A DNA stretch of 64,000 nt from Saccharibacillus brassicae. GTDB lineage: Bacteria; Bacillota; Bacilli; Paenibacillales; Paenibacillaceae. The stretch is taken from assembly GCF_006542275.1 (NCBI RefSeq), contig NZ_CP041217.1, forward strand, positions 1,535,501 through 1,599,500. Reading direction: 5' to 3'. The first letter of the stretch is position 1, and each line of letters starts with the position of its first letter. Below the pieces are notes generated by a model. It saw only the letters and a program-made list of their open reading frames with translations, was not told the DNA's origin and ran no database searches. A program made the translations under genes and the position numbers. Of this stretch, positions 1-64,000 are shown piece after piece.

Positions 1-551
1 AAGATCAGCTGGCGATCGCGCAGCGCGCCCTTGAGCAGGGAGCGCACGTCGTCCGCGCCGCCCATCTGAAAGATCTGGTCGGCTTCGTCGAGCACGATGC
101 TGCGCACTTCGTGCAGCTTGAGCTTGCGCGTCGACAGCAGCTCGCGCAGCCGTCCCGGCGTGCCGACGACGAGCTGCGGCCGTTGGCGCAGCTTCTCGAT
201 CTGGCGGGCCGCCGAAGCGCCGCCGATCAGGCCGATCGTCTGAATACCGAGCGCGGCGCCGTACTTCTCGCCTTCGCGCACGATCTGCATGGCCAGTTCC
301 TGGGTCGGCGCGATGACGAGCACCTGGCTTTCTTTTTTCTCCGGATCGATTCTCTCCAGCAGCGGCAGCAAATAGCAGAGCGTCTTGCCCGTACCGGTCT
401 GGGATTGCGCCAGCACGTCGCGGCCTTCGAGAATGTACGGGATCGCTTCGGTCTGGATCGGGCTCGGCGTCTCGATTCCGTATTCAAGCAGCGAGGCCGT
501 CAGCGCTTCGCCGATGCCGAGCTGCGCAAATTGTTCGATTTCTTTTGTCAT
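1..551 (-). CDS. DEAD-box ATP-dependent RNA helicase, N-terminal part (runs off the left edge)
   Basis: ATP-dependent RNA unwinding enzyme of the DEAD-box family; only the first ~183 residues are in the window. The protein starts MTKEIEQFAQLGIGEAL, then has a Q-motif region (ETPSPIQTEAIP), Walker A (AQSQTGTGKT), motif Ia (APTQELA), motif Ib (GTPGR) and the signature DEAD box (LDEADQIF). The second RecA lobe lies beyond base 1. The ATG at 551 follows an AAGGTGG ribosome site. A TATAAT-type promoter lies just upstream. The paralogue (CshA/CshB/DbpA-like) cannot be assigned from the N-terminal lobe alone. Confidence 0.93.
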   Translation of the reverse strand, partial: MTKEIEQFAQLGIGEALTASLLEYGIETPSPIQTEAIPYILEGRDVLAQSQTGTGKTLCYLLPLLERIDPEKKESQVLVIAPTQELAMQIVREGEKYGAALGIQTIGLIGGASAARQIEKLRQRPQLVVGTPGRLRELLSTRKLKLHEVRSIVLDEADQIFQMGGADDVRSLLKGALRDRQLI

Positions 552-591
552 TACGTTGTTCCACCTTTATGTTCAGTCATGTCCTCCCTCC

Positions 592-620
592 ATTATAGGG
601 GGAATCGGCCCAAATCCCAA
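592..620 (-). promoter_or_regulatory. Sigma-A-type promoter for the DEAD-box helicase
   Basis: On the minus strand TTGGGA (615-620) and a perfect TATAAT (592-597) are separated by 17 bases, about 40 bases upstream of the helicase start. The -10 is strong and the -35 matches only in its TTG part. Confidence 0.5.
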
Positions 621-646
621 ATGAAAATCGAAAAGCCGGATACGCC

Positions 647-687
647 AAAAAGCGTCCTCCCGCTTCTCGAAGAAGGGAAGAACGCTT
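647..687 (-). terminator. Rho-independent terminator after the usp gene
   Basis: AAGCGTCCTCCC (650-661) pairs with GGGAAGAACGCTT (675-687), with one bulge and a wobble. Read on the minus strand, the hairpin is followed by TTTTTGG. It lies just beyond the stop of the universal stress protein. Confidence 0.6.
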
Positions 688-714
688 GAATAGAGAAGGC
701 TTGGTCCGCGCCGC

Positions 715-1134
715 TCAGCGAATCGTCATCACCGGGCAGGGCGCGTGCTGGATCACTTTGTGGCTGACGCTGCCGAGCAGCAGCTCGGCGGCAAGCCCGT
801 GTCCGCGCGTGCCGACCACGATCAGGTCGCATTGTTCGCGGCGGGCGAACTCGCAAATCTCGCGCGCCGGATCGCCGCGCCGCACGGCCGAGCCATGCGG
901 CAGGCCGGAATCGGCCAGCCGCGCCAGCGCCGGACGCAGCGTCTCAAGCCCTTCCGTTTCGATCCGGGCTTCCGGGTCGAAGCCGATCGCCGGCTCGTTC
1001 ATCGCGATCGCGGGATCGACGTGCAGCGCCGTAATTTTGGACACTTCTTTGAACGAAGAAGCGAGAGAGATCGCCTGTTCCAGCGCCTGCGCGGCGCCGG
1101 ATGAACCGTCTATCGCTACCAGAATATGCTGCAT
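715..1134 (-). CDS. Universal stress protein, UspA family
   Basis: Small cytoplasmic protein of 139 residues, the usual length for a single Usp domain. It begins MQHILVAIDGSSGAAQAL and ends with the ATP-binding signature (VVGTRGHG, then LLGSVSHKVIQHAPCPVMTIR split over the last strand), typical of nucleotide-binding UspA proteins. Family members help cells survive starvation or oxidative stress; the client process cannot be told from sequence. The frame is open further upstream, but the ATG at 1134 is chosen because the Usp fold starts there. It lies downstream of the MFS gene on the same strand, with its own terminator. Confidence 0.93.
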   Translation of the reverse strand: MQHILVAIDGSSGAAQALEQAISLASSFKEVSKITALHVDPAIAMNEPAIGFDPEARIETEGLETLRPALARLADSGLPHGSAVRRGDPAREICEFARREQCDLIVVGTRGHGLAAELLLGSVSHKVIQHAPCPVMTIR

Positions 1135-1241
1135 GGATGCCGCTTCCTTTCCGTAATTGGGATTTGGGTGTGCGTGCTTCGATTTTCTTTTCACATCGCG
1201 CCTTGTATCTTGATCGTTGCACCTTGCGCCTTGACCTGGAC

Positions 1242-2477
1242 TCAATGGCTGATCGCCGCGTCGATATGCGACAGGTGGCGGCGTCTCAGCAGCAGGGCGA
1301 ACACGCCGATTACGACCATGACCGCGCCGAAGTAGAACGGCATCTCCGCGCTGAACCATTCCGCAAGCTTGCCGGCCAGGAACGGCGATACCGCGCCGCC
1401 CATGAAGCGGACGAAGCTGTAGGCGGCGGAAGCGGTCGAACGTTCGACCGGAGCCGATTCCATTACCGCCGTCGTGATCAGCGTGTTGTTGATGCCGAGG
1501 AACGCGCCGGCCACGATCACGCAGACGATAACGGTCGTCGGGCTGCCCATGACCGTGCCGACCGCCATGGCGAGCAGGTCGAGCGCGAACAGCGTCAGCA
1601 TGACCGCCATCGAGCGGACCGTGCCGAAGCGGGCCTGAATACGGGGCGCGACGAACACGGACGTGATCGCCAGCAGCAGGCCCCAGCCGAAGAAGACGTA
1701 GCCGAGCCCGTGCTCGTCGAGTCCCATCACGTAAGGCGAATACGCCATCAGGGTGAAGAAGCCGAAGTTGTACAGGAAAGCGACGATGCCGAGCGTCATC
1801 AGCGAAGGATAAGCGAGCGCTTTGAACGGATCGGACAGCTTGCTCGTCGTTTTCGGTTTCGGAATCTTCGGCAGCAGCACGGTGACGGCTACAAAAGCGA
1901 GAGCCATCAGCACGCTGACGCCGAAGAACGGTCCTCTCCACGAGATCGAGCCGAGTTCTCCGCCCAGCAGCGGTCCGACCGCGATGCCGAGGCCGAGCGC
2001 CGCTTCATACAGAATGATCGCTTTGGCCGTGCCCGAAGTCGACAAGCCGACGATCGCCGACAGCGCCGTCGCGATGAACAGCGCGTTGCCGAGTCCCCAG
2101 CCGCCGCGGAAACCGACGATCTGCGCGATCGTGTCCGACGAACCGGCCAGCGCCGCGAAGACGACGGTCAGCACGATGCCGCTCAGCAGCGTCTTTTTGA
2201 CGCCGATCCGGCTGGACACGAAGCCCGTGATCAGCATCGCCACGCCGGTCACGAAGTTATAGCTCGTGAACAGCAGTGAGACCTGGCTCGGCGACGCGTC
2301 CAGCTGCGTGGCGATCGCCGGCAGGATCGGATCGACGAGCCCGATGCCCATAAACGAAATGATACAGGCGAACATCACGGCCCAGACCGCTTTGGGCTGG
2401 GACAAAAAGCCGCCTTCTTTCAACGTTTTTCCTTCCGGAGGACGCTGCGCGTTCCCCGATATGACTTGATTCTTCAT
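1242..2477 (-). CDS. MFS transporter, probable drug efflux pump
   Basis: Twelve-helix major facilitator superfamily membrane protein of 411 residues. Helix 1 contains GIGLVDPILPAIATQLD, a DxxLP signature seen in proton-driven multidrug exporters. The loop 2-3 motif A region follows (GFVSSRIGVKKTLL), and helix 5 carries GIAVGPLLGGELG, a motif-C-like antiporter sequence. The start at 2477 overlaps the stop of the MerR gene in an ATGA, so the two are translationally coupled and co-transcribed. A MerR regulator driving its own efflux pump is a known arrangement (for example BmrR/Bmr), which supports a role in drug or toxicant export; the substrate is unknown. Confidence 0.9.
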   Translation of the reverse strand: MKNQVISGNAQRPPEGKTLKEGGFLSQPKAVWAVMFACIISFMGIGLVDPILPAIATQLDASPSQVSLLFTSYNFVTGVAMLITGFVSSRIGVKKTLLSGIVLTVVFAALAGSSDTIAQIVGFRGGWGLGNALFIATALSAIVGLSTSGTAKAIILYEAALGLGIAVGPLLGGELGSISWRGPFFGVSVLMALAFVAVTVLLPKIPKPKTTSKLSDPFKALAYPSLMTLGIVAFLYNFGFFTLMAYSPYVMGLDEHGLGYVFFGWGLLLAITSVFVAPRIQARFGTVRSMAVMLTLFALDLLAMAVGTVMGSPTTVIVCVIVAGAFLGINNTLITTAVMESAPVERSTASAAYSFVRFMGGAVSPFLAGKLAEWFSAEMPFYFGAVMVVIGVFALLLRRRHLSHIDAAISH

Positions 2478-2956
2478 GACTCCGTTCCCTCCGTATACGT
2501 ATTGGGCTTGGGTTCCGACGTTTGGGGAGTGTCCGCTTCGAGGCGCGCGATTCCGCCGCGTACCCGGGTTCGGAACTGCTCCAGTTCTTCTTTGAGCGCC
2601 AGAATCCGGCCGATCTTCTCGTCCAGTTGGCTCAGCTGCCGATCCAGCGTCCCGTCCATCTCCCGGAGCTTGGACAGCTGCTGCTCCGGTTCGCTGATAC
2701 GCGGATACACTTCGCGGTGTCCGGTCAGCTCCTCCGCATAGACCATATAGGCCTGAATCTCCTGCAGCGAAAATCCGAGCACGTCCCGCGCCGAGATGAC
2801 CCGCTGCAGATGCTCGATATGGGCGCGCGTATACCGCCTTGTGCCGCCTTCGCTGCGCTCCGGTGCCGGCATCAGCCCGATTTCTTCGTAATAGCGGATC
2901 GTCCGCTTGGTCAGCCCCGTCTCGCGGGCGACATCGTCGATTTTGTAGGCGTCCAT
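2474..2956 (-). CDS. MerR-family transcriptional regulator of the adjacent MFS pump
   Basis: DNA-binding regulator of 160 residues. Residues 1-70 are the winged-helix MerR head (YKIDDVARETGLTKRTIRYY, then EEIGLMP and GGTRRYT). Residues ~90-140 form a long charged heptad-like helix suited to antiparallel dimerisation. The remaining tail is short and Pro/Thr-rich, with no obvious ligand domain of the BmrR (GyrI-like) type, so a ligand may bind near the helix. It is first in a two-gene operon, overlapping the MFS start by four bases. A sigma-A-type promoter containing repeated AACGTT elements lies upstream, consistent with autoregulation. Confidence 0.93.
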   Translation of the reverse strand: MDAYKIDDVARETGLTKRTIRYYEEIGLMPAPERSEGGTRRYTRAHIEHLQRVISARDVLGFSLQEIQAYMVYAEELTGHREVYPRISEPEQQLSKLREMDGTLDRQLSQLDEKIGRILALKEELEQFRTRVRGGIARLEADTPQTSEPKPNTYTEGTES

Positions 2957-3025
2957 CCGTCTCCTCCTCCCGCCGTTTGCGCAAGTTTTCTGTACGTTTC
3001 ATATCATTTCAACATTTACATATGA

Positions 3026-3054
3026 ATATTACTACATACTAACGTTAACGTCAA
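3026..3054 (-). promoter_or_regulatory. Promoter of the merR-MFS operon
   Basis: Minus-strand TTGACG (3049-3054) and TAATAT (3026-3031) with exactly 17 bases between. The -35 lies inside the AACGTT repeat cluster (3039-3060). The spacing is normal, not the stretched 19-20 bases of classical MerR-activated promoters, so simple repression or modest activation are both possible. Confidence 0.6.
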
Positions 3055-3060
3055 CGTTAG
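3039..3060. promoter_or_regulatory. Candidate MerR operator: AACGTT triplet repeat with 8-bp dyad
   Basis: CTAACGTT and AACGTTAG form a perfect 8-bp inverted repeat around AACGTC, so AACGTT (itself palindromic) occurs twice and a one-base variant once, back to back. It overlaps the -35 element of the merR promoter. Confidence 0.5.
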
Positions 3061-3116
3061 ATTTATAAAATATAGGTTCGACTTATTCAAAGGCTGGCAA
3101 AAAGGAGACGTAAAAA

Positions 3117-3166
3117 GAAACGCAAAAAAGAAACGCAAAAAGAAACGCAAAAAAGAAACGCAAAAA
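3117..3166. repeat. A-rich tandem repeat, four 12-13 bp units
   Basis: Four copies of GAAACGC followed by five or six A residues, with alternating unit lengths 13, 12, 13, 12 (a 25-bp dimer repeated twice). It abuts the A-tract of the minus-strand terminator at 3162-3199, so on that strand it is a chain of TTTTTGCGTTTC units. Confidence 0.9.
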
Positions 3167-3199
3167 GCCGCAGCGGCGCGGAATTCGCGTCTGCGGCTT
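3162..3199 (-). terminator. Terminator after the 103-residue unknown gene
   Basis: AAGCCGCAG (3165-3173) and CTGCGGCTT (3191-3199) form a 9-bp stem; on the minus strand it is followed by TTTTTGCG and further T-rich repeats. Confidence 0.75.
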
Positions 3200-3232
3200 G
3201 ATCGACCCGGCGTACGGGAACGGCTTGACGTG

Positions 3233-3544
3233 CTAGGACGAGCCTTCGCCCTGGCGCCCGGAATCGGTCGGCATCGATTTGAACAAGGCGATAAACGGCT
3301 TGGGATCGGTATTGACGGTATACGAGAAAACGCCGATGCTCGTATGCAAATAGAGCAGGCCGATCCCGCCCCCGATCCGGCGATAAGAGATGTCGAACAC
3401 ATGCGTCAGCAAAAATTCCCGTCGGTGCGTCGTGATCCGGTCGTGATACAGATCGATACGCCGATCCGACACGCTGCGTTTTTGCTGTCCTTCGCTCACT
3501 TCCCGCTGCACCTGATAATAGGGCTGCGAAGCGATCAAATTCAT
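3233..3544 (-). CDS. Small protein of unknown function
   Basis: 103 residues starting MNLIASQPYYQVQREVSEGQ. I do not recognise the family. The product is soluble-looking, rich in Arg and Tyr, with alternating hydrophobic stretches (GGGIGLLYLHTSIGVFSYTV) that suggest beta strands, perhaps a PH-like barrel. The start is well supported: AAAGGAGGG sits just upstream of the ATG at 3544. It is monocistronic, with a clear terminator downstream. No signal peptide or membrane segment is evident. Confidence 0.75.
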   Translation of the reverse strand: MNLIASQPYYQVQREVSEGQQKRSVSDRRIDLYHDRITTHRREFLLTHVFDISYRRIGGGIGLLYLHTSIGVFSYTVNTDPKPFIALFKSMPTDSGRQGEGSS

Positions 3545-3689
3545 CCGTGTCCCTCCTTTGCCTGATGGCCGGCAGCCCGATCGGCCGCGAACCGGCCGCG
3601 TGTTACCTCTAACTTAACGCAAAAAAAGCCCCGCGAAAACCCTATCCCCGCAATCGGGAACACGATTCTTACGGAACTTGGCGCGCGGC

Positions 3690-4463
3690 TTACTTCAGGT
3701 TCAGGAAACGTCCGGCCAGCTTGTCCGCCGTTCGCGGCATAAGCCCGTACAGCCGAATCGCCAGCCCGAGATAACGGGGCAGGTCGATCTCGCCTCGGCG
3801 CGTCTCCATCATCCGCACCATCTCGCGCGCGACTTTCTCGGGAGGCAGGATGAAGCGGCCCACGCTCTTGACGTAGCTGCCGTCCGGGTCCGCCGTCTCG
3901 AAAAACGGCGTGTCGATCGGTCCCGGATTGACGGTGGAGACGGCGATCCCGCTTCCGCGCAGCTCCTGGCGCAGCGAATTCATGAAGCCTACGGCGGCGT
4001 GCTTCGAAGCGGCGTAGCCGGCCGATTTCGCCGTGGCGAACTTGCCGGCCATCGAAGCGACGGTCAGGATCTGGCCGCTTCCGGCGCGCCGCATATGCGG
4101 CAGCACCGCTTTGGTGCAGCGGACGACGCCGAAATAGTTCACGTCCATGATGCCTTCGTAATCGAACAGGTCCATCTCCTCCGCCGTCTCGAACAATCCG
4201 TAGCCGGCATTGTTGACGAGGATATCGATCCGTCCGTACTGCTCGATGATCGAGCGGGCTGTCTCTTCGACCGATTCCGCTTGGCTGACATCGAATACGC
4301 GTACGCCGTGCGGACCCGGCACCGCCTGGGCCGCCCGGTTCAGCTTGTCTTCCGAACGGGCGGACAAGATCGGAATCGCGCCGCGTTCCGACGCCAGACG
4401 CGCCGCAAGCGCTCCGATTCCGCTCGAAGCGCCTGTGATCCATACGATTTTGTTATTCAGCAT
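3690..4463 (-). CDS. Short-chain dehydrogenase/reductase (SDR)
   Basis: NAD(P)-dependent oxidoreductase of 257 residues. It shows the classical SDR order: TGASSGIG at residues 10-17 (cofactor loop), NNAG at 84-87, catalytic Ser137, and the YxxxK pair Tyr150/Lys154 in YAASKHA. The arginine after the second strand (SARSEDK) hints at NADP preference. The C-terminal region (GLAIRLYGLMPRTADKLAGRF) is hydrophobic, as in SDRs acting on lipids or steroids. The substrate is unknown. Flanking genes give no pathway context. Confidence 0.92.
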   Translation of the reverse strand: MLNNKIVWITGASSGIGALAARLASERGAIPILSARSEDKLNRAAQAVPGPHGVRVFDVSQAESVEETARSIIEQYGRIDILVNNAGYGLFETAEEMDLFDYEGIMDVNYFGVVRCTKAVLPHMRRAGSGQILTVASMAGKFATAKSAGYAASKHAAVGFMNSLRQELRGSGIAVSTVNPGPIDTPFFETADPDGSYVKSVGRFILPPEKVAREMVRMMETRRGEIDLPRYLGLAIRLYGLMPRTADKLAGRFLNLK

Positions 4464-4511
4464 ATAGGCGAATGCTCCTTCGTGATTCGGATAAATGTTC
4501 GCCTGTTCAGT

Positions 4512-4970
4512 TTACGAGATCAGTACCTGAATATCCAGTTCGCCGATTCCTTCCATAAGAAGCGGAATCGTCAGAGCTTTCTCGGGCATAACGCCTCTGA
4601 ATTCGTCGCCGTGCACGACATGCGGAGGAGTAATGTCCACGATCACGCCTTGATTCGACAGCAGAATGCCCGCGTTGCCGCTGATCATATTGCCAAGTTC
4701 CGAGATCGCGCTGCGTCCCATTTCGTCCATTTCGGTAATGACGAATCCGCCCATCATCGCCGATACGATCCGCATGGCGACCTGCTCATGCAGGCCGAAC
4801 ATGATATTGCCGTTCAGCTGTCCGGTCATTCCGATCTGAATCCAAATATGATCGTCGATCGGTTTGACGCTCTTGATCGCAAGAGCTCCCGTCGAAGGGG
4901 ATATCTGAATAAGCTGATGAAGCACAAGCTTAGCCGATTCCAAAAACGGGTTGATAACTTCCGCTTTCAT
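4512..4970 (-). CDS. CheX-like chemotaxis phosphatase domain protein
   Basis: 152-residue protein of the CheC/CheX/FliY superfamily, which dephosphorylates CheY-P or scaffolds such activity. The recognisable feature is the helix SELGNMISGNA, matching the ExxN active motif with Glu and Asn facing the substrate. A first half (NPFLESAKLVLHQLI) and VVHGDEFRGVM near the end fit a CheX-type single-motif protein rather than CheC, which has two motifs. No other chemotaxis gene is nearby, so it is an orphan; it may act on a distant CheY-like regulator. The ATG at 4970 is the only good start. Confidence 0.82.
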   Translation of the reverse strand: MKAEVINPFLESAKLVLHQLIQISPSTGALAIKSVKPIDDHIWIQIGMTGQLNGNIMFGLHEQVAMRIVSAMMGGFVITEMDEMGRSAISELGNMISGNAGILLSNQGVIVDITPPHVVHGDEFRGVMPEKALTIPLLMEGIGELDIQVLIS

Positions 4971-5438
4971 AATGTAAATTCGCCTCCTGGTGCTTAGGTT
5001 TTTGGAATCACGTTTCTTGGGAGGTTGGGACCTTTAGATCATAACCCTTAAGGCCTAATATTCGATATCCCAATTATACGTGAGAGATAAAAATAAAGCA
5101 TCCGATTTTAAATGATTATTTCTGGCAACGATTATGCAGCTTATCGACGATTTTCGACACCGATTGCGCGCGTTTGAAGAAGCTCGAACATGCCGGGGGC
5201 AGACGGCTCCCTTGGAGCGGTCGACGTCGAATCCTGTAATGATTCGGCTTATTCTTTTATCGCCATAAATAGGCTTTTTTTTTATAGCCAAAGACCCAAT
5301 TTCGGGAAATTCATTACTTTCGTAAGGGTTTTATCCCGTTTCTTTCATTTTCATGCAAAATTCAAGCGTTCATTGCTTTTGCTTTTGTTTTTCCCCTATA
5401 ATTTAAAGAATCAAGTACGCGGTGGGAGGAGAAGTTTC
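4971..5438. other. Intergenic region between cheX-like and lysR genes
   Basis: Divergent promoter region of about 470 bases. An ATTATA (5073-5078) gives a minus-strand TATAAT, about 100 bases upstream of the cheX-like start but with only a poor -35. The lysR promoter is at 5373-5402. The middle holds no convincing gene or RNA. Confidence 0.5.
5373..5402 (+). promoter_or_regulatory. Promoter of the LysR-type regulator gene
   Basis: TTGCTT (5373-5378) and a perfect TATAAT (5397-5402) with an 18-base spacer, 36 bases before the ATG. Confidence 0.6.
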
Positions 5439-6341
5439 ATGAACATGAGTCAGTTGGAGACGCTCGTGACCATCTCCAAAACGATGAGTTTCCGCAAAGC
5501 CGGAGAACTGCTCAATCTTACGCAGCCCGCCGTTTCCGCCCAGATCAAAAGCCTCGAAGACGAATTCAAGACAGTGCTCGTCGACCGGAGCCAGCCGGTC
5601 ACGCTGACCGATCGCGGGCTCGTGTTTCTGGAGCATGCCGAGCGCATTTTGTCCGTCGTGGAAGAGTTGAAGCAGAAAATGACCGACCTCGAAGAAACGC
5701 CCCAGGGCCATATCATGCTCGGCACGACCACTTCGATCGCCATGCAGATCCTGCCGCGCGTCTTGTCCTATTTTCAGAACCAGTTCCCCCTGATCCAGAC
5801 GAGCATCCAGTCGATGCCTTCTTCGCAAATTTACAGCCTGGTCGAGAACGGCTCGGTGGATATCGGCATCGGCTACCTGATCGAGCGCAATCCGGACCTA
5901 GAGACGTCGGTGCTGTATTACGATACGTTCGAGCTGGTCGTCTCGCCCCGCAACGAATTGGCGCACAAGCCCAGGATTTCGATCGACGATCTGCGAAACG
6001 TGCCGATCGTCATGCTGTCCCCGGACACGGTCGGACGCCGCTTCGTCGAACAGGTGTTCAAGCAGCACGGCATCGTGCCGCGCGTCGCGATGGAACTGTC
6101 CAGCAGCGAAGAAGTCAAACGGATGGTCGAGCTCAATCTGGGCGCCGCCGTGATCTCGAAGCTGTCGGTCGCCCGCGAAGTGCGCCAGGGCTCGCTGATC
6201 ATGCTGCCGTTGATCGAATTCGAAGTCAGCCATCCCGTCGGCGTCATCTACCGTTCCGGCAAATATCTCAATTCGGCGATGCGCCAATTTCTCGCCGATC
6301 TCAAAGGCATGCCGGAAACGCAATTTATCGGTTCCGAATAA
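5439..6341 (+). CDS. LysR-family transcriptional regulator
   Basis: 300-residue regulator with the standard two-part LysR layout. Residues 1-60 are the winged helix-turn-helix (SQLETLVTISKTMSFRKAGE, then LNLTQPAVSAQIKSLE), followed by a linker helix. Residues ~90-290 form the periplasmic-binding-protein-like effector domain. The start at 5439 is preceded by GGGAGGAG; an upstream in-frame extension is ignored because it precedes the promoter. It overall resembles the CysL/CcpC/YwfK group of Firmicutes, but the effector is unknown. The PHP phosphatase gene follows 24 bases downstream and may be co-transcribed. Confidence 0.93.
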   Translation: MNMSQLETLVTISKTMSFRKAGELLNLTQPAVSAQIKSLEDEFKTVLVDRSQPVTLTDRGLVFLEHAERILSVVEELKQKMTDLEETPQGHIMLGTTTSIAMQILPRVLSYFQNQFPLIQTSIQSMPSSQIYSLVENGSVDIGIGYLIERNPDLETSVLYYDTFELVVSPRNELAHKPRISIDDLRNVPIVMLSPDTVGRRFVEQVFKQHGIVPRVAMELSSSEEVKRMVELNLGAAVISKLSVAREVRQGSLIMLPLIEFEVSHPVGVIYRSGKYLNSAMRQFLADLKGMPETQFIGSE

Positions 6342-6365
6342 ACGAACGCAAAGGAGCATCCGTCC

Positions 6366-7175
6366 ATGAAGTTCGACCTGCACACCCACCACTATCGCTG
6401 CGGACACGCGGACGGCGACATTCGCGATTATATCGAAGCCGCCATCGGGCAGGGGCTGTCCGTGATCGGCATCTCCGATCATATGCCGCATCTGTTCAGT
6501 CCGCTCGACCATCCGATCCCGACCGTCGCCATGTCGAGGCTTGAACTCGACTCTTACGTGCAAGAAGTGCTGCGGCTCAAAAAAGAATACGAAGGCCGGA
6601 TCGACGTGCTGCTCGGCATCGAATCCGACTATTTTACCGAACATGAACAGGTGTACCGCGACGCGATCGAGCGTTATCCGTTCGATTACGTCATCGGCTC
6701 GGTGCATATCAGCGGCGGCAAAAGCATCTTCGACCGCAACCGCTGGACCGACGTTCCGGCGGAGCTTGCGATCGAAGCCAAACGGGACTATTACCGCCTG
6801 ATCGAAGCTTCGGCGCGCAGCGGCATGTTCCAGATCCTCGGCCATATCGACGCGATGAAAGGCTACTACCCGGCCTTCTCCGATATTCCGGCCGAAGCCG
6901 CGGTGGAATCCGCGCTCCGAACGATCGGCGAGCACGGCCTCGCGATCGAAGTGAACACGTCGGGCGGCACCAAGCACTGCGGCGGCTGGTATCCGTCGGA
7001 CGCCATTTTGGAGCGCGCGCTGCATTACGGCGTCTCCATCTCGTTCGGCTCGGACGCCCACAAGCCGTCGCGCGTCGGCGAAGACTTCGAAGCGGTCGCC
7101 GCCAAGCTGCGGGAGATTGGCTTCAAGGAATGGATCTACGTCAAGCAGCGCCGGCCGGTTAGCGTTCCGCTGTAA
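6366..7175 (+). CDS. PHP-domain phosphatase, histidinol-phosphatase (HisJ/HisK) family
   Basis: Metal-dependent phosphoesterase of 269 residues. PHP signature ligands are visible in order: FDLHTHHYRCGH at the N-terminus (His6, His8), GISDHMPH, GIESDYF, GSVHISG, GHIDAMKGY and the C-terminal SFGSDAHKPSRVG. This set is typical of monofunctional histidinol-phosphate phosphatases of Firmicutes (L-histidinol phosphate to L-histidinol). Relatives act on other phosphate esters and no his gene is nearby, so the substrate is inferred only from family. A terminator follows at 7237. Confidence 0.87.
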   Translation: MKFDLHTHHYRCGHADGDIRDYIEAAIGQGLSVIGISDHMPHLFSPLDHPIPTVAMSRLELDSYVQEVLRLKKEYEGRIDVLLGIESDYFTEHEQVYRDAIERYPFDYVIGSVHISGGKSIFDRNRWTDVPAELAIEAKRDYYRLIEASARSGMFQILGHIDAMKGYYPAFSDIPAEAAVESALRTIGEHGLAIEVNTSGGTKHCGGWYPSDAILERALHYGVSISFGSDAHKPSRVGEDFEAVAAKLREIGFKEWIYVKQRRPVSVPL

Positions 7176-7236
7176 GCGGATAAGCGGAAGTCGCCGCGAA
7201 GCGCAAACTTTTACCCAAGCGGGCCGCAGCCCGTTC

Positions 7237-7280
7237 AAAGACCCCGATTTCGCGCAGCAGCGTCGGACGGGGTCTTTTTC
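7237..7280 (+). terminator. Terminator after the PHP phosphatase gene
   Basis: AAAGACCCCG (7237-7246) and CGGGGTCTTT (7268-7277) form a perfect 10-bp stem followed by a short T run. Confidence 0.85.
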
Positions 7281-7435
7281 TTCTATTTTCCTCGTTCCCT
7301 TCTTCCATTTTCCTCGTTCCCTTCTTCTTTTTCCGATCGTGCGACAGGTCTGCCGTATGATCCGATTTCCAAATTGCGCACTTTTGCCCCATCGGTTACA
7401 ATTTGATTGATTCCGGAAGAAAGGACGGGGATGCG

Positions 7436-9253
7436 ATGACAGGCCGCGTTTTTCGCAAGCGCTTACTTTGGCCGAAACAAGAACGTCTTACGTTGAAAAA
7501 ACGCATTATTCTGATCTTTGCGGCAGGCGTCATCATTCCGTTCGCGATCACCACCCTGGTCTCGCATCGTACCATTTCCGTGATTCTGGCCGACAATTTG
7601 AATCTGGGCGTGCAGAGCAATCTGCATCAGGTCCAGCTTTCGCTTGAAAATACGATCAGCAACCTGAATCACGTCTCGCAGCAGTTAGCCTATCCGGGCA
7701 GCGTCGGCCGTTTGCTGGAACAATATCTGGCAGCCGAACAGGCTTATGACCGCGCCGCGCTGATCGAAGACCTCCAAAGCGAATTGAACCTGATTACGTT
7801 CACCAATCCGACGACCGGTTTCGTTATGTATTATTTTGCCGACGAAAAACGTATGCTGTTCGCGAATGCCGGGCTCCGCGGCGATTTCGATCCCGAGGAA
7901 CTGCCTCTGCTGGCGGGATATTACGGCATTTCCTATTACGGCCCGCATATTAGCAAAGACCGCTTTAACGACCAATACGTACTGTCGGCGCTGCGAAAAG
8001 TCAATCTGCCGGGGCGAGACAATGTGTACGTATACATGGAGTCGGGCTTCAAGCTGACCCAGAACATTTTGAACAGCGACCATATCGTCAAAACGTCTTC
8101 GCATCTGATTCTGGACAACTCCGGACGTATCGCCTACAGCGAACGCCCCGAAACCTTCGCCGAGAACAGCTTTTTCCGTCCGGACGCTCTTATCCAAAAA
8201 AAGGCCGGCGGCGAAACTCCCTCTTCCGGGTTGGTCGGCAATTATTATTGGTTCAAAGGCACGAGCAATCAGGGATGGAGCATCGTATCGCTGATTCCCA
8301 AAAGCGATTACGAAGCCGAAAAACGCCGTTGGGTCCAAATCATGACGATGCTGCTGCTGCTTTTCCTCGCGGTGGGACTCGGAACGGCCGGGCTGCTCTG
8401 GAAAATGGTGTACGAACCGCTTAACCGGTTCCACCGGGAGATGAAAGACGTCGTCGGCAGCCGCTTCGATCCTCCTTCCCCTCCCAGCCGGATTCCGGAA
8501 TTCCAATATTTGCAGCAGCAGTTCCATCATATGAAACGCCAGATCGCCGAGCTGATCCATGAAGTGGAACAAAAAGAAAAGCGCCGGGCGGATCTCGAAG
8601 TGGAGAAGCTGCTGTATCAGATCAATCCGCACTTTTTGATGAACACTTTGGATACGGCGCACTGGCTGGCCGTAATCAACGGACAAAAAGAGATCGACAA
8701 ACTGCTCGTCTCTTTGAACCGACTGCTTTATTACAACCTGGGCAAACTCGGGCAGGTCTCGACCATTCGCGAAGAGATCGACTCGCTGCGCCAGTATTTG
8801 ATTTTGCAGCAGATCCGGTACGATTTCGATTTTGACGTACGCATTCGGGTCGAAGATAAAGTGCTGGACGTTCCGGTACCGCGCTTCATCCTGCAGCCGC
8901 TCGTGGAAAACGCGCTGTACCACGGTCTGGACGACGACGGGCATATCCAGGTGGACGTCAAACGCGAACACGGCATGATCGAGCTCGTGATTCGCGACAA
9001 CGGGGGCGGCATTTCCGAAACGGAGATCCGACGGCTGCTGGACGAGCAGAAGCCTGCCCATGAAAAAGTAGGCATGGGCATCGGGATGAATTACGTCAAA
9101 CGCATGATCGAATCGTATTACGAAGGACGGGCGGAACTTCGCCTGGAAAGCGTACCGGGCCGCGGGACGGCCGTGAGCCTGCTGCTGCCGGACGAAACGG
9201 ACGAGCCCCAGAAGGAGGGATCAGCGGATGCTGAACGTACTGGTCGTGGATGA
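7436..9253 (+). CDS. Sensor histidine kinase, YesM type
   Basis: Membrane sensor of 605 residues from the ATG at 7436, chosen because AAAGGACGGGG precedes it; a TTG 33 bases earlier is in frame but has no ribosome site. Order: transmembrane helix 1 (~23-42), a ~260-residue extracytoplasmic sensor of Cache type, transmembrane helix 2 (~300-322), HAMP, then the HisKA_7TM-like/YesM kinase with phospho-acceptor His399 in QINPHFLMNTLD, N-box LVENALYHGL and G-box (GMGIGMNYVKRMI). It overlaps the response-regulator gene by 26 bases. Such pairs usually sense extracellular or imported oligosaccharides and control a neighbouring ABC importer, which is present downstream. Confidence 0.95.
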   Translation: MTGRVFRKRLLWPKQERLTLKKRIILIFAAGVIIPFAITTLVSHRTISVILADNLNLGVQSNLHQVQLSLENTISNLNHVSQQLAYPGSVGRLLEQYLAAEQAYDRAALIEDLQSELNLITFTNPTTGFVMYYFADEKRMLFANAGLRGDFDPEELPLLAGYYGISYYGPHISKDRFNDQYVLSALRKVNLPGRDNVYVYMESGFKLTQNILNSDHIVKTSSHLILDNSGRIAYSERPETFAENSFFRPDALIQKKAGGETPSSGLVGNYYWFKGTSNQGWSIVSLIPKSDYEAEKRRWVQIMTMLLLLFLAVGLGTAGLLWKMVYEPLNRFHREMKDVVGSRFDPPSPPSRIPEFQYLQQQFHHMKRQIAELIHEVEQKEKRRADLEVEKLLYQINPHFLMNTLDTAHWLAVINGQKEIDKLLVSLNRLLYYNLGKLGQVSTIREEIDSLRQYLILQQIRYDFDFDVRIRVEDKVLDVPVPRFILQPLVENALYHGLDDDGHIQVDVKREHGMIELVIRDNGGGISETEIRRLLDEQKPAHEKVGMGIGMNYVKRMIESYYEGRAELRLESVPGRGTAVSLLLPDETDEPQKEGSADAERTGRG

Positions 9254-10664
9254 TGACAAGCTCGTGCGCCAAGGCTTGATTTCGACGATGCCGTGGGCGG
9301 ATTTCGGACTGCGCGTCGTCGGCGAAGCCCGAAACGGCGAGAAAGCGCTGGAGCTGCTGGAGACGCAGGAAGTGGATCTGCTGCTGACCGATTTGGCAAT
9401 GCCGGTCATGTCGGGACTCGAATTGATGCGGCATGTCCGAAAACGTTATCCCCAAATATTCATCGTCGTGCTGACGCTGCATCAGGATTTCTCTTACATC
9501 CAGGAAGCGCTCAGGCTCGGAGCAATCGATTACATCGCCAAAGTACAGCTTGAAGAGGAGCGCTTCGAGGAAGTACTTCGGCGAATCCGCTCGCGGATCG
9601 ACAGCGAACAAAACAAAAACAGCCGCTCCTTCGAACATGCTTCTCCGAGCGACGGCGGCTATGCGCTGATCGGCGGCGAAGAAGCGCAGCTCAAGGACGC
9701 GATCGACCGTATGACCACGGATTTTCGCGCGCCCGATTTCAAGTCCGTTCCCCGCCTTGCCGCGTGGCTGGCTCTCGACGCTGCGGAAGACGAACGGCTG
9801 GCGGATATCCTGAACCTGACATTAAGCGATCCCCGTCCGGGCTGCAGCCTGCTGCGTCTAAACGGTCTGCACGGATTCGGCACTTCCGAAATAGCGGCAG
9901 GCCTGTCCGCCTACCTGGACGGAGAATGGTTCTACGCGCAGCAGCCGGGCAAAAAGGCTTACGTGCTCGATTTTGCCGATTGGCGACAAGCGGCGGACCC
10001 GGAGTCCGGCATACCGCACGGGACGCAGCCGCAGATTTTGCGGGAGCTGCTGCATCGCGGTGCCCGGCTGGGCTGGGTGCATGACGCCGAAGCTTTCGAA
10101 GGACTGCTGGCGGATCTGGCTTCGCTTCGCCTTCCCGCCGCGAGATTGCACGGCGAGCTGCTCGGCTGGGGATACGCCTGGAACGCGGTTTACGAAGCGG
10201 CGTCCGGGCGGCGCCTGGAACTGCCGGGGCGGATCGGGACTTGGTACGAAGCGGAAAGTTTCCTGCGCCGGGTTCGCGAACAGCTGGGCATCGCGCTCGG
10301 TTCGCGGCTCTACTCCGTCGAGGTACGGGCAAGCGTGACGCGAGCCGCCGCGCTGGTGCACGAGCGACTGTCCGAGCCGCTTCAGGCGGGGCAGCTGGCG
10401 CAGGAAGTCAACATGAGCCGAAGCTACTTCAGTCAATGCTTTCGCGACATCCTGGGCGTCACGTTCAACGAATATGTGCGGCAGAAACGGATCGACCGGG
10501 CCTGCACGCTGCTGGCCGAGACGCGTAATACGGTGCAGTGGGTCGCCGAGCGTATCGGATACGCCGACGAGAAATATTTCAGCCGCATTTTCCGGGAACA
10601 AACCGGTCTGCTGCCCAGCGAATTTCGTCAGCGCCATCTGCCGGAAGGGACGAATGTCCGCTGA
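9228..10664 (+). CDS. Response regulator, YesN type (receiver plus AraC HTH)
   Basis: DNA-binding partner of the preceding kinase, 478 residues. The receiver domain (~1-120) has the acidic pocket VDDDKL, phospho-acceptor Asp55 in LLTDLAMPVMSG and conserved Lys105. A middle region (~130-360) has no recognisable fold. The C-terminus (~370-470) is a double HTH of AraC type (RSYFSQCFRDILGVTFNEYV, then IGYADEKYFSRIFREQTG). The ATG at 9228 follows GAAGGAGGG and lies inside the kinase gene, indicating translational coupling. The likely target is the lpl-like operon immediately downstream. Confidence 0.95.
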   Translation: MLNVLVVDDDKLVRQGLISTMPWADFGLRVVGEARNGEKALELLETQEVDLLLTDLAMPVMSGLELMRHVRKRYPQIFIVVLTLHQDFSYIQEALRLGAIDYIAKVQLEEERFEEVLRRIRSRIDSEQNKNSRSFEHASPSDGGYALIGGEEAQLKDAIDRMTTDFRAPDFKSVPRLAAWLALDAAEDERLADILNLTLSDPRPGCSLLRLNGLHGFGTSEIAAGLSAYLDGEWFYAQQPGKKAYVLDFADWRQAADPESGIPHGTQPQILRELLHRGARLGWVHDAEAFEGLLADLASLRLPAARLHGELLGWGYAWNAVYEAASGRRLELPGRIGTWYEAESFLRRVREQLGIALGSRLYSVEVRASVTRAAALVHERLSEPLQAGQLAQEVNMSRSYFSQCFRDILGVTFNEYVRQKRIDRACTLLAETRNTVQWVAERIGYADEKYFSRIFREQTGLLPSEFRQRHLPEGTNVR

Positions 10665-10734
10665 ACAGGTAGAGATTTGTCCGGCGATTCCGCGTTTCCG
10701 ACTGATTTCAAGCATTTGCCTTACCGGATCAACG

Positions 10735-10767
10735 ACCGCTTTCTATCCGTGAAAGCGGTTTCTTTGT
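10735..10767 (+). terminator. Hairpin after yesN, with cre-like sequence on its right side
   Basis: ACCGCTTTC (10735-10743) pairs with GAAAGCGGT (10751-10759); TTCTTTG follows, a weak T tract. The bases TGAAAGCGGTTTCT (10750-10763) match 13 of 14 positions of the CcpA cre consensus, so the site may instead, or also, be an operator for the importer operon starting at 10818. Confidence 0.5.
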
Positions 10768-10817
10768 GCTAAATTATAGCTATCTCATCCATCTTGCACA
10801 GAAAGAAGGGGAACGTC

Positions 10818-12527
10818 ATGAAGCGAACAGTCAAAGCCTCATGGATCGTGCTGCTCTCGGCAGTCCTGATGCTCGGAGCGTGCAGCGGCGCGGAGACGCC
10901 GGCCGACGCCACACCGGAGGAAGCCAAAGCGCAAAATACCGAACCGGCCGATCCTTACGGACGCTACGAAGAACCGACGACGATCAGTATCGGCATGCAG
11001 GTCGACCCGACCGACAAAGATCTTCCGGCCGAAGATACGCCGCTCGACAACCAGTACACGCGCCAAGTCGAAGGAGCGCTGAACGTCCGGGTCGAGCATG
11101 CTTTTACCGCTTCCGCCGCCAACATGCGCCAGAAAATCAGCCTGGCTATCGCCAGCAACGATCTGCCGGACGCGCTCGTCGTCAATGCCGTGGAACTGCG
11201 GCAGATGGTCGCCGCCGGACAGCTTGCCGATCTGACGGAAGTGTACGAACGCTATGCGTCCCCCGAAATCAAAGACATCGTGGACAAAACGAACGGAGCC
11301 GCGCTGAAGTCGGTTACGTTCGACGGCAAAATGTATGCCATTCCGGGCGTGCAGGCCGACGCGGACGGCATCCACATTTTGTGGGTTCGGCAGGACTGGC
11401 TCGACAAGCTCGGTCTTGAGCCGCCCAAGTCGATGGAAGAGCTCGAAACCGTTGCCCGCGCTTTCGTCGAGCAGGACCCCGACGGCAACGGCACAGCCGA
11501 TACGATCGGCATTTCCGGCCCGCAAAGCGGCGACGGCAAAATGTACGCCAATTTCCTGGAATCCAAAAACAATCTGTACGGCTTCGACGCGATCTTCTCC
11601 GCGTATGGCGCTTTCCCGGGTTTCTGGCTGGAAGACGGGAGCGGCAATCCGGTCTACGGCTCGACCCTGCCGGAAACCAAGGAAGCGCTCGCCGGACTGC
11701 AGGATCTGTACAAAAAAGGCTTGATCGATCCGGAAATGGCGGTGCGCGAAGCGTCCGACGAACCGATCATCAACGGCAAGTCGGGGATGTTCTTCGCTCC
11801 CTAGTGGATGGGTTACGGCCCGCTCACCAATGCCGTCAAAAACGACGCCGAAGCGGACTGGCAGGCGTATGCGCTGCCGCTTAACGCCGACGGGGCTTTC
11901 CGGCCGCATGCCGCGACCCCTTCTACCGAATTCGTCGTAGTGCGCAAAGATTACGAGCATCCCGAAATCCCGATGAAGATGCTGAACAATCTGTTCAAGA
12001 ACGAAATGGAGAATACGTTCGACCCGAGCAAAGGCGGTCCCGGCTTCTATCCGCTGCGCGTCGTGTTCGCGCCTTCGGACGAAATCGAATTTACGAACAA
12101 AGCCATCAAGGAAGTGCTCGCCGGCACCAAGACCAAAGAAGATTTTGCCGACGCCAAATCGTACAAGCTGCTGCCTTCCGATCTGGACGCGATCAAGACC
12201 ATCAAGCAGGAACCGTACGACCAATGGAATATCGGCACCTGGACGCCGGATGCCGATTGGGGTGCATGGACCCGCGCCTATTCGATCATGGTCGGCGGCA
12301 ATCCGCTCGTCGAGACGGAGATGGAAAAAGTCAAAAGCCTGATCTATGAGCAGACGCCGCTGATGGAAAGCCGGTGGGTCAACCTCAAAAAGATGGAAGA
12401 CGAGATGTTCCTCAAAATCGTCATGGGCGTAGCTCCGGTCGACAGCTTCGACCAGTTCGTCGAAGACTGGAAGCGCCAGGGCGGCGAACAGATCACCAAA
12501 GAAGTAGCCGAAGCGCTTCAACAGTAA
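10818..12527 (+). pseudogene. LplA-type solute-binding lipoprotein interrupted by an in-frame amber codon
   Basis: Extracellular binding protein of an oligosaccharide ABC importer. Signal peptide with lipobox ends LMLGAC (lipid-modified Cys22). The frame is continuous over 570 codons except for a TAG at 11802-11804 (codon 329). The flanking protein reads GKSGMFFAP, stop, WMGYGPL. Family members have two tryptophans here (FF-x-PWW-M), so TAG most simply replaces TGG by one G-to-A change. Both halves otherwise look intact and use normal codons. The truncated 328-residue product would lack the second lobe. It could be a real nonsense mutation, a sequencing error or suppressed in vivo. A GGGGAACGTC leader precedes the start. 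Confidence 0.88.
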
Positions 12528-12556
12528 GGCCGCGGTGCGGAAAGGAGTTTTGACGG

Positions 12557-13447
12557 ATGCGGATCAAAGGCTTCGACAAACACTATTATCTGATGCTGCT
12601 GCCCGGCTATCTATGGCTGATCGTGTTCAGCATCGTTCCGATGTTCGGAATCGCGATTTCTTTTCAATATTTCAATCCCGGCAAAGGCATATTCGGCTCG
12701 GATTGGGCCGGGCTGGAACATTTCCGCTACATGTTCGTGCTGAAGGACACCCGCGAAGTCTTCGTGAACACGCTCATTATCGCGGTACTCAAAATCGTCA
12801 CCAATCTCGTCGTGCCGCTGGTGTTCGCGCTCATGCTCAACGAGCTGCGCCAAATGATTCTCAAACGCTGGATTCAGACGGTCGTGTACCTTCCCCACTT
12901 CCTCTCCTGGGTCATCCTCGGCGGCATCGTACTGGACATTTTCTCGTACAACGGTCCGATCAATCAGCTCGGAGCACTGCTCGGTTTTGAGCCCGTGCTG
13001 TTTTTCGCCCAAGCGGAGCTGTTTCCGTGGCTGGTCGTCGGCAGCGACGTCTGGAAAGAGTTCGGATTCAATACCATCATCTATCTGGCGGCGCTTACGG
13101 GCATCAATCCCGCCTTATACGAAGCGGCCGGCATGGACGGCGCGAGCCGCTGGCGCAGCTTATGGCATATCACTTTGCCCGGCATTCGCACCACCGTCGT
13201 CCTGTTGGCCGTCCTCAGCCTCGGCAACGTGCTGAACGCCGGCTTCGACCAGATTTTCAATCTGTACAATCCGCTCGTCTACTCGACCGGCGACATTATC
13301 GACACCTGGGTCTACCGGACCGGCCTGCTCAATCTGCAGTACGAACTGGCGACCGCCGTCGGGCTGCTCAAGTCCGTCATCGGCTTCATTCTGATCAGCG
13401 TCTCGTATTATCTGGCTTATCGGCTGATCCATTATCGGATTTTCTAA
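12557..13447 (+). CDS. ABC sugar transporter permease, LplB family
   Basis: Integral membrane permease of 296 residues with six predicted helices. It starts with the basic MRIKGFDKHYYLMLLPGYLWL typical (in shorter pieces) of LplB proteins and carries the EAAGMDGASRW coupling loop that docks to the ATPase. It is placed directly after the binding-protein gene and before a second permease, the standard carbohydrate uptake-1 order. No ATPase gene is in the cassette; such importers commonly share an MsmX-like ATPase encoded elsewhere. The start at 12557 has AAAGGAG upstream. Confidence 0.94.
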   Translation: MRIKGFDKHYYLMLLPGYLWLIVFSIVPMFGIAISFQYFNPGKGIFGSDWAGLEHFRYMFVLKDTREVFVNTLIIAVLKIVTNLVVPLVFALMLNELRQMILKRWIQTVVYLPHFLSWVILGGIVLDIFSYNGPINQLGALLGFEPVLFFAQAELFPWLVVGSDVWKEFGFNTIIYLAALTGINPALYEAAGMDGASRWRSLWHITLPGIRTTVVLLAVLSLGNVLNAGFDQIFNLYNPLVYSTGDIIDTWVYRTGLLNLQYELATAVGLLKSVIGFILISVSYYLAYRLIHYRIF

Positions 13448-13468
13448 ATCCATGCGGGAGGTGCGTTT

Positions 13469-14359
13469 ATGATTCGGGACAGAACCTGGGGGTCGCGCCT
13501 CACGGATATCGGGCTGTTGGTCATCCTGATCGCAATCACCCTAAGCTGCGTGCTGCCGATCTGGTACACGCTGGCGCTGTCGCTCAGCTCGAATTCGGCG
13601 GCCGCTTCCGGACAAGTCTGGCTGTGGCCGGTCGGCTTCAACCTGAATGCTTACGCGCAAATTTTGAAAGACGGACAATTTTTCGGCTCCTTCTGGATCT
13701 CGGTCCAGCGCGTCGTGCTCGGAGCCGCGCTCAATTTCGTCGTCGTGCTGCTCATGGCTTATCCGCTCTCGCGCAGTTCGCGGCAGTTCCGGGCCCGGGG
13801 CCCGCTGATGTGGATTCTCGTCTTCTGCATGCTGTTCAACGGCGGCCTGATCCCTCTCTACCTGACCGTCAAAGAGCTGGGCATGCTGAACAGCATCTGG
13901 GCGCTCGTGCTCGTGGGAGGCGCGCAGACGCTCGTGTTCAACGTCATTTTGACCGTCAACTTCTTCCGGAATCTGCCCAAGGAACTGGACGAAGCAGCGT
14001 TGGTCGACGGAGCGGGTCCCTGGTATTCGCTGATCAAAATCTATTTGCCGCTGGCGGTGCCCGTGCTGGCCACCATCACCTTGTTCAGTATCGTATACCA
14101 TTGGAACGAGTTTCTGTACGGACTGATCTTCATGACGCGCGAGCAGTATTATCCGCTTCAGACTTATATTCAGCAGATGGTTGTCTCCGTCGACCCGGCT
14201 ACCATGAGCGAAGACCAGTACCGCAGGCTGTCGGAATTGTCCAACCGGACGCTCGACGCCGCCAAGATCTTCGTGGCCATGCTCCCGGTCATGATCGTGT
14301 ATCCTTTTTTGCAGCGTTACTTCATTCACGGCATCACGCTCGGTTCGGTCAAGGAATAA
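13469..14359 (+). CDS. ABC sugar transporter permease, YtcP/MalG-like
   Basis: Second permease of the importer, 296 residues with six membrane helices. The ATPase-coupling loop is DEAALVDGAGPW. It begins MIRDRTWGSRLTDIGLLVIL and ends YFIHGITLGSVKE, the conserved C-terminus of the YtcP/LplC group. It lies 21 bases after the LplB gene with a GGGAGGTG ribosome site. If the binding protein is truly truncated, this permease pair would lack its substrate receptor. A terminator follows at 14394. Confidence 0.94.
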   Translation: MIRDRTWGSRLTDIGLLVILIAITLSCVLPIWYTLALSLSSNSAAASGQVWLWPVGFNLNAYAQILKDGQFFGSFWISVQRVVLGAALNFVVVLLMAYPLSRSSRQFRARGPLMWILVFCMLFNGGLIPLYLTVKELGMLNSIWALVLVGGAQTLVFNVILTVNFFRNLPKELDEAALVDGAGPWYSLIKIYLPLAVPVLATITLFSIVYHWNEFLYGLIFMTREQYYPLQTYIQQMVVSVDPATMSEDQYRRLSELSNRTLDAAKIFVAMLPVMIVYPFLQRYFIHGITLGSVKE

Positions 14360-14393
14360 AAAGCGTCGGACGGATTAGGCCGCAAAGCGGTCG

Positions 14394-14421
14394 GGCTTCG
14401 GGGAGTTTCCCGGAGCCTTTT
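14394..14421 (+). terminator. Terminator of the sugar importer operon
   Basis: GGCTTCGGG (14394-14402) pairs with CCCGGAGCC (14409-14417) with one wobble, followed by TTTT. Confidence 0.75.
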
Positions 14422-14446
14422 CGTTATGGAGCGGCAGTTATACCGA

Positions 14447-14485
14447 AAAAAACGCAAAAAAAGGACCCGGATAGTTATCCGGGTC
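14447..14485 (-). terminator. Terminator after the GNAT gene
   Basis: GACCCGGATA (14464-14473) and TATCCGGGTC (14476-14485) form a 10-bp stem; on the minus strand it is followed by CTTTTTTTGCG. Confidence 0.75.
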
Positions 14486-14625
14486 TAGTCACTTCTATTT
14501 CAAAAGGGGGTCATGTCTTATTTATACCCCATACATGTTAGAGAACAGTTGCGCTTATATTTCATTTGTGTGACAAAGCCTTTTTCACGCCAAAAATTCG
14601 TTTTTCCGACGTTTGGCTTTTACAT

Positions 14626-15216
14626 TCAGGCTTCCGCTTCCAGCTTTTCGCGCGTCAGCGTGAACACGACGATACCCAGCTCGTCGTCGCGGCGCTTCAC
14701 GCCGAAACCGAATTCCGGCCGGTGCTGGCGTTCCATGCCGATCTTCTCCAGCACGCGCAGCGACGCGCCGTTCTTGACGAAGCAGCGCGCCTGAATCCGC
14801 TCCAGTTCCAGATGCTCGAACCCGAAAGCCGCCATCGCGTCCGCCGCTTCGGTCGCATACCCTTTGCCCCAGTATTCGTGCGACAGCGCGAAACCGAGCT
14901 CCGCTTTGCCGCCCCGGGCGTCCCAGCGCTGGAACGAGCACAGCCCGATGATGTCCGTGCCGCCGTGCAGGAAGACGCCCAAATGCAGCGCGCTCAGGCT
15001 TCGATACGATTCTTCGATCTGCCGGTATACGCGATCCGGATTGCCGACGCCGAACGTGCGTCCCGCCGAAGCGAGATACCGGTTCACTTCGGTATCGTCC
15101 GCGCTGCGGCTCCAACTGCGAATGTCTTCTTTGGTCAAAATGCGCAGCTCAAGCCGATCCGTCCGGATCGGCAGCCAGTCCGGCAGGCTGCCGGCGATTC
15201 TTTCTTTGTCCGCCAT
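14626..15216 (-). CDS. GNAT-family N-acetyltransferase, RimJ/RimL type
   Basis: Acetyl-CoA-dependent acetyltransferase of 196 residues. It opens with IRTDRLELRILTKED, characteristic of the RimJ/RimL branch. The acetyl-CoA loop is ALSHEYWGKGYATEAADAM, containing the Q/RxxGxG/A-like motif. NGASLRVLEKIGM follows in the fourth conserved region. Members acetylate ribosomal protein N-termini, antibiotics or small amines; nothing here identifies the substrate. It lies 25 bases downstream of the AAC(3)-like gene on the same strand, so the two are probably co-transcribed. Confidence 0.9.
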   Translation of the reverse strand: MADKERIAGSLPDWLPIRTDRLELRILTKEDIRSWSRSADDTEVNRYLASAGRTFGVGNPDRVYRQIEESYRSLSALHLGVFLHGGTDIIGLCSFQRWDARGGKAELGFALSHEYWGKGYATEAADAMAAFGFEHLELERIQARCFVKNGASLRVLEKIGMERQHRPEFGFGVKRRDDELGIVVFTLTREKLEAEA

Positions 15217-15241
15217 CTCTATGTTCCCCCTCGTTCTTCGC

Positions 15242-16039
15242 TCAGCGATACAATTCCAGCCAGCGCGCGGCGTAATCGACCAGGCTCCGCTGGCGAACCA
15301 GCCGGCACTCGGCGCGTCCGATCCGTCCGCGCCGAATTTCCGCGCCTTTCTCCGCTTCGAAGTCGCCGCCGATCCGCTCGAAATCGGACGAATCGAAGTT
15401 GATATCGGAAAACTTCACCCATTCCGGTCCGTCGGCTCCCTGAACTTTGGCCGTCGGCCGCAGTTCTTTTTTGCCCCGGTAGTCGGCCCGGTACTCGCCT
15501 AGATGAAACGACGTATTCTTGTCGTATCCGGTGCCCAGCATAAGCACGGACGCGTCCAGCTCGTACAGGCGGCCGAGCGGCGATTCCTCGCCCAGCCCGT
15601 ACGCCAGCGGATGCCGAGCGGTAATGGCGTCCGCCTGCGGCCCGCGGGCCGCAAAAGATACGTGCGGATGGCCGCTGCGCCGCGTACCGCGCTGTTTGCG
15701 GAACGTTTCGGGCACGGCCCCCATGCCGCTCGTAAGCGTCAGGTCGGGGTCGTACAGCGGCATCTCCGCCCGCACCAGATCCCACCACCGGGAATCGAGC
15801 GGCGGATTCATCCAGATCGCCGGATCGGTCAGGTTCGACGACTGCGTCGGCATGACGAGCGTTCCGTCTTCGCCGAGCGCGTCTTCCAGTCCGAGTACGA
15901 CGGCTTCCGCTCCGCCGGCGATCCAGCCTCCGATCGCTTTGAGCGACGAATGCACCAGCAGCACGCTGCCCGGCTGCACGCCGAGCGCACGCGCTTCTTC
16001 CGCAACCGATGTGCGGGTATACGGTTTCTCCACAATCAT
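15242..16039 (-). CDS. Aminoglycoside N(3)-acetyltransferase family (AAC(3)/YokD-like)
   Basis: 265-residue enzyme of the AAC(3) fold, which transfers acetyl from acetyl-CoA to an amino group. Family motifs: LLVHSSLKAIGGW, GTLVMPTQSS, TSGMGAVPETFRK, RSGHPHVSFAARG (containing the active-site histidine region) and LGTGYDKNTSFHLGEY. Chromosomal members in bacilli (YokD, BA2930 group) often give little or no aminoglycoside resistance, so resistance should not be assumed. It is first in a likely two-gene unit with the GNAT gene. Confidence 0.9.
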   Translation of the reverse strand: MIVEKPYTRTSVAEEARALGVQPGSVLLVHSSLKAIGGWIAGGAEAVVLGLEDALGEDGTLVMPTQSSNLTDPAIWMNPPLDSRWWDLVRAEMPLYDPDLTLTSGMGAVPETFRKQRGTRRSGHPHVSFAARGPQADAITARHPLAYGLGEESPLGRLYELDASVLMLGTGYDKNTSFHLGEYRADYRGKKELRPTAKVQGADGPEWVKFSDINFDSSDFERIGGDFEAEKGAEIRRGRIGRAECRLVRQRSLVDYAARWLELYR

Positions 16040-16179
16040 GGGAATCAGGCTCCATCCTTGATTTCGTTCGATGCGAAGCCGCTCCGGCGCGCATGGGCCG
16101 GGCAGCCGCAGTCTCTTTTCCAGTGTACCATGAAACGCAATGACGCGGGATTGCCGCGGCTTCGTTCTTCGCCGGACGC

Positions 16180-16217
16180 CAAAAATCCGAGAAACCCGGC
16201 AGCGGGTTTCTCGGATT
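16180..16217 (-). terminator. Terminator of the sdhCAB operon
   Basis: A perfect 15-bp stem (16184-16198 with 16203-16217) around the loop GCAG; on the minus strand a run of T follows. The left arm ends GAAACCCG and the right begins CGGGTTTC. Confidence 0.9.
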
Positions 16218-16253
16218 CGTTATCGCCTCCGGCTTAAAGCCGCTGCCGGACGC

Positions 16254-17042
16254 TTACTGCGCAAACCAGCGTTTGAACATGCGCTTCGTCGTCTGCTTGT
16301 TCAGCTCGGCGATCGAAGTCGTCAGCGGAATGCCTTTCGGGCAGGCGCGTACGCAGTTCTGCGAGTTGCCGCAGCCTTCGATGCCGTCCGTGCCTTCCAT
16401 CAGCGTGTCGAGACGGTCGTCGGCGTTCATCTCGCCCGTCGGGTGGGCGTTGAACAGGCGAACCTGCGACAGGGCCGCCGGACCGATGAAGTCCGTCTTG
16501 TCGTTGACGTTCGGGCAGGCTTCCAGGCAGACGCCGCAAGTCATGCACTTGGACAGTTCGTACGCCCATTGGCGCTTCTTCTCCGGCATGCGGGGTCCCG
16601 CGCCGAGATCGTAAGTGCCGTCGATCGGAATCCATGCTTTGACTTTCTTCAGCGCGTTGAACATCCGGCTGCGGTCGATGACGAGGTCGCGCACGACCGG
16701 GAAGGTCGCCATCGGAGCGACGCGGATCGGCTGTTCCAGCTGATCGACGAGCGCCGAACAGGCCTGGCGCGGCTTGCCGTTGATGACCATCGAGCAGGCT
16801 CCGCACACTTCTTCCAGACAGTTCGATTCCCAGCACACGGGTGCCGTGGAGCCGCCGTTCGCGTTGACCGGATTGCGCTGGATCTCCATCAGGGCGCTGA
16901 TAACGTTCATGCCCGGACGGTAAGGCAGGTCAAATTCTTCGGCGTAAGGCTTGCCTTCCGGCGTATCCTGACGGGTGATCACAAATTTGACTTTTCTGGC
17001 TGTATTCTGAGTTGGTTGTGGCACGGTTGGTGTATCCGCCAT
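16254..17042 (-). CDS. sdhB: Succinate dehydrogenase iron-sulfur subunit
   Basis: 262-residue electron-transfer subunit of complex II on the cytoplasmic face of the membrane. The plant-type [2Fe-2S] centre ligands are Cys70, Cys75, Cys80 and Cys83 in VCWESNCLEEVCGAC. The C-terminal domain carries CMTCGVCLEACPN and CGNSQNCVRACPKG, which bind the [4Fe-4S] and [3Fe-4S] centres. Length and motif spacing match the Bacillus B-type enzyme. It is last in the operon sdhC-sdhA-sdhB, separated from sdhA by a 112-base spacer with repeated hairpins. A strong terminator follows. Confidence 0.97.
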   Translation of the reverse strand: MADTPTVPQPTQNTARKVKFVITRQDTPEGKPYAEEFDLPYRPGMNVISALMEIQRNPVNANGGSTAPVCWESNCLEEVCGACSMVINGKPRQACSALVDQLEQPIRVAPMATFPVVRDLVIDRSRMFNALKKVKAWIPIDGTYDLGAGPRMPEKKRQWAYELSKCMTCGVCLEACPNVNDKTDFIGPAALSQVRLFNAHPTGEMNADDRLDTLMEGTDGIEGCGNSQNCVRACPKGIPLTTSIAELNKQTTKRMFKRWFAQ

Positions 17043-17082
17043 GGTCGTTCTCCCCCATTCGCTTGGATATGGACAACTGAGT

Positions 17083-17157
17083 GTTTCTGCGAAACGCGAT
17101 TACTGGCAAGTTTCTTCGAAACTTCGCTGAGTCGCGCGTTTCTGTGAAACGCGATTA
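17083..17157. repeat. sdhA-sdhB spacer: 20-bp direct repeat and three small hairpins
   Basis: GTTTCTGCGAAACGCGATTA (17083-17102) recurs as GTTTCTGTGAAACGCGATTA (17138-17157), 55 bases apart; the second copy includes the sdhA stop codon. Each copy is a GTTTC-NNN-GAAAC hairpin, and a third (AAGTTTC, TTC, GAAACTT; 17109-17125) lies between them. No T tract follows any of them. Confidence 0.85.
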
Positions 17158-18900
17158 ATCTTTCGAGTAATCACGGACGCGGGGCGGGATCAGGGACACG
17201 TCGACTTCCTCGTAGGAAATACTCGGGCCGTCCGGCGTCCAGGCCGCTTTGGTCGTCTTCAGGAACTCTTCGTCGTTACGTACCGGGAAGTCCGGTTTGT
17301 AGTGCGCGCCGCGGCTTTCGTTGCGCAGAAGCGCGCCTTTGGTCATGGCTTCGGACAGCTCCAGCATGTTCCAGAGCTGACGGGTGAAGGCTACGCTGGA
17401 ATTGTTCCATTTGGCCGTATCCATCATGTTGATCTTGCCGTAGCGCTGCTTCAGTTCCTTGATCTTGTTAATCGTCTGCTCCAACTTGTCGTTGTAGCGC
17501 ACGACCGTCATGTTGTCGGTCATCCACTCGCCCAGTTCGCGGTGCAGCACGTACGAGTTCTCCGTACCGCCGTCCATGCCGAGCAGTCGGTTGTAATTGC
17601 CCTGGTGCTTGGCTGTGCTGGCGTCGAACAACGAGCTCGACAGATCGGCCGCCGATTTCTTGAGGCCTTTGATATACTCGACCGCTTTCGGGCCGGCAAT
17701 CATGCCGCCGTAGATCGCCGAGACGAGCGAGTTGGCGCCGAGACGGTTCGCACCGTGGTACTGGTATTCGCATTCGCCGGCCGCGAACAGGCCCGGAATA
17801 TTCGTCATCTGGTTATAGTCGACCCACATGCCGCCCATCGAATAATGTACGGCCGGGAAGATTTTCATCGGGATTTTGCGCGGATCGTCGCCCATGAACT
17901 TCTCGTAGATCTCGATAATGCCGCCGAGTTTGACGTCGAGTTCTTTCGGGTCCTTGTGCGACAGATCCAGATAGACCATGTTCTCGCCGTTGATGCCGAG
18001 CTTCTGGTCTACGCAGACATTGAAGATTTCGCGCGTCGCGATGTCGCGCGGAACGAGGTTGCCGTAAGACGGATATTTCTCTTCGAGGAAATACCACGGC
18101 TTGCCGTCCTTGTACGTCCAGATCCGGCCGCCTTCGCCGCGCGCCGATTCGGACATGAGGCGCAGCTTGTCGTCGCCGGGAATGGCTGTCGGGTGAATCT
18201 GGATGAATTCGCCGTTCGCGTAATGAACGCCCTGCTGGTATACGGCGCTGGCCGCGGTACCGGTATTGATGACCGAGTTGGTCGTTTTGCCGAAAATGAT
18301 GCCGGGTCCGCCGGTCGCCAGGATGACGGCGTCCGCGACGAACGTCTGAATCTCCATCGTGCGCAGGTTCTGCGAGCTGACGCCGCGGCATACGCCTTCG
18401 TCGTCCAGTACCGCGCCGAGGAATTCCCAGTTCTCGTACTTGGTCACGAGGCCGGCGGCCTCGTAACGGCGTACCTGCTCGTCGAGGGCGTACAGCAGCT
18501 GCTGGCCCGTCGTCGCGCCGGCGAACGCCGTGCGGTGGAACTTCGTGCCGCCGAAGCGGCGGAAATCGAGCAGGCCTTCCGGCGTGCGGTTGAACATGAC
18601 GCCCATCCGGTCCATCAGGTGGATGATGCCGGGAGCGGCGTCGCACATCGCTTTGACCGGAGGCTGGTTGGCGAGAAAGTCTCCGCCGTAGACGGTATCG
18701 TCAAAATGGAGCCACGGCGAGTCGCCCTCGCCTTTTGTATTAACCGCGCCGTTGATGCCGCCCTGCGCGCACACGGAGTGCGAACGCTTGACGGGAACGA
18801 CGGAGAATAACTGTACGGGAACGCCGGCTTCGGCCGCTTTGACGGTTGCCATGAGACCCGCAAGCCCTCCGCCGACGATAATAAGTCCGGATTTTGCCAT
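17155..18900 (-). CDS. sdhA: Succinate dehydrogenase flavoprotein subunit
   Basis: Catalytic subunit of complex II, oxidising succinate to fumarate with covalently bound FAD; 581 residues. It has the N-terminal dinucleotide fold (VGGGLAGLMATVKAAEAG) and the flavinylation region RSHSVCAQGGINGA. The substrate-site segment HPTAIPGDDKLRLMSE-SARGEGG and the capping motif YHGANRLGANSLV follow. It overall matches the Bacillus/Paenibacillus SdhA. It starts 17 bases after sdhC and precedes sdhB. Confidence 0.97.
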   Translation of the reverse strand: MAKSGLIIVGGGLAGLMATVKAAEAGVPVQLFSVVPVKRSHSVCAQGGINGAVNTKGEGDSPWLHFDDTVYGGDFLANQPPVKAMCDAAPGIIHLMDRMGVMFNRTPEGLLDFRRFGGTKFHRTAFAGATTGQQLLYALDEQVRRYEAAGLVTKYENWEFLGAVLDDEGVCRGVSSQNLRTMEIQTFVADAVILATGGPGIIFGKTTNSVINTGTAASAVYQQGVHYANGEFIQIHPTAIPGDDKLRLMSESARGEGGRIWTYKDGKPWYFLEEKYPSYGNLVPRDIATREIFNVCVDQKLGINGENMVYLDLSHKDPKELDVKLGGIIEIYEKFMGDDPRKIPMKIFPAVHYSMGGMWVDYNQMTNIPGLFAAGECEYQYHGANRLGANSLVSAIYGGMIAGPKAVEYIKGLKKSAADLSSSLFDASTAKHQGNYNRLLGMDGGTENSYVLHRELGEWMTDNMTVVRYNDKLEQTINKIKELKQRYGKINMMDTAKWNNSSVAFTRQLWNMLELSEAMTKGALLRNESRGAHYKPDFPVRNDEEFLKTTKAAWTPDGPSISYEEVDVSLIPPRVRDYSKD

Positions 18901-18917
18901 GTCTGATTGAGTCCCCC

Positions 18918-19586
18918 TTAACCGATCATTGTTTTCAAAGTCGTCAATACTTGTGCCGTGTTCGCGAACTGATCATCGCGGAAAGCGAACAGCGACAGCA
19001 TGAACAGGGCCGTCACGACTACGAACAGACCCATGCAAATGTAAGAAGAGATGCGCTGTGCGCGCGGACCGACCGTAATGCCCCAGCTGACCAGGAACGC
19101 CCATACGCCGTTGGCGAAGTGGAAAGTCGTTGCAATGACTCCGATCGTGAAGAAAACGAAGAAACCGGGCTGCGTAACCAGTTCATGCATTATGCCGCCG
19201 AGATCGTCATGAGTCGCATTGCCGAAAAGGATCTGTAAACGGGTCGTGTACACATGCCAAATGATGAATACGAAAGCGACTACGCCGCTGATCCGCTGCA
19301 GCACGAAGCGCCAGTTGCGCTCGGTCTTGAAATGTCCGAGATTGGGCTGCGCTTGATAAGCGATGTAAAGTCCGTACACGCCGTGAAAGAGCAGCGGAAG
19401 CCAAATTACAAATATTTCAAGGAAAATAACAAGCGGTAGATCGTTGATTCTGCTTACCGAGTCCCGAAACCCTTGATCTCCGCCTTCATACGCCCCGAAA
19501 TTGGTAATCGCGTGAGTGAGGATGAAAAAGCTTAGCGGAACAACCCCCAATAATGAGTGTACCTTTCTGGCGTAGTAACCTTTCAT
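18918..19586 (-). CDS. sdhC: Succinate dehydrogenase cytochrome b subunit
   Basis: Single membrane anchor of B-type succinate:menaquinone reductase, 222 residues with five predicted helices and two heme-b sites. Histidines suited to heme ligation occur in the helices: HSLLGVVPLSFFILTHAITN near the N-terminus, PLLFHGVYG, IIWHVYTT and TTFHFANGVW. It is first gene of sdhCAB. The ATG at 19586 has GGGGACG upstream. The 5' leader appears long (about 275 bases) if the promoter near 19863 is used. Confidence 0.95.
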   Translation of the reverse strand: MKGYYARKVHSLLGVVPLSFFILTHAITNFGAYEGGDQGFRDSVSRINDLPLVIFLEIFVIWLPLLFHGVYGLYIAYQAQPNLGHFKTERNWRFVLQRISGVVAFVFIIWHVYTTRLQILFGNATHDDLGGIMHELVTQPGFFVFFTIGVIATTFHFANGVWAFLVSWGITVGPRAQRISSYICMGLFVVVTALFMLSLFAFRDDQFANTAQVLTTLKTMIG

Positions 19587-19862
19587 CTGCCGAACCGTCC
19601 CCTTTCATCGTTCGACATTCCGCCGCTTTTCGGAAACGGGTTCCTCCATGCCGCAAAATGCCCTTTAATTAGAACGTTTTCATAAATTCCATAAAGGAAT
19701 TTGCCGCCCTGCCGTTTTCCCCACCCGAAAGCGCGAAAAAACAAAAAAAATTCACGCCATACCATTTCTTCGTGAACAAAGCGACTACCCTTTTATGTTA
19801 CCCCAAAAATTCGGAGAATGGAACCAATATGACGTCTTTTTGAAAACAAAAAATTCCTGCAT

Positions 19863-19892
19863 AGTATATGTAAGCGTGCGTAAACGTTAACG
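19863..19892 (-). promoter_or_regulatory. Candidate sdh promoter overlapped by a cre-like site
   Basis: Minus-strand TTAACG (19885-19890) and TATACT (19863-19868), spacer 16. The plus-strand CGTAAACGTTAACG (19879-19892) agrees with the CcpA cre consensus at 12 of 14 positions and covers the -35, a position suited to glucose repression. Confidence 0.45.
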
Positions 19893-20013
19893 ACTCAACA
19901 ACCGATCAAAAGCGCGCGCTTGCTGGGTTGGTGGCGCCGGAACGCGCCGCTGCGGCGTTCTCACTCCGTTCTCATATCGCTCCAGCCCTACTTATAAGGA
20001 AGCGTTTACAGAT

Positions 20014-20063
20014 AAAAAAGCAAAAAAGGGCGGAATCCGATAAGCTTTCGCTCCGGATTCCGC
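20014..20063 (-). terminator. Terminator of the ktrBA operon
   Basis: GCGGAATCCG (20030-20039) and CGGATTCCGC (20054-20063) form a 10-bp stem; on the minus strand CCTTTTTTGCTTTTTT follows. Confidence 0.85.
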
Positions 20064-20097
20064 TTTGGCCGCCGCGATTGACCTGCCTCGCAGCCTC

Positions 20098-20769
20098 TTA
20101 TTCTTCGATATTGACCACTTCGCGCTCGAACTGCTCGATCCGGTCGTTCGGGCCCGCGATGACCATCACGTCCCCTTCGTGCATCCGGTCGAGCGCCGTC
20201 GGCGCGATCGTCACGCCGGCTTCGGTACGCAGCGCCACGATCGTGCAGCCGAAGCGGCTGCGCGAATTCAGGTCCGCCACCGTACGCGAATTCAGGCAGG
20301 TCGGCACCCGCATCTCCACGATCGAATAATCGTCCGACAGCTTGATGTAATCGAGCAGGTTCGGCGTCACGAGCTGGTGCGCCACGCGGATGCCCATATC
20401 GCGCTCCGGGAAAATGACCTGGTCGACGCCGATCTTCTCCAGCGCCCGCCCGTGCAGGACGGTGATCGCTTTGGCGACCACCTTTTTGACGCCGAGTTCC
20501 TTGAGCAGAATCGCGGCCAGGATGCTCGTCTGCATATTCTCCCCGATCGCGACGATGCCGCAGTCGAAATTGCGAATGCCGAGCGAACGCAGCATTTCTT
20601 CGTCCGTCGCGTCCGCAACCGCCGCATACGTGAAGCGGCCGCCGACTTCTTCGACCACTTCCTCGCTGCGGTCGACGCCCATGACTTCATACCCGAGCTC
20701 GATCAGTTCCATGCCGAGGCTCATGCCGAAGCGCCCCAGTCCGATCACTACGAATTGTTGTGTGCCCAA
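20098..20769 (-). CDS. ktrA: Potassium uptake regulatory subunit (KtrA/KtrC, TrkA family)
   Basis: Cytoplasmic RCK gating subunit of the Ktr potassium channel-transporter, 223 residues. Its N-terminal Rossmann domain begins QQFVVIGLGRFGMSLGMELI, with the acidic ribose-binding residue in VMGVDRSEE; it binds ATP/ADP or NAD(H). The C-terminal TrkA_C domain (about 140-220) includes DYSIVEMRVP and ends FEREVVNIEE. It lies 15 bases after ktrB in the same operon. Ktr systems in bacilli are needed for osmotic adaptation and are controlled by c-di-AMP through this C-terminal domain. KtrA and KtrC paralogues cannot be told apart with certainty. Confidence 0.93.
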   Translation of the reverse strand: MGTQQFVVIGLGRFGMSLGMELIELGYEVMGVDRSEEVVEEVGGRFTYAAVADATDEEMLRSLGIRNFDCGIVAIGENMQTSILAAILLKELGVKKVVAKAITVLHGRALEKIGVDQVIFPERDMGIRVAHQLVTPNLLDYIKLSDDYSIVEMRVPTCLNSRTVADLNSRSRFGCTIVALRTEAGVTIAPTALDRMHEGDVMVIAGPNDRIEQFEREVVNIEE

Positions 20770-20784
20770 TGCGGATGCATCTCC

Positions 20785-22125
20785 TTAACCAATAATAATT
20801 TTGCCTTCGGGATACCGGAATTTCTCGGACGTTTTTCTCGGCTTGAGCGCGTACACGAGCGTCAGCAGGCCGACCCGGCCGGCGAACATCGTCAGCGCGA
20901 TCATGATTTTGCCGAACGTCGACAGCTCGGGCGTCAGCCCCAGCGACAAGCCGACCGTACCGAACGCCGAAGTCGTCTCGAACAGCACCACCATGAAATC
21001 ATGCCCTTCCGTCGCGGACAGCAGCATGGCGACGCCGATTACGAGCGCAAGCGCGAGCAGAATGATCGTCAGCGCTTTGAGGATACGTTCGCGGGCCAGA
21101 CGCTGCCGGAAAAAGACGACGTCTTCATGTCCGCGCATCATCGCGATCATGGCGCCGATCGTCACCGCGAACGTGGTCGTCTTGATCCCGCCGCCTGTCG
21201 ATCCCGGCGAAGCGCCGATAAACATCAGGATCAGCAGCAGGAAATGCGTCGCCTGGTGCAGCTGGGTAAGATCCACGGAATTGATGCCCGCCGTGCGCGG
21301 AGTGACGGATTGCAGCAGCGCGCCCCACAGCCGGCCTCCCCAGTCCATGCCGCCAAGCGTGCCCGGATTGCCCCATTCGAACAGCAGGATAATGACGGCT
21401 CCGAACAGAATGAGCAGCCCCGTCGTGGACAGGACGACTTTGGAGTGCATCGACAGCTTCTTTTTGTGCCGGTAATCGGCCAGATCGGACAAGACGATGA
21501 ACCCGAGGCCGCCGCTTACGATCAACCCCACCGAGACGAGGTTCATGACCGGGTCGTCCGCGTAATCGGTCAGGCTGCGGAAATCGCCGAAGATATCGAA
21601 GCCCGCATTGTTGAAAAAAGAAACCGAATGAAAAATGCCGAAATACAGCGCCCGGCCGAGCGGCATGTCGAAAGCGAGCCGAATCGCGAACAGCAGCGCC
21701 CCGACCGCCTCGATCGCCAGGGAATAATAAATGACCCGCCGGATCAGCCGCACGATGCCTTCGACCGAGCCCTGGTTCATCGCTTCCTGCAGCAGCAGGC
21801 GGTCGCGCAGCGAGAGGCGGCGCTGGAACACCAGCGCGAACAGCGTGGCCATCGTCATGAAGCCGAGGCCGCCGATCTGAATCAAGACGATAATGACCGT
21901 CTGGCCGAACGCATTGAAAAACGTGCCGGTATCGACCACGACGAGCCCCGTCACGCAGACGGCGGACGTCGCGGTGAAAAAGGCGTCGATCAGCGGCAGC
22001 GGCTGCCCGGTGTGGTTGGCCGCCGGAAGCCTCAGCAGCAGCGTGCCGAGCAGGACCAGCACCGCATAGCCGATCGCCAAAATTTGCGGCGGAGCGAATC
22101 TTAATTTGGGAACCGCCATTGCCAT
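20785..22125 (-). CDS. ktrB: Potassium uptake membrane subunit (KtrB/KtrD, TrkH family)
   Basis: Ion-conducting subunit, 446 residues, with four pseudo-repeated M1-P-M2 units. Selectivity-filter regions are visible: TSAVCVTGLVVVDTGTFF, SFFNNAGFDIFGD, SVTPRTAGINSVD and TSAFGTVGLSLGL. The gate loop GASPGSTGGGIKTTT is also present. The start MAMAVPKLRF at 22125 is preferred because AAAGGGGAGG precedes it; an upstream ATG at 22164 is in frame but lacks this. It is co-transcribed with ktrA. Confidence 0.94.
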   Translation of the reverse strand: MAMAVPKLRFAPPQILAIGYAVLVLLGTLLLRLPAANHTGQPLPLIDAFFTATSAVCVTGLVVVDTGTFFNAFGQTVIIVLIQIGGLGFMTMATLFALVFQRRLSLRDRLLLQEAMNQGSVEGIVRLIRRVIYYSLAIEAVGALLFAIRLAFDMPLGRALYFGIFHSVSFFNNAGFDIFGDFRSLTDYADDPVMNLVSVGLIVSGGLGFIVLSDLADYRHKKKLSMHSKVVLSTTGLLILFGAVIILLFEWGNPGTLGGMDWGGRLWGALLQSVTPRTAGINSVDLTQLHQATHFLLLILMFIGASPGSTGGGIKTTTFAVTIGAMIAMMRGHEDVVFFRQRLARERILKALTIILLALALVIGVAMLLSATEGHDFMVVLFETTSAFGTVGLSLGLTPELSTFGKIMIALTMFAGRVGLLTLVYALKPRKTSEKFRYPEGKIIIG

Positions 22126-22334
22126 TTCTTCGCGCCTCCCCTTTCTGTTGCGAACTTCGTCCATTTAATGAAAGCAGTCGTCCTATTATATGCGCACGCG
22201 CTCTCTTCCCACAACTACGATTTGGGCGACAAAGCGATCGGCGAAGCCCCGTTGTGGTATCGGACTTTCGGAATATGGTATTTTAGAGAAAGGTATCCGG
22301 CTTTCCGGTACGAAATCAAGCAAGGGGGAGAACC

Positions 22335-24125
22335 ATGACAGACCCGCAGCAGCGCATTTTGCGCGTGAATTACAAAAGACTCGGCCTGGCCGCGGCCATC
22401 GCGCTGGTCGTTTATTTCCTCTTCAACTTCACGACCTTGTTCCAGAGCGACATGACCCAGCAGGAAGCCTACTCGCTGATCAGCGAGCAGCAGGCGGCAG
22501 CGGCCGCGACGACGTTCGCTGCCGACGAGCTTGGCATCTCCGCGCCGCTCGGCAGTCCTACGGTCAGCTATCGCAGCGACTCGGACCTGTACGGCTACCT
22601 GTCCCGCGAAGGGCTGACCGGCGAGTACGACGCGAGCTACGCCGAGCGTTTCCCGTACGAGATGTTCCGCGTCGCTTACGAGTACGACGAAAGCGGCATC
22701 GAGCGCAAGCTCTCGATCGACGTGGGCGCGCAGTCCGGCCGGGTCGTCGCTTTCAACGATCTGCCGGCCAATTACGCCGAGCAGCTGACGGAAGCGAACG
22801 TGCCGCCGGCACCGCTCGAAGACCAGACGCTGCTGGCCGAAGACAAAGAGAAGATCGCCCTGCCGCTCCTGCAGAAGCTCGGCCTGGACCCGGCGGAGCT
22901 TGAGCGCACTTCCGCCGACGACGATTTCGGCCTCGCCTATACGTCTTCTTCCGCCAAAGTCGGCGAAAGCGTGCTGAACGTCAACGCGACGTTCGAAGAC
23001 GAACAAGTCGCTTCGATCCGGGCGAACTTCAGCGTGCCGGCTTCGTACACGTCGTACGTCAACGAACAGAAAAGCTGGGCGGAGATCATGACCTACGGCG
23101 GCTACATGCTGCTCACGTTCGTGCTGGGCGTGCTCGCCATCATCTACGCCTTCGTGCTGAAACGACATGCTTCGTTCACCCGCGGCCTGTTCCTGTCGCT
23201 GTTCTATTACGCGGTATCGGTCTTCTCCGTATGGAACTCGCGTCCGTACTTCGAAGGCGCGAACTATTCCGACTTCATGTTCATCGTGACGCTCCTGCTT
23301 CAGATCGTTCTCGGCTTCTTCATGGCGGCGTCGCTGTATTTCTCGTTCGTCGCCGGAGACGCCATGTGGCGCAGCCAGGGACGCAATATGTGGGCGCGCC
23401 GCGGGGAACCCGCTTACGGACGCCATGTCTGGGAATCGGTCAAGACCGGCTATCTGTGGGCGCTGATCCTGCTCGCGGTACAGGCCGTGCTCTTCTTCGT
23501 GCTCGAACGCACGCTTGGCGTGTTCTCGACGACCGACGATTCCCAGTCCACGTACAATATGATGTATCCGTGGCTGTTCCCGATTCTGGCCTGGATGGCC
23601 GGCATCTCCGAAGAAGCGATCTACCGGCTGTTCGGTATTCCGATGGTCAAAAAGATCGTGCGCAGCACCGTGCTGGCCAGTATCATCACTTCGCTCATCT
23701 GGGCGCTGGGCCACACGCTGTACCCGATCTATCCCGTCATCACGCGGCCGATCGAGCTGCTGTTCCTCGGCCTGCTGTTCAGCTTCATCTTCCTGCGCTA
23801 CGGCTATATTACGGCCATGTTCGCGCACGTCGTGTTCGACAGCATCCTGATGGGACTCAGCCTGATCTTCATGGGCACGGCGACTTACGTCGTCGTGGGC
23901 ATCGTCTCGATCGTGATGCCGGCGATCGTCGCTCTGGTCATCTACCTGATCTACCGCAAAGACAAGCCGCGTCCCGCGGACGGCACTCCGCCGGGCGGAC
24001 GCGGCCTGCCGGAGCGGGAAGCGGAACGTCCGCAGCCTCAGCCGGCCCTGCCGGCCGACGAAGATGCGGCGCGCCGTACGCCGGGCTGGTCGCTCTCCAA
24101 AGACGACCGTCCGCCTTCCATTTAA
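22335..24125 (+). CDS. CPBP-family intramembrane metalloprotease
   Basis: 596-residue membrane protein. One N-terminal helix anchors a ~220-residue extracytoplasmic region (about 35-240) of no recognised fold. It is followed by about eight membrane helices bearing the CPBP/Abi motifs: SEEAIYRLFG (paired Glu with Arg), WALGHTLYP, and AHVVFDSILM. The ending is hydrophilic and Pro/Arg/Glu-rich. CPBP proteins are Rce1-like glutamyl proteases involved in peptide or prenyl-protein processing and bacteriocin self-protection; the large ectodomain is not typical of the simplest members. The substrate is unknown. It is monocistronic with a terminator downstream. Confidence 0.88.
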   Translation: MTDPQQRILRVNYKRLGLAAAIALVVYFLFNFTTLFQSDMTQQEAYSLISEQQAAAAATTFAADELGISAPLGSPTVSYRSDSDLYGYLSREGLTGEYDASYAERFPYEMFRVAYEYDESGIERKLSIDVGAQSGRVVAFNDLPANYAEQLTEANVPPAPLEDQTLLAEDKEKIALPLLQKLGLDPAELERTSADDDFGLAYTSSSAKVGESVLNVNATFEDEQVASIRANFSVPASYTSYVNEQKSWAEIMTYGGYMLLTFVLGVLAIIYAFVLKRHASFTRGLFLSLFYYAVSVFSVWNSRPYFEGANYSDFMFIVTLLLQIVLGFFMAASLYFSFVAGDAMWRSQGRNMWARRGEPAYGRHVWESVKTGYLWALILLAVQAVLFFVLERTLGVFSTTDDSQSTYNMMYPWLFPILAWMAGISEEAIYRLFGIPMVKKIVRSTVLASIITSLIWALGHTLYPIYPVITRPIELLFLGLLFSFIFLRYGYITAMFAHVVFDSILMGLSLIFMGTATYVVVGIVSIVMPAIVALVIYLIYRKDKPRPADGTPPGGRGLPEREAERPQPQPALPADEDAARRTPGWSLSKDDRPPSI

Positions 24126-24156
24126 TTTCCGAATCTGTCCAAGCAATTCGAACGAC

Positions 24157-24193
24157 AAAAGGCTTCGCCCTGTACAGGGCGAAGCCTTTTTTT
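24157..24193. terminator. Bidirectional terminator between CPBP gene and mrpG
   Basis: A perfect 16-bp stem (24157-24172 with 24175-24190; core GGCTTCGCCC/GGGCGAAGCC) with a two-base loop, T-run on the plus strand and a shorter one on the minus strand. It serves both convergent genes. Confidence 0.9.
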
Positions 24194-24231
24194 GCGTTGT
24201 GAACCCAATCGAACTCAAGGCCAAATCGGGC

Positions 24232-24630
24232 TCAAGGCCGTTTCGGCCCTTCTTTTTCCAAAGTGGTGTCCGGCGCGGGAGTGCCCGCCTGCTCCAGCAC
24301 GTCCTTGAAATCGTCCCGCACGCTGCCGGTCCACATCTTGACGCCGGAACGATAGGCCGCGCGCCCGTTCAGATGCCCGGCTACCGGGGACGTGAGGAAC
24401 ACGAACACGATCGCGAGCAGCAGCTTCACGTCGATCTCGCCGTCCGCCGCCCAGAAGTACACAAAAGCGCCGCCCAAGATGAACAGTACGCCGAGCGCCG
24501 CGCTTTTGGTCGCCGCATGCGAGCGGAGATACACGTCGGGCAGACGGATCAGGCCGAACGCGCTGATCGCGCAGAACACAGCTCCGGCCAGCGCCAGCAG
24601 GGCGGATATCCATTCAACGATCGTCGCCAT
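24232..24630 (-). CDS. mrpG: Na+/H+ antiporter subunit G
   Basis: 132-residue subunit of the Mrp multisubunit monovalent cation/proton antiporter. Three membrane helices and the family stretch FGLIRLPDVYLRSHAATKSA identify MnhG/MrpG. The C-terminal ~40 residues (after HLNGRAAYRSG) are hydrophilic and somewhat longer than in minimal homologues. It overlaps mrpF by 17 bases and is last in the operon. Confidence 0.95.
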   Translation of the reverse strand: MATIVEWISALLALAGAVFCAISAFGLIRLPDVYLRSHAATKSAALGVLFILGGAFVYFWAADGEIDVKLLLAIVFVFLTSPVAGHLNGRAAYRSGVKMWTGSVRDDFKDVLEQAGTPAPDTTLEKEGPKRP

Positions 24631-24898
24631 CTTCGATCACGCTCCCTCTTTCGATATACCGGGCCAACACCGTCGTGCCGATAAAAGTCAAAATGCCGAT
24701 GACGAGAATAATTTCGATCAACGCGCGCGTGTCGAGCAGCATGCAGAACACGGCGATCATGGCCAGCAGATTGATGCCGATCGTGTCGAGCGCGGCGATA
24801 CGGTCCGAACGGCTCGGACCGGCGATCAGCCGGTACATGCAGCCGAGCACGGCAAGCGTCAGAATGACCAGCGCGGCCGTCAATACAAACGTTATCAC
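24614..24898 (-). CDS. mrpF: Na+/H+ antiporter subunit F
   Basis: 94-residue subunit with three helices. The sequence RLIAGPSRSDRIAALDTIG contains the conserved GPxxxDRxxALD motif of MnhF/MrpF. It overlaps mrpE by 4 bases (ATGA) and mrpG by 17, indicating tight translational coupling for stoichiometric assembly of the complex. Confidence 0.95.
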   Translation of the reverse strand: MITFVLTAALVILTLAVLGCMYRLIAGPSRSDRIAALDTIGINLLAMIAVFCMLLDTRALIEIILVIGILTFIGTTVLARYIERGSVIEDGDDR

Positions 24899-25374
24899 GA
24901 TCGGGTCACCTCCATAATCGCTTTTTCGAACGTCGACCGAATCCCGGCCGCCATCTCGTCCGCATCCGTGATGTTCATGGCGTGAATGTACAGCACCTCG
25001 TTATCGCCCGACACTTCAAGCGTCAGCGTGCCCGGGGTCAGACAGATCAGGCAGGACAGAATCGTCACTTCCCAATCGGAGCGAAGCTCGGTCCGGTATT
25101 CGAAAATGCCGGGATGCAGATCCAGCTTGGGACGCAGAATCCGGCCCATCACGTCGAAACTGGAGATAAACAGCTCGCGGCCGAAAATAAGCAGCAGCTT
25201 GAGAACCGCCCAGAGCTTGGTGAGGTAAAAAGGTTCCGGCCGAAATTTGCGCACGACGAGCAGAATCAGGATACCGAGGACGTAGCCGACGACAAAACCG
25301 GAGAAGGTCCAGTTTCCGTTCAGCATCATCCAGACGAAAGCGATCATCAGATTCAGTAAAATTTGAAAAGGCAT
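24895..25374 (-). CDS. mrpE: Na+/H+ antiporter subunit E
   Basis: 159-residue subunit, with two N-terminal helices (QILLNLMIAFVWMMLNGNWT) and a cytoplasmic domain containing TVILSCLICLTPGTLTLEV, split over the family core (CLICLTPGTL). It is placed between mrpD and mrpF as in all Mrp operons. The gap from mrpD is 6 bases. Confidence 0.95.
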   Translation of the reverse strand: MPFQILLNLMIAFVWMMLNGNWTFSGFVVGYVLGILILLVVRKFRPEPFYLTKLWAVLKLLLIFGRELFISSFDVMGRILRPKLDLHPGIFEYRTELRSDWEVTILSCLICLTPGTLTLEVSGDNEVLYIHAMNITDADEMAAGIRSTFEKAIMEVTRS

Positions 25375-25380
25375 GTCGAT

Positions 25381-26907
25381 CTACTCCTTCAGTACGGCTT
25401 CGATATAGAGCGACGGGTTCGCCAGCGTCTCCCCGGCCTGCGAGACGGGGCCGGATACAAGATTCGCGCCCACGCCGAGCGCGATGACGCACAGCAGCAG
25501 CAGGATGGCCGCTGCGTTGGGCAGCAGGCCCGGACGGGCTGTCGGGGTTGATTTTGACTTTAATTTCGATGTCGATGTCGAAGCTTCCGCGTCCGGCTCC
25601 GCTTCGGGCTCGACGCCCCAGAACGCTTCGCGGAAAATCTTGATAAGCGAGTACAGCGTCAGCAGGCTGGACGCCAGCGCGACCAACGACAGCGTCAGCA
25701 TCCCGTCTTCAAGGCCCCCGCGGACGATCAGCACTTTGCCCGCAAAGCCGCTCAGCGGCGGAATGCCCGTCAGCGCAAGCGCCAGCAGGAAAAACATCCA
25801 CCCGAGTCCGGGACGTCTGCGGATCAGTCCGCCCATGCCGTCCAGATGATCGGTTCCGGCCGCCGCGATCAGCATGCCGCCGAGGACGAACATCAATCCT
25901 TTGGACAAAATGTCGTGCAGCATGTAGAAGACGACGCCGTCCATGCCGTCGCGCGTCCCCGTCGCCAGACCGAACGCGACGAAGCCGACGCCGATCAGCA
26001 CATTAAAATTCAGAATGCGCGGAATATCGCGGTAAGCGGCCGCGCCGATCCCGCCCAGAATCATCGTGGCCGCGGCCATGCCGGCGATCCACGTATGCGT
26101 CAGCGCAGCGTCGTAAGGAAAGATCAGCGTGAACGTCCGAACGATCGCGTACAGCCCTACTTTGGTCAGCAGCGCCCCGAACAGCGCGCGCACGGCGAAC
26201 GGCGGCGCCGCATACGAACCGGGCAGCCAGAAGAACAGGAACAATCCCGCTTTGAGCGAGAACACGATCAGGAACAGCACGGCGACGACGTTCAGCACCC
26301 CGCTCTGGCCGACTTCGGCGATCCGCTCCGACAGATGCGCCATATTCAGCGTGCCGACCGACGCGTACAGATAAGCGACGGCGGCGACGAACAGCGTCGA
26401 AGACAGAATATTGACCAGCAGATATTTGGGCGCTTCGCGCATCTGCTTCCGGGAACCGCCGAGCGTAATAAGCGCATACGACGAGATCAGCATCACTTCG
26501 AAGAAGACGAACAGATTGAAGATGTCGCCGGTCAGGAACGAACCGTAGACGCCGACGAGCAGGAAGTGAAAGAACGTATAGTAGTAATGTTCTTCCCGTT
26601 CCCGGCCGATCGTCGAGAACGAATAGATCAAGACGGCAAGTCCGGTAATCGAAGCGGCCAATACCAGCAGCGCGGCGAACAGATCGGCGACGAACACGAT
26701 GCCGTAAGGCGGCGCCCAGCCGCCGAATTGCAGCGTCTGGATACCGTGATCCCGCACCCGGAACACGATGAGTGCGGCGACGGCGACGTTCGCGATTCCG
26801 CCGACCAGGGCGATTGCTCGCTGCAGCCGTACTTTTTTGCGGAAAAACATCAAAAACACGGCGAGGGCCATCGGCAGCAGGACGGGCAGCACAAGCAGAT
26901 TGTTCAA
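25381..26907 (-). CDS. mrpD: Na+/H+ antiporter subunit D
   Basis: 508-residue proton-pumping-type subunit homologous to complex I NuoN/NuoM, with about 14 helices. Conserved transport residues are visible: FFEVMLISSYALI (Glu on helix 5), SLKAGLFLFFWLPGSYAAPP (Lys and Pro-rich kink) and HDILSKGLMFVLGG (Lys). A hydrophilic insert of about 25 Ser/Thr/Lys/Glu residues (AEASTSTSKLKSKSTPTARP) interrupts the late helices and is not typical of family members. It overlaps mrpC by 4 bases. Confidence 0.95.
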   Translation of the reverse strand: MNNLLVLPVLLPMALAVFLMFFRKKVRLQRAIALVGGIANVAVAALIVFRVRDHGIQTLQFGGWAPPYGIVFVADLFAALLVLAASITGLAVLIYSFSTIGREREEHYYYTFFHFLLVGVYGSFLTGDIFNLFVFFEVMLISSYALITLGGSRKQMREAPKYLLVNILSSTLFVAAVAYLYASVGTLNMAHLSERIAEVGQSGVLNVVAVLFLIVFSLKAGLFLFFWLPGSYAAPPFAVRALFGALLTKVGLYAIVRTFTLIFPYDAALTHTWIAGMAAATMILGGIGAAAYRDIPRILNFNVLIGVGFVAFGLATGTRDGMDGVVFYMLHDILSKGLMFVLGGMLIAAAGTDHLDGMGGLIRRRPGLGWMFFLLALALTGIPPLSGFAGKVLIVRGGLEDGMLTLSLVALASSLLTLYSLIKIFREAFWGVEPEAEPDAEASTSTSKLKSKSTPTARPGLLPNAAAILLLLCVIALGVGANLVSGPVSQAGETLANPSLYIEAVLKE

Positions 26908-27254
26908 GATTCCCCCTCCCCGCCGCGGACTTCGTCCGCCGCATCGATCTCATCCGTGCCACGCGTCTGGTACGCCCGGTAAGCGAGGACGAAATAGAGC
27001 GCGGTCACGCCGAAGCTGATCACGATCGAAGTCAGGATCAGCGCCTGCGGCAGGGGATCGGCGTAAGAGTCGCTGCCGCTACCGAGGACGGGAGCCGCGC
27101 CGCGCTTCAGGCCAGCCATCGTCAGCAGCAGCAGATGGACGCCGTGCGTCAGCAGCGACGTGCCGAGAATGATCCGCAGCAGGCTTTTGGACAAAATCAG
27201 ATAGACGCCGATCATGAACAGCAGGCCGACGGCGATTGCCATTATCCATTCCAT
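26904..27254 (-). CDS. mrpC: Na+/H+ antiporter subunit C
   Basis: 116-residue NuoK-like subunit with three helices. It starts MEWIMAIAVGLLFMIGVYLI and has the core DPLPQALILTSIVISFGVTA, diagnostic of MnhC/MrpC. It starts one base after the mrpA stop and overlaps mrpD by four bases. Confidence 0.95.
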   Translation of the reverse strand: MEWIMAIAVGLLFMIGVYLILSKSLLRIILGTSLLTHGVHLLLLTMAGLKRGAAPVLGSGSDSYADPLPQALILTSIVISFGVTALYFVLAYRAYQTRGTDEIDAADEVRGGEGES

Positions 27255-27255
27255 G

Positions 27256-30117
27256 TCAATCTTCCCCCTTTATGCTGAAAATGATAGTCATGACGACGCC
27301 GACGACGGCCAGATACACGCCCAGATCGAACAGGACGGCGGTCGCAAGTTCGGTATCGCCCAGAATCGGCAGGTCGAAATGGCCGAACGCATGGCTTAGG
27401 AACGGAGCGCCGAACAAGAACGAACCGGAAGCGGTCAGGATCGCGACGGACAGGCCGATCGCGGTCATAAGCCGGTAATTGACCGGAAGGACGCGGCGCA
27501 CCGTATCCATGCCGAACGATACCGCAAGCAGGATCAGCGCGGAAGCCGTCATCAAGGCGGCGATAAATCCGCCGCCGGGGTTGTTGTGCCCCGCGAAGAA
27601 CAGATAGAGCGAGAACGTGATGATGATCAGGATGATCACCCGCGACATCGTGCGCAGGATCACGTCGTTGCTGACGAGCGGGAAGCCTTTTTGATTTGCG
27701 GCCGCCTGCTGTGCGTTCCCGGCTTCGGGCTTCGTCCGGGCGCCCAGCTTGATCATGCCGTAAATGCCGAGCGAAGCGATGCCGAGCACCATGATCTCGA
27801 ACAGCGTATCGAAGCCCCGGAAGTCGACGAGGATAACGTTGACGACGTTTTTGCCGCCGGCAAGCTCGTAACTCCCGTTCAGGAAATACTCCGAGATCGG
27901 TACGAACGGGCTGCTGCCCATCGCCGCCAGAGCGATCAGCGTCATCGTTGCGCCGACCGCGGCCGCCACGATCAGGTTCAGCCATTTGAACGTGAGCTTT
28001 TCCGTTTTGACCGATTTGAGCTTGGGCAAATATTTGAAGCAGAGCAGGAACAAGATGACGGATACCGTCTCCACGATCATCTGCGTCAGCGCAAGATCGG
28101 GCGCGCGGAAGATCAGGAACAGCGCCGTGACCATGTACCCGGCCGAGCCGGTGAACAGGATCGCGTTCACCCGCGAGCGGGCAAACGGCACCGCCGCCGC
28201 CGAACCGACCATCACGAGCACCAGTCCGACCTCGTAGAACGTAATCGGCGCGTACCGATCCATGCCGAACCGGATATTCGGCGAGAACAGCAGCGTGCCG
28301 CCGACCGCGGCGACGAGGAACAGCAAAATATAGATCAGGTAGTGCCGGACCGAACCGGTCATGTACAGATCGGTTCCCCGGCGCCCTCCGCTCTCCAGCA
28401 GGTTCAGGCCGCCGTTATACAGCCGGTTCAACCCTTCGCGGCCGCTCCGTTCGCGGTCCATGATCCGCAGCCGGGTATAGGTCCGGTATAGGATGAGGCC
28501 AAGTCCCACGACGCCGAGCGTCATGAACAGTTCCGGCGTCCAGCCGTGCCAGAAATGGATCGGGACATGGGCCTGCTGCGCGGTCAGCGCGCCGCCGTTC
28601 ACGGCTGCGACGGCCGGATCGATCAGCGACGCCGCAAGGCCGTTCGTCACGACTGCGAAGACAAGCGCAAGCGAGACCAGCAGCACCGGCGCGGCCAGCA
28701 GGCCGGCCGAAGCTTCGTGCGGCTTGTTGTCCAGCTTGTCGAGCTGCAATTTGCCTCCGAACGTCTTGAAGACGAGGATCAGGCTGTAGACGAACGTGAA
28801 CACGCTGGCGATCCACGCCAGCACCGCGAACCCAATCATCCAGCTGCCCGCCCCCGCCGCCTCGAAATCGCGAAGGTTGACCATCGCCGTGAAGAACATT
28901 TCCTTGCTCAGGAAGCCGCTGAACGGCGGCAGGCCGGCCATCGAGAATGCGCCGATCAGGGCGATCGTGAACGTGACCGGCATCAGCCGCATCAATCCGC
29001 CCAGATTGCGCAGATCCCGCGTATTCGCTTCATGGTCGACGATGCCGACGACCATGAACAGCGAACCTTTGAACACCGCGTGGTTGATCAGATGGAACAC
29101 CGCGGCCGTCGTGGCGAGGCTGAAGAAGACGGCCTGCTCGGTCCCGGGGAAAAAGGCGGACGCCGAACCGACGCCGAGCAGGCACATGATCAGTCCGAGC
29201 TGGCTGATCGTCGAGTAGGCGAGCAGCGCTTTGAGGTCGGTCTGCCGGATCGCCTTGAACGAACCGTAGCACAAAGTAATCAGGCCGGTCAGCGACACGA
29301 TCCAGAACCATTCGGATACGCCGGCGAAGACCGGACTCATGCGGGCAACCAGATACAGGCCCGCTTTCACCATCGTAGCCGAGTGCAGATAGGCGCTGAC
29401 CGGCGTCGGCGCTTCCATGGCGTCCGGCAGCCAGATATGGAACGGGAACTGGGCCGACTTCGTAAAGGCGCCCAGCAGCACCAGAATCATCGCCGGCAGA
29501 AACAGCGAATGCCCGGTCAATCCCGCGGCCTGCGCCGCGATCTCCCGAATGCTGTACGAACCGGTCATGACGTACAGCAGGTTGAATCCGGCGAACATCG
29601 CCAGCCCGCCGAACACCGTAATGAGCATCGACTTCAGCGCGCCGTACCGGGAACGCTCGCGCCGGTACCAGAACGCGATCAGCAGGAAGGAAGCGACGCT
29701 GGTCAGTTCCCAGAAGGCATACAGCACCATCAGATTGTCCGACAGCACGACGCCGAGCATGGAACCCATGAACAGCAGCAGATACAGGTAGAAATTTCGC
29801 AGCGACTCCATGCCCCTGCTCATATAGAAGATCGAATACCAGACGACGAGCGCGCCGATGCCCGTAATGAGCAGCACGAACAGCAGGCTCCAGCCGTCGA
29901 GCACGAGCGACAGGTCGATGCCGAGACCCGGCATCCACGGGAGGGTCGCGGAGAGGACTTCTCCGCTGCGAACCCGCGGCAGCAGAACAATGAACAAAGC
30001 GAACAAAGCGACGGGAACGGGCAGTACGGCCCAGCCCGGATGAACGCGGGGCAGCCTTTTCATCAGCGGAATAAGAGCGGCCCATAGAAAAGGCAGTAAA
30101 ACGGCGGCATGCAGCAC
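27256..30117 (-). CDS. mrpA: Na+/H+ antiporter subunit A fused to subunit B
   Basis: 953 residues, first gene of the Mrp operon, GTG start at 30117 with AGGAGG upstream. Residues ~1-790 are the NuoL-like MrpA: FWELTSVASFLLIAFWY, LPDAMEAPTPVSAYLHSATM and HAVFKGSLFMVVGIVDHEAN hold the transport Glu, Lys and His residues. An MrpB-like domain follows from about residue 810 (NDVILRTMSRVIILIIITFS, NNPGGGFIAALMTASALILL). No separate mrpB is present, so the operon is A(B)-C-D-E-F-G. Bacilli more often have seven separate genes; the fused layout is described as group 2. Confidence 0.95.
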   Translation of the reverse strand: MLHAAVLLPFLWAALIPLMKRLPRVHPGWAVLPVPVALFALFIVLLPRVRSGEVLSATLPWMPGLGIDLSLVLDGWSLLFVLLITGIGALVVWYSIFYMSRGMESLRNFYLYLLLFMGSMLGVVLSDNLMVLYAFWELTSVASFLLIAFWYRRERSRYGALKSMLITVFGGLAMFAGFNLLYVMTGSYSIREIAAQAAGLTGHSLFLPAMILVLLGAFTKSAQFPFHIWLPDAMEAPTPVSAYLHSATMVKAGLYLVARMSPVFAGVSEWFWIVSLTGLITLCYGSFKAIRQTDLKALLAYSTISQLGLIMCLLGVGSASAFFPGTEQAVFFSLATTAAVFHLINHAVFKGSLFMVVGIVDHEANTRDLRNLGGLMRLMPVTFTIALIGAFSMAGLPPFSGFLSKEMFFTAMVNLRDFEAAGAGSWMIGFAVLAWIASVFTFVYSLILVFKTFGGKLQLDKLDNKPHEASAGLLAAPVLLVSLALVFAVVTNGLAASLIDPAVAAVNGGALTAQQAHVPIHFWHGWTPELFMTLGVVGLGLILYRTYTRLRIMDRERSGREGLNRLYNGGLNLLESGGRRGTDLYMTGSVRHYLIYILLFLVAAVGGTLLFSPNIRFGMDRYAPITFYEVGLVLVMVGSAAAVPFARSRVNAILFTGSAGYMVTALFLIFRAPDLALTQMIVETVSVILFLLCFKYLPKLKSVKTEKLTFKWLNLIVAAAVGATMTLIALAAMGSSPFVPISEYFLNGSYELAGGKNVVNVILVDFRGFDTLFEIMVLGIASLGIYGMIKLGARTKPEAGNAQQAAANQKGFPLVSNDVILRTMSRVIILIIITFSLYLFFAGHNNPGGGFIAALMTASALILLAVSFGMDTVRRVLPVNYRLMTAIGLSVAILTASGSFLFGAPFLSHAFGHFDLPILGDTELATAVLFDLGVYLAVVGVVMTIIFSIKGED

Positions 30118-30151
30118 GTGTAAGCGTTCCTCCTTTCGGAATGGCAGCGGT

Positions 30152-30796
30152 TCAGGATCGGGATTTGATCCATTCTCCCTGCACGATTTTTACGTATTCG
30201 GCTTGTCCGTCCTTCACGATCTTGAACAAGCCGCTGTCGAAGTCGGTATCCAGCTCGCGGAAAAAGACGCCCTTGATCGCATCTTCTCCGGAAGCTTCCC
30301 TGCTGAGCGTGTAGCGCCCTCTCCGGGGAACGAGGTAAGCGGCAAAGCCCTGCTCGTGCGTGTCTTCAAGCTGTTCGGGATAGCGCTGCACGGCGACGAT
30401 ATGCAGATCGACCGCGCCGATCCGCTCCAGCAGTTCGTCGACGAAATCGCCATGCGTGATCTCGTGCCAGAACGATTGGCTCGCATGCCCGATCAAGATC
30501 TGGGTCACGCCGAGTTCTTTGGCCGCGGCCGCGATCACGTCCGGCGTTTTGAGCCCTGCGCCGCAGGCGCGCACGAGAAATTCGCCGCCGTTTTCTTCCG
30601 TCTGCCTGCGCCAGCCCGCGACGTAACGTTCTTTCTCGGGATTGTATTCTTCGCGCTTCGCCGGAGCGACGGTCAGTACCCGAAGCGGCGCGTTCAGCAG
30701 CTTCGCCAGCCGGCTCCCCCGCTGAATAAGGCGCTGCCCGTGCGGTCCGTAATGCACGCACACCAATATACTTTCCTGCTGCCTGTCCATTTCCAC
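30152..30796 (-). CDS. Usp-like protein related to the KdpD N-terminal universal stress domain
   Basis: 214 residues. The first ~130 resemble the USP_OKCHK/KdpD-Usp domain: ILVCVHYGPHGQRLIQRGSR, LRVLTVAP and GVTQILIGHASQSFWHEI. The last ~70 residues have no recognised fold. GTG at 30796 follows GGAGGGG by seven bases. It lies 34 bases upstream of mrpA on the same strand, so it is probably the first gene of the antiporter operon. A cation- or nucleotide-sensing role for Mrp is an inference from position. Confidence 0.8.
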   Translation of the reverse strand: MEMDRQQESILVCVHYGPHGQRLIQRGSRLAKLLNAPLRVLTVAPAKREEYNPEKERYVAGWRRQTEENGGEFLVRACGAGLKTPDVIAAAAKELGVTQILIGHASQSFWHEITHGDFVDELLERIGAVDLHIVAVQRYPEQLEDTHEQGFAAYLVPRRGRYTLSREASGEDAIKGVFFRELDTDFDSGLFKIVKDGQAEYVKIVQGEWIKSRS

Positions 30797-30856
30797 GTCG
30801 TAACCCCTCCATTTTGTTATTTTCTGTCTATTACCCTTAAAAAACCTCTAAAAAAG

Positions 30857-30885
30857 CATAAAAAGAGCCCGCTGTTGGCAGGCTC
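30857..30885 (-). terminator. Terminator after uvrC
   Basis: GAGCCCGC (30865-30872) pairs with GCAGGCTC (30878-30885) with one mismatch; on the minus strand TTTTTATGCTTTTTT follows. It separates uvrC from the Usp-mrp operon. Confidence 0.75.
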
Positions 30886-30978
30886 CTCCGGGTAAATCCT
30901 ATACAATTACTGACCATTATATCCAGCCCGCGCGCAAAAGTAAAGGCGGCGGGGTCAAAGCCTGATCCGGCGGCCTAT

Positions 30979-33132
30979 TCAGTCGTTCGGGTTCGGCGTC
31001 GGCCCGTCTTTGAGCGCGTCGAGAATCTGGCGCGCCAGCTTGTCGCCGATCGACAGCGGACGGAAATCTTCGACCGACGCTTCGCGGATCTTCTTGAGCG
31101 AACCGAAATGCTTCAGCAGCAGCTGCCGGCGCTTGTCGCCGATGCCGGGAATCGAATCGAGCTTCGACGTCACCATCGACTTGGCCCGCTGTTCGCGGTG
31201 GAACGAGATCGCGAAGCGGTGAACTTCGTCCTGAATGCGCTGGAGCAGGTAGAACTCTTCGCTGTCGCGCGCAAGCGGCACGACCTGCGGCGGATCGCCG
31301 CTCATAAGCTGCGCGGTCCGGTGCTTGGCGTCCTTGACCAGGCCCGCCACCGGAATGCTCAGCCCCAGTTCGTTCTCCAGCACGTCGATCGCGACGGAGA
31401 TTTGGCCTTTGCCACCGTCGACGAGGACGAGATCGGGCATCGGCAAATTTTCTTTGAGCACGCGTTCGTAGCGGCGGCGGATCACTTCGCGCATCGTCGC
31501 GTAATCGTCTGCCCCTTTGACGGTGCGGACTTTGTATTTGCGGTATTCCTGCTTCGCGGGCTTGCCGTCGAGGAACACGACCATCGCCGACACCGGATTG
31601 GTGCCCTGGATATTCGAGTTATCGAACGCCTCGACGCGGTACAGCGTGTCGAAGCCGAGCGCATGGCCCAGCCGGTCGGCCGCGCCGCTCGTACGCTCCT
31701 CGTGCCGCTCGATCAGGCGGAACTTCTCTTCCAGCGAGACACGCGCGTTCTCGCACGCCATCTCGACCATTTTGCGCTTGGACCCGCGCTTGGGCACAAG
31801 CGTCTTCACGCCCAGCCACTGCTGGAGCGCCGCCGACCCGTTGACGTCGCCGAGCCCCGCCGGACTCTGCGCGTCGTCCGGCAGCGCGGGCGCCGAAGCT
31901 TCGGCGCCCGGGGCGGAAGCGGCGGCGGTATACTCCGCCTGCGCTTCCGCGACCTGCGGCAGCGCTTCGCCGGCCGCCGCTCCCGCCTGCGCCGCCGCAG
32001 CGGCTTCGGCCGCATCGCCTGCGGCCGAGTCGTCCGACGAGACGCCGTCTTCGTCGTCTCCGTCCGCATCGGCGGCATCGTTCGCCGCCATAATGTCGGC
32101 ACGCGAGGCCGCCGCGGCCGGACGGGCTTCGCCGGCGGCGGCTTCCGCGCCGCCTTCGTCCTCATTCGCCGGCAGGAGAATCTCCTGCGGCAGCGCCGGG
32201 TTGTCGCTGTAATACTGCGTCACGTAAGACAGGAAATCGGCGTACGCTTCGCCGTAGAACGGAAAGCTGGACGCGTGCCGCTCGATCATCTTGCCCTGGC
32301 GGATGTACAAAATCTGCACGCACATCCAGCCTTTGTCGACGGAATAGCCGAATACGTCGCGGTCTTTTTTGTCCGTGGCGTTGATCTTCTGCTTTTCCAT
32401 GACCGCTTCGATGTTCTGGATCTGGTCGCGCAGTTCTGTGGCCCGCTCGAAATACAGGTCTTCGGCGGCTTCTTCCATTTTGCGGCGCAGCTCTTTTTTG
32501 ATCTCTTCGTGGCTGCCGCCGAGGAAACGGGAAATCTCGTCGCGGATACCGTCGTAATCTTCTTTTTGAATGTCTTTGACGCACGGCGCCAGACATTGGC
32601 CCATATGGTAGTACAGGCACACTTCCTTCGGCATGACGCCGCATTTGCGCAGCGGATACATCCGGTCGAGCAGCTTCTTCGTCTGCTGGGCGGCGTAGGC
32701 GTTCGGATACGGACCGAAATAGCGCGCCTTGTCCTTGAGCACGCGGCGCGTCACTTCCAGCTTCGGATGGCGCTCGTTCGTAATTTTGATATACGGAAAC
32801 GTCTTGTCGTCCTTGAGCAGCACGTTGTAGCGCGGCTGATGCAGCTTGATCAGATTGCACTCCAGAATGAGCGCTTCCATATTGCTCGACGTGACGATAT
32901 ATTCGAAATCCCGGATGTCGACGACGAGCCGCTGCGTTTTGCCTTCATGGCTGCCCGTAAAATACGACCGTACCCGGTTGCGCAAAATTTTGGCTTTGCC
33001 GACGTAGATGATCGTGCCTTCTCTATTTTTCATCAGGTAGCAGCCCGGCAGTTCCGGGAGCAGCGCAAGCTTGTCCCGAATATGCGCGAGGGCTTTCTCC
33101 TGTTCCTGAATCGTCTCAAGGTGTGGCTCCAC
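30979..33132 (-). CDS. uvrC: Excinuclease ABC subunit C with a ~110-residue Ala/acidic insertion
   Basis: Dual-incision nuclease of nucleotide excision repair, 717 residues against the usual ~600-660. Order: GIY-YIG nuclease (~28-107, [19 protein letters not shown]), Cys cluster ([21 protein letters not shown] in parts), UVR domain binding UvrB (~212-246), then an insertion at residues 325-434 (bases 31831-32160) made mainly of Ala, Asp, Glu and Gly. The RNase H-like endonuclease (VDGGKGQ) and tandem HhH ([19 protein letters not shown]) follow intact. GTG at 33132 is chosen because AGGGAGG precedes it and the domain begins soon after. Confidence 0.93.
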
Positions 33133-33275
33133 TCTACATTCGACCTCCCTGCATGCTTGCCATGCGATAAGTTTCTCTCGATGCATTACCCTTTTTATTA
33201 TACGCCAAAAAGGTCCGGTATACACCAAAAGACGAACATCCGCTCTCACCGATCCTGCTTTTGAAAAAGAACAAA

Positions 33276-33302
33276 CGAAAAACCCCCGGCATGCGCCGGA
33301 GG
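33276..33302 (-). terminator. Terminator after trxA
   Basis: CCCCCGGC (33283-33290) pairs with GCCGGAGG (33295-33302) with a wobble on the RNA; minus-strand TTTTTCG follows. Confidence 0.7.
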
Positions 33303-33360
33303 TCGTCGTGTCTGCGCCCGTATTCGTTTCGGTAAAAACGTCCGCGGGGCGAAAACAAAA

Positions 33361-33681
33361 TTATTCGTGTTTGGACAATACGCCTTTGAGGGCTTCTTTG
33401 GAGTTTACGCCGATCAGTTTGTCGACCGGTTGTCCGTCCTTGAAGAAGATCATCGTCGGGATACTCATCACGCCGAAACGGGAAGCCGTTTCCGGGTTTT
33501 CGTCCACGTTCACTTTGGCGATTTTGACGTTTGCGCCAACTTCGCCGTCGAGCTCGTCCAGGATCGGAGCGAGCATTTTACAAGGGCCGCACCAAGGTGC
33601 CCAAAAATCGACAAGAACGGTACCTTCGCCCGCTTCAACTTCCGTTCCGAATGTTTGGTCGGATACATTTACAATAGCCAC
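33361..33681 (-). CDS. trxA: Thioredoxin
   Basis: 106-residue cytoplasmic disulfide reductase with the classical active site WAPWCGPCKMLAP and the cis-proline segment VMSIPTMIFFKDG. It is typical length for TrxA. The GTG start at 33681 (MAIVNVSDQTF) is chosen because AAGGAGG lies seven to eight bases upstream; longer in-frame extensions lack one. It is monocistronic, with a TATAAT promoter upstream and a terminator downstream. Confidence 0.97.
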   Translation of the reverse strand: MAIVNVSDQTFGTEVEAGEGTVLVDFWAPWCGPCKMLAPILDELDGEVGANVKIAKVNVDENPETASRFGVMSIPTMIFFKDGQPVDKLIGVNSKEALKGVLSKHE

Positions 33682-33783
33682 GGAAAATTCCTCCTTATAT
33701 GCTGCTGAATTTATCTGGGGTACGCGCGAATGCCCGCACCGTAATCGCATAGTTAAAGATAACTTGCGGTTGTCTACATGTCA

Positions 33784-33812
33784 ATTATAACACGGAATCG
33801 GCCATACTGAAA
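33784..33812 (-). promoter_or_regulatory. Promoter of trxA
   Basis: Perfect minus-strand TATAAT (33784-33789), 17 bases from TTTCAG (33807-33812); the -35 is poor, so an activator or alternative arrangement is possible. Confidence 0.45.
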
Positions 33813-33895
33813 CAAATATTTGTAATAAATTATAAATATCTTACCTTTAGTAAGTGAAGATTGGATGAAGAAGGTTCGGTCTGCGTCGGTCGGGT

Positions 33896-34843
33896 TCAGC
33901 CGCGCTTGTTCTCGCCGAGGACGCGCACGACTTCCACGAACGGCGACACCCGGTTCATCAACCGCTCGCCTTTGTACGCTTCTTCTCCGTCCTTGTTCGT
34001 GAAACTGAGATGTTTCTCAAGCGCGGACAGCGAATAATTGGACGTGTAAAAAGTCGGTTTGCGGTTCATGCGGTGGTTGAGGATCGAACCGAGCACGTGA
34101 TCGCGTACCCACGGCCCCATGTTTTCCGCTCCGATGTCGTCGAAGATCAGCAGATCGGTTTCCTTCATCATCTCCACCGTATCGCGCAGTCTGTCTCCGT
34201 CCTGGATCATCGATTTGACGTCTTCGACGAAGTCGGGCATGTACACGATGACGCCGGAATGGCCTTCCTTCGCCAGCTCGTGCAGCAGATAGCACATGAG
34301 GAACGTCTTGCCCGTGCCGAACGGCCCTTCCAGATACAGCCCTTTGGTCGGCAGCCCGGCGGCCTTCGTCTCGTTGATATAGCGGAAGATGCGATTGACG
34401 GCCGGCGAACGCGCGGGGTCTTTGAGCATGATCTCCACTTCGTCGTAGCCTTCGATCAGAGCCCGTTCATCCACGTAAAAGCTGCGGATCCGGCTGCTGA
34501 TCAGCTTGTCCCGCTCATGGGCGAGCTGCAGATTGCACGGCGTCTTGTGGTCGCGAATCCGCAGCTGGCCGCCCACCTCGTCGACGCTGAGCTTCGTGTA
34601 GTGGCCCTGAAAATCGTTCGGGCACTTGTCGAGACCCGGACATTCGGCGCAGTGCCGCTTCTCCTTCATGTACTCGTACAGGCGGCTCATGTTGCGGATC
34701 AATTCCTGCTCGGTCAGTTCGGGATGCCGCAGCCGAAGCTGGCGCACGTCGGGCTCGTTCAATATTTTGGCTTTGAGGTCTTCGGTTCGCTGGTGAATGC
34801 GCGAACCTCCGAGCTGCTTGAGCACGTTGCCGATCGAGTCCAT
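33896..34843 (-). CDS. dnaI: Primosomal helicase loader DnaI
   Basis: 315-residue AAA+ ATPase that loads the replicative helicase at oriC and restart sites. The N-terminal region has a zinc-binding cluster (CAECPGLDKC, with further Cys/His nearby), followed by Walker A GPFGTGKTFLM and Walker B LLIFDDIGAENMGPW. The ATG at 34843 has GAGAGGAGGAC upstream. In Bacillus dnaB and dnaI are adjacent; here the order is the same but the genes are 547 bases apart, the gap being filled by a structured leader and a repeat array. Confidence 0.95.
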   Translation of the reverse strand: MDSIGNVLKQLGGSRIHQRTEDLKAKILNEPDVRQLRLRHPELTEQELIRNMSRLYEYMKEKRHCAECPGLDKCPNDFQGHYTKLSVDEVGGQLRIRDHKTPCNLQLAHERDKLISSRIRSFYVDERALIEGYDEVEIMLKDPARSPAVNRIFRYINETKAAGLPTKGLYLEGPFGTGKTFLMCYLLHELAKEGHSGVIVYMPDFVEDVKSMIQDGDRLRDTVEMMKETDLLIFDDIGAENMGPWVRDHVLGSILNHRMNRKPTFYTSNYSLSALEKHLSFTNKDGEEAYKGERLMNRVSPFVEVVRVLGENKRG

Positions 34844-34871
34844 GTTTGTCCTCCTCTCATGGTGGCGCTCC

Positions 34872-34964
34872 GCGATGTCGGGGATGGCTCCGGTTGTTTT
34901 CCCTCCTTCGAATCGAAGATTCTCGGGCCGGGGAAAGCCAAAAGTCGCCATCCCTCGACATCGC
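34872..34964. repeat. Large imperfect inverted repeat just upstream of dnaI
   Basis: GCGATGTCGGGGATGGC (34872-34888) pairs with GCCATCCCTCGACATCGC (34947-34964) with one extra base. Inside lie TTTTCCC/GGGGAAA (34897-34903, 34930-34936) and an apical GAATC-GAA-GATTC hairpin (34910-34922). The folded element would end about 28 bases before the dnaI start. Confidence 0.8.
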
Positions 34965-35041
34965 TCCGCTGGTAGGGGTGTAAAAGCATAAAAGATTAAA
35001 GGCGTAAAAGATTAAGGGCTCGAATGCGCCGGGCAGGGCCG

Positions 35042-35390
35042 GCTGTTCTCGCGGGTCGGGAAGGTGCCGGGCATTCGCCGGCTGTTCCCGACAGGGCGGG
35101 AAGGCGCCGGGCATATGCCGGCTGTTCCCGACAGGGCGGGAAGGTGCCAGGCATTCGCTGGCTGTTCCCGACAGGGCGGGAAGGCGCCGGGCATATGCCG
35201 GCTGTTCCCGACAGGGCGGGAAGGTGCCAGGCATTCGCTGGCTGTTCCCGACAGGGCGGGAAGGTGCCGGGCATTCGCCGGCTGTTCCCGACAGGGCGGG
35301 AAGGCGCCGGGCATTCGCCGGCTGTTTCCGACGGGCGGAGAAAGCGCCGGGCGGTGCCGGCTGTTCTCCGCGGGCAGGGGCAGCGCCGAT
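35042..35390. repeat. 40-bp tandem direct-repeat array with paired hairpins, between dnaB and dnaI
   Basis: Six contiguous 40-bp units (starts 35081, 35121, 35161, 35201, 35241, 35281) flanked by degenerate 39-bp units at 35042 and 35321 and a decaying partial unit from 35360. Each unit begins GCTGTTCCCGACAGGGCGGG and ends with GCC-R-GGCAT...GC-Y-G. Hairpin A is TTCCCG/CGGGAA; hairpin B is GCCGG/CCGGC or GCCAG/CTGGC. The R and Y positions always change together. Since 40 is not a multiple of three and all minus frames stay open, the array is unlikely to be protein coding. No spacers are present, so it is not a CRISPR. Confidence 0.95.
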
Positions 35391-36896
35391 TTAAGGTCGG
35401 GGCTTGATTTTATTGGCTTTCATCTCTTCGGCCATGCGCACGTATTCGGCGAATTCTTCGTCGCTGACGGCGGTCTGGACCGGAGAGTTCTGGACGATCG
35501 GAAGTTCGGGTTTGCCGCGGGCGGCTTTGCCCTGAACACGGGCGCGGCTGCCGCTTTGGGCAGGGGCCTGGCGTTTGGGATTGGCCTGGTCGCGGATATA
35601 ACGGACGGCTTTTTCGTACGTGTCGATCTGCCGCAGCAGCATATTCGAAGCGATCGAATCGACGAAGTTGCGGCTGATGCGCTGGTCGCCGTCTTTGCCG
35701 AGCAGCGTCACGAGGTAATGGATCAGCACGTTGATCACTTCGCCCGGCAGCTTGTAGCTGAGGTCGATCTTGCTGAACATGTCGAGCCACGGTCCCGGAA
35801 CGGTTCCGGGGAAAAAATTGCGCAGCAGGCCGGTATACGGCTCGTTGCGCAGCAGCATGTTGTACTGGTGAATATCGCATTTGGACTGGAACTGCGAAGG
35901 CACTTCCAGATAATATTCCATCTCCACGGCATGTTCGACCGGCATCTCTTCGGCGGCCGGTTCTTCCGGACGCACGGCGCGGGCGGCCCGGACCTGCCGT
36001 TCTTCGGTGCGCTTGGCGGTCTGGCGGAAGGTGAGATTGGCCCGGTTCTGGAGATTGTCGAGCATCAGCTCCCCGTCGCTTGAGAAAATGCCTTCCTCGT
36101 CCAGCAGCCGCACCACGTCTTCGACGTTCAGGTCGAACTTGCGGGCGACGTGATTGATCATGCCCATCTGTTCGCGGTTATGCCGCAGCGCTTCGACGAA
36201 CTTGCGGTTGCGGGCGCCGCGCGGAAAATGCAGGATCACGTCGGAGTAATCGAACAGCGGCTCTTCGGCCGGCATGTTCTTGCTCTGGCGGCGGGCCGGC
36301 GACGCTTCGGACAGCGCCTGTTCCAGCTCGTAGTCGATCACGTGCGTGTTCAGTTCGAAGATTTCGTAAAACGGCTGCGAAATGTTTTCTTTCGCCGCCC
36401 GCCCGACTTCGCCGAACTCTTCCGGCTCCCCCTGCCAGAAGCGTTCCTGCAGCGCCAATACGGCGAACTTGCCGATCTTGTCGCGCAGCAGCAGCGTCAG
36501 ATGCTGGGTCGCGAAAAAATCGGACGGCGGCAGCGGCTGCTGCAGCTCGTATTCGTACATGTATTGGTCCTGTTCCGGCAAATACAGCCGATGGGTCTGC
36601 AGCAGACCGACCGCTTCGAGCTTCGAAGCGTTCTCGACCATCAGCGTGCGCCCCCGGTCGTTTGGTTCGACGCCGAGCGTCAGAAACAGGTTGCGCTGCT
36701 GTTCGGGCTTGGAATATCCGGTCTGCTCGGCCGGCAGGTGCTGGGCGATCAGCCGGTACAGCGCGATAGCCGACGTGCCGACCATCGGCTGATAGACCAG
36801 GTTCAGCATGCGTTCGTCCCGGCTGCTGAGACTGAAATCGCGATACGTATAATAACGGTGATGTTCCGTATAGTGCAGCAGGCTCTTCATGCGCAT
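35391..36896 (-). CDS. dnaB: Replication initiation and membrane attachment protein DnaB (DnaD/DnaB family)
   Basis: 501-residue Firmicute DnaB, which with DnaD and DnaI remodels origin DNA and delivers the replicative helicase. The N-terminal winged-helix region (RDERMLNLVYQPMVGTSAIA) is followed by a central helical part. A DnaB2/DnaD C-terminal domain near residues 230-300 contains FVEALRHNREQMGMINHVAR-like sequence. A second one follows, with YLVTLLGKDGDQRISRNFVD. The ATG at 36896 (MRMKSLLHY) follows GAGGGGG. It lies upstream of dnaI on the same strand, presumably co-transcribed through the repeat array. nrdR, which often neighbours it, is not in the window. Confidence 0.9.
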   Translation of the reverse strand: MRMKSLLHYTEHHRYYTYRDFSLSSRDERMLNLVYQPMVGTSAIALYRLIAQHLPAEQTGYSKPEQQRNLFLTLGVEPNDRGRTLMVENASKLEAVGLLQTHRLYLPEQDQYMYEYELQQPLPPSDFFATQHLTLLLRDKIGKFAVLALQERFWQGEPEEFGEVGRAAKENISQPFYEIFELNTHVIDYELEQALSEASPARRQSKNMPAEEPLFDYSDVILHFPRGARNRKFVEALRHNREQMGMINHVARKFDLNVEDVVRLLDEEGIFSSDGELMLDNLQNRANLTFRQTAKRTEERQVRAARAVRPEEPAAEEMPVEHAVEMEYYLEVPSQFQSKCDIHQYNMLLRNEPYTGLLRNFFPGTVPGPWLDMFSKIDLSYKLPGEVINVLIHYLVTLLGKDGDQRISRNFVDSIASNMLLRQIDTYEKAVRYIRDQANPKRQAPAQSGSRARVQGKAARGKPELPIVQNSPVQTAVSDEEFAEYVRMAEEMKANKIKPRP

Positions 36897-37339
36897 CGGC
36901 GGATGTCCCCCTCTTGTCCTTGCAAATGGCGCGTAAAAATAGAGTTGCTCCGCGGAACGCGCCCTTGGTTGTGGACAGGTTCGTTGGAGCCCCTCTATTT
37001 TAACACAATTCCTGCGGCATGAAAGAGCGGAAAGGCACCAAAATTCCGGCAGGAGCAACCGTCCGCACGACCGGAAGCGTCCGCGCTTCGGAATGCTTGT
37101 TTTTTTGCGCATGACGGCTTCCCCGCAAAAACCCGGGCTTTTTCGCGCCGCGAATTGCTCTTGCGTTCGTCGGTGCGCTACAATGGAAATTGGGAGCCGC
37201 CGGAAAAAGCGCCTGGGCAGGCTGCGCGAAGCTTTACCGTTTTTTTGTAACCCGACGACCTTATGTTTATCCTACGGATTTTGACGGAAACTCTTGTGAA
37301 AATCCCCACCATACAATCTGATTTGGGAGTGATCGATTC
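36897..37339. other. Divergent intergenic region dnaB-hemQ
   Basis: About 440 bases. The dnaB side has a minus-strand TAAAAT near 37002 with only a weak -35. The hemQ promoter candidate is at 37155-37184. Nothing else gene-like is seen. Confidence 0.45.
37155..37184 (+). promoter_or_regulatory. Candidate hemQ promoter
   Basis: TTGCTC (37155-37160) and TACAAT (37179-37184), spacer 18, 156 bases upstream of hemQ. Confidence 0.4.
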
Positions 37340-38086
37340 ATGAACGAAGCTACGCTGACGCTTGAGGGTTGGTACTGTCTGCACGATTTCCGTTCCATCG
37401 ACTGGACGCTGTGGAAAGCGGCGGACCACGAGGAACGCGCCGGGGCGATCGAAGACCTCGAAGAATTCATGAAGGAATTCCAGGTGACCGCCCAGGACGG
37501 AGCAGGCAGCACGGCCGTCTACTCGATCGTCGGACAAAAAGCCGATTTCGTGTTCATGTACCTGCGCGAAACGCTGGAAGACCTGAACAAGCTGGAAACG
37601 GCGTTCAACAAGACCGATTTCGCCAAGTTCACGGTCAAGGAATATTCGTACGTCAGCGTCGTCGAGCTCAGCAACTATCTGGGCAAAGAAGGCGAAGATC
37701 CGATGCAAAATCCGCAGATCATCGCGCGCCTGAAGCCGGAACTGCCGAAATCGGCACATATCTGCTTCTACCCGATGAACAAAAAGCGCGAGTTGGCCGA
37801 CAACTGGTACATGCTGTCGATGGACGACCGCAAAGCGATGATGCGCAGCCACGGCTTGATCGGACGCAGCTACGCCGGCAAAGTGAAGCAGATCATCAGC
37901 GGCTCCGTCGGCTTCGACGATTGGGAATGGGGCGTCACGCTGTTCTCGGACGACGCGCTGCAGTTCAAGAAGCTGATCTACGAAATGCGTTTCGACGAAG
38001 TGAGCGCGCGCTACGGGGAATTCGGCGCGTTCTACGTCGGCAATTTGCTCGATTGGGAAAAAGCGGTCGAGATGTTGAAAGTGTAA
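37340..38086 (+). CDS. hemQ: Coproheme decarboxylase HemQ (chlorite-dismutase family)
   Basis: 248-residue enzyme of the coproporphyrin-dependent heme pathway of Gram-positive bacteria. It oxidatively decarboxylates two propionates of coproheme to give protoheme. Family marks are the C-terminal ferredoxin-like repeat with the proximal heme ligand in [13 protein letters not shown]. The catalytic tyrosine lies in [11 protein letters not shown]. It lacks the arginine context of true chlorite dismutases. Other genes in the window need its product (sdhC, the ctaA-like gene). It is monocistronic with a terminator. Confidence 0.95.
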
Positions 38087-38112
38087 CTTTCGGCGGAAAA
38101 AGCAGAACCGGG

Positions 38113-38167
38113 AAAGCGTTTTGGAGTAGGCGGCGGCAGCGCCGGCGGCTCCGGGACGCTTTTTTTT
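38113..38167 (+). terminator. Terminator after hemQ
   Basis: AAAGCGTTTTGGAG (38113-38126) pairs with CTCCGGGACGCTTT (38149-38162) using three G-U wobbles, with an inner GC-rich stem, then a run of eight T. Confidence 0.8.
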
Positions 38168-38345
38168 GTGGGCGCGGCGGGGCGTACGGGCAGCGGAACG
38201 GACGGGGACGGGACGGGGCTCGGCTGACGTCGGAGCGGGGTGGAGCCGGTGCGCTGCCACAGCGGAACCGGCGGCGGGATGGGGATGGCCCAACGGTCGC
38301 TGCCGAATCGGCGTGCGGAGGAGCTGACGCCGGTGCGCGCTGCCG

Positions 38346-38427
38346 TAACGAATCGTAATCACGCTAATCGGCCCAAAATCGCATTCGGACCATGAAAATA
38401 GCGATATAGCGTGACTACGATTCGTTA
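38346..38427. repeat. 82-bp imperfect inverted repeat
   Basis: The left arm 38346-38370 (TAACGAATCG, TAATCACGCT, AATCG) and right arm 38402-38427 (CGATATAGCG, TGACTACGAT, TCGTTA) pair over about 25 bases with a few mismatches, around a 31-base loop. It lies in the 736-base gap between hemQ and ndh, away from any start or stop codon, and has no T tract directly after it. Confidence 0.85.
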
Positions 38428-38510
38428 AAAATAGCGAAACCGTTTAATGTGCCAAATAAGGATATTAGGATTCGTTGGCATGGAACGATCGAGAATCGAG
38501 CAAGGAAAGA

Positions 38511-38675
38511 TGCGGATACGGCGAGGGTTGGGTGCGGCGAAGTGCCGTGGCAGCGAGGTGCGGATACGACGAGTTTCAGGTACGGAGAAATGCCGTGGCG
38601 GCGAGGTCGGAATACGAAGCGGTTTACTTACAGCGAAGCGCCGTGACGGCGAGCTTCGGCTGCGTAGACTTCCCG
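38511..38675. repeat. Degenerate 48-bp tandem repeat, three copies and a remnant
   Basis: Units start at 38511, 38559, 38607 and (decayed) 38655. Shared blocks are TGCGGATACG at the start and GCCGTGGC-GCGAGG at the end. 48 is 16 codons, and three frames are open across it, each giving 16-residue repeats, for example RRSAVAAR. No ribosome site or known family supports a protein. This fills the rest of the hemQ-ndh gap, where I see no credible gene. Confidence 0.75.
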
Positions 38676-38703
38676 TTCCCGGAACGAAAACCCGCCATCT
38701 ACG

Positions 38704-38754
38704 CAAAAAAAGACCGTCCCCTCACCCGTGTGCACGGGGCGGAGACGGTCTTTT
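38704..38754 (-). terminator. Terminator after ndh
   Basis: AAAGACCGTC (38709-38718) pairs with GACGGTCTTT (38744-38753), enclosing a second stem CCCGTG/CACGGG; on the minus strand TTTTTTTGCG follows. Confidence 0.85.
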
Positions 38755-38822
38755 CGAAGCCGGGAGATACGTCGTCGGAAGCGTTGACGTTCCTCCCGCG
38801 CTTTTTTTCGTTCAGGGTCGGC

Positions 38823-40013
38823 TTACAGGAAGCGTCCTTTTTTGAGGACGAGACCCATGCCGCCGATCACGAACAGGTAGCGGGCATCGACCACTTTTTT
38901 CAGTTGGGCTGCCGGCCAGCCTTTGATTTTCTTGCCGGCTACGACGGCAACGGCTTCGCCTTTGCCGAGCGACGCGACGGTACCTTTGTTGCTGAACACG
39001 AACTTCTCGGTCTGCTGGCCGCGGATCGTCGCGATCAGGTTCTTCGCGAGACGCTCGCCCTGCTGCATCGCGATTTGGGCGGTAGGCGGGTAAGGACGGC
39101 CTTCCGGTCCGATCATGAGGGAACCGTCGCCGATGACGTACACGTTGTCGTGGCCCGGAGCTCTGAGGTACTCGTCGACTTTGACGCGTCCGCGCATTGC
39201 TTCAAGACCTGCGTCTTCGATCAGGTGGTTGCCGCGGATACCGCCGGTCCACACGACCGTTTTGGCTTCGATGCGTTCGCCTTCACCGACGGTTACGCCG
39301 TTTTCGTCGCAGCCTTTGACCGGTACGCCGATACGGAACGTCACGCCTTTTTTGGTCAGCGTGTCCATGGCGTATGTGACCAGCTCCGGATCGAAGCCAG
39401 GCAGAGCCGAAGGAGCGGCTTCCACGTTGTACAGGCCGACTTTGGAAGGATCAACGCCGTGCTGCTTGGCAAGTTCCGGCAGACGGTTGGCCAGTTCGCC
39501 GACGAATTCGATACCCGTGAAGCCGGCACCGCCGACTACGAAGTTCAGGCGAGTCTCGTCGCCGTCTTTTTTGAATTCCTTGAACTGCGTCTCGATATGG
39601 TCGCGGATCGCGCGCACGGAGTTGATGCTGCGGATCGAGAACGCGTGCTCTTTCATGCCCGGGATGCCGAATGTTTCCGGATCGCCGCCAAGAGCGATGA
39701 TCAGGTGATCGTAGGACAGAACGCCGTCTTCCAGTACGACTTGACGCTCGTCCAGCTTGATCGCCGTAACGTTCGATTTGACGAGGTCGATTTTGAATTC
39801 GTCCACGAGGTTCGAGATCTTCTCGTACGTCTTCTCGTCCGGCTGCGTACCGGCTGCCGGCATATGCAGTTCCGTCGTGAAGTAGTGGTAGTCGTGACGG
39901 TTAACCAGAGTAACGTCGGCTTCGTTGTTTTTGAGCTTTTTTTGCAGGTTTTGAGCGGCGAGAATGCCGGCGTACCCTGCGCCCAGGATTACGATTTTGG
40001 GAATGCTGTTCAT
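38823..40013 (-). CDS. ndh: Type II NADH:quinone dehydrogenase
   Basis: 396-residue membrane-associated flavoprotein passing electrons from NADH to menaquinone without proton pumping. FAD-binding fold at the N-terminus (KIVILGAGYAGILAAQNL), second NADH fold (NFVVGGAGFTGIEFVGELA) and the FAD C-terminal motif NVYVIGDGSLM followed by YPPTAQIAMQQGERLAKNL, the NDH-2 quinone-site region. The ATG at 40013 with AAGGA upstream is preferred over an in-frame one 33 bases earlier. A Rex-like operator lies 69-86 bases upstream, fitting the known NADH/NAD+ control of ndh in Bacillus. Confidence 0.94.
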   Translation of the reverse strand: MNSIPKIVILGAGYAGILAAQNLQKKLKNNEADVTLVNRHDYHYFTTELHMPAAGTQPDEKTYEKISNLVDEFKIDLVKSNVTAIKLDERQVVLEDGVLSYDHLIIALGGDPETFGIPGMKEHAFSIRSINSVRAIRDHIETQFKEFKKDGDETRLNFVVGGAGFTGIEFVGELANRLPELAKQHGVDPSKVGLYNVEAAPSALPGFDPELVTYAMDTLTKKGVTFRIGVPVKGCDENGVTVGEGERIEAKTVVWTGGIRGNHLIEDAGLEAMRGRVKVDEYLRAPGHDNVYVIGDGSLMIGPEGRPYPPTAQIAMQQGERLAKNLIATIRGQQTEKFVFSNKGTVASLGKGEAVAVVAGKKIKGWPAAQLKKVVDARYLFVIGGMGLVLKKGRFL

Positions 40014-40081
40014 TGTTTTCCTTACCCCTTTTCGATTCATAGTCATTTATGGGATAACCTTGTTATAAAGGTTGGAGCCTC

Positions 40082-40099
40082 ATGTGAAAAGTTACACAA
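40082..40099 (-). promoter_or_regulatory. Candidate Rex operator upstream of ndh
   Basis: Minus strand TTGTGTAACTTTTCACAT matches the Rex consensus TTGTGAA-N4-TTCACAA at 12 of 14 fixed positions. Rex represses ndh in Bacillus when NAD+ is high relative to NADH. A TTGAAA/TAAAAG pair (spacer 18) lies further upstream near 40150-40185 as a possible promoter. Confidence 0.55.
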
Positions 40100-40375
40100 A
40101 AACGGAGAGAACTCGCCCTATTTTCGATTTATCCCGTCCGCATCTACACTGCGACTTTTATCACATACATTGTACGCTTTTCAAGGCAATATTACAAAGA
40201 AAAATTTGAAAATCGGACGCAAAACGGACAAAAAGTATTCATAATTGTCAGGGAACAGATCGATAACCGGGGCAAGCCGCACCGTGCAAGCCCGAACTTC
40301 GGCCGAACGTGCCCCGGATCGATGCGACGTCGGCCGCGCGAATGCCCAAACAGCGAAAAAAGCCGGGAATTCGCT

Positions 40376-40405
40376 TTGCAATCCGGTGAAAAACGAGTTT
40401 ATAAT
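40376..40405 (+). promoter_or_regulatory. Promoter of the YumC-type reductase gene
   Basis: TTGCAA (40376-40381) and a perfect TATAAT (40400-40405), spacer 18, about 73 bases before the GTG start. Confidence 0.65.
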
Positions 40406-40477
40406 GAGTGAGATTGCAAAAATCCATTTCATTTCGATAGATTCATAACGATTCATACCTTCGGAGGTGCTTATCCA

Positions 40478-41479
40478 GTGACAGAGATCCATAACGGCGA
40501 CAATATAGCCGATATTTTAATTATCGGCGGCGGTCCCGCCGGTTTGTTCGCCGCTTTTTACGGGGGAATGCGCCAGGCGTCCGTGAAGCTGATCGAGAGC
40601 ATGCCTCAGCTTGGCGGGCAGTTGGCCGCGCTCTATCCCGAAAAATACATTTACGACGTAGCCGGTTTCCCGAAAGTGACCGCACAGGAATTGGTTAACC
40701 AGCTTGTCACGCAGATGAATCATTTCGATCAGGAAATTTGCCTGGAAGAAAAAGTGGTGTCCGTCGACAAGGAAGACGAGCAGCGCTTCAAGGTCACGAC
40801 CGACAAAGGCGTCCACTACGCCAAGTCCGTTATCATCACCGCGGGCGTCGGCGCTTTCGAACCGCGCCGCCTGGCTCTGGAAGGCGCGGAGCGTTATGAA
40901 GGCCGCAACCTGCACTATTTCGTCAGCGACCTGAGCCGGTTCGCGGGCCGCAAAGTGCTGCTGAGCGGCGGCGGCGATTCCGCGGTCGATTGGGCGCTCA
41001 TGCTGGAGCCGATCGCCGAGCAGGTGACGCTGATCCACCGCCGCGACAAGTTCCGCGCGCACGAACACAGCGTCGAGAACCTGATGGCGTCCAAAGTCAA
41101 CATCGTGACGCCGACCGAGATCACGGAACTGATCGGCGAAGAGCGCATCGAGCGCGTCGTCCTCTCGAACGTCAAGACGCAGGAGACGCAGGAAATCGAA
41201 GTCGACGACGTGATCGTGAACTTCGGCTTCGTCTCTTCGCTCGGTCCGATCTCCGAATGGGGCATCGAGATCCAGAGCCATTCGATCGTGGTCGATACGC
41301 GCATGGAGACGAGCATCCCGGGCATCTTCGCCGCGGGCGACGTGACGACGTATCCGGGCAAGCTGAAGCTGATCGCGGTCGGATTCGGCGAAGCGCCGAC
41401 CGCCGTGAACAACGCCAAAGTGTACTTCGATCCGGACGCCAAGCTCTCCCCGGGCCACAGCAGCAACATGAAGCGTTAA
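40478..41479 (+). CDS. Ferredoxin/flavodoxin-NADP+ reductase, thioredoxin-reductase-like (YumC type)
   Basis: 333-residue flavoprotein with the thioredoxin-reductase fold but no CxxC redox pair. FAD motif [22 protein letters not shown] motif [18 protein letters not shown] followed by [10 protein letters not shown], and the terminal FAD motif [14 protein letters not shown]. These features and the aromatic C-terminus region ([20 protein letters not shown] in parts) match YumC-type FNR2 enzymes, which reduce ferredoxin or flavodoxin with NADPH. GTG start at 40478 with GGAGGTG upstream. Divergent from ndh. Confidence 0.92.
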
Positions 41480-41799
41480 TTATCCACAAAATCGACATAT
41501 TCCTGCCCGTTATGCCTCAAAGCGCCGCGGCGCCCGGCATGACGGGCTTTTTGTCGGCTTTTCGCGCTTTTTCCGGCCCTCTTTTCCCATGTGCGTCTTG
41601 TGTATAATAGGGGTAAAAGACGCTTAACCGACGCCTTGGACGGCCGGGGAGGCGAAGATCCCGCTGCGCGCAGTGGCGCGATTGCTTCCGGATGCGCTTG
41701 GCATGGTATGATGGGAACGAACGTGACAAATCTCATTTCCCGGCTTCAAAGGTTGAAGCAGCGCTTACCCGTTTTTATCATTTACGAGGAGGAACCTCC
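41480..41799. other. Intergenic region upstream of the small membrane protein gene
   Basis: About 320 bases: the terminator at 41532-41552, then a TATAAT near 41605 with no good -35, and an extended -10-like TGGTATGAT near 41704. Either could drive the small membrane protein and TraX genes. No further gene is supported. Confidence 0.4.
41532..41552 (+). terminator. Terminator after the YumC-type gene
   Basis: GCCCG (41532-41536) and CGGGC (41543-41547) with a six-base loop, then TTTTTG. Short but well placed. Confidence 0.55.
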
Positions 41800-42000
41800 G
41801 TGGAGAATTTCGCGAGCGGTCTATACTGGGTCATCTCGATTGCCGAAGTGATCATTCTGTTGATGATTGCCGTATTTATGGTCATGCTCGGCATCAAGTT
41901 TTGGAAAGAAAAACGCTTCGGTCCCGTTATCGCTTTTGCCGTGTTTCTGATCGTCTGCCTGACGCTGACTTGGTGGAGCGTGCAGGACAAATTCCTGTAG
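41800..42000 (+). CDS. Small two-helix membrane protein of unknown function
   Basis: 66 residues from a GTG at 41800 with GAGGAGG seven bases upstream. Two hydrophobic helices (SIAEVIILLMIAVFMVMLGI and FAVFLIVCLTLTWWSV) are separated by a basic loop (KFWKEKRFGP), so both ends probably face outside. I do not recognise the family. It is 22 bases ahead of the TraX-like gene, so they are likely one operon. Confidence 0.7.
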   Translation: MENFASGLYWVISIAEVIILLMIAVFMVMLGIKFWKEKRFGPVIAFAVFLIVCLTLTWWSVQDKFL

Positions 42001-42022
42001 CGGACGAAAGGAGCTTTAAGCG

Positions 42023-42709
42023 ATGCAGTTGATTGCCATGATCACGATGCTGATCGACCATCTGGGAGCGGTCTTTTTCCCGGACGAGCGCTGGATGCGT
42101 ATCGTCGGACGAATCGCTTTTCCGATCTATTGTTATCTGCTGGTCGTCGGCTACCGGCGCACGCGCAGCCCGAACCGGTACGTGCTGCGGCTGCTTGGGC
42201 TCGCGCTGCTGTCGCAGCTCCCTTACATGCTGATGTTTCTCACGAGCGGCGTGAACGTGATCGGCACGCTGCTGATCGCGCTGCTGATCGTGATGGCGAT
42301 CGATCGTTTCAAAGGCCAGGCCGGCCTGCAGTGGGCCGTCGGGCTGCTGCTCGTCGCGCTTACGTTCTGGCCGATGGAGGCGCTGCAGTTCGATTACGGG
42401 ACGTACGGCGTGCTGCTGGTGCTGATCTACCGGTATATGCCGAATCCGTGGGGGATGCTGGGCGGCCATCTGGCGCTGAACGTGCTGTACGTGTTTTTGT
42501 TCCAGGGCGTCATCCAGTTCTTCAGCGTCGCGACGACGCTGTTCCTGGCGGGCCTCCACTCGGCGGCGCCGGAAGCGAAGACCGAGATCCGGCTGCCGCG
42601 CTGGCTGTGGCGGGCGTTCTATCCGGGCCATCTGGCGGTCATCGCTATCGTGCAGTGGCAGCTGTCCGGGGCCGCGCCGGGCGATTACCTGAACTGGATC
42701 ATGATGTAA
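42023..42709 (+). CDS. TraX-family membrane protein
   Basis: 228 residues with about seven membrane helices. The opening LIAMITMLIDHLGAVFFP (Asp-His in helix 1) and GRIAFPIYCYLLVVGYRRTR are the conserved TraX features. TraX acetylates F-plasmid pilin; chromosomal Firmicute members are membrane acyltransferase-like proteins of unknown substrate. It has AAAGGAG upstream of the ATG and is coupled to the preceding small membrane protein. Confidence 0.87.
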   Translation: MQLIAMITMLIDHLGAVFFPDERWMRIVGRIAFPIYCYLLVVGYRRTRSPNRYVLRLLGLALLSQLPYMLMFLTSGVNVIGTLLIALLIVMAIDRFKGQAGLQWAVGLLLVALTFWPMEALQFDYGTYGVLLVLIYRYMPNPWGMLGGHLALNVLYVFLFQGVIQFFSVATTLFLAGLHSAAPEAKTEIRLPRWLWRAFYPGHLAVIAIVQWQLSGAAPGDYLNWIMM

Positions 42710-42808
42710 GTGCGGCGAACCGGATAACTTGTGTTTCGAAGTCGCGCCGAATGGGTATTATACGGTGTTCTTACTTTTAAACACATAAGGAATCTGGGGG
42801 AGTATCAT

Positions 42809-43129
42809 ATGGTGCTCGCACGCACATTCAAAGGAATCAGCGGTTTGTTCGAGCTTGTCCTCGGCCTCCCGCTTCTCGGCGGCATGGTCGTCATGGGAAG
42901 CGGTTGGGGAATCTCCGCGGTCATGTTCGCCCTGCACGCCGTTACCCTTGCGATGTCGCTGCAGCATCGGCAGTCGTTCTACGGATCGGCTGCGGGAATC
43001 GTGACCTGCCTGCTCTTTTCGGTGCCGGTCGTGGGCATGTTCGGCCATTGGGTCGCGGCGGTCCTGCTGCTCGTCAGCATGGTCGACCGGCACGGAGCGG
43101 GTGTGGCCGGCGGATTTCGCCGTCCGTAA
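42809..43129 (+). CDS. Small hydrophobic membrane protein, function unknown
   Basis: 106 residues, with GGGGGAG before the ATG at 42809. Mostly three or four hydrophobic helices (GISGLFELVLGLPLLGGMVV, AVMFALHAVTLAMSL, AAGIVTCLLFSVPVVGMFGH) and a short basic tail. No family recognised. It follows the TraX gene by 99 bases and ends at a long G-U-rich terminator, so it may be the last gene of that unit. Confidence 0.7.
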   Translation: MVLARTFKGISGLFELVLGLPLLGGMVVMGSGWGISAVMFALHAVTLAMSLQHRQSFYGSAAGIVTCLLFSVPVVGMFGHWVAAVLLLVSMVDRHGAGVAGGFRRP

Positions 43130-43146
43130 CCGGTCGCGTTCCCAAA

Positions 43147-43198
43147 AAACGATTCGTTTTCGAAATCATCGCCGATTTCGGGAACGGGTCGTTTTTTT
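43147..43198 (+). terminator. Terminator after the small membrane protein gene
   Basis: A 21-base arm (43147-43167) pairs with 43174-43194 through several G-U wobbles, loop ATCGCC; TTTTTTT follows. The left arm has AAACGATTCG and the right GGGTCGTTT. Confidence 0.8.
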
Positions 43199-43223
43199 AT
43201 TTTAACAAAGAAACGATTTCGGA

Positions 43224-43253
43224 TTGACTGACGGCAAATGCGCAACGTAAGAT
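43224..43253 (+). promoter_or_regulatory. Candidate promoter of the TrpX-type importer operon
   Basis: TTGACT (43224-43229) and TAAGAT (43248-43253), spacer 18, 144 bases before the start. No T-box or other known riboswitch was recognised in the leader. Confidence 0.5.
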
Positions 43254-43396
43254 AGGAGAAAACATTTGCCGACCGTTTTCGCGCACCTGTCCGCTTTGAC
43301 ACGTTCTCGCACGAAAGCAACAATGCGGGCTCGCGGTCTTTCATTAAAAGAAGGCGTCCGGTTCCGACAACAGTTCCAGAGAGGGGTTCACGCTTT

Positions 43397-44437
43397 ATGT
43401 TGAAAAAGAAATGGCTTCCGCTTGCTTTGACTCTGTCCCTCGCCGCCCTTGCCGGCTGCAGCCAAACCGCCGATCCGGCTGCCGGTTCCGCGGGAGACGG
43501 CACGGCCGCCGCGCCCGACGCCAAAACGTACAAAATCGCGATTTCGCAAATCGTGGAACACCCTTCGCTCGACGCGACGCGGGAAGGCTTCATCGCCGCC
43601 CTCAAAGAAGAAGGTATCGTCGAAGGAGAGAACCTGACGCTCGATTACAACAACGCGCAGGGCGATTCGACCAACAATCTGTCGATCGCGCAGAAGCTGG
43701 CCGGCGTCAAAAACGACCTGGTGCTGGCGATCGCAACGCCTTCGGCCCAGGCCGTCGCCGCGCAGGTCAAAGAAACGCCGGTGCTGTTCGCGGCCGTGAC
43801 CGATCCGGTCAGCGCCAAAATCGTCGCCAGCATGGATAAGCCGGGCGCCAACGTCACGGGAGCTTCGGATACGAATCCGGAAGCGATCAAGCAGCTGGCG
43901 GACTTTATCGCCGCCGAGATGCCGGACGTCAAAAGCGTAGGCCTCGTGCTCAACGAAGGCGAACCGAACGCCGTCGTCATGGCGGAGCGCGCAGAGCAGG
44001 AATTCGGCGCGCACGGCATCAAGCTGGTCAAAGCGGCCGTCACGAACACGTCCGAAGTGCAGCAGGCGGCGCAATCGCTCGTCGGCCAGGTGGACGCGCT
44101 GTACATCACGCTCGACAACACCGTCGTCAGCGCCGTCGACACGATCATCAAGATCGCGAACGACAACAAGCTGCCGTTCTTCTCCAGCGACCGCGACACG
44201 GTAGAGAAAGGCGCGTTCGCGACCGTCGGCTTCAAGTATTACGACCACGGCTACCAGGTAGGCGAGATGGCCGCCGACATTCTCAAGAACGGCAAGAAGC
44301 CGGCCGACCTTCCGGTCGCCATGCAGGAGAAGCTTGATCTGATTCTCAACTTGAAAGCCGCCGAAGCGCAGGGCATCACGGTGACGGACGGCATGAAGGG
44401 CAAAGTTCAGGACCCGGATAACAACATCATTCAATAA
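43397..44437 (+). CDS. ABC transporter substrate-binding lipoprotein (TrpX/YtrC-like, PF04392 family)
   Basis: 346 residues. Lipoprotein signal ending LAALAGC (Cys21), then a two-lobed binding fold of the periplasmic-binding type: ISQIVEHPSLDATREGF at the first strand, AIATPSAQAV, VTDPVSAKI, and GFKYYDHGYQVGEMAADIL near the end. This family pairs with a single permease and an ATPase, as found next. TrpX of streptococci is linked to tryptophan uptake; here no trp regulatory element is seen, so the ligand is open. GAGAGGGG precedes the start. Confidence 0.9.
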   Translation: MLKKKWLPLALTLSLAALAGCSQTADPAAGSAGDGTAAAPDAKTYKIAISQIVEHPSLDATREGFIAALKEEGIVEGENLTLDYNNAQGDSTNNLSIAQKLAGVKNDLVLAIATPSAQAVAAQVKETPVLFAAVTDPVSAKIVASMDKPGANVTGASDTNPEAIKQLADFIAAEMPDVKSVGLVLNEGEPNAVVMAERAEQEFGAHGIKLVKAAVTNTSEVQQAAQSLVGQVDALYITLDNTVVSAVDTIIKIANDNKLPFFSSDRDTVEKGAFATVGFKYYDHGYQVGEMAADILKNGKKPADLPVAMQEKLDLILNLKAAEAQGITVTDGMKGKVQDPDNNIIQ

Positions 44438-44577
44438 CCGGACGGCGCCTGGAAAAGAGCCGGAGATCCGGCCGAATCGAAACGGGATGAGCTTTCGCTT
44501 CATCCCGTTTTGCTTGGCGCGGCGCCGCGTTCGCTCCAACCGCTTGTCCCTACCCTTTTGCCTAGGAGGCGTCATCC

Positions 44578-45498
44578 ATGTTCGAAAACTTCGTCGGCTC
44601 GATGCCCGGCGCCATCTATCTGGGACTGCTCTACGCCCTGATGGCGCTCGGCGTATACATCACGTTCCGTATTCTCGACTTCCCCGATCTGACGGTGGAC
44701 GGCAGCTTCACGACGGGAGCCGCCACCGCCGCCGTCATGATCTCGCACGGCATCTCGCCGTGGATCGCTTCGCTGACGGCGATTCTGGCCGGTATGGCCG
44801 CAGGTGCCTGCACCGGCCTGCTGCACACCAAAGGCAAAATCAACGGACTGCTGTCCGGCATCCTGATGATGATCGCCCTGTATTCGATCAACCTGCGCAT
44901 TCTCGGCAGCCCGAACGTGTCGATCATGGGCGAGGAGACGGTGCTCGGCACCTTTTCCCCGTTTCCGTTCATGATCGCGCTCGTGCTGATCTTCAAGCTC
45001 GCGCTCGACGCGTTCCTCAAGACGGACATCGGCCTGTCGCTGCGCGCGACCGGCGACAACAAGCGCATGATCCGCAGCTTCGGCGCCAATACCGATAACA
45101 CGACCATTCTCGGCATCAGCCTCTCGAACGGTCTGGTCGCGTTGTCCGGCGCGCTGATCGCGCAGCAGTCTTCGTTCGCGGACGCCACGTCGGGCATCGG
45201 CATGATCGTCATCGGCCTCGCTTCGGTCATTATCGGCGAAGCGCTGTTCGGCGCCAAGACCGTCTTCCGCGCGACGCTTGCCGTCGTGCTCGGCTCGGTC
45301 GTGTACCGGATCGTCATCTCGCTGGCGCTGCAAATCAAAGGCTTCGAGACGTCCGACCTCAAGCTCATTACGGCGATCATCGTCATTATCGCGCTCGTCT
45401 TCCCGACGGTGCGCAGCTCGATCAAGCAGCGCGGCGCCGCCAAGCGGCGCTCCGCCGAACTGCTCAAATCGTTCGAGACCGCGGGAGGTGACCGCTGA
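44578..45498 (+). CDS. ABC transporter permease of the TrpX-type system
   Basis: 306-residue permease with about eight helices, belonging to the branched-chain amino acid permease superfamily. Start MFENFVGSMPGAIYLGLLYA; conserved GVYITFRILDFPDLTVDGSF and a coupling region TGDNKRMIRSFGANTDNT. It is the only permease gene, so it probably dimerises. Its stop TGA overlaps the next ATG by one base. The C-terminal tail is basic and hydrophilic. Confidence 0.92.
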   Translation: MFENFVGSMPGAIYLGLLYALMALGVYITFRILDFPDLTVDGSFTTGAATAAVMISHGISPWIASLTAILAGMAAGACTGLLHTKGKINGLLSGILMMIALYSINLRILGSPNVSIMGEETVLGTFSPFPFMIALVLIFKLALDAFLKTDIGLSLRATGDNKRMIRSFGANTDNTTILGISLSNGLVALSGALIAQQSSFADATSGIGMIVIGLASVIIGEALFGAKTVFRATLAVVLGSVVYRIVISLALQIKGFETSDLKLITAIIVIIALVFPTVRSSIKQRGAAKRRSAELLKSFETAGGDR

Positions 45499-46292
45499 TG
45501 CTGCACGTATCGAACGTCTCCAAACTGTTCAATTCCGGTACCATCGACGAGAAAATCGCGCTGATCGGCATCGAGCTGAACCTGAAGCCGGGCGACTTCG
45601 TCACCGTCATCGGCAGCAACGGCGCGGGCAAATCGACGCTGATGAACATGATCTCCGGCGTCATGAAGCCCGATACCGGCGAGATCCGGATCGGCGACCG
45701 CTCCGTGACCGCCCTGCCCGAACACCGCCGCAGCCGCTGGATCGGCCGCGTCTTCCAGGACCCGATGGCCGGTACGGCCCCGCGCATGACCATCGAAGAG
45801 AATCTGGCGATGGCTTACCTGCGCGGCAAGCGCCGCGGCTTCTCGCTTGGCGTCAGCAGCGCCCGGCGCAAAATCTTCAAGGCCGAACTGAGCCGCCTCG
45901 GCATCGGGCTGGAGAACCGGCTGAGCGCCAAAGTCGGCCTGTTGTCCGGCGGCGAACGCCAGGCGCTGAGCCTGCTCATGGCGACGTTCACGCGTCCGCA
46001 GATTCTGCTGCTCGACGAACATACCGCCGCGCTCGATCCTTCCCGCGCGGAACTGATCACTTCGCTGACCGACGAGATCGTCCGCGACATGAACCTGACC
46101 ACCCTGATGGTCACGCACAACATGGAGCAGGCAATCCGCCTCGGCAACCGCCTCGTGATGATGGACAAAGGCCGCATCATTCTCGACATCGGCGAAGCCG
46201 ACAAGCAGCATCTGACCGTCGAGCGCCTGATGAGCGAATTCGAACGGATCAGCGGCAAGAAAATGGCGGACGACCGGACTTTGCTCGGTTAA
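45498..46292 (+). CDS. ABC transporter ATP-binding protein of the TrpX-type system
   Basis: 264-residue ATPase. Walker A GSNGAGKSTLM, Q-loop region RVFQDPMAGTAPR, signature LLSGGERQALSLLM, Walker B ILLLDEHTAALDP and H-loop MVTHNMEQAIRLG are all intact. The signature SGGER is normal. It is translationally coupled to the permease and ends the operon. A terminator follows at 46362. Confidence 0.95.
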   Translation: MLHVSNVSKLFNSGTIDEKIALIGIELNLKPGDFVTVIGSNGAGKSTLMNMISGVMKPDTGEIRIGDRSVTALPEHRRSRWIGRVFQDPMAGTAPRMTIEENLAMAYLRGKRRGFSLGVSSARRKIFKAELSRLGIGLENRLSAKVGLLSGGERQALSLLMATFTRPQILLLDEHTAALDPSRAELITSLTDEIVRDMNLTTLMVTHNMEQAIRLGNRLVMMDKGRIILDIGEADKQHLTVERLMSEFERISGKKMADDRTLLG

Positions 46293-46361
46293 TCCTGACT
46301 GGCAGTGCCTGTTGACCGGCTGCTTCCCGCGGCCTTGTCTTCCTTCCAAGCCCTAAACCCA

Positions 46362-46400
46362 AAAAGCTGCCCAATTCGCAATGCGAAGGGCAGCCTTTTT
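46362..46400 (+). terminator. Terminator of the TrpX-type operon
   Basis: GCTGCCC (46366-46372) pairs with GGGCAGC (46388-46394), with an inner TTCGCA/TGCGAA stem, then CTTTTTG. Confidence 0.8.
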
Positions 46401-46407
46401 GTATACT

Positions 46408-46501
46408 CTCTTGATCTTATCTCTTGATCTTATCTCTTGATCTTATTTCTTGATCTTATCTTTTATCTTTTGTCTTTTGTCTTTTGTCTTTTATCTCTTA
46501 T
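46408..46501. repeat. Two nested microsatellites: 13-bp x4 then 7-bp x6
   Basis: CTCTTGATCTTAT at 46408, 46421 and 46434 and TTCTTGATCTTAT at 46447, followed directly by 7-bp units CTTTTAT, CTTTTGT (three times), CTTTTAT, CTCTTAT (46460-46501). The 7-mer resembles the CTCTT...CTTAT ends of the 13-mer, as if one arose from the other by slippage. Confidence 0.95.
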
Positions 46502-46513
46502 CACTGGAGCGAC

Positions 46514-46647
46514 TTTTGCAGCAGGCGAGCCGATTTCCGATTTGAGCGACTTTCGGCTTTCCTCCCCTTCCGCTGAATCTTTTATCCAATCAGAGGGGAG
46601 GAAAACGAGTCCGAGCGAAAAGCGGAAATCGGCGAGCCCGTGCAAAC
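46514..46647. repeat. Long imperfect inverted repeat next to the hprK stop
   Basis: The arms 46514-46566 and 46592-46647 pair over about 50 bases: TTTGCA ends, GCCGATTTCCG with CGGAAATCGGC, and TTTCCTCCCC with GGGGAGGAAA are perfect blocks, separated by mismatched stretches. The loop is about 25 bases. It ends about three bases from the hprK stop codon. Confidence 0.8.
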
Positions 46648-46649
46648 AG

Positions 46650-47564
46650 TCACTCCGCGCCCTCTTCCAACCGGCCCATAAACTCCTCCGCCGCGCTGTA
46701 CCCGAGCTGCTTCAAATACCAGTTGTTCGCCGCGGCTTCGATCAGCCCCGACGTATCGCGGCCGGGCTGCAGCTGAATCTCGATATGCGGAATTTGGACG
46801 CCGAGATATTCGGTGAACTGATCCGCCACTTCCAGATCGTTGTTCAGCGCTTTGTCTTCCCACGGCGTCAGTTCGATATCGAGCACGATACGCGTCTCGT
46901 CCTGGAACGCGGTGCGTCCGTACTGGCGTACGACGTTGATCAGCCCGATGCTGCGCAGCGCCAGAAACTCCCGCGTAATCGTATTGTGCGTGCCGAGCAG
47001 CGTGGACGGGCCGAGCTTTTTGAGCACGACCACGTCGTCCGCCACGAAGCGGTGGCCGCGGCCGATCAGCGTGTGCGCCGTCTCGCTCTTGCCGATGCCC
47101 GAACGCCCGCGCAGCAGGACGCCGATCCCCGAGACGTTGATGCATACGCCGTGGATCGACATCTCCGGCGCCAGCGCCTTCAGCAGGTAGCCGTCGAGCT
47201 TGGTGAGGAACTCGGTCGTCTTCTCGGGCGTCCGCAGCAGCGGGATGCCTTCCTGATCGCAGAACATTTCCAGAAACGGGATCTCCTGCTGGCCCGTCGT
47301 CACGATAAAGCACGGCGGATGGTATTTGACGATATTGCCGATATGCAGCCTGCGTTCTTCGACGCTCTGCTGGAGCAGGTACGTGATTTCTTTGCGGCCC
47401 AGCACCTGCACCCGATTCATCGGAAAATACTCGAAATAGCCCACGAATTCCAGGCCGGGGCGGTGGGCTTTGGGACGGGTAATCTCGCGGTCGAGCCGGT
47501 CGGCTCCGGACAGCACTTCGAGCTTGAGCGCTCGGACGACATTTTCTACGGTAACGGATTTCAT
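46650..47564 (-). CDS. hprK: HPr kinase/phosphorylase
   Basis: 304-residue bifunctional enzyme that phosphorylates HPr at Ser46 when glycolytic intermediates are high and reverses it at high phosphate. HPr-Ser-P then acts with CcpA. The N-terminal HprK domain (~1-130) precedes the kinase domain with P-loop GRSGIGKSETAH and the HPrK signature region VADDVVVLKKLG. The second conserved stretch is NNDLEVADQFTEYL. It is the sensor for the catabolite control implied by cre-like sites at the bgl and sdh promoters. AGGAGG precedes the ATG, itself preceded by a 9-bp stem hairpin (47589-47629). Confidence 0.95.
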   Translation of the reverse strand: MKSVTVENVVRALKLEVLSGADRLDREITRPKAHRPGLEFVGYFEYFPMNRVQVLGRKEITYLLQQSVEERRLHIGNIVKYHPPCFIVTTGQQEIPFLEMFCDQEGIPLLRTPEKTTEFLTKLDGYLLKALAPEMSIHGVCINVSGIGVLLRGRSGIGKSETAHTLIGRGHRFVADDVVVLKKLGPSTLLGTHNTITREFLALRSIGLINVVRQYGRTAFQDETRIVLDIELTPWEDKALNNDLEVADQFTEYLGVQIPHIEIQLQPGRDTSGLIEAAANNWYLKQLGYSAAEEFMGRLEEGAE

Positions 47565-47588
47565 GGCTTATTCCTCCTGTACAGAATC

Positions 47589-47629
47589 GATCGCGGAAGA
47601 CGCCCGCCTGCCCGGCACTCTCCGCGATC
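47589..47629 (-). other. Hairpin in the hprK leader, next to its ribosome site
   Basis: GATCGCGGA (47589-47597) pairs perfectly with TCCGCGATC (47621-47629). It ends about 15 bases before AGGAGG of hprK and has no T tract, so it is not a standard terminator. Confidence 0.5.
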
Positions 47630-47733
47630 CGATAAAGGTCCGGCGCTGCCGCCGTACCAAAAAAAGCTCCCAACCCGGAAATGGCATCCAAGCTGAAAGC
47701 TTCGTGCAAACATTCATGCCGCCGGTCCGCCGC

Positions 47734-48096
47734 TTAGTCGCAGGGTTGGGCCAGCGTCTCGTCTTCTTCCCGCGTACGGAACGAAGAACCGCAGCCGCAG
47801 GTCGCGACCGCATTCGGGTTGAAGATGGTGAAGCCCCCGCTCATGCCGGATTCTTCAAAATCCACCTGCAGGCCGTTGAGGTATTTCAGGTCCTCTTTGG
47901 ATACGACCAATTTGATATCCTGTATATTCATGTAGACGTCGTCCGCATCGGACTCCTCGTTGTCAAAGCCCATTGCGTACGAAAAACCGCTGCAGCCTCC
48001 GCTGGCTACGCCCAAACGAAGAAACATGCCCGGCGTCTCCTGCTGCTCCAGCATCCCTTTGATGCGCGAAGCGGCCGATTCCGTGATTTCGATCAT
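47734..48096 (-). CDS. A-type iron-sulfur cluster carrier (HesB/IscA/ErpA family)
   Basis: 120-residue carrier delivering Fe-S clusters to apo-enzymes. The three conserved cysteines are present: GVASGGCSGFSYAMGF and the C-terminal CGCGSSF. It opens MIEITESAASRIKGML, the usual start. The last ~12 residues (TREEDETLAQPCD) extend a little beyond minimal homologues. It is on the minus strand upstream of hprK but with a 169-base gap. Likely clients in this window include SdhB and MqnE (inference). Confidence 0.93.
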   Translation of the reverse strand: MIEITESAASRIKGMLEQQETPGMFLRLGVASGGCSGFSYAMGFDNEESDADDVYMNIQDIKLVVSKEDLKYLNGLQVDFEESGMSGGFTIFNPNAVATCGCGSSFRTREEDETLAQPCD

Positions 48097-48504
48097 GGTT
48101 TTTCCTCCTTTAAGCTGATCTCCCTACATTATACGCCTCCGGGCCGCGCGACTCAAGCATTTCGGGCGGGCCGTCCGCGGCTTGAGCAGGAGGCCCGTGC
48201 CGCCTGCCCAGGACCGATAGGCGTAAAACGTCCCGTATTGCCCCGTTTCCCGAGTAGGTTTATAATGGGTACAGAATGACTCTTTAAATTTTCGGAATTT
48301 CGACACGAAGATGTAAAGAATGCTTGTCGGCCCACCGATGTAACTTTTTTCACACTTTCAGAAACGGCTTGTCCGTTTCAGCAAGATAGCGGCCGCCGCG
48401 TGCGGCTATGTTTTTGTTGTCTGTCCAGTATTCCGGTCCTATTCGGTCCGGCCCGTTCCGGTGCGGTAGCGCCGCCTCGGGATCAACGAGGAGGTTCTTA
48501 CAAA
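48097..48504. other. Divergent intergenic region, erpA-like gene and mqnE
   Basis: About 410 bases. It holds the mqnE promoter (48238-48266) and a perfect GAAACGG/CCGTTTC hairpin (48362-48380) in the long mqnE leader. No known riboswitch class was recognised; nothing else gene-like. Confidence 0.5.
48238..48266 (+). promoter_or_regulatory. Promoter of mqnE
   Basis: TTGCCC (48238-48243) and a perfect TATAAT (48261-48266), spacer 17, giving a leader of about 230 bases. Confidence 0.6.
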
Positions 48505-49611
48505 ATGTCTACGATCATCAATCCCACCATGGATAAGCGCATGGCCGAAATCGCCGAGAAGGTTCACAATGGGCAGCGTTTGAGCTTGGAAGACGGCGTT
48601 TATTTATATCAGAGCGAAGATATTTTGACGATCGGCCAGTTGGCCAACGAAGTCAACCTGCGCAAGAACGGCAAAAAGGTCTATTTTATCGAAAATATGA
48701 GCCTGTACTTCACCAACGTCTGCGAAGCGCACTGCGCGTTCTGCAACTTCCGCAAAGACGAGGGCGAAGAAGGTTCGTACACGCTGAGCGGCAGCGAAAT
48801 GGTCCGCTACGTCGAAGAGAACATCACGCCGGGCGTGCGCGAGTTCCATATCGTCGGCGGCCATAACAACAACGTGCCGTTCCAATACTACGTCGATTCC
48901 CTGGCCGCGCTGAACGAGCGTTTCCCGGAAGTGACGATCAAAGCGTACACGGCGGCGGAGATCGACTTCTTCACCCGCATCAGCGGACTGTCGATCGAAG
49001 AAGTGCTGCGCGCGCTTCAGGGCGCGGGCCTCAAATCGCTGACCGGCGGCGGCGCGGAGATTCTCTCCGACGAATACCGCCAGAAAATGCGCGTCGACAA
49101 AGCGAACGTGGACCGGTATCTCGAAGTGCACCGCACCGCCCACAAGATCGGTATGCGCACGCACACGACGATGCTGTACGGTTCGATCGAGAGCCACGAA
49201 GACCGCATCAACCACATGATCCAGATCCGCGAGCTTCAGGACGAGACGAACGGATTCATGGTGTTCATTCCGCTGTCCATGCAGCCCAAGAGCCGCAATG
49301 CCAGCATTATGCGCCGCAACTCGGCCTACGAAGATCTCAAGACGATCGCGATCAGCCGTCTGATGCTCGACAACATCGATCATATCAAAGCGTACTTCAT
49401 CAATATCGGCACGCAGCTGACGCAGATGGCGCTGACGTTCGGAGCTTCGGACGCGCACGGCACCATCGTCAAGGAACGGATCAGCCACGCCGCGGGCGCG
49501 CTGACTCCGGAAGGCTTGACGCGCAAGGAACTGATCTGGTTGATCAAGGGAGCGGGCCGCATCCCGGTAGAACGCGACACGTTCTACAACGAAGTCGAAG
49601 TGTACGAGTAG
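48505..49611 (+). CDS. mqnE: Aminofutalosine synthase MqnE (radical SAM)
   Basis: 368-residue radical SAM enzyme of the futalosine route to menaquinone, joining an adenosyl radical to a chorismate-derived enolpyruvyl benzoate. The cluster motif is CEAHCAFC (Cys-x3-Cys-x2-Cys) in NVCEAHCAFCNF. Other MqnE regions include FHIVGGHNNNVPF, LTGGGAEILSDEYR and TTMLYGSIESHEDRINHMI (last as adjacent blocks). It differs from the paralogue MqnC mainly in these blocks. The ATG at 48505 follows GAGGAGG. Menaquinone made here would serve Sdh and the NDH-2 enzymes. Confidence 0.92.
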   Translation: MSTIINPTMDKRMAEIAEKVHNGQRLSLEDGVYLYQSEDILTIGQLANEVNLRKNGKKVYFIENMSLYFTNVCEAHCAFCNFRKDEGEEGSYTLSGSEMVRYVEENITPGVREFHIVGGHNNNVPFQYYVDSLAALNERFPEVTIKAYTAAEIDFFTRISGLSIEEVLRALQGAGLKSLTGGGAEILSDEYRQKMRVDKANVDRYLEVHRTAHKIGMRTHTTMLYGSIESHEDRINHMIQIRELQDETNGFMVFIPLSMQPKSRNASIMRRNSAYEDLKTIAISRLMLDNIDHIKAYFINIGTQLTQMALTFGASDAHGTIVKERISHAAGALTPEGLTRKELIWLIKGAGRIPVERDTFYNEVEVYE

Positions 49612-49660
49612 AGGCTTCGCGCCGGCAGCTCGACCAATCCACACACTAAGGAGATCTGAT

Positions 49661-50725
49661 ATGAAAAATCTCGTTATTCTCGGCGGGGGCTACGGCGGCC
49701 TGACCATTCTCGATACCCTCTCGGAAAATCTTCCTTCGGACGTGAACGTGACGCTGATCGATCGGCTTCCTTTTATGGGACTCAAAACGGAATATTACGC
49801 GCTGGCGGCGGGAACCGTGTCCGACCACAAACTGCGGATCGCGTTCCCGAACCATCCCCGCATCACGAAGCATTTCGGTACGGTGGAGCAGATCGATCTG
49901 GAAAATAAAAAAGTGCTGCTGCAAAACGACGAGCCGGTTCCTTACGACCAGCTGGTCGTCGCGCTCGGCTGCACCGACAATTACCACGGCGTCCCTGGCG
50001 CGGACGAATTCACGTACAGCATCCAGTCGCTGCACGCTTCGCGCCGCACGAACGACAAGCTCAGCAGCCTCAAGCCTTCCGCCCACGTGCATATCGTCGG
50101 CGGCGGCCTCAGCGGCATCGAGCTTGCGGCCGAACTGCGCGAGAGCCGGCACGATCTGCGGATCACGCTGCTCGACCGCGGCGAGCGCCTGCTCTCGTCG
50201 TATCAGCCGCGGATCTCGCGCTACGTGCAGGACTGGTTCAAGAAACACGACGTCGAAGTGTGCCACAAAGTCTCGATCAGCCGCGTGGAGCAGGACGCGC
50301 TCTATAACGGCGACGAACTGATGCACACCGATGCCGTCGTCTGGACGGCCGGCATCCAGCCGGTCGACGTCGTGCAGAACATGAACGTCACCAAAGACCG
50401 TTCGGGCCGCGTCGTCATCAACGAATATTCGCAGATCGAGACGTACCCGGAAGTGTTCGTCTGCGGCGACTGCGCCAGCCTGGAGTTCGCTCCGAGCGCC
50501 CAGGCGGCGGAAGCGCAGGGCGAGCAGATCGCCCACGTGCTGCTCGCCTTCTGGAAAAACGAGAAGCCGAAGCTCAAGCCGATGAAGCTCAAAGGCATGC
50601 TTGGTTCCCTCGGCCAGAAAGCCGGCTTCGGCCTGAACGTCATCGGCGATACGTCGATTACCGGCCGCGTGCCGCGCATGCTCAAGAGCGGCGTCCTGTG
50701 GATGTCGAAGCATAATCTGGGGTAG
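49661..50725 (+). CDS. NAD(P)/FAD-dependent oxidoreductase, NDH-2-like (YutJ type)
   Basis: 354-residue flavoprotein related to type II NADH dehydrogenases: LVILGGGYGGLTILDTL (FAD), AHVHIVGGGLSGIELAAELR (NADH) and VFVCGDCASLEFAPSAQAAE near the end. It is shorter than the ndh product, and its C-terminal membrane-binding helix region is less obvious. It is 49 bases after mqnE with AAGGAG upstream, so it is probably co-transcribed with menaquinone biosynthesis, suggesting a quinone-linked role (inference). Confidence 0.9.
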   Translation: MKNLVILGGGYGGLTILDTLSENLPSDVNVTLIDRLPFMGLKTEYYALAAGTVSDHKLRIAFPNHPRITKHFGTVEQIDLENKKVLLQNDEPVPYDQLVVALGCTDNYHGVPGADEFTYSIQSLHASRRTNDKLSSLKPSAHVHIVGGGLSGIELAAELRESRHDLRITLLDRGERLLSSYQPRISRYVQDWFKKHDVEVCHKVSISRVEQDALYNGDELMHTDAVVWTAGIQPVDVVQNMNVTKDRSGRVVINEYSQIETYPEVFVCGDCASLEFAPSAQAAEAQGEQIAHVLLAFWKNEKPKLKPMKLKGMLGSLGQKAGFGLNVIGDTSITGRVPRMLKSGVLWMSKHNLG

Positions 50726-50824
50726 AAGATCCGGCTTTGGGGAGCCGACGGGAAGATTCAGTTCGCGCGGAGCGTCCTATGCGGACGTGGAAAACCCAAT
50801 CCGCGCCGCCCGGCCTGTGAAGCT

Positions 50825-50941
50825 GCGGAGAACTTGATTCCGATCGCTTGTTGCCTGTGGGAAATAGGATTGGATGTTGTCAGGGAGATTTCCCACAGAC
50901 AAAGGCGAGCACTCCGTTTCTCCATTCAAGTTCTCCTCCGC
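50825..50941. repeat. Nested imperfect inverted repeat downstream of the NDH-2-like gene
   Basis: Outer arms GCGGAGAACTTGA (50825-50837) with TCAAGTTCTCCTCCGC (50926-50941); inner arms GCCTGTGGGAAAT (50853-50865) with ATTTCCCACAGACAA (50888-50902). The loop is about 22 bases. It lies in a 404-base gap without genes, before the terminator at 50981. Confidence 0.8.
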
Positions 50942-50980
50942 CTCCCTGCCCGATGAAGTTTACGTCAACTTCCCCAGCCC

Positions 50981-51020
50981 AAAGAAGCCGTACTCGATAT
51001 CCGAGTACGGCTTCTTTTTT
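50981..51020. terminator. Bidirectional terminator between the NDH-2-like gene and licT
   Basis: A perfect 16-bp stem (50981-50996 with 51002-51017; core GAAGCCGTACTCG) with a five-base loop and T runs; it serves the convergent mqnE and licT units. Confidence 0.9.
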
Positions 51021-51129
51021 GTTGCCCGGCTAACAGCCTTGGGCTTATACAAAGGCGAAAAGAAATCCCGCCTCCAATCCGTTGGAGAGCCGGCCCCGGC
51101 TCTCCACAAACCGTACCTTTTCCAGGCGG

Positions 51130-51978
51130 CTACTCCAGCTCGTTGTACGACATCAGGCGATGGATATGCACCGCCAGATAGGTCAGTTCGTCGTTCGTAA
51201 TGACTTTTCCGTGCACCTGCTCCACGTAGGCTTTGATCTTGAATGCCCCGTCCATCGCCTGCGGGTAGAGCGTGGCGATCTGCTCGAACAGCAGATCGTC
51301 TTTGGCCTGCAGCATCCGATCCGAATAGAAGCGCTCGACGAAAAATTTCACGTGCGTAATGAACCGCGTGTAATGGATATTTTCCGTATCCAGATCGATA
51401 TGCAGCGAATACCGGACGAGATTGACGATGCTGCCGATCAGCTTGGCGTATTTCATCCCGTCTTTCGACTCGGACTTGCCGCCCTGCGCATTGATCAAAT
51501 GGAAAGCGATATTCGCGGCTTCTTCTTTGGGCAGTTCAAGCTCCAGCCGTTCGTTCATGAGATGCAGCGCGAACAGGCCGATCTCGAACTCTTCCGGGTA
51601 GTAGTTTTTGATCTCCCAGAACACTTTGTTCGTCAGGTTGATGTCTTTCTTGTAGCGTTCGACGGCGAAGCTCAAATGGTCCATGAGCATAAAATACGTG
51701 CCGGGATTCAGCTTCGTCTGCAGCTTGCGTTCGGCATAGGCCATAATCTCGCGCGTCAGTTCGACGTAGACGGGCTCGATCGCGTCCAGCATGCCGAGAT
51801 ACTCTTTGACTTTGACGTCTTCGACCGGAACGAACGTCTGGTCGACCTGGTTCTCGTCGATCAGACTGCCCGTTTTTTGCCCGTAGCCGATGCCTTTGCC
51901 GAAAACGATATATTCTTTGCCTTGATCGTCCTCGACGAGCACGACGCTGGAGTTCAGCACTTTTTTGATTTTGATCAT
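51130..51978 (-). CDS. licT: Transcription antiterminator LicT (BglG/SacY family)
   Basis: 282-residue RNA-binding antiterminator. Residues 1-60 are the CAT domain that binds the RAT hairpin (KIKKVLNSSVVLVEDDQGKE). PRD1 follows (~65-170; MDHLSFAVERYKKD holds its conserved His), then PRD2 (~175-282; ends YLAVHIHRLMSYNE). PRD1 is phosphorylated by EIIBgl without substrate; PRD2 by HPr for activity. It is last in the cluster (bglP, bglA, licT on the minus strand), so it shares the promoter it regulates or has its own. The ATG at 51978 has GGAAGGGG upstream. The RAT target lies at 55524-55556. Confidence 0.95.
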   Translation of the reverse strand: MIKIKKVLNSSVVLVEDDQGKEYIVFGKGIGYGQKTGSLIDENQVDQTFVPVEDVKVKEYLGMLDAIEPVYVELTREIMAYAERKLQTKLNPGTYFMLMDHLSFAVERYKKDINLTNKVFWEIKNYYPEEFEIGLFALHLMNERLELELPKEEAANIAFHLINAQGGKSESKDGMKYAKLIGSIVNLVRYSLHIDLDTENIHYTRFITHVKFFVERFYSDRMLQAKDDLLFEQIATLYPQAMDGAFKIKAYVEQVHGKVITNDELTYLAVHIHRLMSYNELE

Positions 51979-52025
51979 CTTGTCTGGTTCCCCTTCCTGC
52001 CGGAAAGATCGGAGCAGCCGACCGG

Positions 52026-55431
<3,406 letters not shown>

Positions 55432-55482
55432 ATCTATGCTCCTTTTTCAGGCGATATGAAAGGTTTCAGCCATTTTTCAACT

Positions 55483-55556
55483 AAAAAAGGACCTAAAACG
55501 CACAAATCCGGAGATTCGTTCGTTTTAGGTCCTGCCTGCATAACCAGTCACATGCC
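55483..55556 (-). promoter_or_regulatory. LicT-responsive RAT overlapping a terminator (bgl leader)
   Basis: On the minus strand the RAT (55524-55556) contains GACTGGTTATGCAGGCAGGA and ends ACCTAAA, matching the BglG/LicT target pattern ACTG...GCAGGCA..ACCTAAA. It overlaps the left arm of a 13-bp terminator stem (AGGACCTAAAACG, 55488-55500, with CGTTTTAGGTCCT, 55521-55533), which ends in a T run. Binding of LicT would block the terminator and let bglP be transcribed. Confidence 0.9.
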
Positions 55557-55579
55557 TAGTGGTTTATTGAATTGCTGTC

Positions 55580-55610
55580 AGTGTATCGCATATCGGTGAA
55601 AGCGTCAACA
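55580..55610 (-). promoter_or_regulatory. bgl promoter with cre-like site
   Basis: Minus-strand TTGACG (55603-55608) and TACACT (55580-55585), spacer 17. TGAAAGCGTCAACA (55597-55610, plus strand) matches the CcpA cre consensus at 13 of 14 positions and covers the -35, fitting carbon catabolite repression. Confidence 0.7.
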
Positions 55611-55695
55611 TTACGGACGGTTTTTTTGTCGAAAAGTTTCGAATGTTCGAATTCAGGCGGAATTTAAACCGTCTCTCTCCCATTCAACCCTAGTC

Positions 55696-55953
55696 CTAGT
55701 CCAGATCCAGAGACGCCCAAGGATCTTCTTCGTTCATCTTCGCTTCGATCGCTTTCTCCAGCGCCTCTACGGTCTCCGCTTCGACGACATCGCTGTTCAC
55801 CATCGCATACGGGCCGAAATCGCATTGCCCGCAGTTGCCGAGACAGCCGTATTCGATGACATCGTATTCGGGATTGGCTTCAAGCTTGTCGAACAGCTCC
55901 TGCGTGCCGTGGTGCATATTGCTGGCACAGAACTCGATAATCGGTCTGATCAT
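55696..55953 (-). CDS. DUF1450 family protein (YuzB-like)
   Basis: 85-residue protein starting MIRPIIEFCASNMHHGTQ. The pattern of single Cys in the first strand and EYGCLGNCGQCDFGPYAMVN later gives four conserved cysteines in a thioredoxin-like [2Fe-2S] ferredoxin style. Function is unknown. The ATG at 55953 is chosen for spacing (seven bases from AGGTGA); another ATG sits three bases earlier. Its nearest divergent neighbour is an Nfu-type Fe-S scaffold. Confidence 0.88.
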   Translation of the reverse strand: MIRPIIEFCASNMHHGTQELFDKLEANPEYDVIEYGCLGNCGQCDFGPYAMVNSDVVEAETVEALEKAIEAKMNEEDPWASLDLD

Positions 55954-56158
55954 CATTTTCTCACCTATTCTCATTTATTCTCAGCCGCATGACGGCAAAC
56001 TTGGAATGCTTCTTTAATTTTCGATTCATTTATATTATAATACAAGAGAGACTTTTGCAAAGTTTGATTTATTGTTTCATTCTTTTGCAAAATGATTCTC
56101 CGAAGTGACTACGCGGTTACAACTGTACGCTTCAAACATTTGAGAGGAGCTGACCATA

Positions 56159-56404
56159 ATGAGTGAAAGTACACAACTCGACATGTATGATGAAGTTCTG
56201 GACGTGCTGGACAAACTGCGTCCTTTCCTGCAGCGCGATGGCGGAGACGTTGAATTGGTTGACGTTGAAGACGGCATCGTGAAGCTGAAGCTCGTCGGCG
56301 CTTGCGGCAGCTGCCCAAGTTCCACGATTACGCTGAAAGCCGGTATCGAACGCGCCCTGTTCGAAGAAGTCGAAGGCGTAAACGAAGTTATCCAGGTCTT
56401 CTAA
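56159..56404 (+). CDS. NifU C-terminal domain Fe-S scaffold (Nfu/YutI type)
   Basis: 81-residue scaffold binding a labile [4Fe-4S] cluster through the CxxC in [18 protein letters not shown]. It starts [20 protein letters not shown], followed by [18 protein letters not shown], the standard Nfu layout with no extra N-terminal domain. Start ATG at 56159 with GAGAGGAG upstream. Together with the A-type carrier at 47734 it supports Fe-S biogenesis for respiratory enzymes (inference). Confidence 0.95.
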
Positions 56405-56455
56405 GACGGACCCCGGTTCGTATACAAGATTTCGCTTAGGCGAACATGGAACGAG

Positions 56456-56485
56456 AGCGTCGAATCTTCGGATTCGGCGCTTTTT
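56456..56485 (+). terminator. Terminator after the Nfu gene
   Basis: AGCGTCGAATC (56456-56466) and GATTCGGCGCT (56471-56481) pair with one wobble around a TTCG tetraloop, then TTTTTG. Confidence 0.85.
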
Positions 56486-56516
56486 GTTTGTCTTTTTAAA
56501 AAAACAACGGATCTCA

Positions 56517-56556
56517 CCAAAAAAAGTCCCGTTCTCCATCAGGAGTCCGGGACTTT
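56517..56556 (-). terminator. Terminator of the met operon
   Basis: AAAGTCCCG (56523-56531) and CGGGACTTT (56548-56556) form a 9-bp stem; on the minus strand TTTTTTT follows. Confidence 0.85.
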
Positions 56557-56601
56557 TGGTGTGAATCGGCAGATCGGGAACGACGGTTCAGAGGTTCGCG
56601 C

Positions 56602-57456
56602 TTAGAAAGCGGGAATGATCTCGCCTTTGTATTCTTCTTGAATGAACGCTTTGGTATCTTCCGAGTTCAGAGCCGCGATCAATTTCTTGATGGCGTCGGA
56701 ATCTTTGTTGTCTTGACGGGTAACGAGCAGGTTCGCGTAAGGTACGTCGCTGTCTTCTTTGAACAGGGCGTCTTCGCCCGGGGACAGGTCGGCTTCAAGC
56801 GCGTAGTTGGCGTTGATCATGCCCAGGTCGACTTCGTCGAGCTGACGCGGAATCGCTGCGGCTTCGATCGGCAGGAACTTGAGGTTCTTGGTGTTCTCTG
56901 TCACGTCGCGCTCGGTCGACGTGATGTCCGCGCCGTCTTTGAGCTTGATCAATCCTTGTTTTTGCAGCAGCAGCAGCGCGCGTGCCGTATTGGTCGGATC
57001 GTTCGGGATGGCTACGGTCGCGCCGTCGGCCAACTCGTCGATCGATTTGATTTTTTTGGAATAGCCGGCGAACGGTTCGATGTGTACGGAAGCGACGCTG
57101 ACCAGGTCCGTGCCGTTTTTCTCGTTTTGCACGTCGAGGTACGATTGGGTCTGGAAGAAGTTCGCGTCAAGCGATTTCTCGGCCAGCTGCGTGTTCGGCA
57201 GGATGTAATCCGAGAATTGGACGATTTCCAGGTTCACGCCTTCTTTTTCCAGCGCAGGCTTGATGTGTTCCAGAATGACGGCGTGAGGGACCGGAGAAGC
57301 GCCGACTTTGAGCGTGACCGCTTCGGTCGAAGCCGCGTCGCCGGAACCGGCAGCGTCCGTGCCTGTCGAAGCCGTGGTACCGCCGCTGCTGTTGCCGCAT
57401 GCGGCCAGCAGAGCGACGAGCGCAAGCGTGAGTACTGCGAGAATCCATTTTTTCAT
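56602..57456 (-). CDS. metQ: Methionine ABC transporter substrate-binding lipoprotein
   Basis: 284-residue NlpA/MetQ lipoprotein. The signal ends ALLAACG (Cys20), followed by a Gly/Ser/Thr/Ala spacer. Core motifs are VGASPVPHAVILEHIKPALE, FSDYILPNTQL, DANFFQTQSYL and VAIPNDPTNTARALLLLQ, the typical MetQ signature. It is third gene of metN-metP-metQ, 34 bases after the permease. The S-box riboswitch at the head of the operon links it to SAM level and supports methionine as substrate. Confidence 0.95.
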   Translation of the reverse strand: MKKWILAVLTLALVALLAACGNSSGGTTASTGTDAAGSGDAASTEAVTLKVGASPVPHAVILEHIKPALEKEGVNLEIVQFSDYILPNTQLAEKSLDANFFQTQSYLDVQNEKNGTDLVSVASVHIEPFAGYSKKIKSIDELADGATVAIPNDPTNTARALLLLQKQGLIKLKDGADITSTERDVTENTKNLKFLPIEAAAIPRQLDEVDLGMINANYALEADLSPGEDALFKEDSDVPYANLLVTRQDNKDSDAIKKLIAALNSEDTKAFIQEEYKGEIIPAF

Positions 57457-57490
57457 TGTGTTTCTCCCCTTTTGTTCGCTATTTTATGTT

Positions 57491-58162
57491 TTATTTCCGG
57501 GTAAAATGAAGGACCAGACGATCGCCGATCATCTGAATGATCTGTACCATCAGCACGATCAGCACGAGCGATACGAGCATGACGGCTGTCTCGTAGCGGT
57601 AATAGCCGTAGTTGACCGCAAGCGTGCCGAGGCCGCCGCCTCCGACCAGCCCCGACATGGCGGTGTACGAGATCAGGGCGATGACCGTGACGGTGAAGCC
57701 CGCAATCAGGCCCGGCAGCGATTCGCGCAAGATGACTTTGTACACAACCTGCCACGTGGAAGCGCCCATCGACTGGGCCGCTTCGATCACGCCGCGGTCC
57801 ACTTCGCGCAGCGCGGTCTCGACGAGCCGTGCGAAGAACGGGGCGGCTCCGATGACGAGCGGCGGAATCATGCCCCGTACGCCGATCGAAGTGTTGACGA
57901 TTTCCTTCGTGATCGGAATCAACGCGATGATCAAGATGATGAACGGAACCGAGCGCAGGATGTTGACGATCACCGACAGGATGCTGTACAGCACCCGCAG
58001 CACGTACGACGACGACCGCGCCCACAGGAACAGCACGATGCCGAGCGGAAGGCCGAGAAGCAGCGTGAACAGGCTGGAGTAGCCGAGCATCTGGAGCGTT
58101 TCGACCGTGGCTTTGCCGAACTCTTCCCAGTTGACTTGCGAAAAATCGAGTTTGCCGTTCAT
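57491..58162 (-). CDS. metP: Methionine ABC transporter permease
   Basis: 223-residue permease with five helices, MetI family. The ATPase-coupling loop is EAAQSMGASTWQVVYKVILR, and LGLPLGIVLFLW and SYTAMSGLVGGGGLGTLA are conserved. It overlaps the end of metN by four bases (ATGA). Confidence 0.95.
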   Translation of the reverse strand: MNGKLDFSQVNWEEFGKATVETLQMLGYSSLFTLLLGLPLGIVLFLWARSSSYVLRVLYSILSVIVNILRSVPFIILIIALIPITKEIVNTSIGVRGMIPPLVIGAAPFFARLVETALREVDRGVIEAAQSMGASTWQVVYKVILRESLPGLIAGFTVTVIALISYTAMSGLVGGGGLGTLAVNYGYYRYETAVMLVSLVLIVLMVQIIQMIGDRLVLHFTRK

Positions 58163-59175
58163 TGCAGTTCCTCCACTTCAAGCCTTTGTTCGGTCAGGCG
58201 CCGCAGCGTGTTGTCGATCGACGCGGCGTCGCCTTCGAAACGGACGACCAGCTGCCCGTACGGCGTTTCCTTGATCCGCGAGATCGTGCCCTGCAGAATC
58301 GCGAAGTCGACGCCCGTCTCCTTCACCGTCTGCGACAGCGTCGATTGATACGTCAACTCGCCGATAAACGTCACTTTGACCGTCCGCGAAGACGGCACGT
58401 GCACGGCCCGGATCGCTTCTTCGAACATCTCTCCGCCTTCGGATTCGCGCTTGATGAACTCCTGCGTAATCGTCTCTCTCGGCTTGAGGAACACGTCGAT
58501 AACCGGCCCCTGCTCCACGATAATGCCGCCGTTGATAACGGCGACCTTGTCGCAGATACTCTGGATGACGTGCATCTCGTGCGTGATAAGCACGATGGTC
58601 AAGCCCAGCTTGCGGTTGATGTCGAGCAGCAGACGCAGGATGGAATCCGTCGTCTGGGGATCGAGCGCCGACGTCGCTTCGTCGCACAGCAGCACGCGCG
58701 GGTTGGGCGCCAGCGCCCGGGCGATGCCGACCCGCTGCTTCTGCCCGCCGGACAGCTGCGCCGGATATTTGCTCGCGTGTTCGGTCAGCCCGACCAGTTC
58801 GAGCATCTCGTTCACCCGGCGGTTGATCTCCGTACGCGATTTGCCTTCAAGCTTGAGCGGAAAAGCGACGTTCTCGTAGACGGTCGCCGAAGACAGCAGG
58901 TTGAAATGCTGGAAAATCATGCCGAGCTTGCGGCGTTCGCGCTGGAGCTGCCTCTTGCCGAGCCGGGTAATGTCCGTCTCGCCGATCCAGACCGAACCGC
59001 TCGTCGGCTGCTCCAGACGGTTGATACATCGGATCAGCGTGCTCTTGCCGGCTCCGGAATGGCCGATGATGCCGAAGATTTCCCCTTGGGCGATCTCCAG
59101 ATTGATGCCGTTCAACGCCGTCATCGTCTTGCCTCTCGTGGTATAGGTCTTAACCAAATTTTTGATGGTGATCAC
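58159..59175 (-). CDS. metN: Methionine ABC transporter ATP-binding protein
   Basis: 338-residue ATPase with a C-terminal NIL (ACT-like) regulatory domain. Walker A GHSGAGKSTLIR, Q-loop IFQHFNLLSSATV, signature QLSGGQKQRVGIARAL, Walker B VLLCDEATSALDP and the H-loop ITHEMHVI are intact. Residues ~265-338 (VKVTFIGELTYQSTLSQTVK and on) form the NIL domain, which binds methionine and trans-inhibits transport in family members. GTG start at 59175 after AGGAGG. First gene of the operon under the S-box. Confidence 0.95.
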   Translation of the reverse strand: MITIKNLVKTYTTRGKTMTALNGINLEIAQGEIFGIIGHSGAGKSTLIRCINRLEQPTSGSVWIGETDITRLGKRQLQRERRKLGMIFQHFNLLSSATVYENVAFPLKLEGKSRTEINRRVNEMLELVGLTEHASKYPAQLSGGQKQRVGIARALAPNPRVLLCDEATSALDPQTTDSILRLLLDINRKLGLTIVLITHEMHVIQSICDKVAVINGGIIVEQGPVIDVFLKPRETITQEFIKRESEGGEMFEEAIRAVHVPSSRTVKVTFIGELTYQSTLSQTVKETGVDFAILQGTISRIKETPYGQLVVRFEGDAASIDNTLRRLTEQRLEVEELQ

Positions 59176-59337
59176 TCGGCTGGTCCTCCTAGCTGTCTAA
59201 AATCGCTTGTGTGTCGATTTGCCCACTTTAGGTTACGCGCTGTCGCCTTAAAGCCGGCGGGTATTCGCGGCGCACACCCGTTCTCCATGCCGGCCGCGCT
59301 TGCGGATCTAACCCGTGTATACCGCGGCTTGATAAAT

Positions 59338-59534
59338 CAAAAAGCCCTTTTTGATAGACAAAAAGGGCTCGCATCGTATGCGGAAAGTCACCTTCTCATC
59401 TCCCAGAACCGTGGCTTGCGTTCTGTAGGAATTAGCACCATGACACCCTGCGCCGCACGTCTTCTTCGGACGTTCGCCTGCAGGATCGGTTGCCGGGCTT
59501 CATCGGGCCTGTCCCTCCGCCTCTCTCGATAAGA
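59338..59534 (-). ncRNA. SAM riboswitch (S-box) with terminator
   Basis: On the minus strand the aptamer runs 59534 to 59394. It opens TCTTATCGAGAGAGG and has CGGAGGGAC, the conserved GCCCGATGAAGCCCGGCAAC core, GGTGCTAATTCC and closing AGATGAGA. An intrinsic terminator follows: AGCCCTTTTTG (59343-59353) with CAAAAAGGGCT (59359-59369) and a T run. SAM binding is expected to stabilise termination and switch off metNPQ. Confidence 0.95.
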
Positions 59535-59607
59535 AAAATCTGAGATATCTAATTGGAAAGCTGGGGATTACGGAAATTCAAAAGAACCGAACCGAAATCC
59601 TTCACTC

Positions 59608-59636
59608 AGTATATTCAGTTTGGCACGTTTTGTAAA
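59608..59636 (-). promoter_or_regulatory. Promoter of the met operon
   Basis: Minus-strand TTTACA (59631-59636) and TATACT (59608-59613), spacer 17, about 75 bases upstream of the S-box. Confidence 0.65.
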
Positions 59637-59708
59637 GGTCTCGCATGAAAATTTTCATCGCTTTCGGTCCGCCGGTTTGTCTTGCCGCCGCGGACAGATC
59701 CGGCGTAC

Positions 59709-59736
59709 AAAAAAGAAGCCTCCGCAGAGACTTCTT
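59709..59736 (-). terminator. Terminator of the ctaA-like gene
   Basis: AAGAAGCCTC (59713-59722) and GAGACTTCTT (59727-59736) with one wobble, loop CGCA; minus-strand TTTTTT follows. Confidence 0.75.
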
Positions 59737-59826
59737 GGCCGTACGCGCCTTCGCGCAAATTAGCATGCCTCCTGCGCCGGCTGCCCCGCCGGGCGGTTCA
59801 TCCGCTGCGCGGGGACTGCCGGGCAC

Positions 59827-60741
59827 TCAGGCTTGCGCCGTTTTCTTGACGCGCACCGACGTTTCTTCCCTGGCCGGAATCCGGCTCAATTCCCAGGTCC
59901 GGATACTCATGAAGCACAGGAACGCGAACAGGAAGTCCGTAATAAGCGTGTGCAGCATCGGAGCGAACATGTAATATTCGCTGCCGAGCGCAACGAGGTT
60001 GAGAATGCCACTGAGCGGCAGCGCGATCATCAGCACGATGACGATGATGCCCAGCTTGCGGATGTCCGGAATATGCGAGTAATTGCGAACCGCCATATGC
60101 CCGACGATCAGTACGAAAATGAGCAGCAGCGCGGACGCGATATGCAGCACGATCGACATTTTCGCCAGTTGGGTATGGCTGACCAGCGCACCCGTATAGA
60201 CGACCGCATACGTGAACGCTGCCGAGAACACGGTCAAATTGCGCGTGCGCTTGCTGACCCGCTGCGCGGCGGGCGGCTCCTGGTAGCGCTCCAGGCTGCC
60301 TGCCCGGCGCACCGACAGCGCAAGCACGAGCGCGCTCGCGAACGCGATCAGCGCGAATCCGAAATGCAGCGCCATGATCGGCGGCGACTGCGAGAAGACG
60401 ACAGCCAGCGCGCCCATGACCGCCTGCACGATGACGAAAAACGCCATGATCGCGGCATAGATTTGAAAATCGCGCCGTTTGCGCGCCCAGATCAGAAACG
60501 CCACGAGCGTGGCGAGCGCCAGCAGACCCGCGATGCCGGCCGTCAACCGGTGCGTGTACTCGATCAGCGAACCGATCGTGGTGCCCGGCACGAACTTGCC
60601 GTGGCAGAGCGGGAATTGGCGTCCGCATTCCAGGCCGGACCCCGTTCTCGTCACGACCACGCCGTTGAACGAGACGAGCAGCATGATCATGCACGATGCG
60701 TAGCTCAGCCATTTCAACACTTTATATTGCAAAAGTCTCAC
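59827..60741 (-). CDS. ctaA: Heme A synthase-like protein (CtaA/COX15 family), lacking the second Cys pair
   Basis: 304-residue, eight-helix membrane protein. The first half has GSGLECGRQFPLCHGKF (Cys39, Cys46) and the heme-ligand type histidines His64 (EYTHR) and His126 (ALHFG). The second half keeps His200 (VLHIAS) and His264 (PMLHTLI), but the extracytoplasmic loop that normally holds a second Cys pair is missing: VVYTGALVSHTQ runs straight into the next helix. Heme A synthase makes the cofactor of aa3 oxidases. The GTG start at 60741 has no clear ribosome site. No ctaB or oxidase genes are in the window. Confidence 0.85.
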   Translation of the reverse strand: MRLLQYKVLKWLSYASCMIMLLVSFNGVVVTRTGSGLECGRQFPLCHGKFVPGTTIGSLIEYTHRLTAGIAGLLALATLVAFLIWARKRRDFQIYAAIMAFFVIVQAVMGALAVVFSQSPPIMALHFGFALIAFASALVLALSVRRAGSLERYQEPPAAQRVSKRTRNLTVFSAAFTYAVVYTGALVSHTQLAKMSIVLHIASALLLIFVLIVGHMAVRNYSHIPDIRKLGIIVIVLMIALPLSGILNLVALGSEYYMFAPMLHTLITDFLFAFLCFMSIRTWELSRIPAREETSVRVKKTAQA

Positions 60742-60814
60742 CGCCGATTCGAAAAGTAGTGGAGGGCATTCCCGTGCCGCGAACCCCGCAGCCGCCGAAA
60801 TGCCTTTTCCTTTT

Positions 60815-60820
60815 ATTATA
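60815..60820 (-). promoter_or_regulatory. -10 element upstream of the ctaA-like gene
   Basis: A perfect minus-strand TATAAT about 75 bases before the start; the -35 is unclear. The adjacent CCGG-AAATGTAT-CCGG is a short dyad. Confidence 0.35.
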
Positions 60821-60951
60821 CCGGAAATGTATCCGGGTTAAGAATTGTCTTTGTGACAAAAAATGTTCAAATCGACGGCAAGTTTCCGGCTTATTGCCGG
60901 ATTCCGTATGACCTTTATCATTGATGCCGGGGATCGAAGCCCGCACGCAGC

Positions 60952-60989
60952 AAAACGCCCGCCAGGGCGGCAGGCCGAAGCGGGCGTTT
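60952..60989 (-). terminator. Terminator after the thioredoxin-like gene
   Basis: AAACGCCCGC (60953-60962) and GCGGGCGTTT (60980-60989), 10-bp stem, then TTTTG on the minus strand. Confidence 0.75.
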
Positions 60990-60995
60990 GCGGGA

Positions 60996-61346
60996 TCAGT
61001 TCTGGCCGGCCAGTTGGCCGTGCACGGCGGCGGCGCGGTCGAGGAAACTCTCGATCTCGGCGCGCGATTTGCGGGCTTTGTTCACGAAGCGAATCAATTC
61101 CTTGCCGTTCGAAAAAGCGACGAAGCTCGGAATGCCGAGAATGTTCAGCTCGCGGCTGACCGCCTCGACTTCTTCGACGTCGACCTGGATCAGCTTGAGC
61201 TGGTCTTTGCGCTGTTCTTCGACTTCGGGCATGAACGGATCGATAAAGTGGCAGTCTCCGCACCAATCGGCGCGGAATACGGCTACGGTCAGTCCCGGAC
61301 TTGCGATCTGCCGATCGAAATCGGCTTGGGTACGAATTTGTTCCAT
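60996..61346 (-). CDS. Thioredoxin-like protein with CGDC active site (YdbP type)
   Basis: 116 residues with a thioredoxin fold: FRADWCGDCHFIDPFMPEVE (active site WCGDC instead of WCGPC) and the cis-Pro segment LGIPSFVAFSNGKEL. The redox pair is present but the changed dipeptide predicts a different potential from TrxA. Family members such as YdbP are poorly characterised. No signal peptide, so cytoplasmic. AAAGGAGAG precedes the ATG at 61346. Confidence 0.9.
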   Translation of the reverse strand: MEQIRTQADFDRQIASPGLTVAVFRADWCGDCHFIDPFMPEVEEQRKDQLKLIQVDVEEVEAVSRELNILGIPSFVAFSNGKELIRFVNKARKSRAEIESFLDRAAAVHGQLAGQN

Positions 61347-61424
61347 GCGAAATCTCTCCTTTGATGTTTCGTTATTCGGGCATCAATGCCGGTCTGTTTA
61401 TTTTACCCCAATTTCGCCCGGGAA

Positions 61425-63047
61425 TCATCCGCGCTGAAGGCGCATCAGCGGACGCAGCGCTTTTTGCAGCGGACGCGGGTACGAGCCCAGTTCGTCGCGG
61501 CGGATGACCCGCAGCACGACAAGCAGCACCAGGTAGATCGACGGCACAATCAAGCCGACCGCGCAGCAGGCGATGAAGAACGCCAGGCGGGCGTGCATGA
61601 ACGCGCTCATCCAGCTGCCCAGCTCGCTGAGCCCGAAGCTTGCCGCGGCGACGACCATGCAGGTCGCGATGAAGGCCGGCCAGCGGCTGCCCAGCACCGA
61701 GAACGACACGATGCCGCGCAGCGTGTGCAGGTTAAGCAGCGTGATGACGAGGAAGCAGACGCCGGTCATGCCGATGATGCCGTAGATGCCGTAACTGCCG
61801 AGCAGCGGCGCAAGCGCCAGGCTGCCGGCGATTTTGACGACGAGGCCGATCGCGACGTGCACCATCGAGCGGCGGGCCAGGTTCATGCCGAGCAGCATCG
61901 AGTTGCTGACCATCATCGTAATCTGGAAAATGGTGCCGAGCGTCAGGATGGCGATGATGCCGGCGCCGTCCAGCGTACTGAACAGCAGGCCGTTGACCGA
62001 ATAGGCGGCGCAGCCGAGCGCCAGTACGAGCGGCATGCCCGTCAGCGTCGCGATGCGCATCGCAAGCGTCACCTGCTGCTGCAAATGCTGCGTGTCTTTG
62101 CGGGCGAACGCGGCCGAGATGATCGGAATCAGCGACGTGCTGAGCGCGATCGCGAGAATCGGCGGGATGCCGGCGACGCTTTGGGCGCGGCTGCCGAGGA
62201 TGCCGAGCTGCATCGTCGCCATCGCGTCGCCGATCTGTCCGATGAGCAGCGGCTTGACGATCGTCGTGTCGATGAAGTTGATCGCCGGAACGGCGAGCGC
62301 CGTCAGCACGATCGGAATCGACAGTTTGAAGATGTCGCCGTAAATGCGGCTGAGCGGAATAGTCTGATCGTGACGGTTGATCAGCGTCCGGCCTTTTTTG
62401 CGTTCGTTCTTCGACAGTTTCAGCGAAGCGAACAGCATGATCGCGAACGCGCCCAGGCTGCCGAGCACGCCGCCGAAGGTGGCGCCGGCCGCGATCGTCT
62501 CGCCGGGCTTGTCCATTTGCAGCAAAATGTAGGCCAACAGAATCGCGGTGAAGACGCGGGCGACCTGCTCGATGATCTGCGAGACGCCTCCGATCGCCAT
62601 CATGTTGCGGCCCTGGAAATAGCCGCGCATCATGGCGATCGTCGGGAACAGGATCAGCGCCGGCGCAAGCGCCCGGATAGCCGGGGTCGCTTGCGGCAGC
62701 TCGATCAGCGCCGTGTACCACGGCGCGAAGATGTACAGCAGCAGCGTGATCACGACGCCCATCATGCCGGAGAACAGCAGCGCCGCATAATAGATGCGTC
62801 CCGCTTCCTGCGGCCGGTCGAGCGCGTAGCGCTCCGAGATCATCTTGCTGAGCGTGCTCGGAATGCCCGCCGTCGCGACCGTAAGCAGCATGAGGTACAC
62901 GTTGTTGGCGGCGCTGAACGACGCGTTGCCGACGGGTCCGAGCATATGTTCCAGCGGAATCCGCTGCCCGAGCCCCAGCACCCGGGCGACGAGCGCGGCC
63001 GCCGCCAGAATGAGCGTCCCTCTGATAAATGATTCCTTTTTCGACAA
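61425..63047 (-). CDS. MATE/MOP-superfamily polysaccharide flippase (SpoVB/YtgP-like)
   Basis: 540-residue protein with about 14 membrane helices. It starts SKKESFIRGTLILAAAALVA; RVLGLGQRIPLEHMLG is the conserved region of SpoVB/YtgP proteins. ALILFPTIAMMRGYFQGRN is the second family block. Members flip lipid-linked cell-wall precursors (lipid II) or spore-cortex precursors. The vegetative YtgP/MurJ role is more likely than the sporulation paralogue, but sequence alone cannot decide. TTG start at 63047 with AAGGG upstream. Confidence 0.88.
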   Translation of the reverse strand: MSKKESFIRGTLILAAAALVARVLGLGQRIPLEHMLGPVGNASFSAANNVYLMLLTVATAGIPSTLSKMISERYALDRPQEAGRIYYAALLFSGMMGVVITLLLYIFAPWYTALIELPQATPAIRALAPALILFPTIAMMRGYFQGRNMMAIGGVSQIIEQVARVFTAILLAYILLQMDKPGETIAAGATFGGVLGSLGAFAIMLFASLKLSKNERKKGRTLINRHDQTIPLSRIYGDIFKLSIPIVLTALAVPAINFIDTTIVKPLLIGQIGDAMATMQLGILGSRAQSVAGIPPILAIALSTSLIPIISAAFARKDTQHLQQQVTLAMRIATLTGMPLVLALGCAAYSVNGLLFSTLDGAGIIAILTLGTIFQITMMVSNSMLLGMNLARRSMVHVAIGLVVKIAGSLALAPLLGSYGIYGIIGMTGVCFLVITLLNLHTLRGIVSFSVLGSRWPAFIATCMVVAAASFGLSELGSWMSAFMHARLAFFIACCAVGLIVPSIYLVLLVVLRVIRRDELGSYPRPLQKALRPLMRLQRG

Positions 63048-63094
63048 AACCTATTCCCTTCTTTCTCCCGCAAAAAAAGCCGCAAGCGGCTTCC

Positions 63095-63583
63095 TTACAC
63101 GATCCATATGATGAAGACGACAATCATGACGACCTGCAAAATGCCTTTGACGAGCGTGCTGCTGAGCAGCCCGATCAGGGCGCCCCAACCTGCGCGCAGC
63201 GCCTGCTTGAAGTTCGATCCGTGAATCAGCTCGCCGATCACCGCCCCGATAAACGGGCCGAGAATGAGGCCGAACGCCGGAATGACGAACGGGCCGAGAA
63301 TCAAGCCGACCGTGCTGAGCTGGATCGACAGCTTGGAACCGCCGAACTTCTTGGTCCCCCAGGCTCCGACGACGTAATCGGCCACGATCAGCGCCACGAA
63401 GATCACCGTCTGGATGATCCAGAACCAGACCGTCAGCTCGCCGAACGAGAAAAACCAGCCGTAGACGAAGAAAGCGAAATAGATCGCGACCGCTCCCGGT
63501 AAAATCGGGAAAATCAAGCTCGCCATGCCGACGATAAACAGCGCGACCACAAGTACCCAACCCAGTATATCCAATGCGACCAT
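63095..63583 (-). CDS. DUF456 membrane protein
   Basis: 162 residues with four or five hydrophobic helices. The opening LGWVLVVALFIVGMASLIFP, then ILPGAV, is typical of DUF456. A Gly-rich core follows (GLILGPFVIPAFGLILGPFI), with GAVIGELIHG in the third helix pair, suggesting tightly packed or glycine-zipper helices. Function is unknown. AGGAGG precedes the ATG at 63583. It sits between the flippase and the HAD phosphatase on the same strand; the 47-base gap to the flippase suggests one unit. Confidence 0.9.
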   Translation of the reverse strand: MVALDILGWVLVVALFIVGMASLIFPILPGAVAIYFAFFVYGWFFSFGELTVWFWIIQTVIFVALIVADYVVGAWGTKKFGGSKLSIQLSTVGLILGPFVIPAFGLILGPFIGAVIGELIHGSNFKQALRAGWGALIGLLSSTLVKGILQVVMIVVFIIWIV

Positions 63584-63623
63584 GCCAGGTCCTCCTATGC
63601 TTTTCGGTTAGTGTCGCCTGTCC

Positions 63624-64000
63624 TCAAGCGGACGGGTCGTCTTCGCGCCGGATCTTGGATGCGGGCGTCTGCGACGCCGCGGCCGCCGGCTCGGCATCGT
63701 CGAATTCCTTGCCGCCAAGCATGTACTCGCGAATGACCTGCACGATGCCGTCTTCGTTGTTGCTCGCCACGACCACGTCGGCCGTCTGCTTGACGGCGTC
63801 CTGGGCGTTGCCCATCGCGACGCCGAGTCCCGCCGCTTCGATCACCGCGATATCGTTCAGGCTGTCGCCGACGGCGATAACCTGCTCCATCGTGATATCC
63901 AGCAGCTCGCATACCTGCGCGATCCCGCTCGCTTTGGAGATGCCTTCCGGGTTGATCTCCAGATTTTCCATCGACGAGTTGGTAATTTGCAGGCCGCCCA
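63624..64000 (-). CDS. HAD-superfamily phosphatase, Cof type (C-terminal part; start beyond right edge)
   Basis: The last ~125 residues of a Cof-like haloacid dehalogenase hydrolase. Visible: NPEGISKASGIAQVCELL (motif III Lys region) and VIAVGDSLNDIAVIEAAGLG (motif IV, GDxxND), followed by GVAMGNAQDAVKQTADVVV. The usual protein then ends soon after; here ~25 extra residues rich in Ala, Asp and Glu follow. Such enzymes hydrolyse sugar phosphates or flavin/PLP phosphates. The N-terminal nucleophile DxD motif is outside the window. Confidence 0.93.
   Translation of the reverse strand, partial: GGLQITNSSMENLEINPEGISKASGIAQVCELLDITMEQVIAVGDSLNDIAVIEAAGLGVAMGNAQDAVKQTADVVVASNNEDGIVQVIREYMLGGKEFDDAEPAAAASQTPASKIRREDDPSA

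What the first reader, a model, noticed from the sequence alone, without database searches (positions are those of the whole stretch)
35042..35390. 40-bp hairpin array between dnaB and dnaI with compensatory base changes
Six contiguous 40-bp units plus degenerate flanking units fill the gap between two helicase-loading genes that are normally adjacent. Each unit can form hairpin A (TTCCCG/CGGGAA) and hairpin B (GCCRG/CYGGC). In hairpin B, units at 35121 and 35201 have A with T where the others have G with C, so pairing is kept in every unit. In the flanking unit at 35321, hairpin A changes C-G to T-A with pairing kept, and at 35042 a wobble is used. Alternating unit types give an 80-bp super-period at 35081-35240. 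Paired changes across units point to selection on RNA or DNA structure, not only copying. Possible roles: attenuation or stabilisation within the dnaB-dnaI transcript, or a protein or supercoiling-dependent DNA site. It is not a CRISPR (no spacers).
Basis: partly seen in the sequence, partly recalled or inferred. Interest (0 to 1): 0.78.

Follow-up and report, generated by a model that had tools for sequence, protein, structure and literature searches.

The report
Tandem hairpin family between operon genes
The array between two DNA-replication genes is nine tandem copies of a hairpin that belongs to a family of Saccharibacillus hairpins, whose stems change in matched pairs while an unpaired inner loop stays nearly fixed, so it looks like a maintained structure and not mere junk, though what it does is unproven.

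Summary
In detail: 35015-35366 is a 40-bp array (TRF 8.9 copies), read as nine hairpins on the dnaB-to-dnaI strand. The genome has the length reported for S. brassicae ATSA2T.

Hairpins A and B are better seen as one hairpin ("U"): outer stem, a 2x3 internal loop (mostly CA/GCY), inner stem. The orthologous spacer holds U with other stems in 6 of 10 Saccharibacillus species, in 1, 1, 1, 2, 7 and 9 copies, periods 40, 47 and 52 bp. The same architecture with other stems recurs at four more loci; the argG-argH array lay outside the model's training set. On 47 distinct units 94.0% of pair cells pair, against 64.9% shuffled and 26-48% slid, while the internal loop is nearly invariant. Between array and dnaI sits an interspersed hairpin element, D, with stronger covariation.

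Structure is therefore probably constrained; template switching may supply some paired changes. The role (intercistronic mRNA decay) is inference, and two of five loci are not in a clear sense orientation. REP membership fails: no GTRG foot (0 of 56), no Y1 transposase (0 of 10 genomes).

The parts
35391..37112 (-). dnaB (upstream gene)
   Evidence: Pfam DnaB_2 E 3.8e-5; NCBIfam DnaB models hit below their cut-offs
33896..34843 (-). dnaI (downstream gene), start codon at 34843, AGGAGG just upstream
   Evidence: DnaI_N and primosomal protein DnaI
35015..35366 (-). whole 40-bp array
   Evidence: TRF
35336..35370 (-). unit 1 (terminal, divergent: outer stem GGAGAA/TTCTCC)
   Evidence: R3 hit
35296..35331 (-). 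unit 2 (one A-C mismatch in the outer stem)
35256..35291 (-). unit 3
35216..35251 (-). unit 4 (GCCAG/CTGGC variant)
35176..35211 (-). unit 5 (CATATGC loop variant)
35136..35171 (-). unit 6 (same variant as unit 4)
35096..35131 (-). unit 7 (same variant as unit 5)
35056..35091 (-). unit 8
35018..35052 (-). unit 9 (terminal; form shared with other species, CGAGAA ... TTCGAG with tandem G.A/A.G)
34981..35020 (-). T-rich short repeats between array and D
34867..34970 (-). D element: long hairpin with variable outer stem and conserved GCGACTTTTGG / CCGGAGC core, 23 bases before the dnaI start codon
46524..46637 (+). second D copy in the window, 12 bases from the hprK stop codon
   Evidence: hprK named

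Best explanation
The array is a nine-fold tandem amplification, in S. brassicae, of one member of a Saccharibacillus family of two-tier hairpins (U): an outer stem closed by A-U, a 2x3 internal loop (YA/RCN in nearly all units), and an inner stem opened by G-C. Stem letters are nearly free as long as they pair; the internal loop is kept, which suggests that something reads the hairpin by its shape and loop. Copy number changes by slippage or unequal recombination, separately in each lineage. Shown by computation: the family, the covariation, the loop conservation, the differing copy numbers and periods. Inferred: the hairpins lie in the dnaB-dnaI messenger and, with the D hairpin just before the dnaI ribosome-binding site, act as barriers or cutting sites for ribonucleases, so that the dnaB and dnaI parts decay at different rates. 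The confidence below is for the whole.
For: Same hairpin at the orthologous spacer in 6 of 10 Saccharibacillus species, the fifth inner pair being G-C, A-U or C-G. Periods 40, 47, 52 bp with differing linkers. Four more loci with the same internal loop and other stems: between obg and an ACT-domain gene ('pheB', name recalled) in 9 of 10 species, both flanking genes confirmed; beside hemQ; argG-argH; solute-binding protein-permease. In the kuerlensis obg array three different inner stems pair. Pairing: 93.1% against 64.8% in shuffles for 29 typed units, 93.6% against 65.9% for 20, 94.0% against 64.9% for 47 distinct model hits. Loop columns: C 38, T 6, G 2, A 1; A 47; G 42, A 5; C 45, T 2; C 36, T 7, A 4, while terminal loops vary. 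R3: E <= 0.001 in 9 of 10 Saccharibacillus, no hit at E <= 1 in 6 of 6 other members of the same GTDB genus. No minus-strand terminator- or promoter-like site in the spacer. U is sense in three operon spacers: dnaB-dnaI, argG-argH, binding protein-permease. Hairpins between operon genes set decay differences in E. coli (PMC5927463, passages).
Against: No expression data. At obg the U and D hairpins run antisense to both neighbouring genes; beside hemQ U lies beyond the hemQ stop on the opposite strand, sense only to an oxidoreductase gene that I found in 2 of the 5 loci with U there. G-U (9) is not clearly commoner than C-A (5) among U pairs, or 7 against 3 in D, so nothing shows that the RNA strand matters. 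Three species with a 53-57-bp spacer lack the element, so it is dispensable. Selection bias: several U loci were first found with a scan that demands pairing; A4 and A6 are fitted to their models and hold training rows. In two of the three tests the counts of double-change pairs and of pair types are reached by some shuffles (29 and 111 of 2000; 36 and 33 of 500), in the third by 2 and 2 of 500. Hairpin arrays of unrelated sequence occur elsewhere in the genome, so amplification itself may be neutral.
Confidence: 0.5

Rival explanations
1. Neutral minisatellite. Short quasi-palindromes slip and duplicate during replication, and template switching copies one arm onto the other, which yields paired changes without selection.
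For: Template switching can create and repair hairpin stems in one event (PMC8794818, abstract and passages). In the brassicae core units the G.A/A.G mismatches of the other species have become perfect pairs, as such correction would give. Other hairpin arrays exist: 7 of 13 non-coding arrays in an 864-kb sample fold at z <= -1.4 against 0 of 9 coding ones (Fisher p 0.017).
Against: Template switching should also erase the internal loop and make perfect palindromes; the loop is nearly invariant over five loci. The z threshold was chosen after seeing the values; only 4 of the 7 have p < 0.05 on their own, and 1 of 7 arrays of the outgroup G027 also passes it.
Confidence: 0.3
2. REP-like DNA element: the folded single DNA strand is recognised by a transposase or other host protein through the loop mismatch, and has been spread and amplified at DNA level.
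For: Extragenic imperfect palindrome with a conserved internal mismatch (CA/GCY; E. coli REPs keep an AA-GC mismatch needed for activity, PMC8266576 passages), tandem arrays, several loci, one locus antisense to its neighbours and one on the strand opposite to hemQ.
Against: No GTRG in the 12 bases upstream plus the first 3 bases of 56 hits; no Y1 transposase (PF01797, E <= 0.001) in 10 of 10 Saccharibacillus genomes, with the control ringing in 5 of 14.
Confidence: 0.22
3. Transcription attenuator or terminator between dnaB and dnaI.
For: GC-rich hairpins in the putative transcript, T-rich stretch after the array.
Against: No minus-strand match to the terminator pattern in 33800-37300; the 6 sites found are on the + strand and near the shuffle mean of 4.7.
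Confidence: 0.05

Closest known systems
REP / BIME (repetitive extragenic palindromes)
   Same: extragenic, imperfect palindrome with a conserved internal mismatch, tandem arrays, between operon genes
   Different: no GTRG foot, no Y1 transposase found, each locus has its own stem sequence, few copies per genome (10 U units at E <= 1e-4 in S. brassicae, 9 of them here)
BrickBuilt MITE-borne minisatellite of Porphyromonas gingivalis (PMC4596501, abstract and outline seen)
   Same: tandem repeat inside a small interspersed intergenic element with extra flanking parts
   Different: 23-nt unit of one sequence; here unit sequence differs at every locus and the hairpin architecture is what is shared
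Template-switch (quasi-palindrome) mutation products (PMC8794818, abstract and passages)
   Same: paired stem changes, perfecting of stems in the brassicae core units
   Different: does not account for the kept internal loop
Intercistronic stem-loops that steer differential mRNA decay, as in the maltose and papBA operons (PMC5927463, passages)
   Same: position between co-directional genes at three of five loci, stable hairpins
   Different: multi-copy arrays of a covarying family; effect on decay not measured

Membership tests
REP / BIME | GTAG-type tetranucleotide at the foot of the hairpin | tested here: not met
   0 of 56 U hits with GTRG in the 12 bases upstream plus the first 3
REP / BIME | Y1 (TnpA-REP / IS200-IS605) transposase in the genome | tested here: not met
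   PF01797: 0 of 10 Saccharibacillus genomes; control positive in 5 of 14
REP / BIME | extragenic imperfect palindrome with conserved internal mismatch | tested here: met
REP / BIME | single-strand binding and cleavage by the cognate protein | not testable with these tools
   biochemistry
Rfam structured RNA | match to a curated covariance model | tested here: not met
   gathering search of the window gives only a SAM riboswitch elsewhere; relaxed search of 34700-35500 gives three hits far below their gathering scores
CRISPR | repeats separated by unique spacers | tested here: not met
   contiguous 40-bp units
Intrinsic terminator | hairpin followed by a T run on the transcribed strand | tested here: not met
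   0 minus-strand sites in 33800-37300
MITE | terminal inverted repeats with target-site duplication | not tested
   species with a 53-57-bp spacer look like an empty site, but no duplication analysis was made
Template-switch product without selection | mismatches and internal loops are erased over time | tested here: inconclusive
   internal loop columns nearly invariant in 47 distinct units, but G.A/A.G pairs were perfected in the brassicae core units; no dating of the copies

The most novel reading that the evidence does not exclude
U and D are two members of an undescribed class of structure-addressed extragenic elements of Saccharibacillus: the host reads only the internal loop and the fact of pairing, so stems are free to diverge from locus to locus; U is amplified again and again into arrays in spacers, and D is kept beside rRNA, tRNA and SRP RNA genes and dnaI as a processing hairpin. 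They do the work of REP/BIME elements without a Y1 transposase.
Probability: 0.35. Interest if true: 0.8.

Novelty: new variant of a known kind. Interest (0 to 1): 0.62.

Why it matters
Paired stem changes are usually taken as proof of a selected RNA. Here ten natural arrays of two or more units, at five loci in six species, let one separate selection from template-switch mutation, because a kept internal loop and a free terminal loop sit in the same 35-nt unit. If the hairpins steer decay of dnaB-dnaI, argG-argH or transporter messages, copy number would be a dial that lineages have turned independently.

Tried and rejected
Tried without result: Rfam at gathering and relaxed thresholds. Literature: searches; of the listed papers I opened five (PMC8794818, PMC9867790, PMC8266576, PMC4596501, PMC5927463) in part, and saw only titles and abstract starts of the rest; none of what I saw describes U or D. 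A first descriptor script missed even the known units because of a logic error; corrected. Considered and rejected: CRISPR; type III antitoxin array (neighbours are dnaB and dnaI); coding repeat (period 40 is not a multiple of 3, so no repeated reading frame). U-model hits outside Saccharibacillus: 4 of the 148 family genomes at E <= 0.01; I looked at two (L351, L352), which lie inside genes, and take them as chance; the other two were not looked at. A hit at G007:C15 (E 0.004) was read only as sequence and looks coding. One more strong U hit, G010:C4:223-260 (E 2e-7, not in the training set), is a single unit near a contig end; its genes were not worked out. D-model hits outside Saccharibacillus: 4 of 118 family genomes, E 2e-4 to 9e-4; one abuts a 23S rRNA gene, a hint that D is older than the genus, no proof. 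The G-U against C-A test was indecisive. Gene names ndh, pheB: recalled; searches support only 'pyridine nucleotide-disulphide oxidoreductase' and 'ACT domain protein'.

Full report
OBSERVATION. TRF gives 35015-35366, period 40, 8.9 copies; the core pattern is found six times here and nowhere else in the genome. The genome is 5,619,468 bases in one contig, the length reported for the chromosome of Saccharibacillus brassicae ATSA2T (PMC9867790, passage). dnaB and dnaI run on the minus strand with 547 bp between them; family models agree with the names, DnaB weakly.

COMPARISON OF THE SPACER. From 80 dnaI loci I extracted the dnaB-dnaI spacers where dnaB was in reach. Among 71 non-Saccharibacillus loci 5 have more than 125 bp. 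S. sacchari, endophyticus and JS10 have 53-57 bp; six species (with ours) have a related hairpin and a seventh (O23) has only the second element. Copies: brassicae 9, kuerlensis 7, CPCC 101409 2, alkalitolerans 1, qingshengii 1, deserti 1. Periods are 40, 52 and 47 bp in the three arrays and the linkers look unrelated, which I read as separate amplification.

THE UNIT. On the dnaB-to-dnaI strand the unit is one two-tier hairpin: outer stem, internal loop CA on the left and GCY (or ACC, GCA) on the right, inner stem. In the units of the other species the outer stem holds a G.A/A.G tandem mismatch (in kuerlensis if one extra loop base is allowed); in the brassicae core units it is replaced by two G-C pairs, while terminal unit 9 keeps the other form. 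The A/T for G/C exchange within the array is one event copied by the 80-bp duplication.

THE FAMILY. A scan for outer stem >= 5, CA, inner stem >= 4 and GC on the right found the same architecture with other stems beside hemQ, in a 67-bp array of CPCC 101409, and upstream of a D element between obg and an ACT-domain gene; in the 864-kb sample of our genome it gave 17 hits, 3 in the array and 14 elsewhere, which I take as background. Reading six obg loci from five species: 7 units in kuerlensis with three different inner stems that pair, 3 in qingshengii, 2 in deserti, 1 in brassicae, 1 in sacchari; alkalitolerans has 2 and JS10, endophyticus and CPCC 1 each. tblastn confirms obg and the ACT-domain gene on either side in the other eight species' loci. 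A covariance model from 20 units (R3) run on 16 genomes of the GTDB genus gives E <= 0.001 in 9 of 10 Saccharibacillus (not O23) and nothing at E <= 1 in 6 others. It also found two places outside its training set: seven units of 47-48 bp between argG and argH in kuerlensis and a single unit near a contig end of CPCC. The CPCC 67-bp array lies between a solute-binding-protein gene and a permease gene. Beside hemQ there are 2 units in CPCC, 1 each in qingshengii, sacchari, endophyticus and kuerlensis; U lies there beyond the hemQ stop on the other strand, and the oxidoreductase gene on the far side was found in 2 of these 5 loci. Ten locus-species pairs carry two or more units, at five loci, in six species.

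STATISTICS. 29 typed units: 93.1% of cells pair, mean of 2000 shuffles 64.8%, maximum 72.1%; pair types and double-change pairs are reached by 111 and 29 of 2000. By locus the pairing exceeds all 1000 shuffles for dnaI and obg; for hemQ 26 of 1000 reach it. 20 units of A5: 93.6% against 65.9%, slides 23-44%. 47 distinct model hits: 94.0% against 64.9%, slides 26-48%, 134 cells with both sides changed against 39; double-change pairs and pair types are reached by 36 and 33 of 500. Caveats: rows are related, A6 is fitted to the model and includes its training rows, and part of the loci were found with a scan that demands pairing. The loop columns read C38/T6/G2/A1, A47, then G42/A5, C45/T2, C36/T7/A4, with the flanking A-U and G-C pairs invariant, whereas the terminal loop varies in letters and length. 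The model favours these letters; against that, the units of the arrays were recovered as wholes, except the degenerate fourth unit of the CPCC 67-bp array.

THE D ELEMENT. Between array and dnaI lies a second hairpin (34867-34970). A model from ten examples finds 5-22 matches at E <= 1 in each of 10 Saccharibacillus genomes and none in the 6 others of the GTDB genus (150 candidates scored per genome). On 33 distinct rows 98.5% of cells pair against 69.2% shuffled and 27-41% slid, 14 of 16 pairs with double changes (fitted alignment with training rows). D stands in sense just before 5S rRNA or tRNA genes (L239, L240, L247, L301), before the SRP RNA gene in five species (L242, L244, L246, L248, L250) and before dnaI in seven. 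In one search, 8 of the 17 D copies listed end within 24 bases of, or overlap, the stop codon of a gene on the other strand. U lies upstream of D on the same strand at dnaB-dnaI and at obg. D has no Rfam match.

GENOME BACKGROUND. In 864 kb of our genome TRF (period 25-200, at least 2.5 copies, score at least 100) gives 22 arrays, 13 non-coding by a simple codon model; several have hairpin units of other sequence (L175 58 bp x 7, L186 51 bp x 5.2). None passed in 140 kb each of S. sacchari and of G004; seven passed in 120 kb of G027. Doubled consensus units fold at z <= -1.4 in 7 of 13 non-coding and 0 of 9 coding arrays of our genome and in 1 of 7 of G027, a threshold set after the fact. The finding's own consensus is not exceptional by that measure (z -0.57).

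MECHANISM. Paired changes can come from selection or from template switching (PMC8794818). The perfected outer stem of the brassicae core units fits the latter. The kept internal loop does not: copying one arm onto the other would remove it. I therefore hold that the structure is probably constrained. For the role: the spacer has no minus-strand terminator or promoter match, U is sense in three operon spacers, and D ends next to the dnaI ribosome-binding site; differential decay of the two halves of the message is the simplest use. Against it, U and D are antisense at obg, U is not clearly sense beside hemQ, and the G-U to C-A ratio shows no RNA-strand bias, so a DNA-level reader remains possible; but the REP route fails two tests.

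VERDICT. I found no description of U or D in literature searches, which cover open-licence papers only.

Noticed in passing
window 46407-46496 and 34981-35020: T-rich short tandem repeats (TCTTATC / TTAATCTTTTA type) just upstream of both D copies in the window; similar stretches precede D at some other loci.
   Followed up: partly
window 38511-38653: 48-bp repeats between hemQ and the oxidoreductase gene, a place where other Saccharibacillus species carry one or two U hairpins.
   Followed up: partly
L175 8244-8646, L186 11507-11772, L182 7839-7992: Tandem arrays with hairpin units of unrelated sequence in the same genome; the L175 array also seems to show paired changes in its arms (by eye).
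   Followed up: partly
L033 and L036, dnaB-dnaI spacer: The 3' arm of D is itself repeated in tandem (33 bp x 2.9 in alkalitolerans, 42 bp x 2 in O23).
   Followed up: no
L248 1306-1413 (-): A weaker D-like match on the opposite strand beside the D that precedes the SRP RNA gene in O23.
   Followed up: no
L071, L074, L085 dnaB-dnaI spacer: Three Paenibacillus loci (P. farraposensis, P. maysiensis, P. brasilensis) hold another insert of about 260-300 bp at the same place, different in sequence from U and D by eye.
   Followed up: no
window 59393-59535 (-): SAM riboswitch, the only Rfam match in the window at gathering threshold.
   Followed up: no
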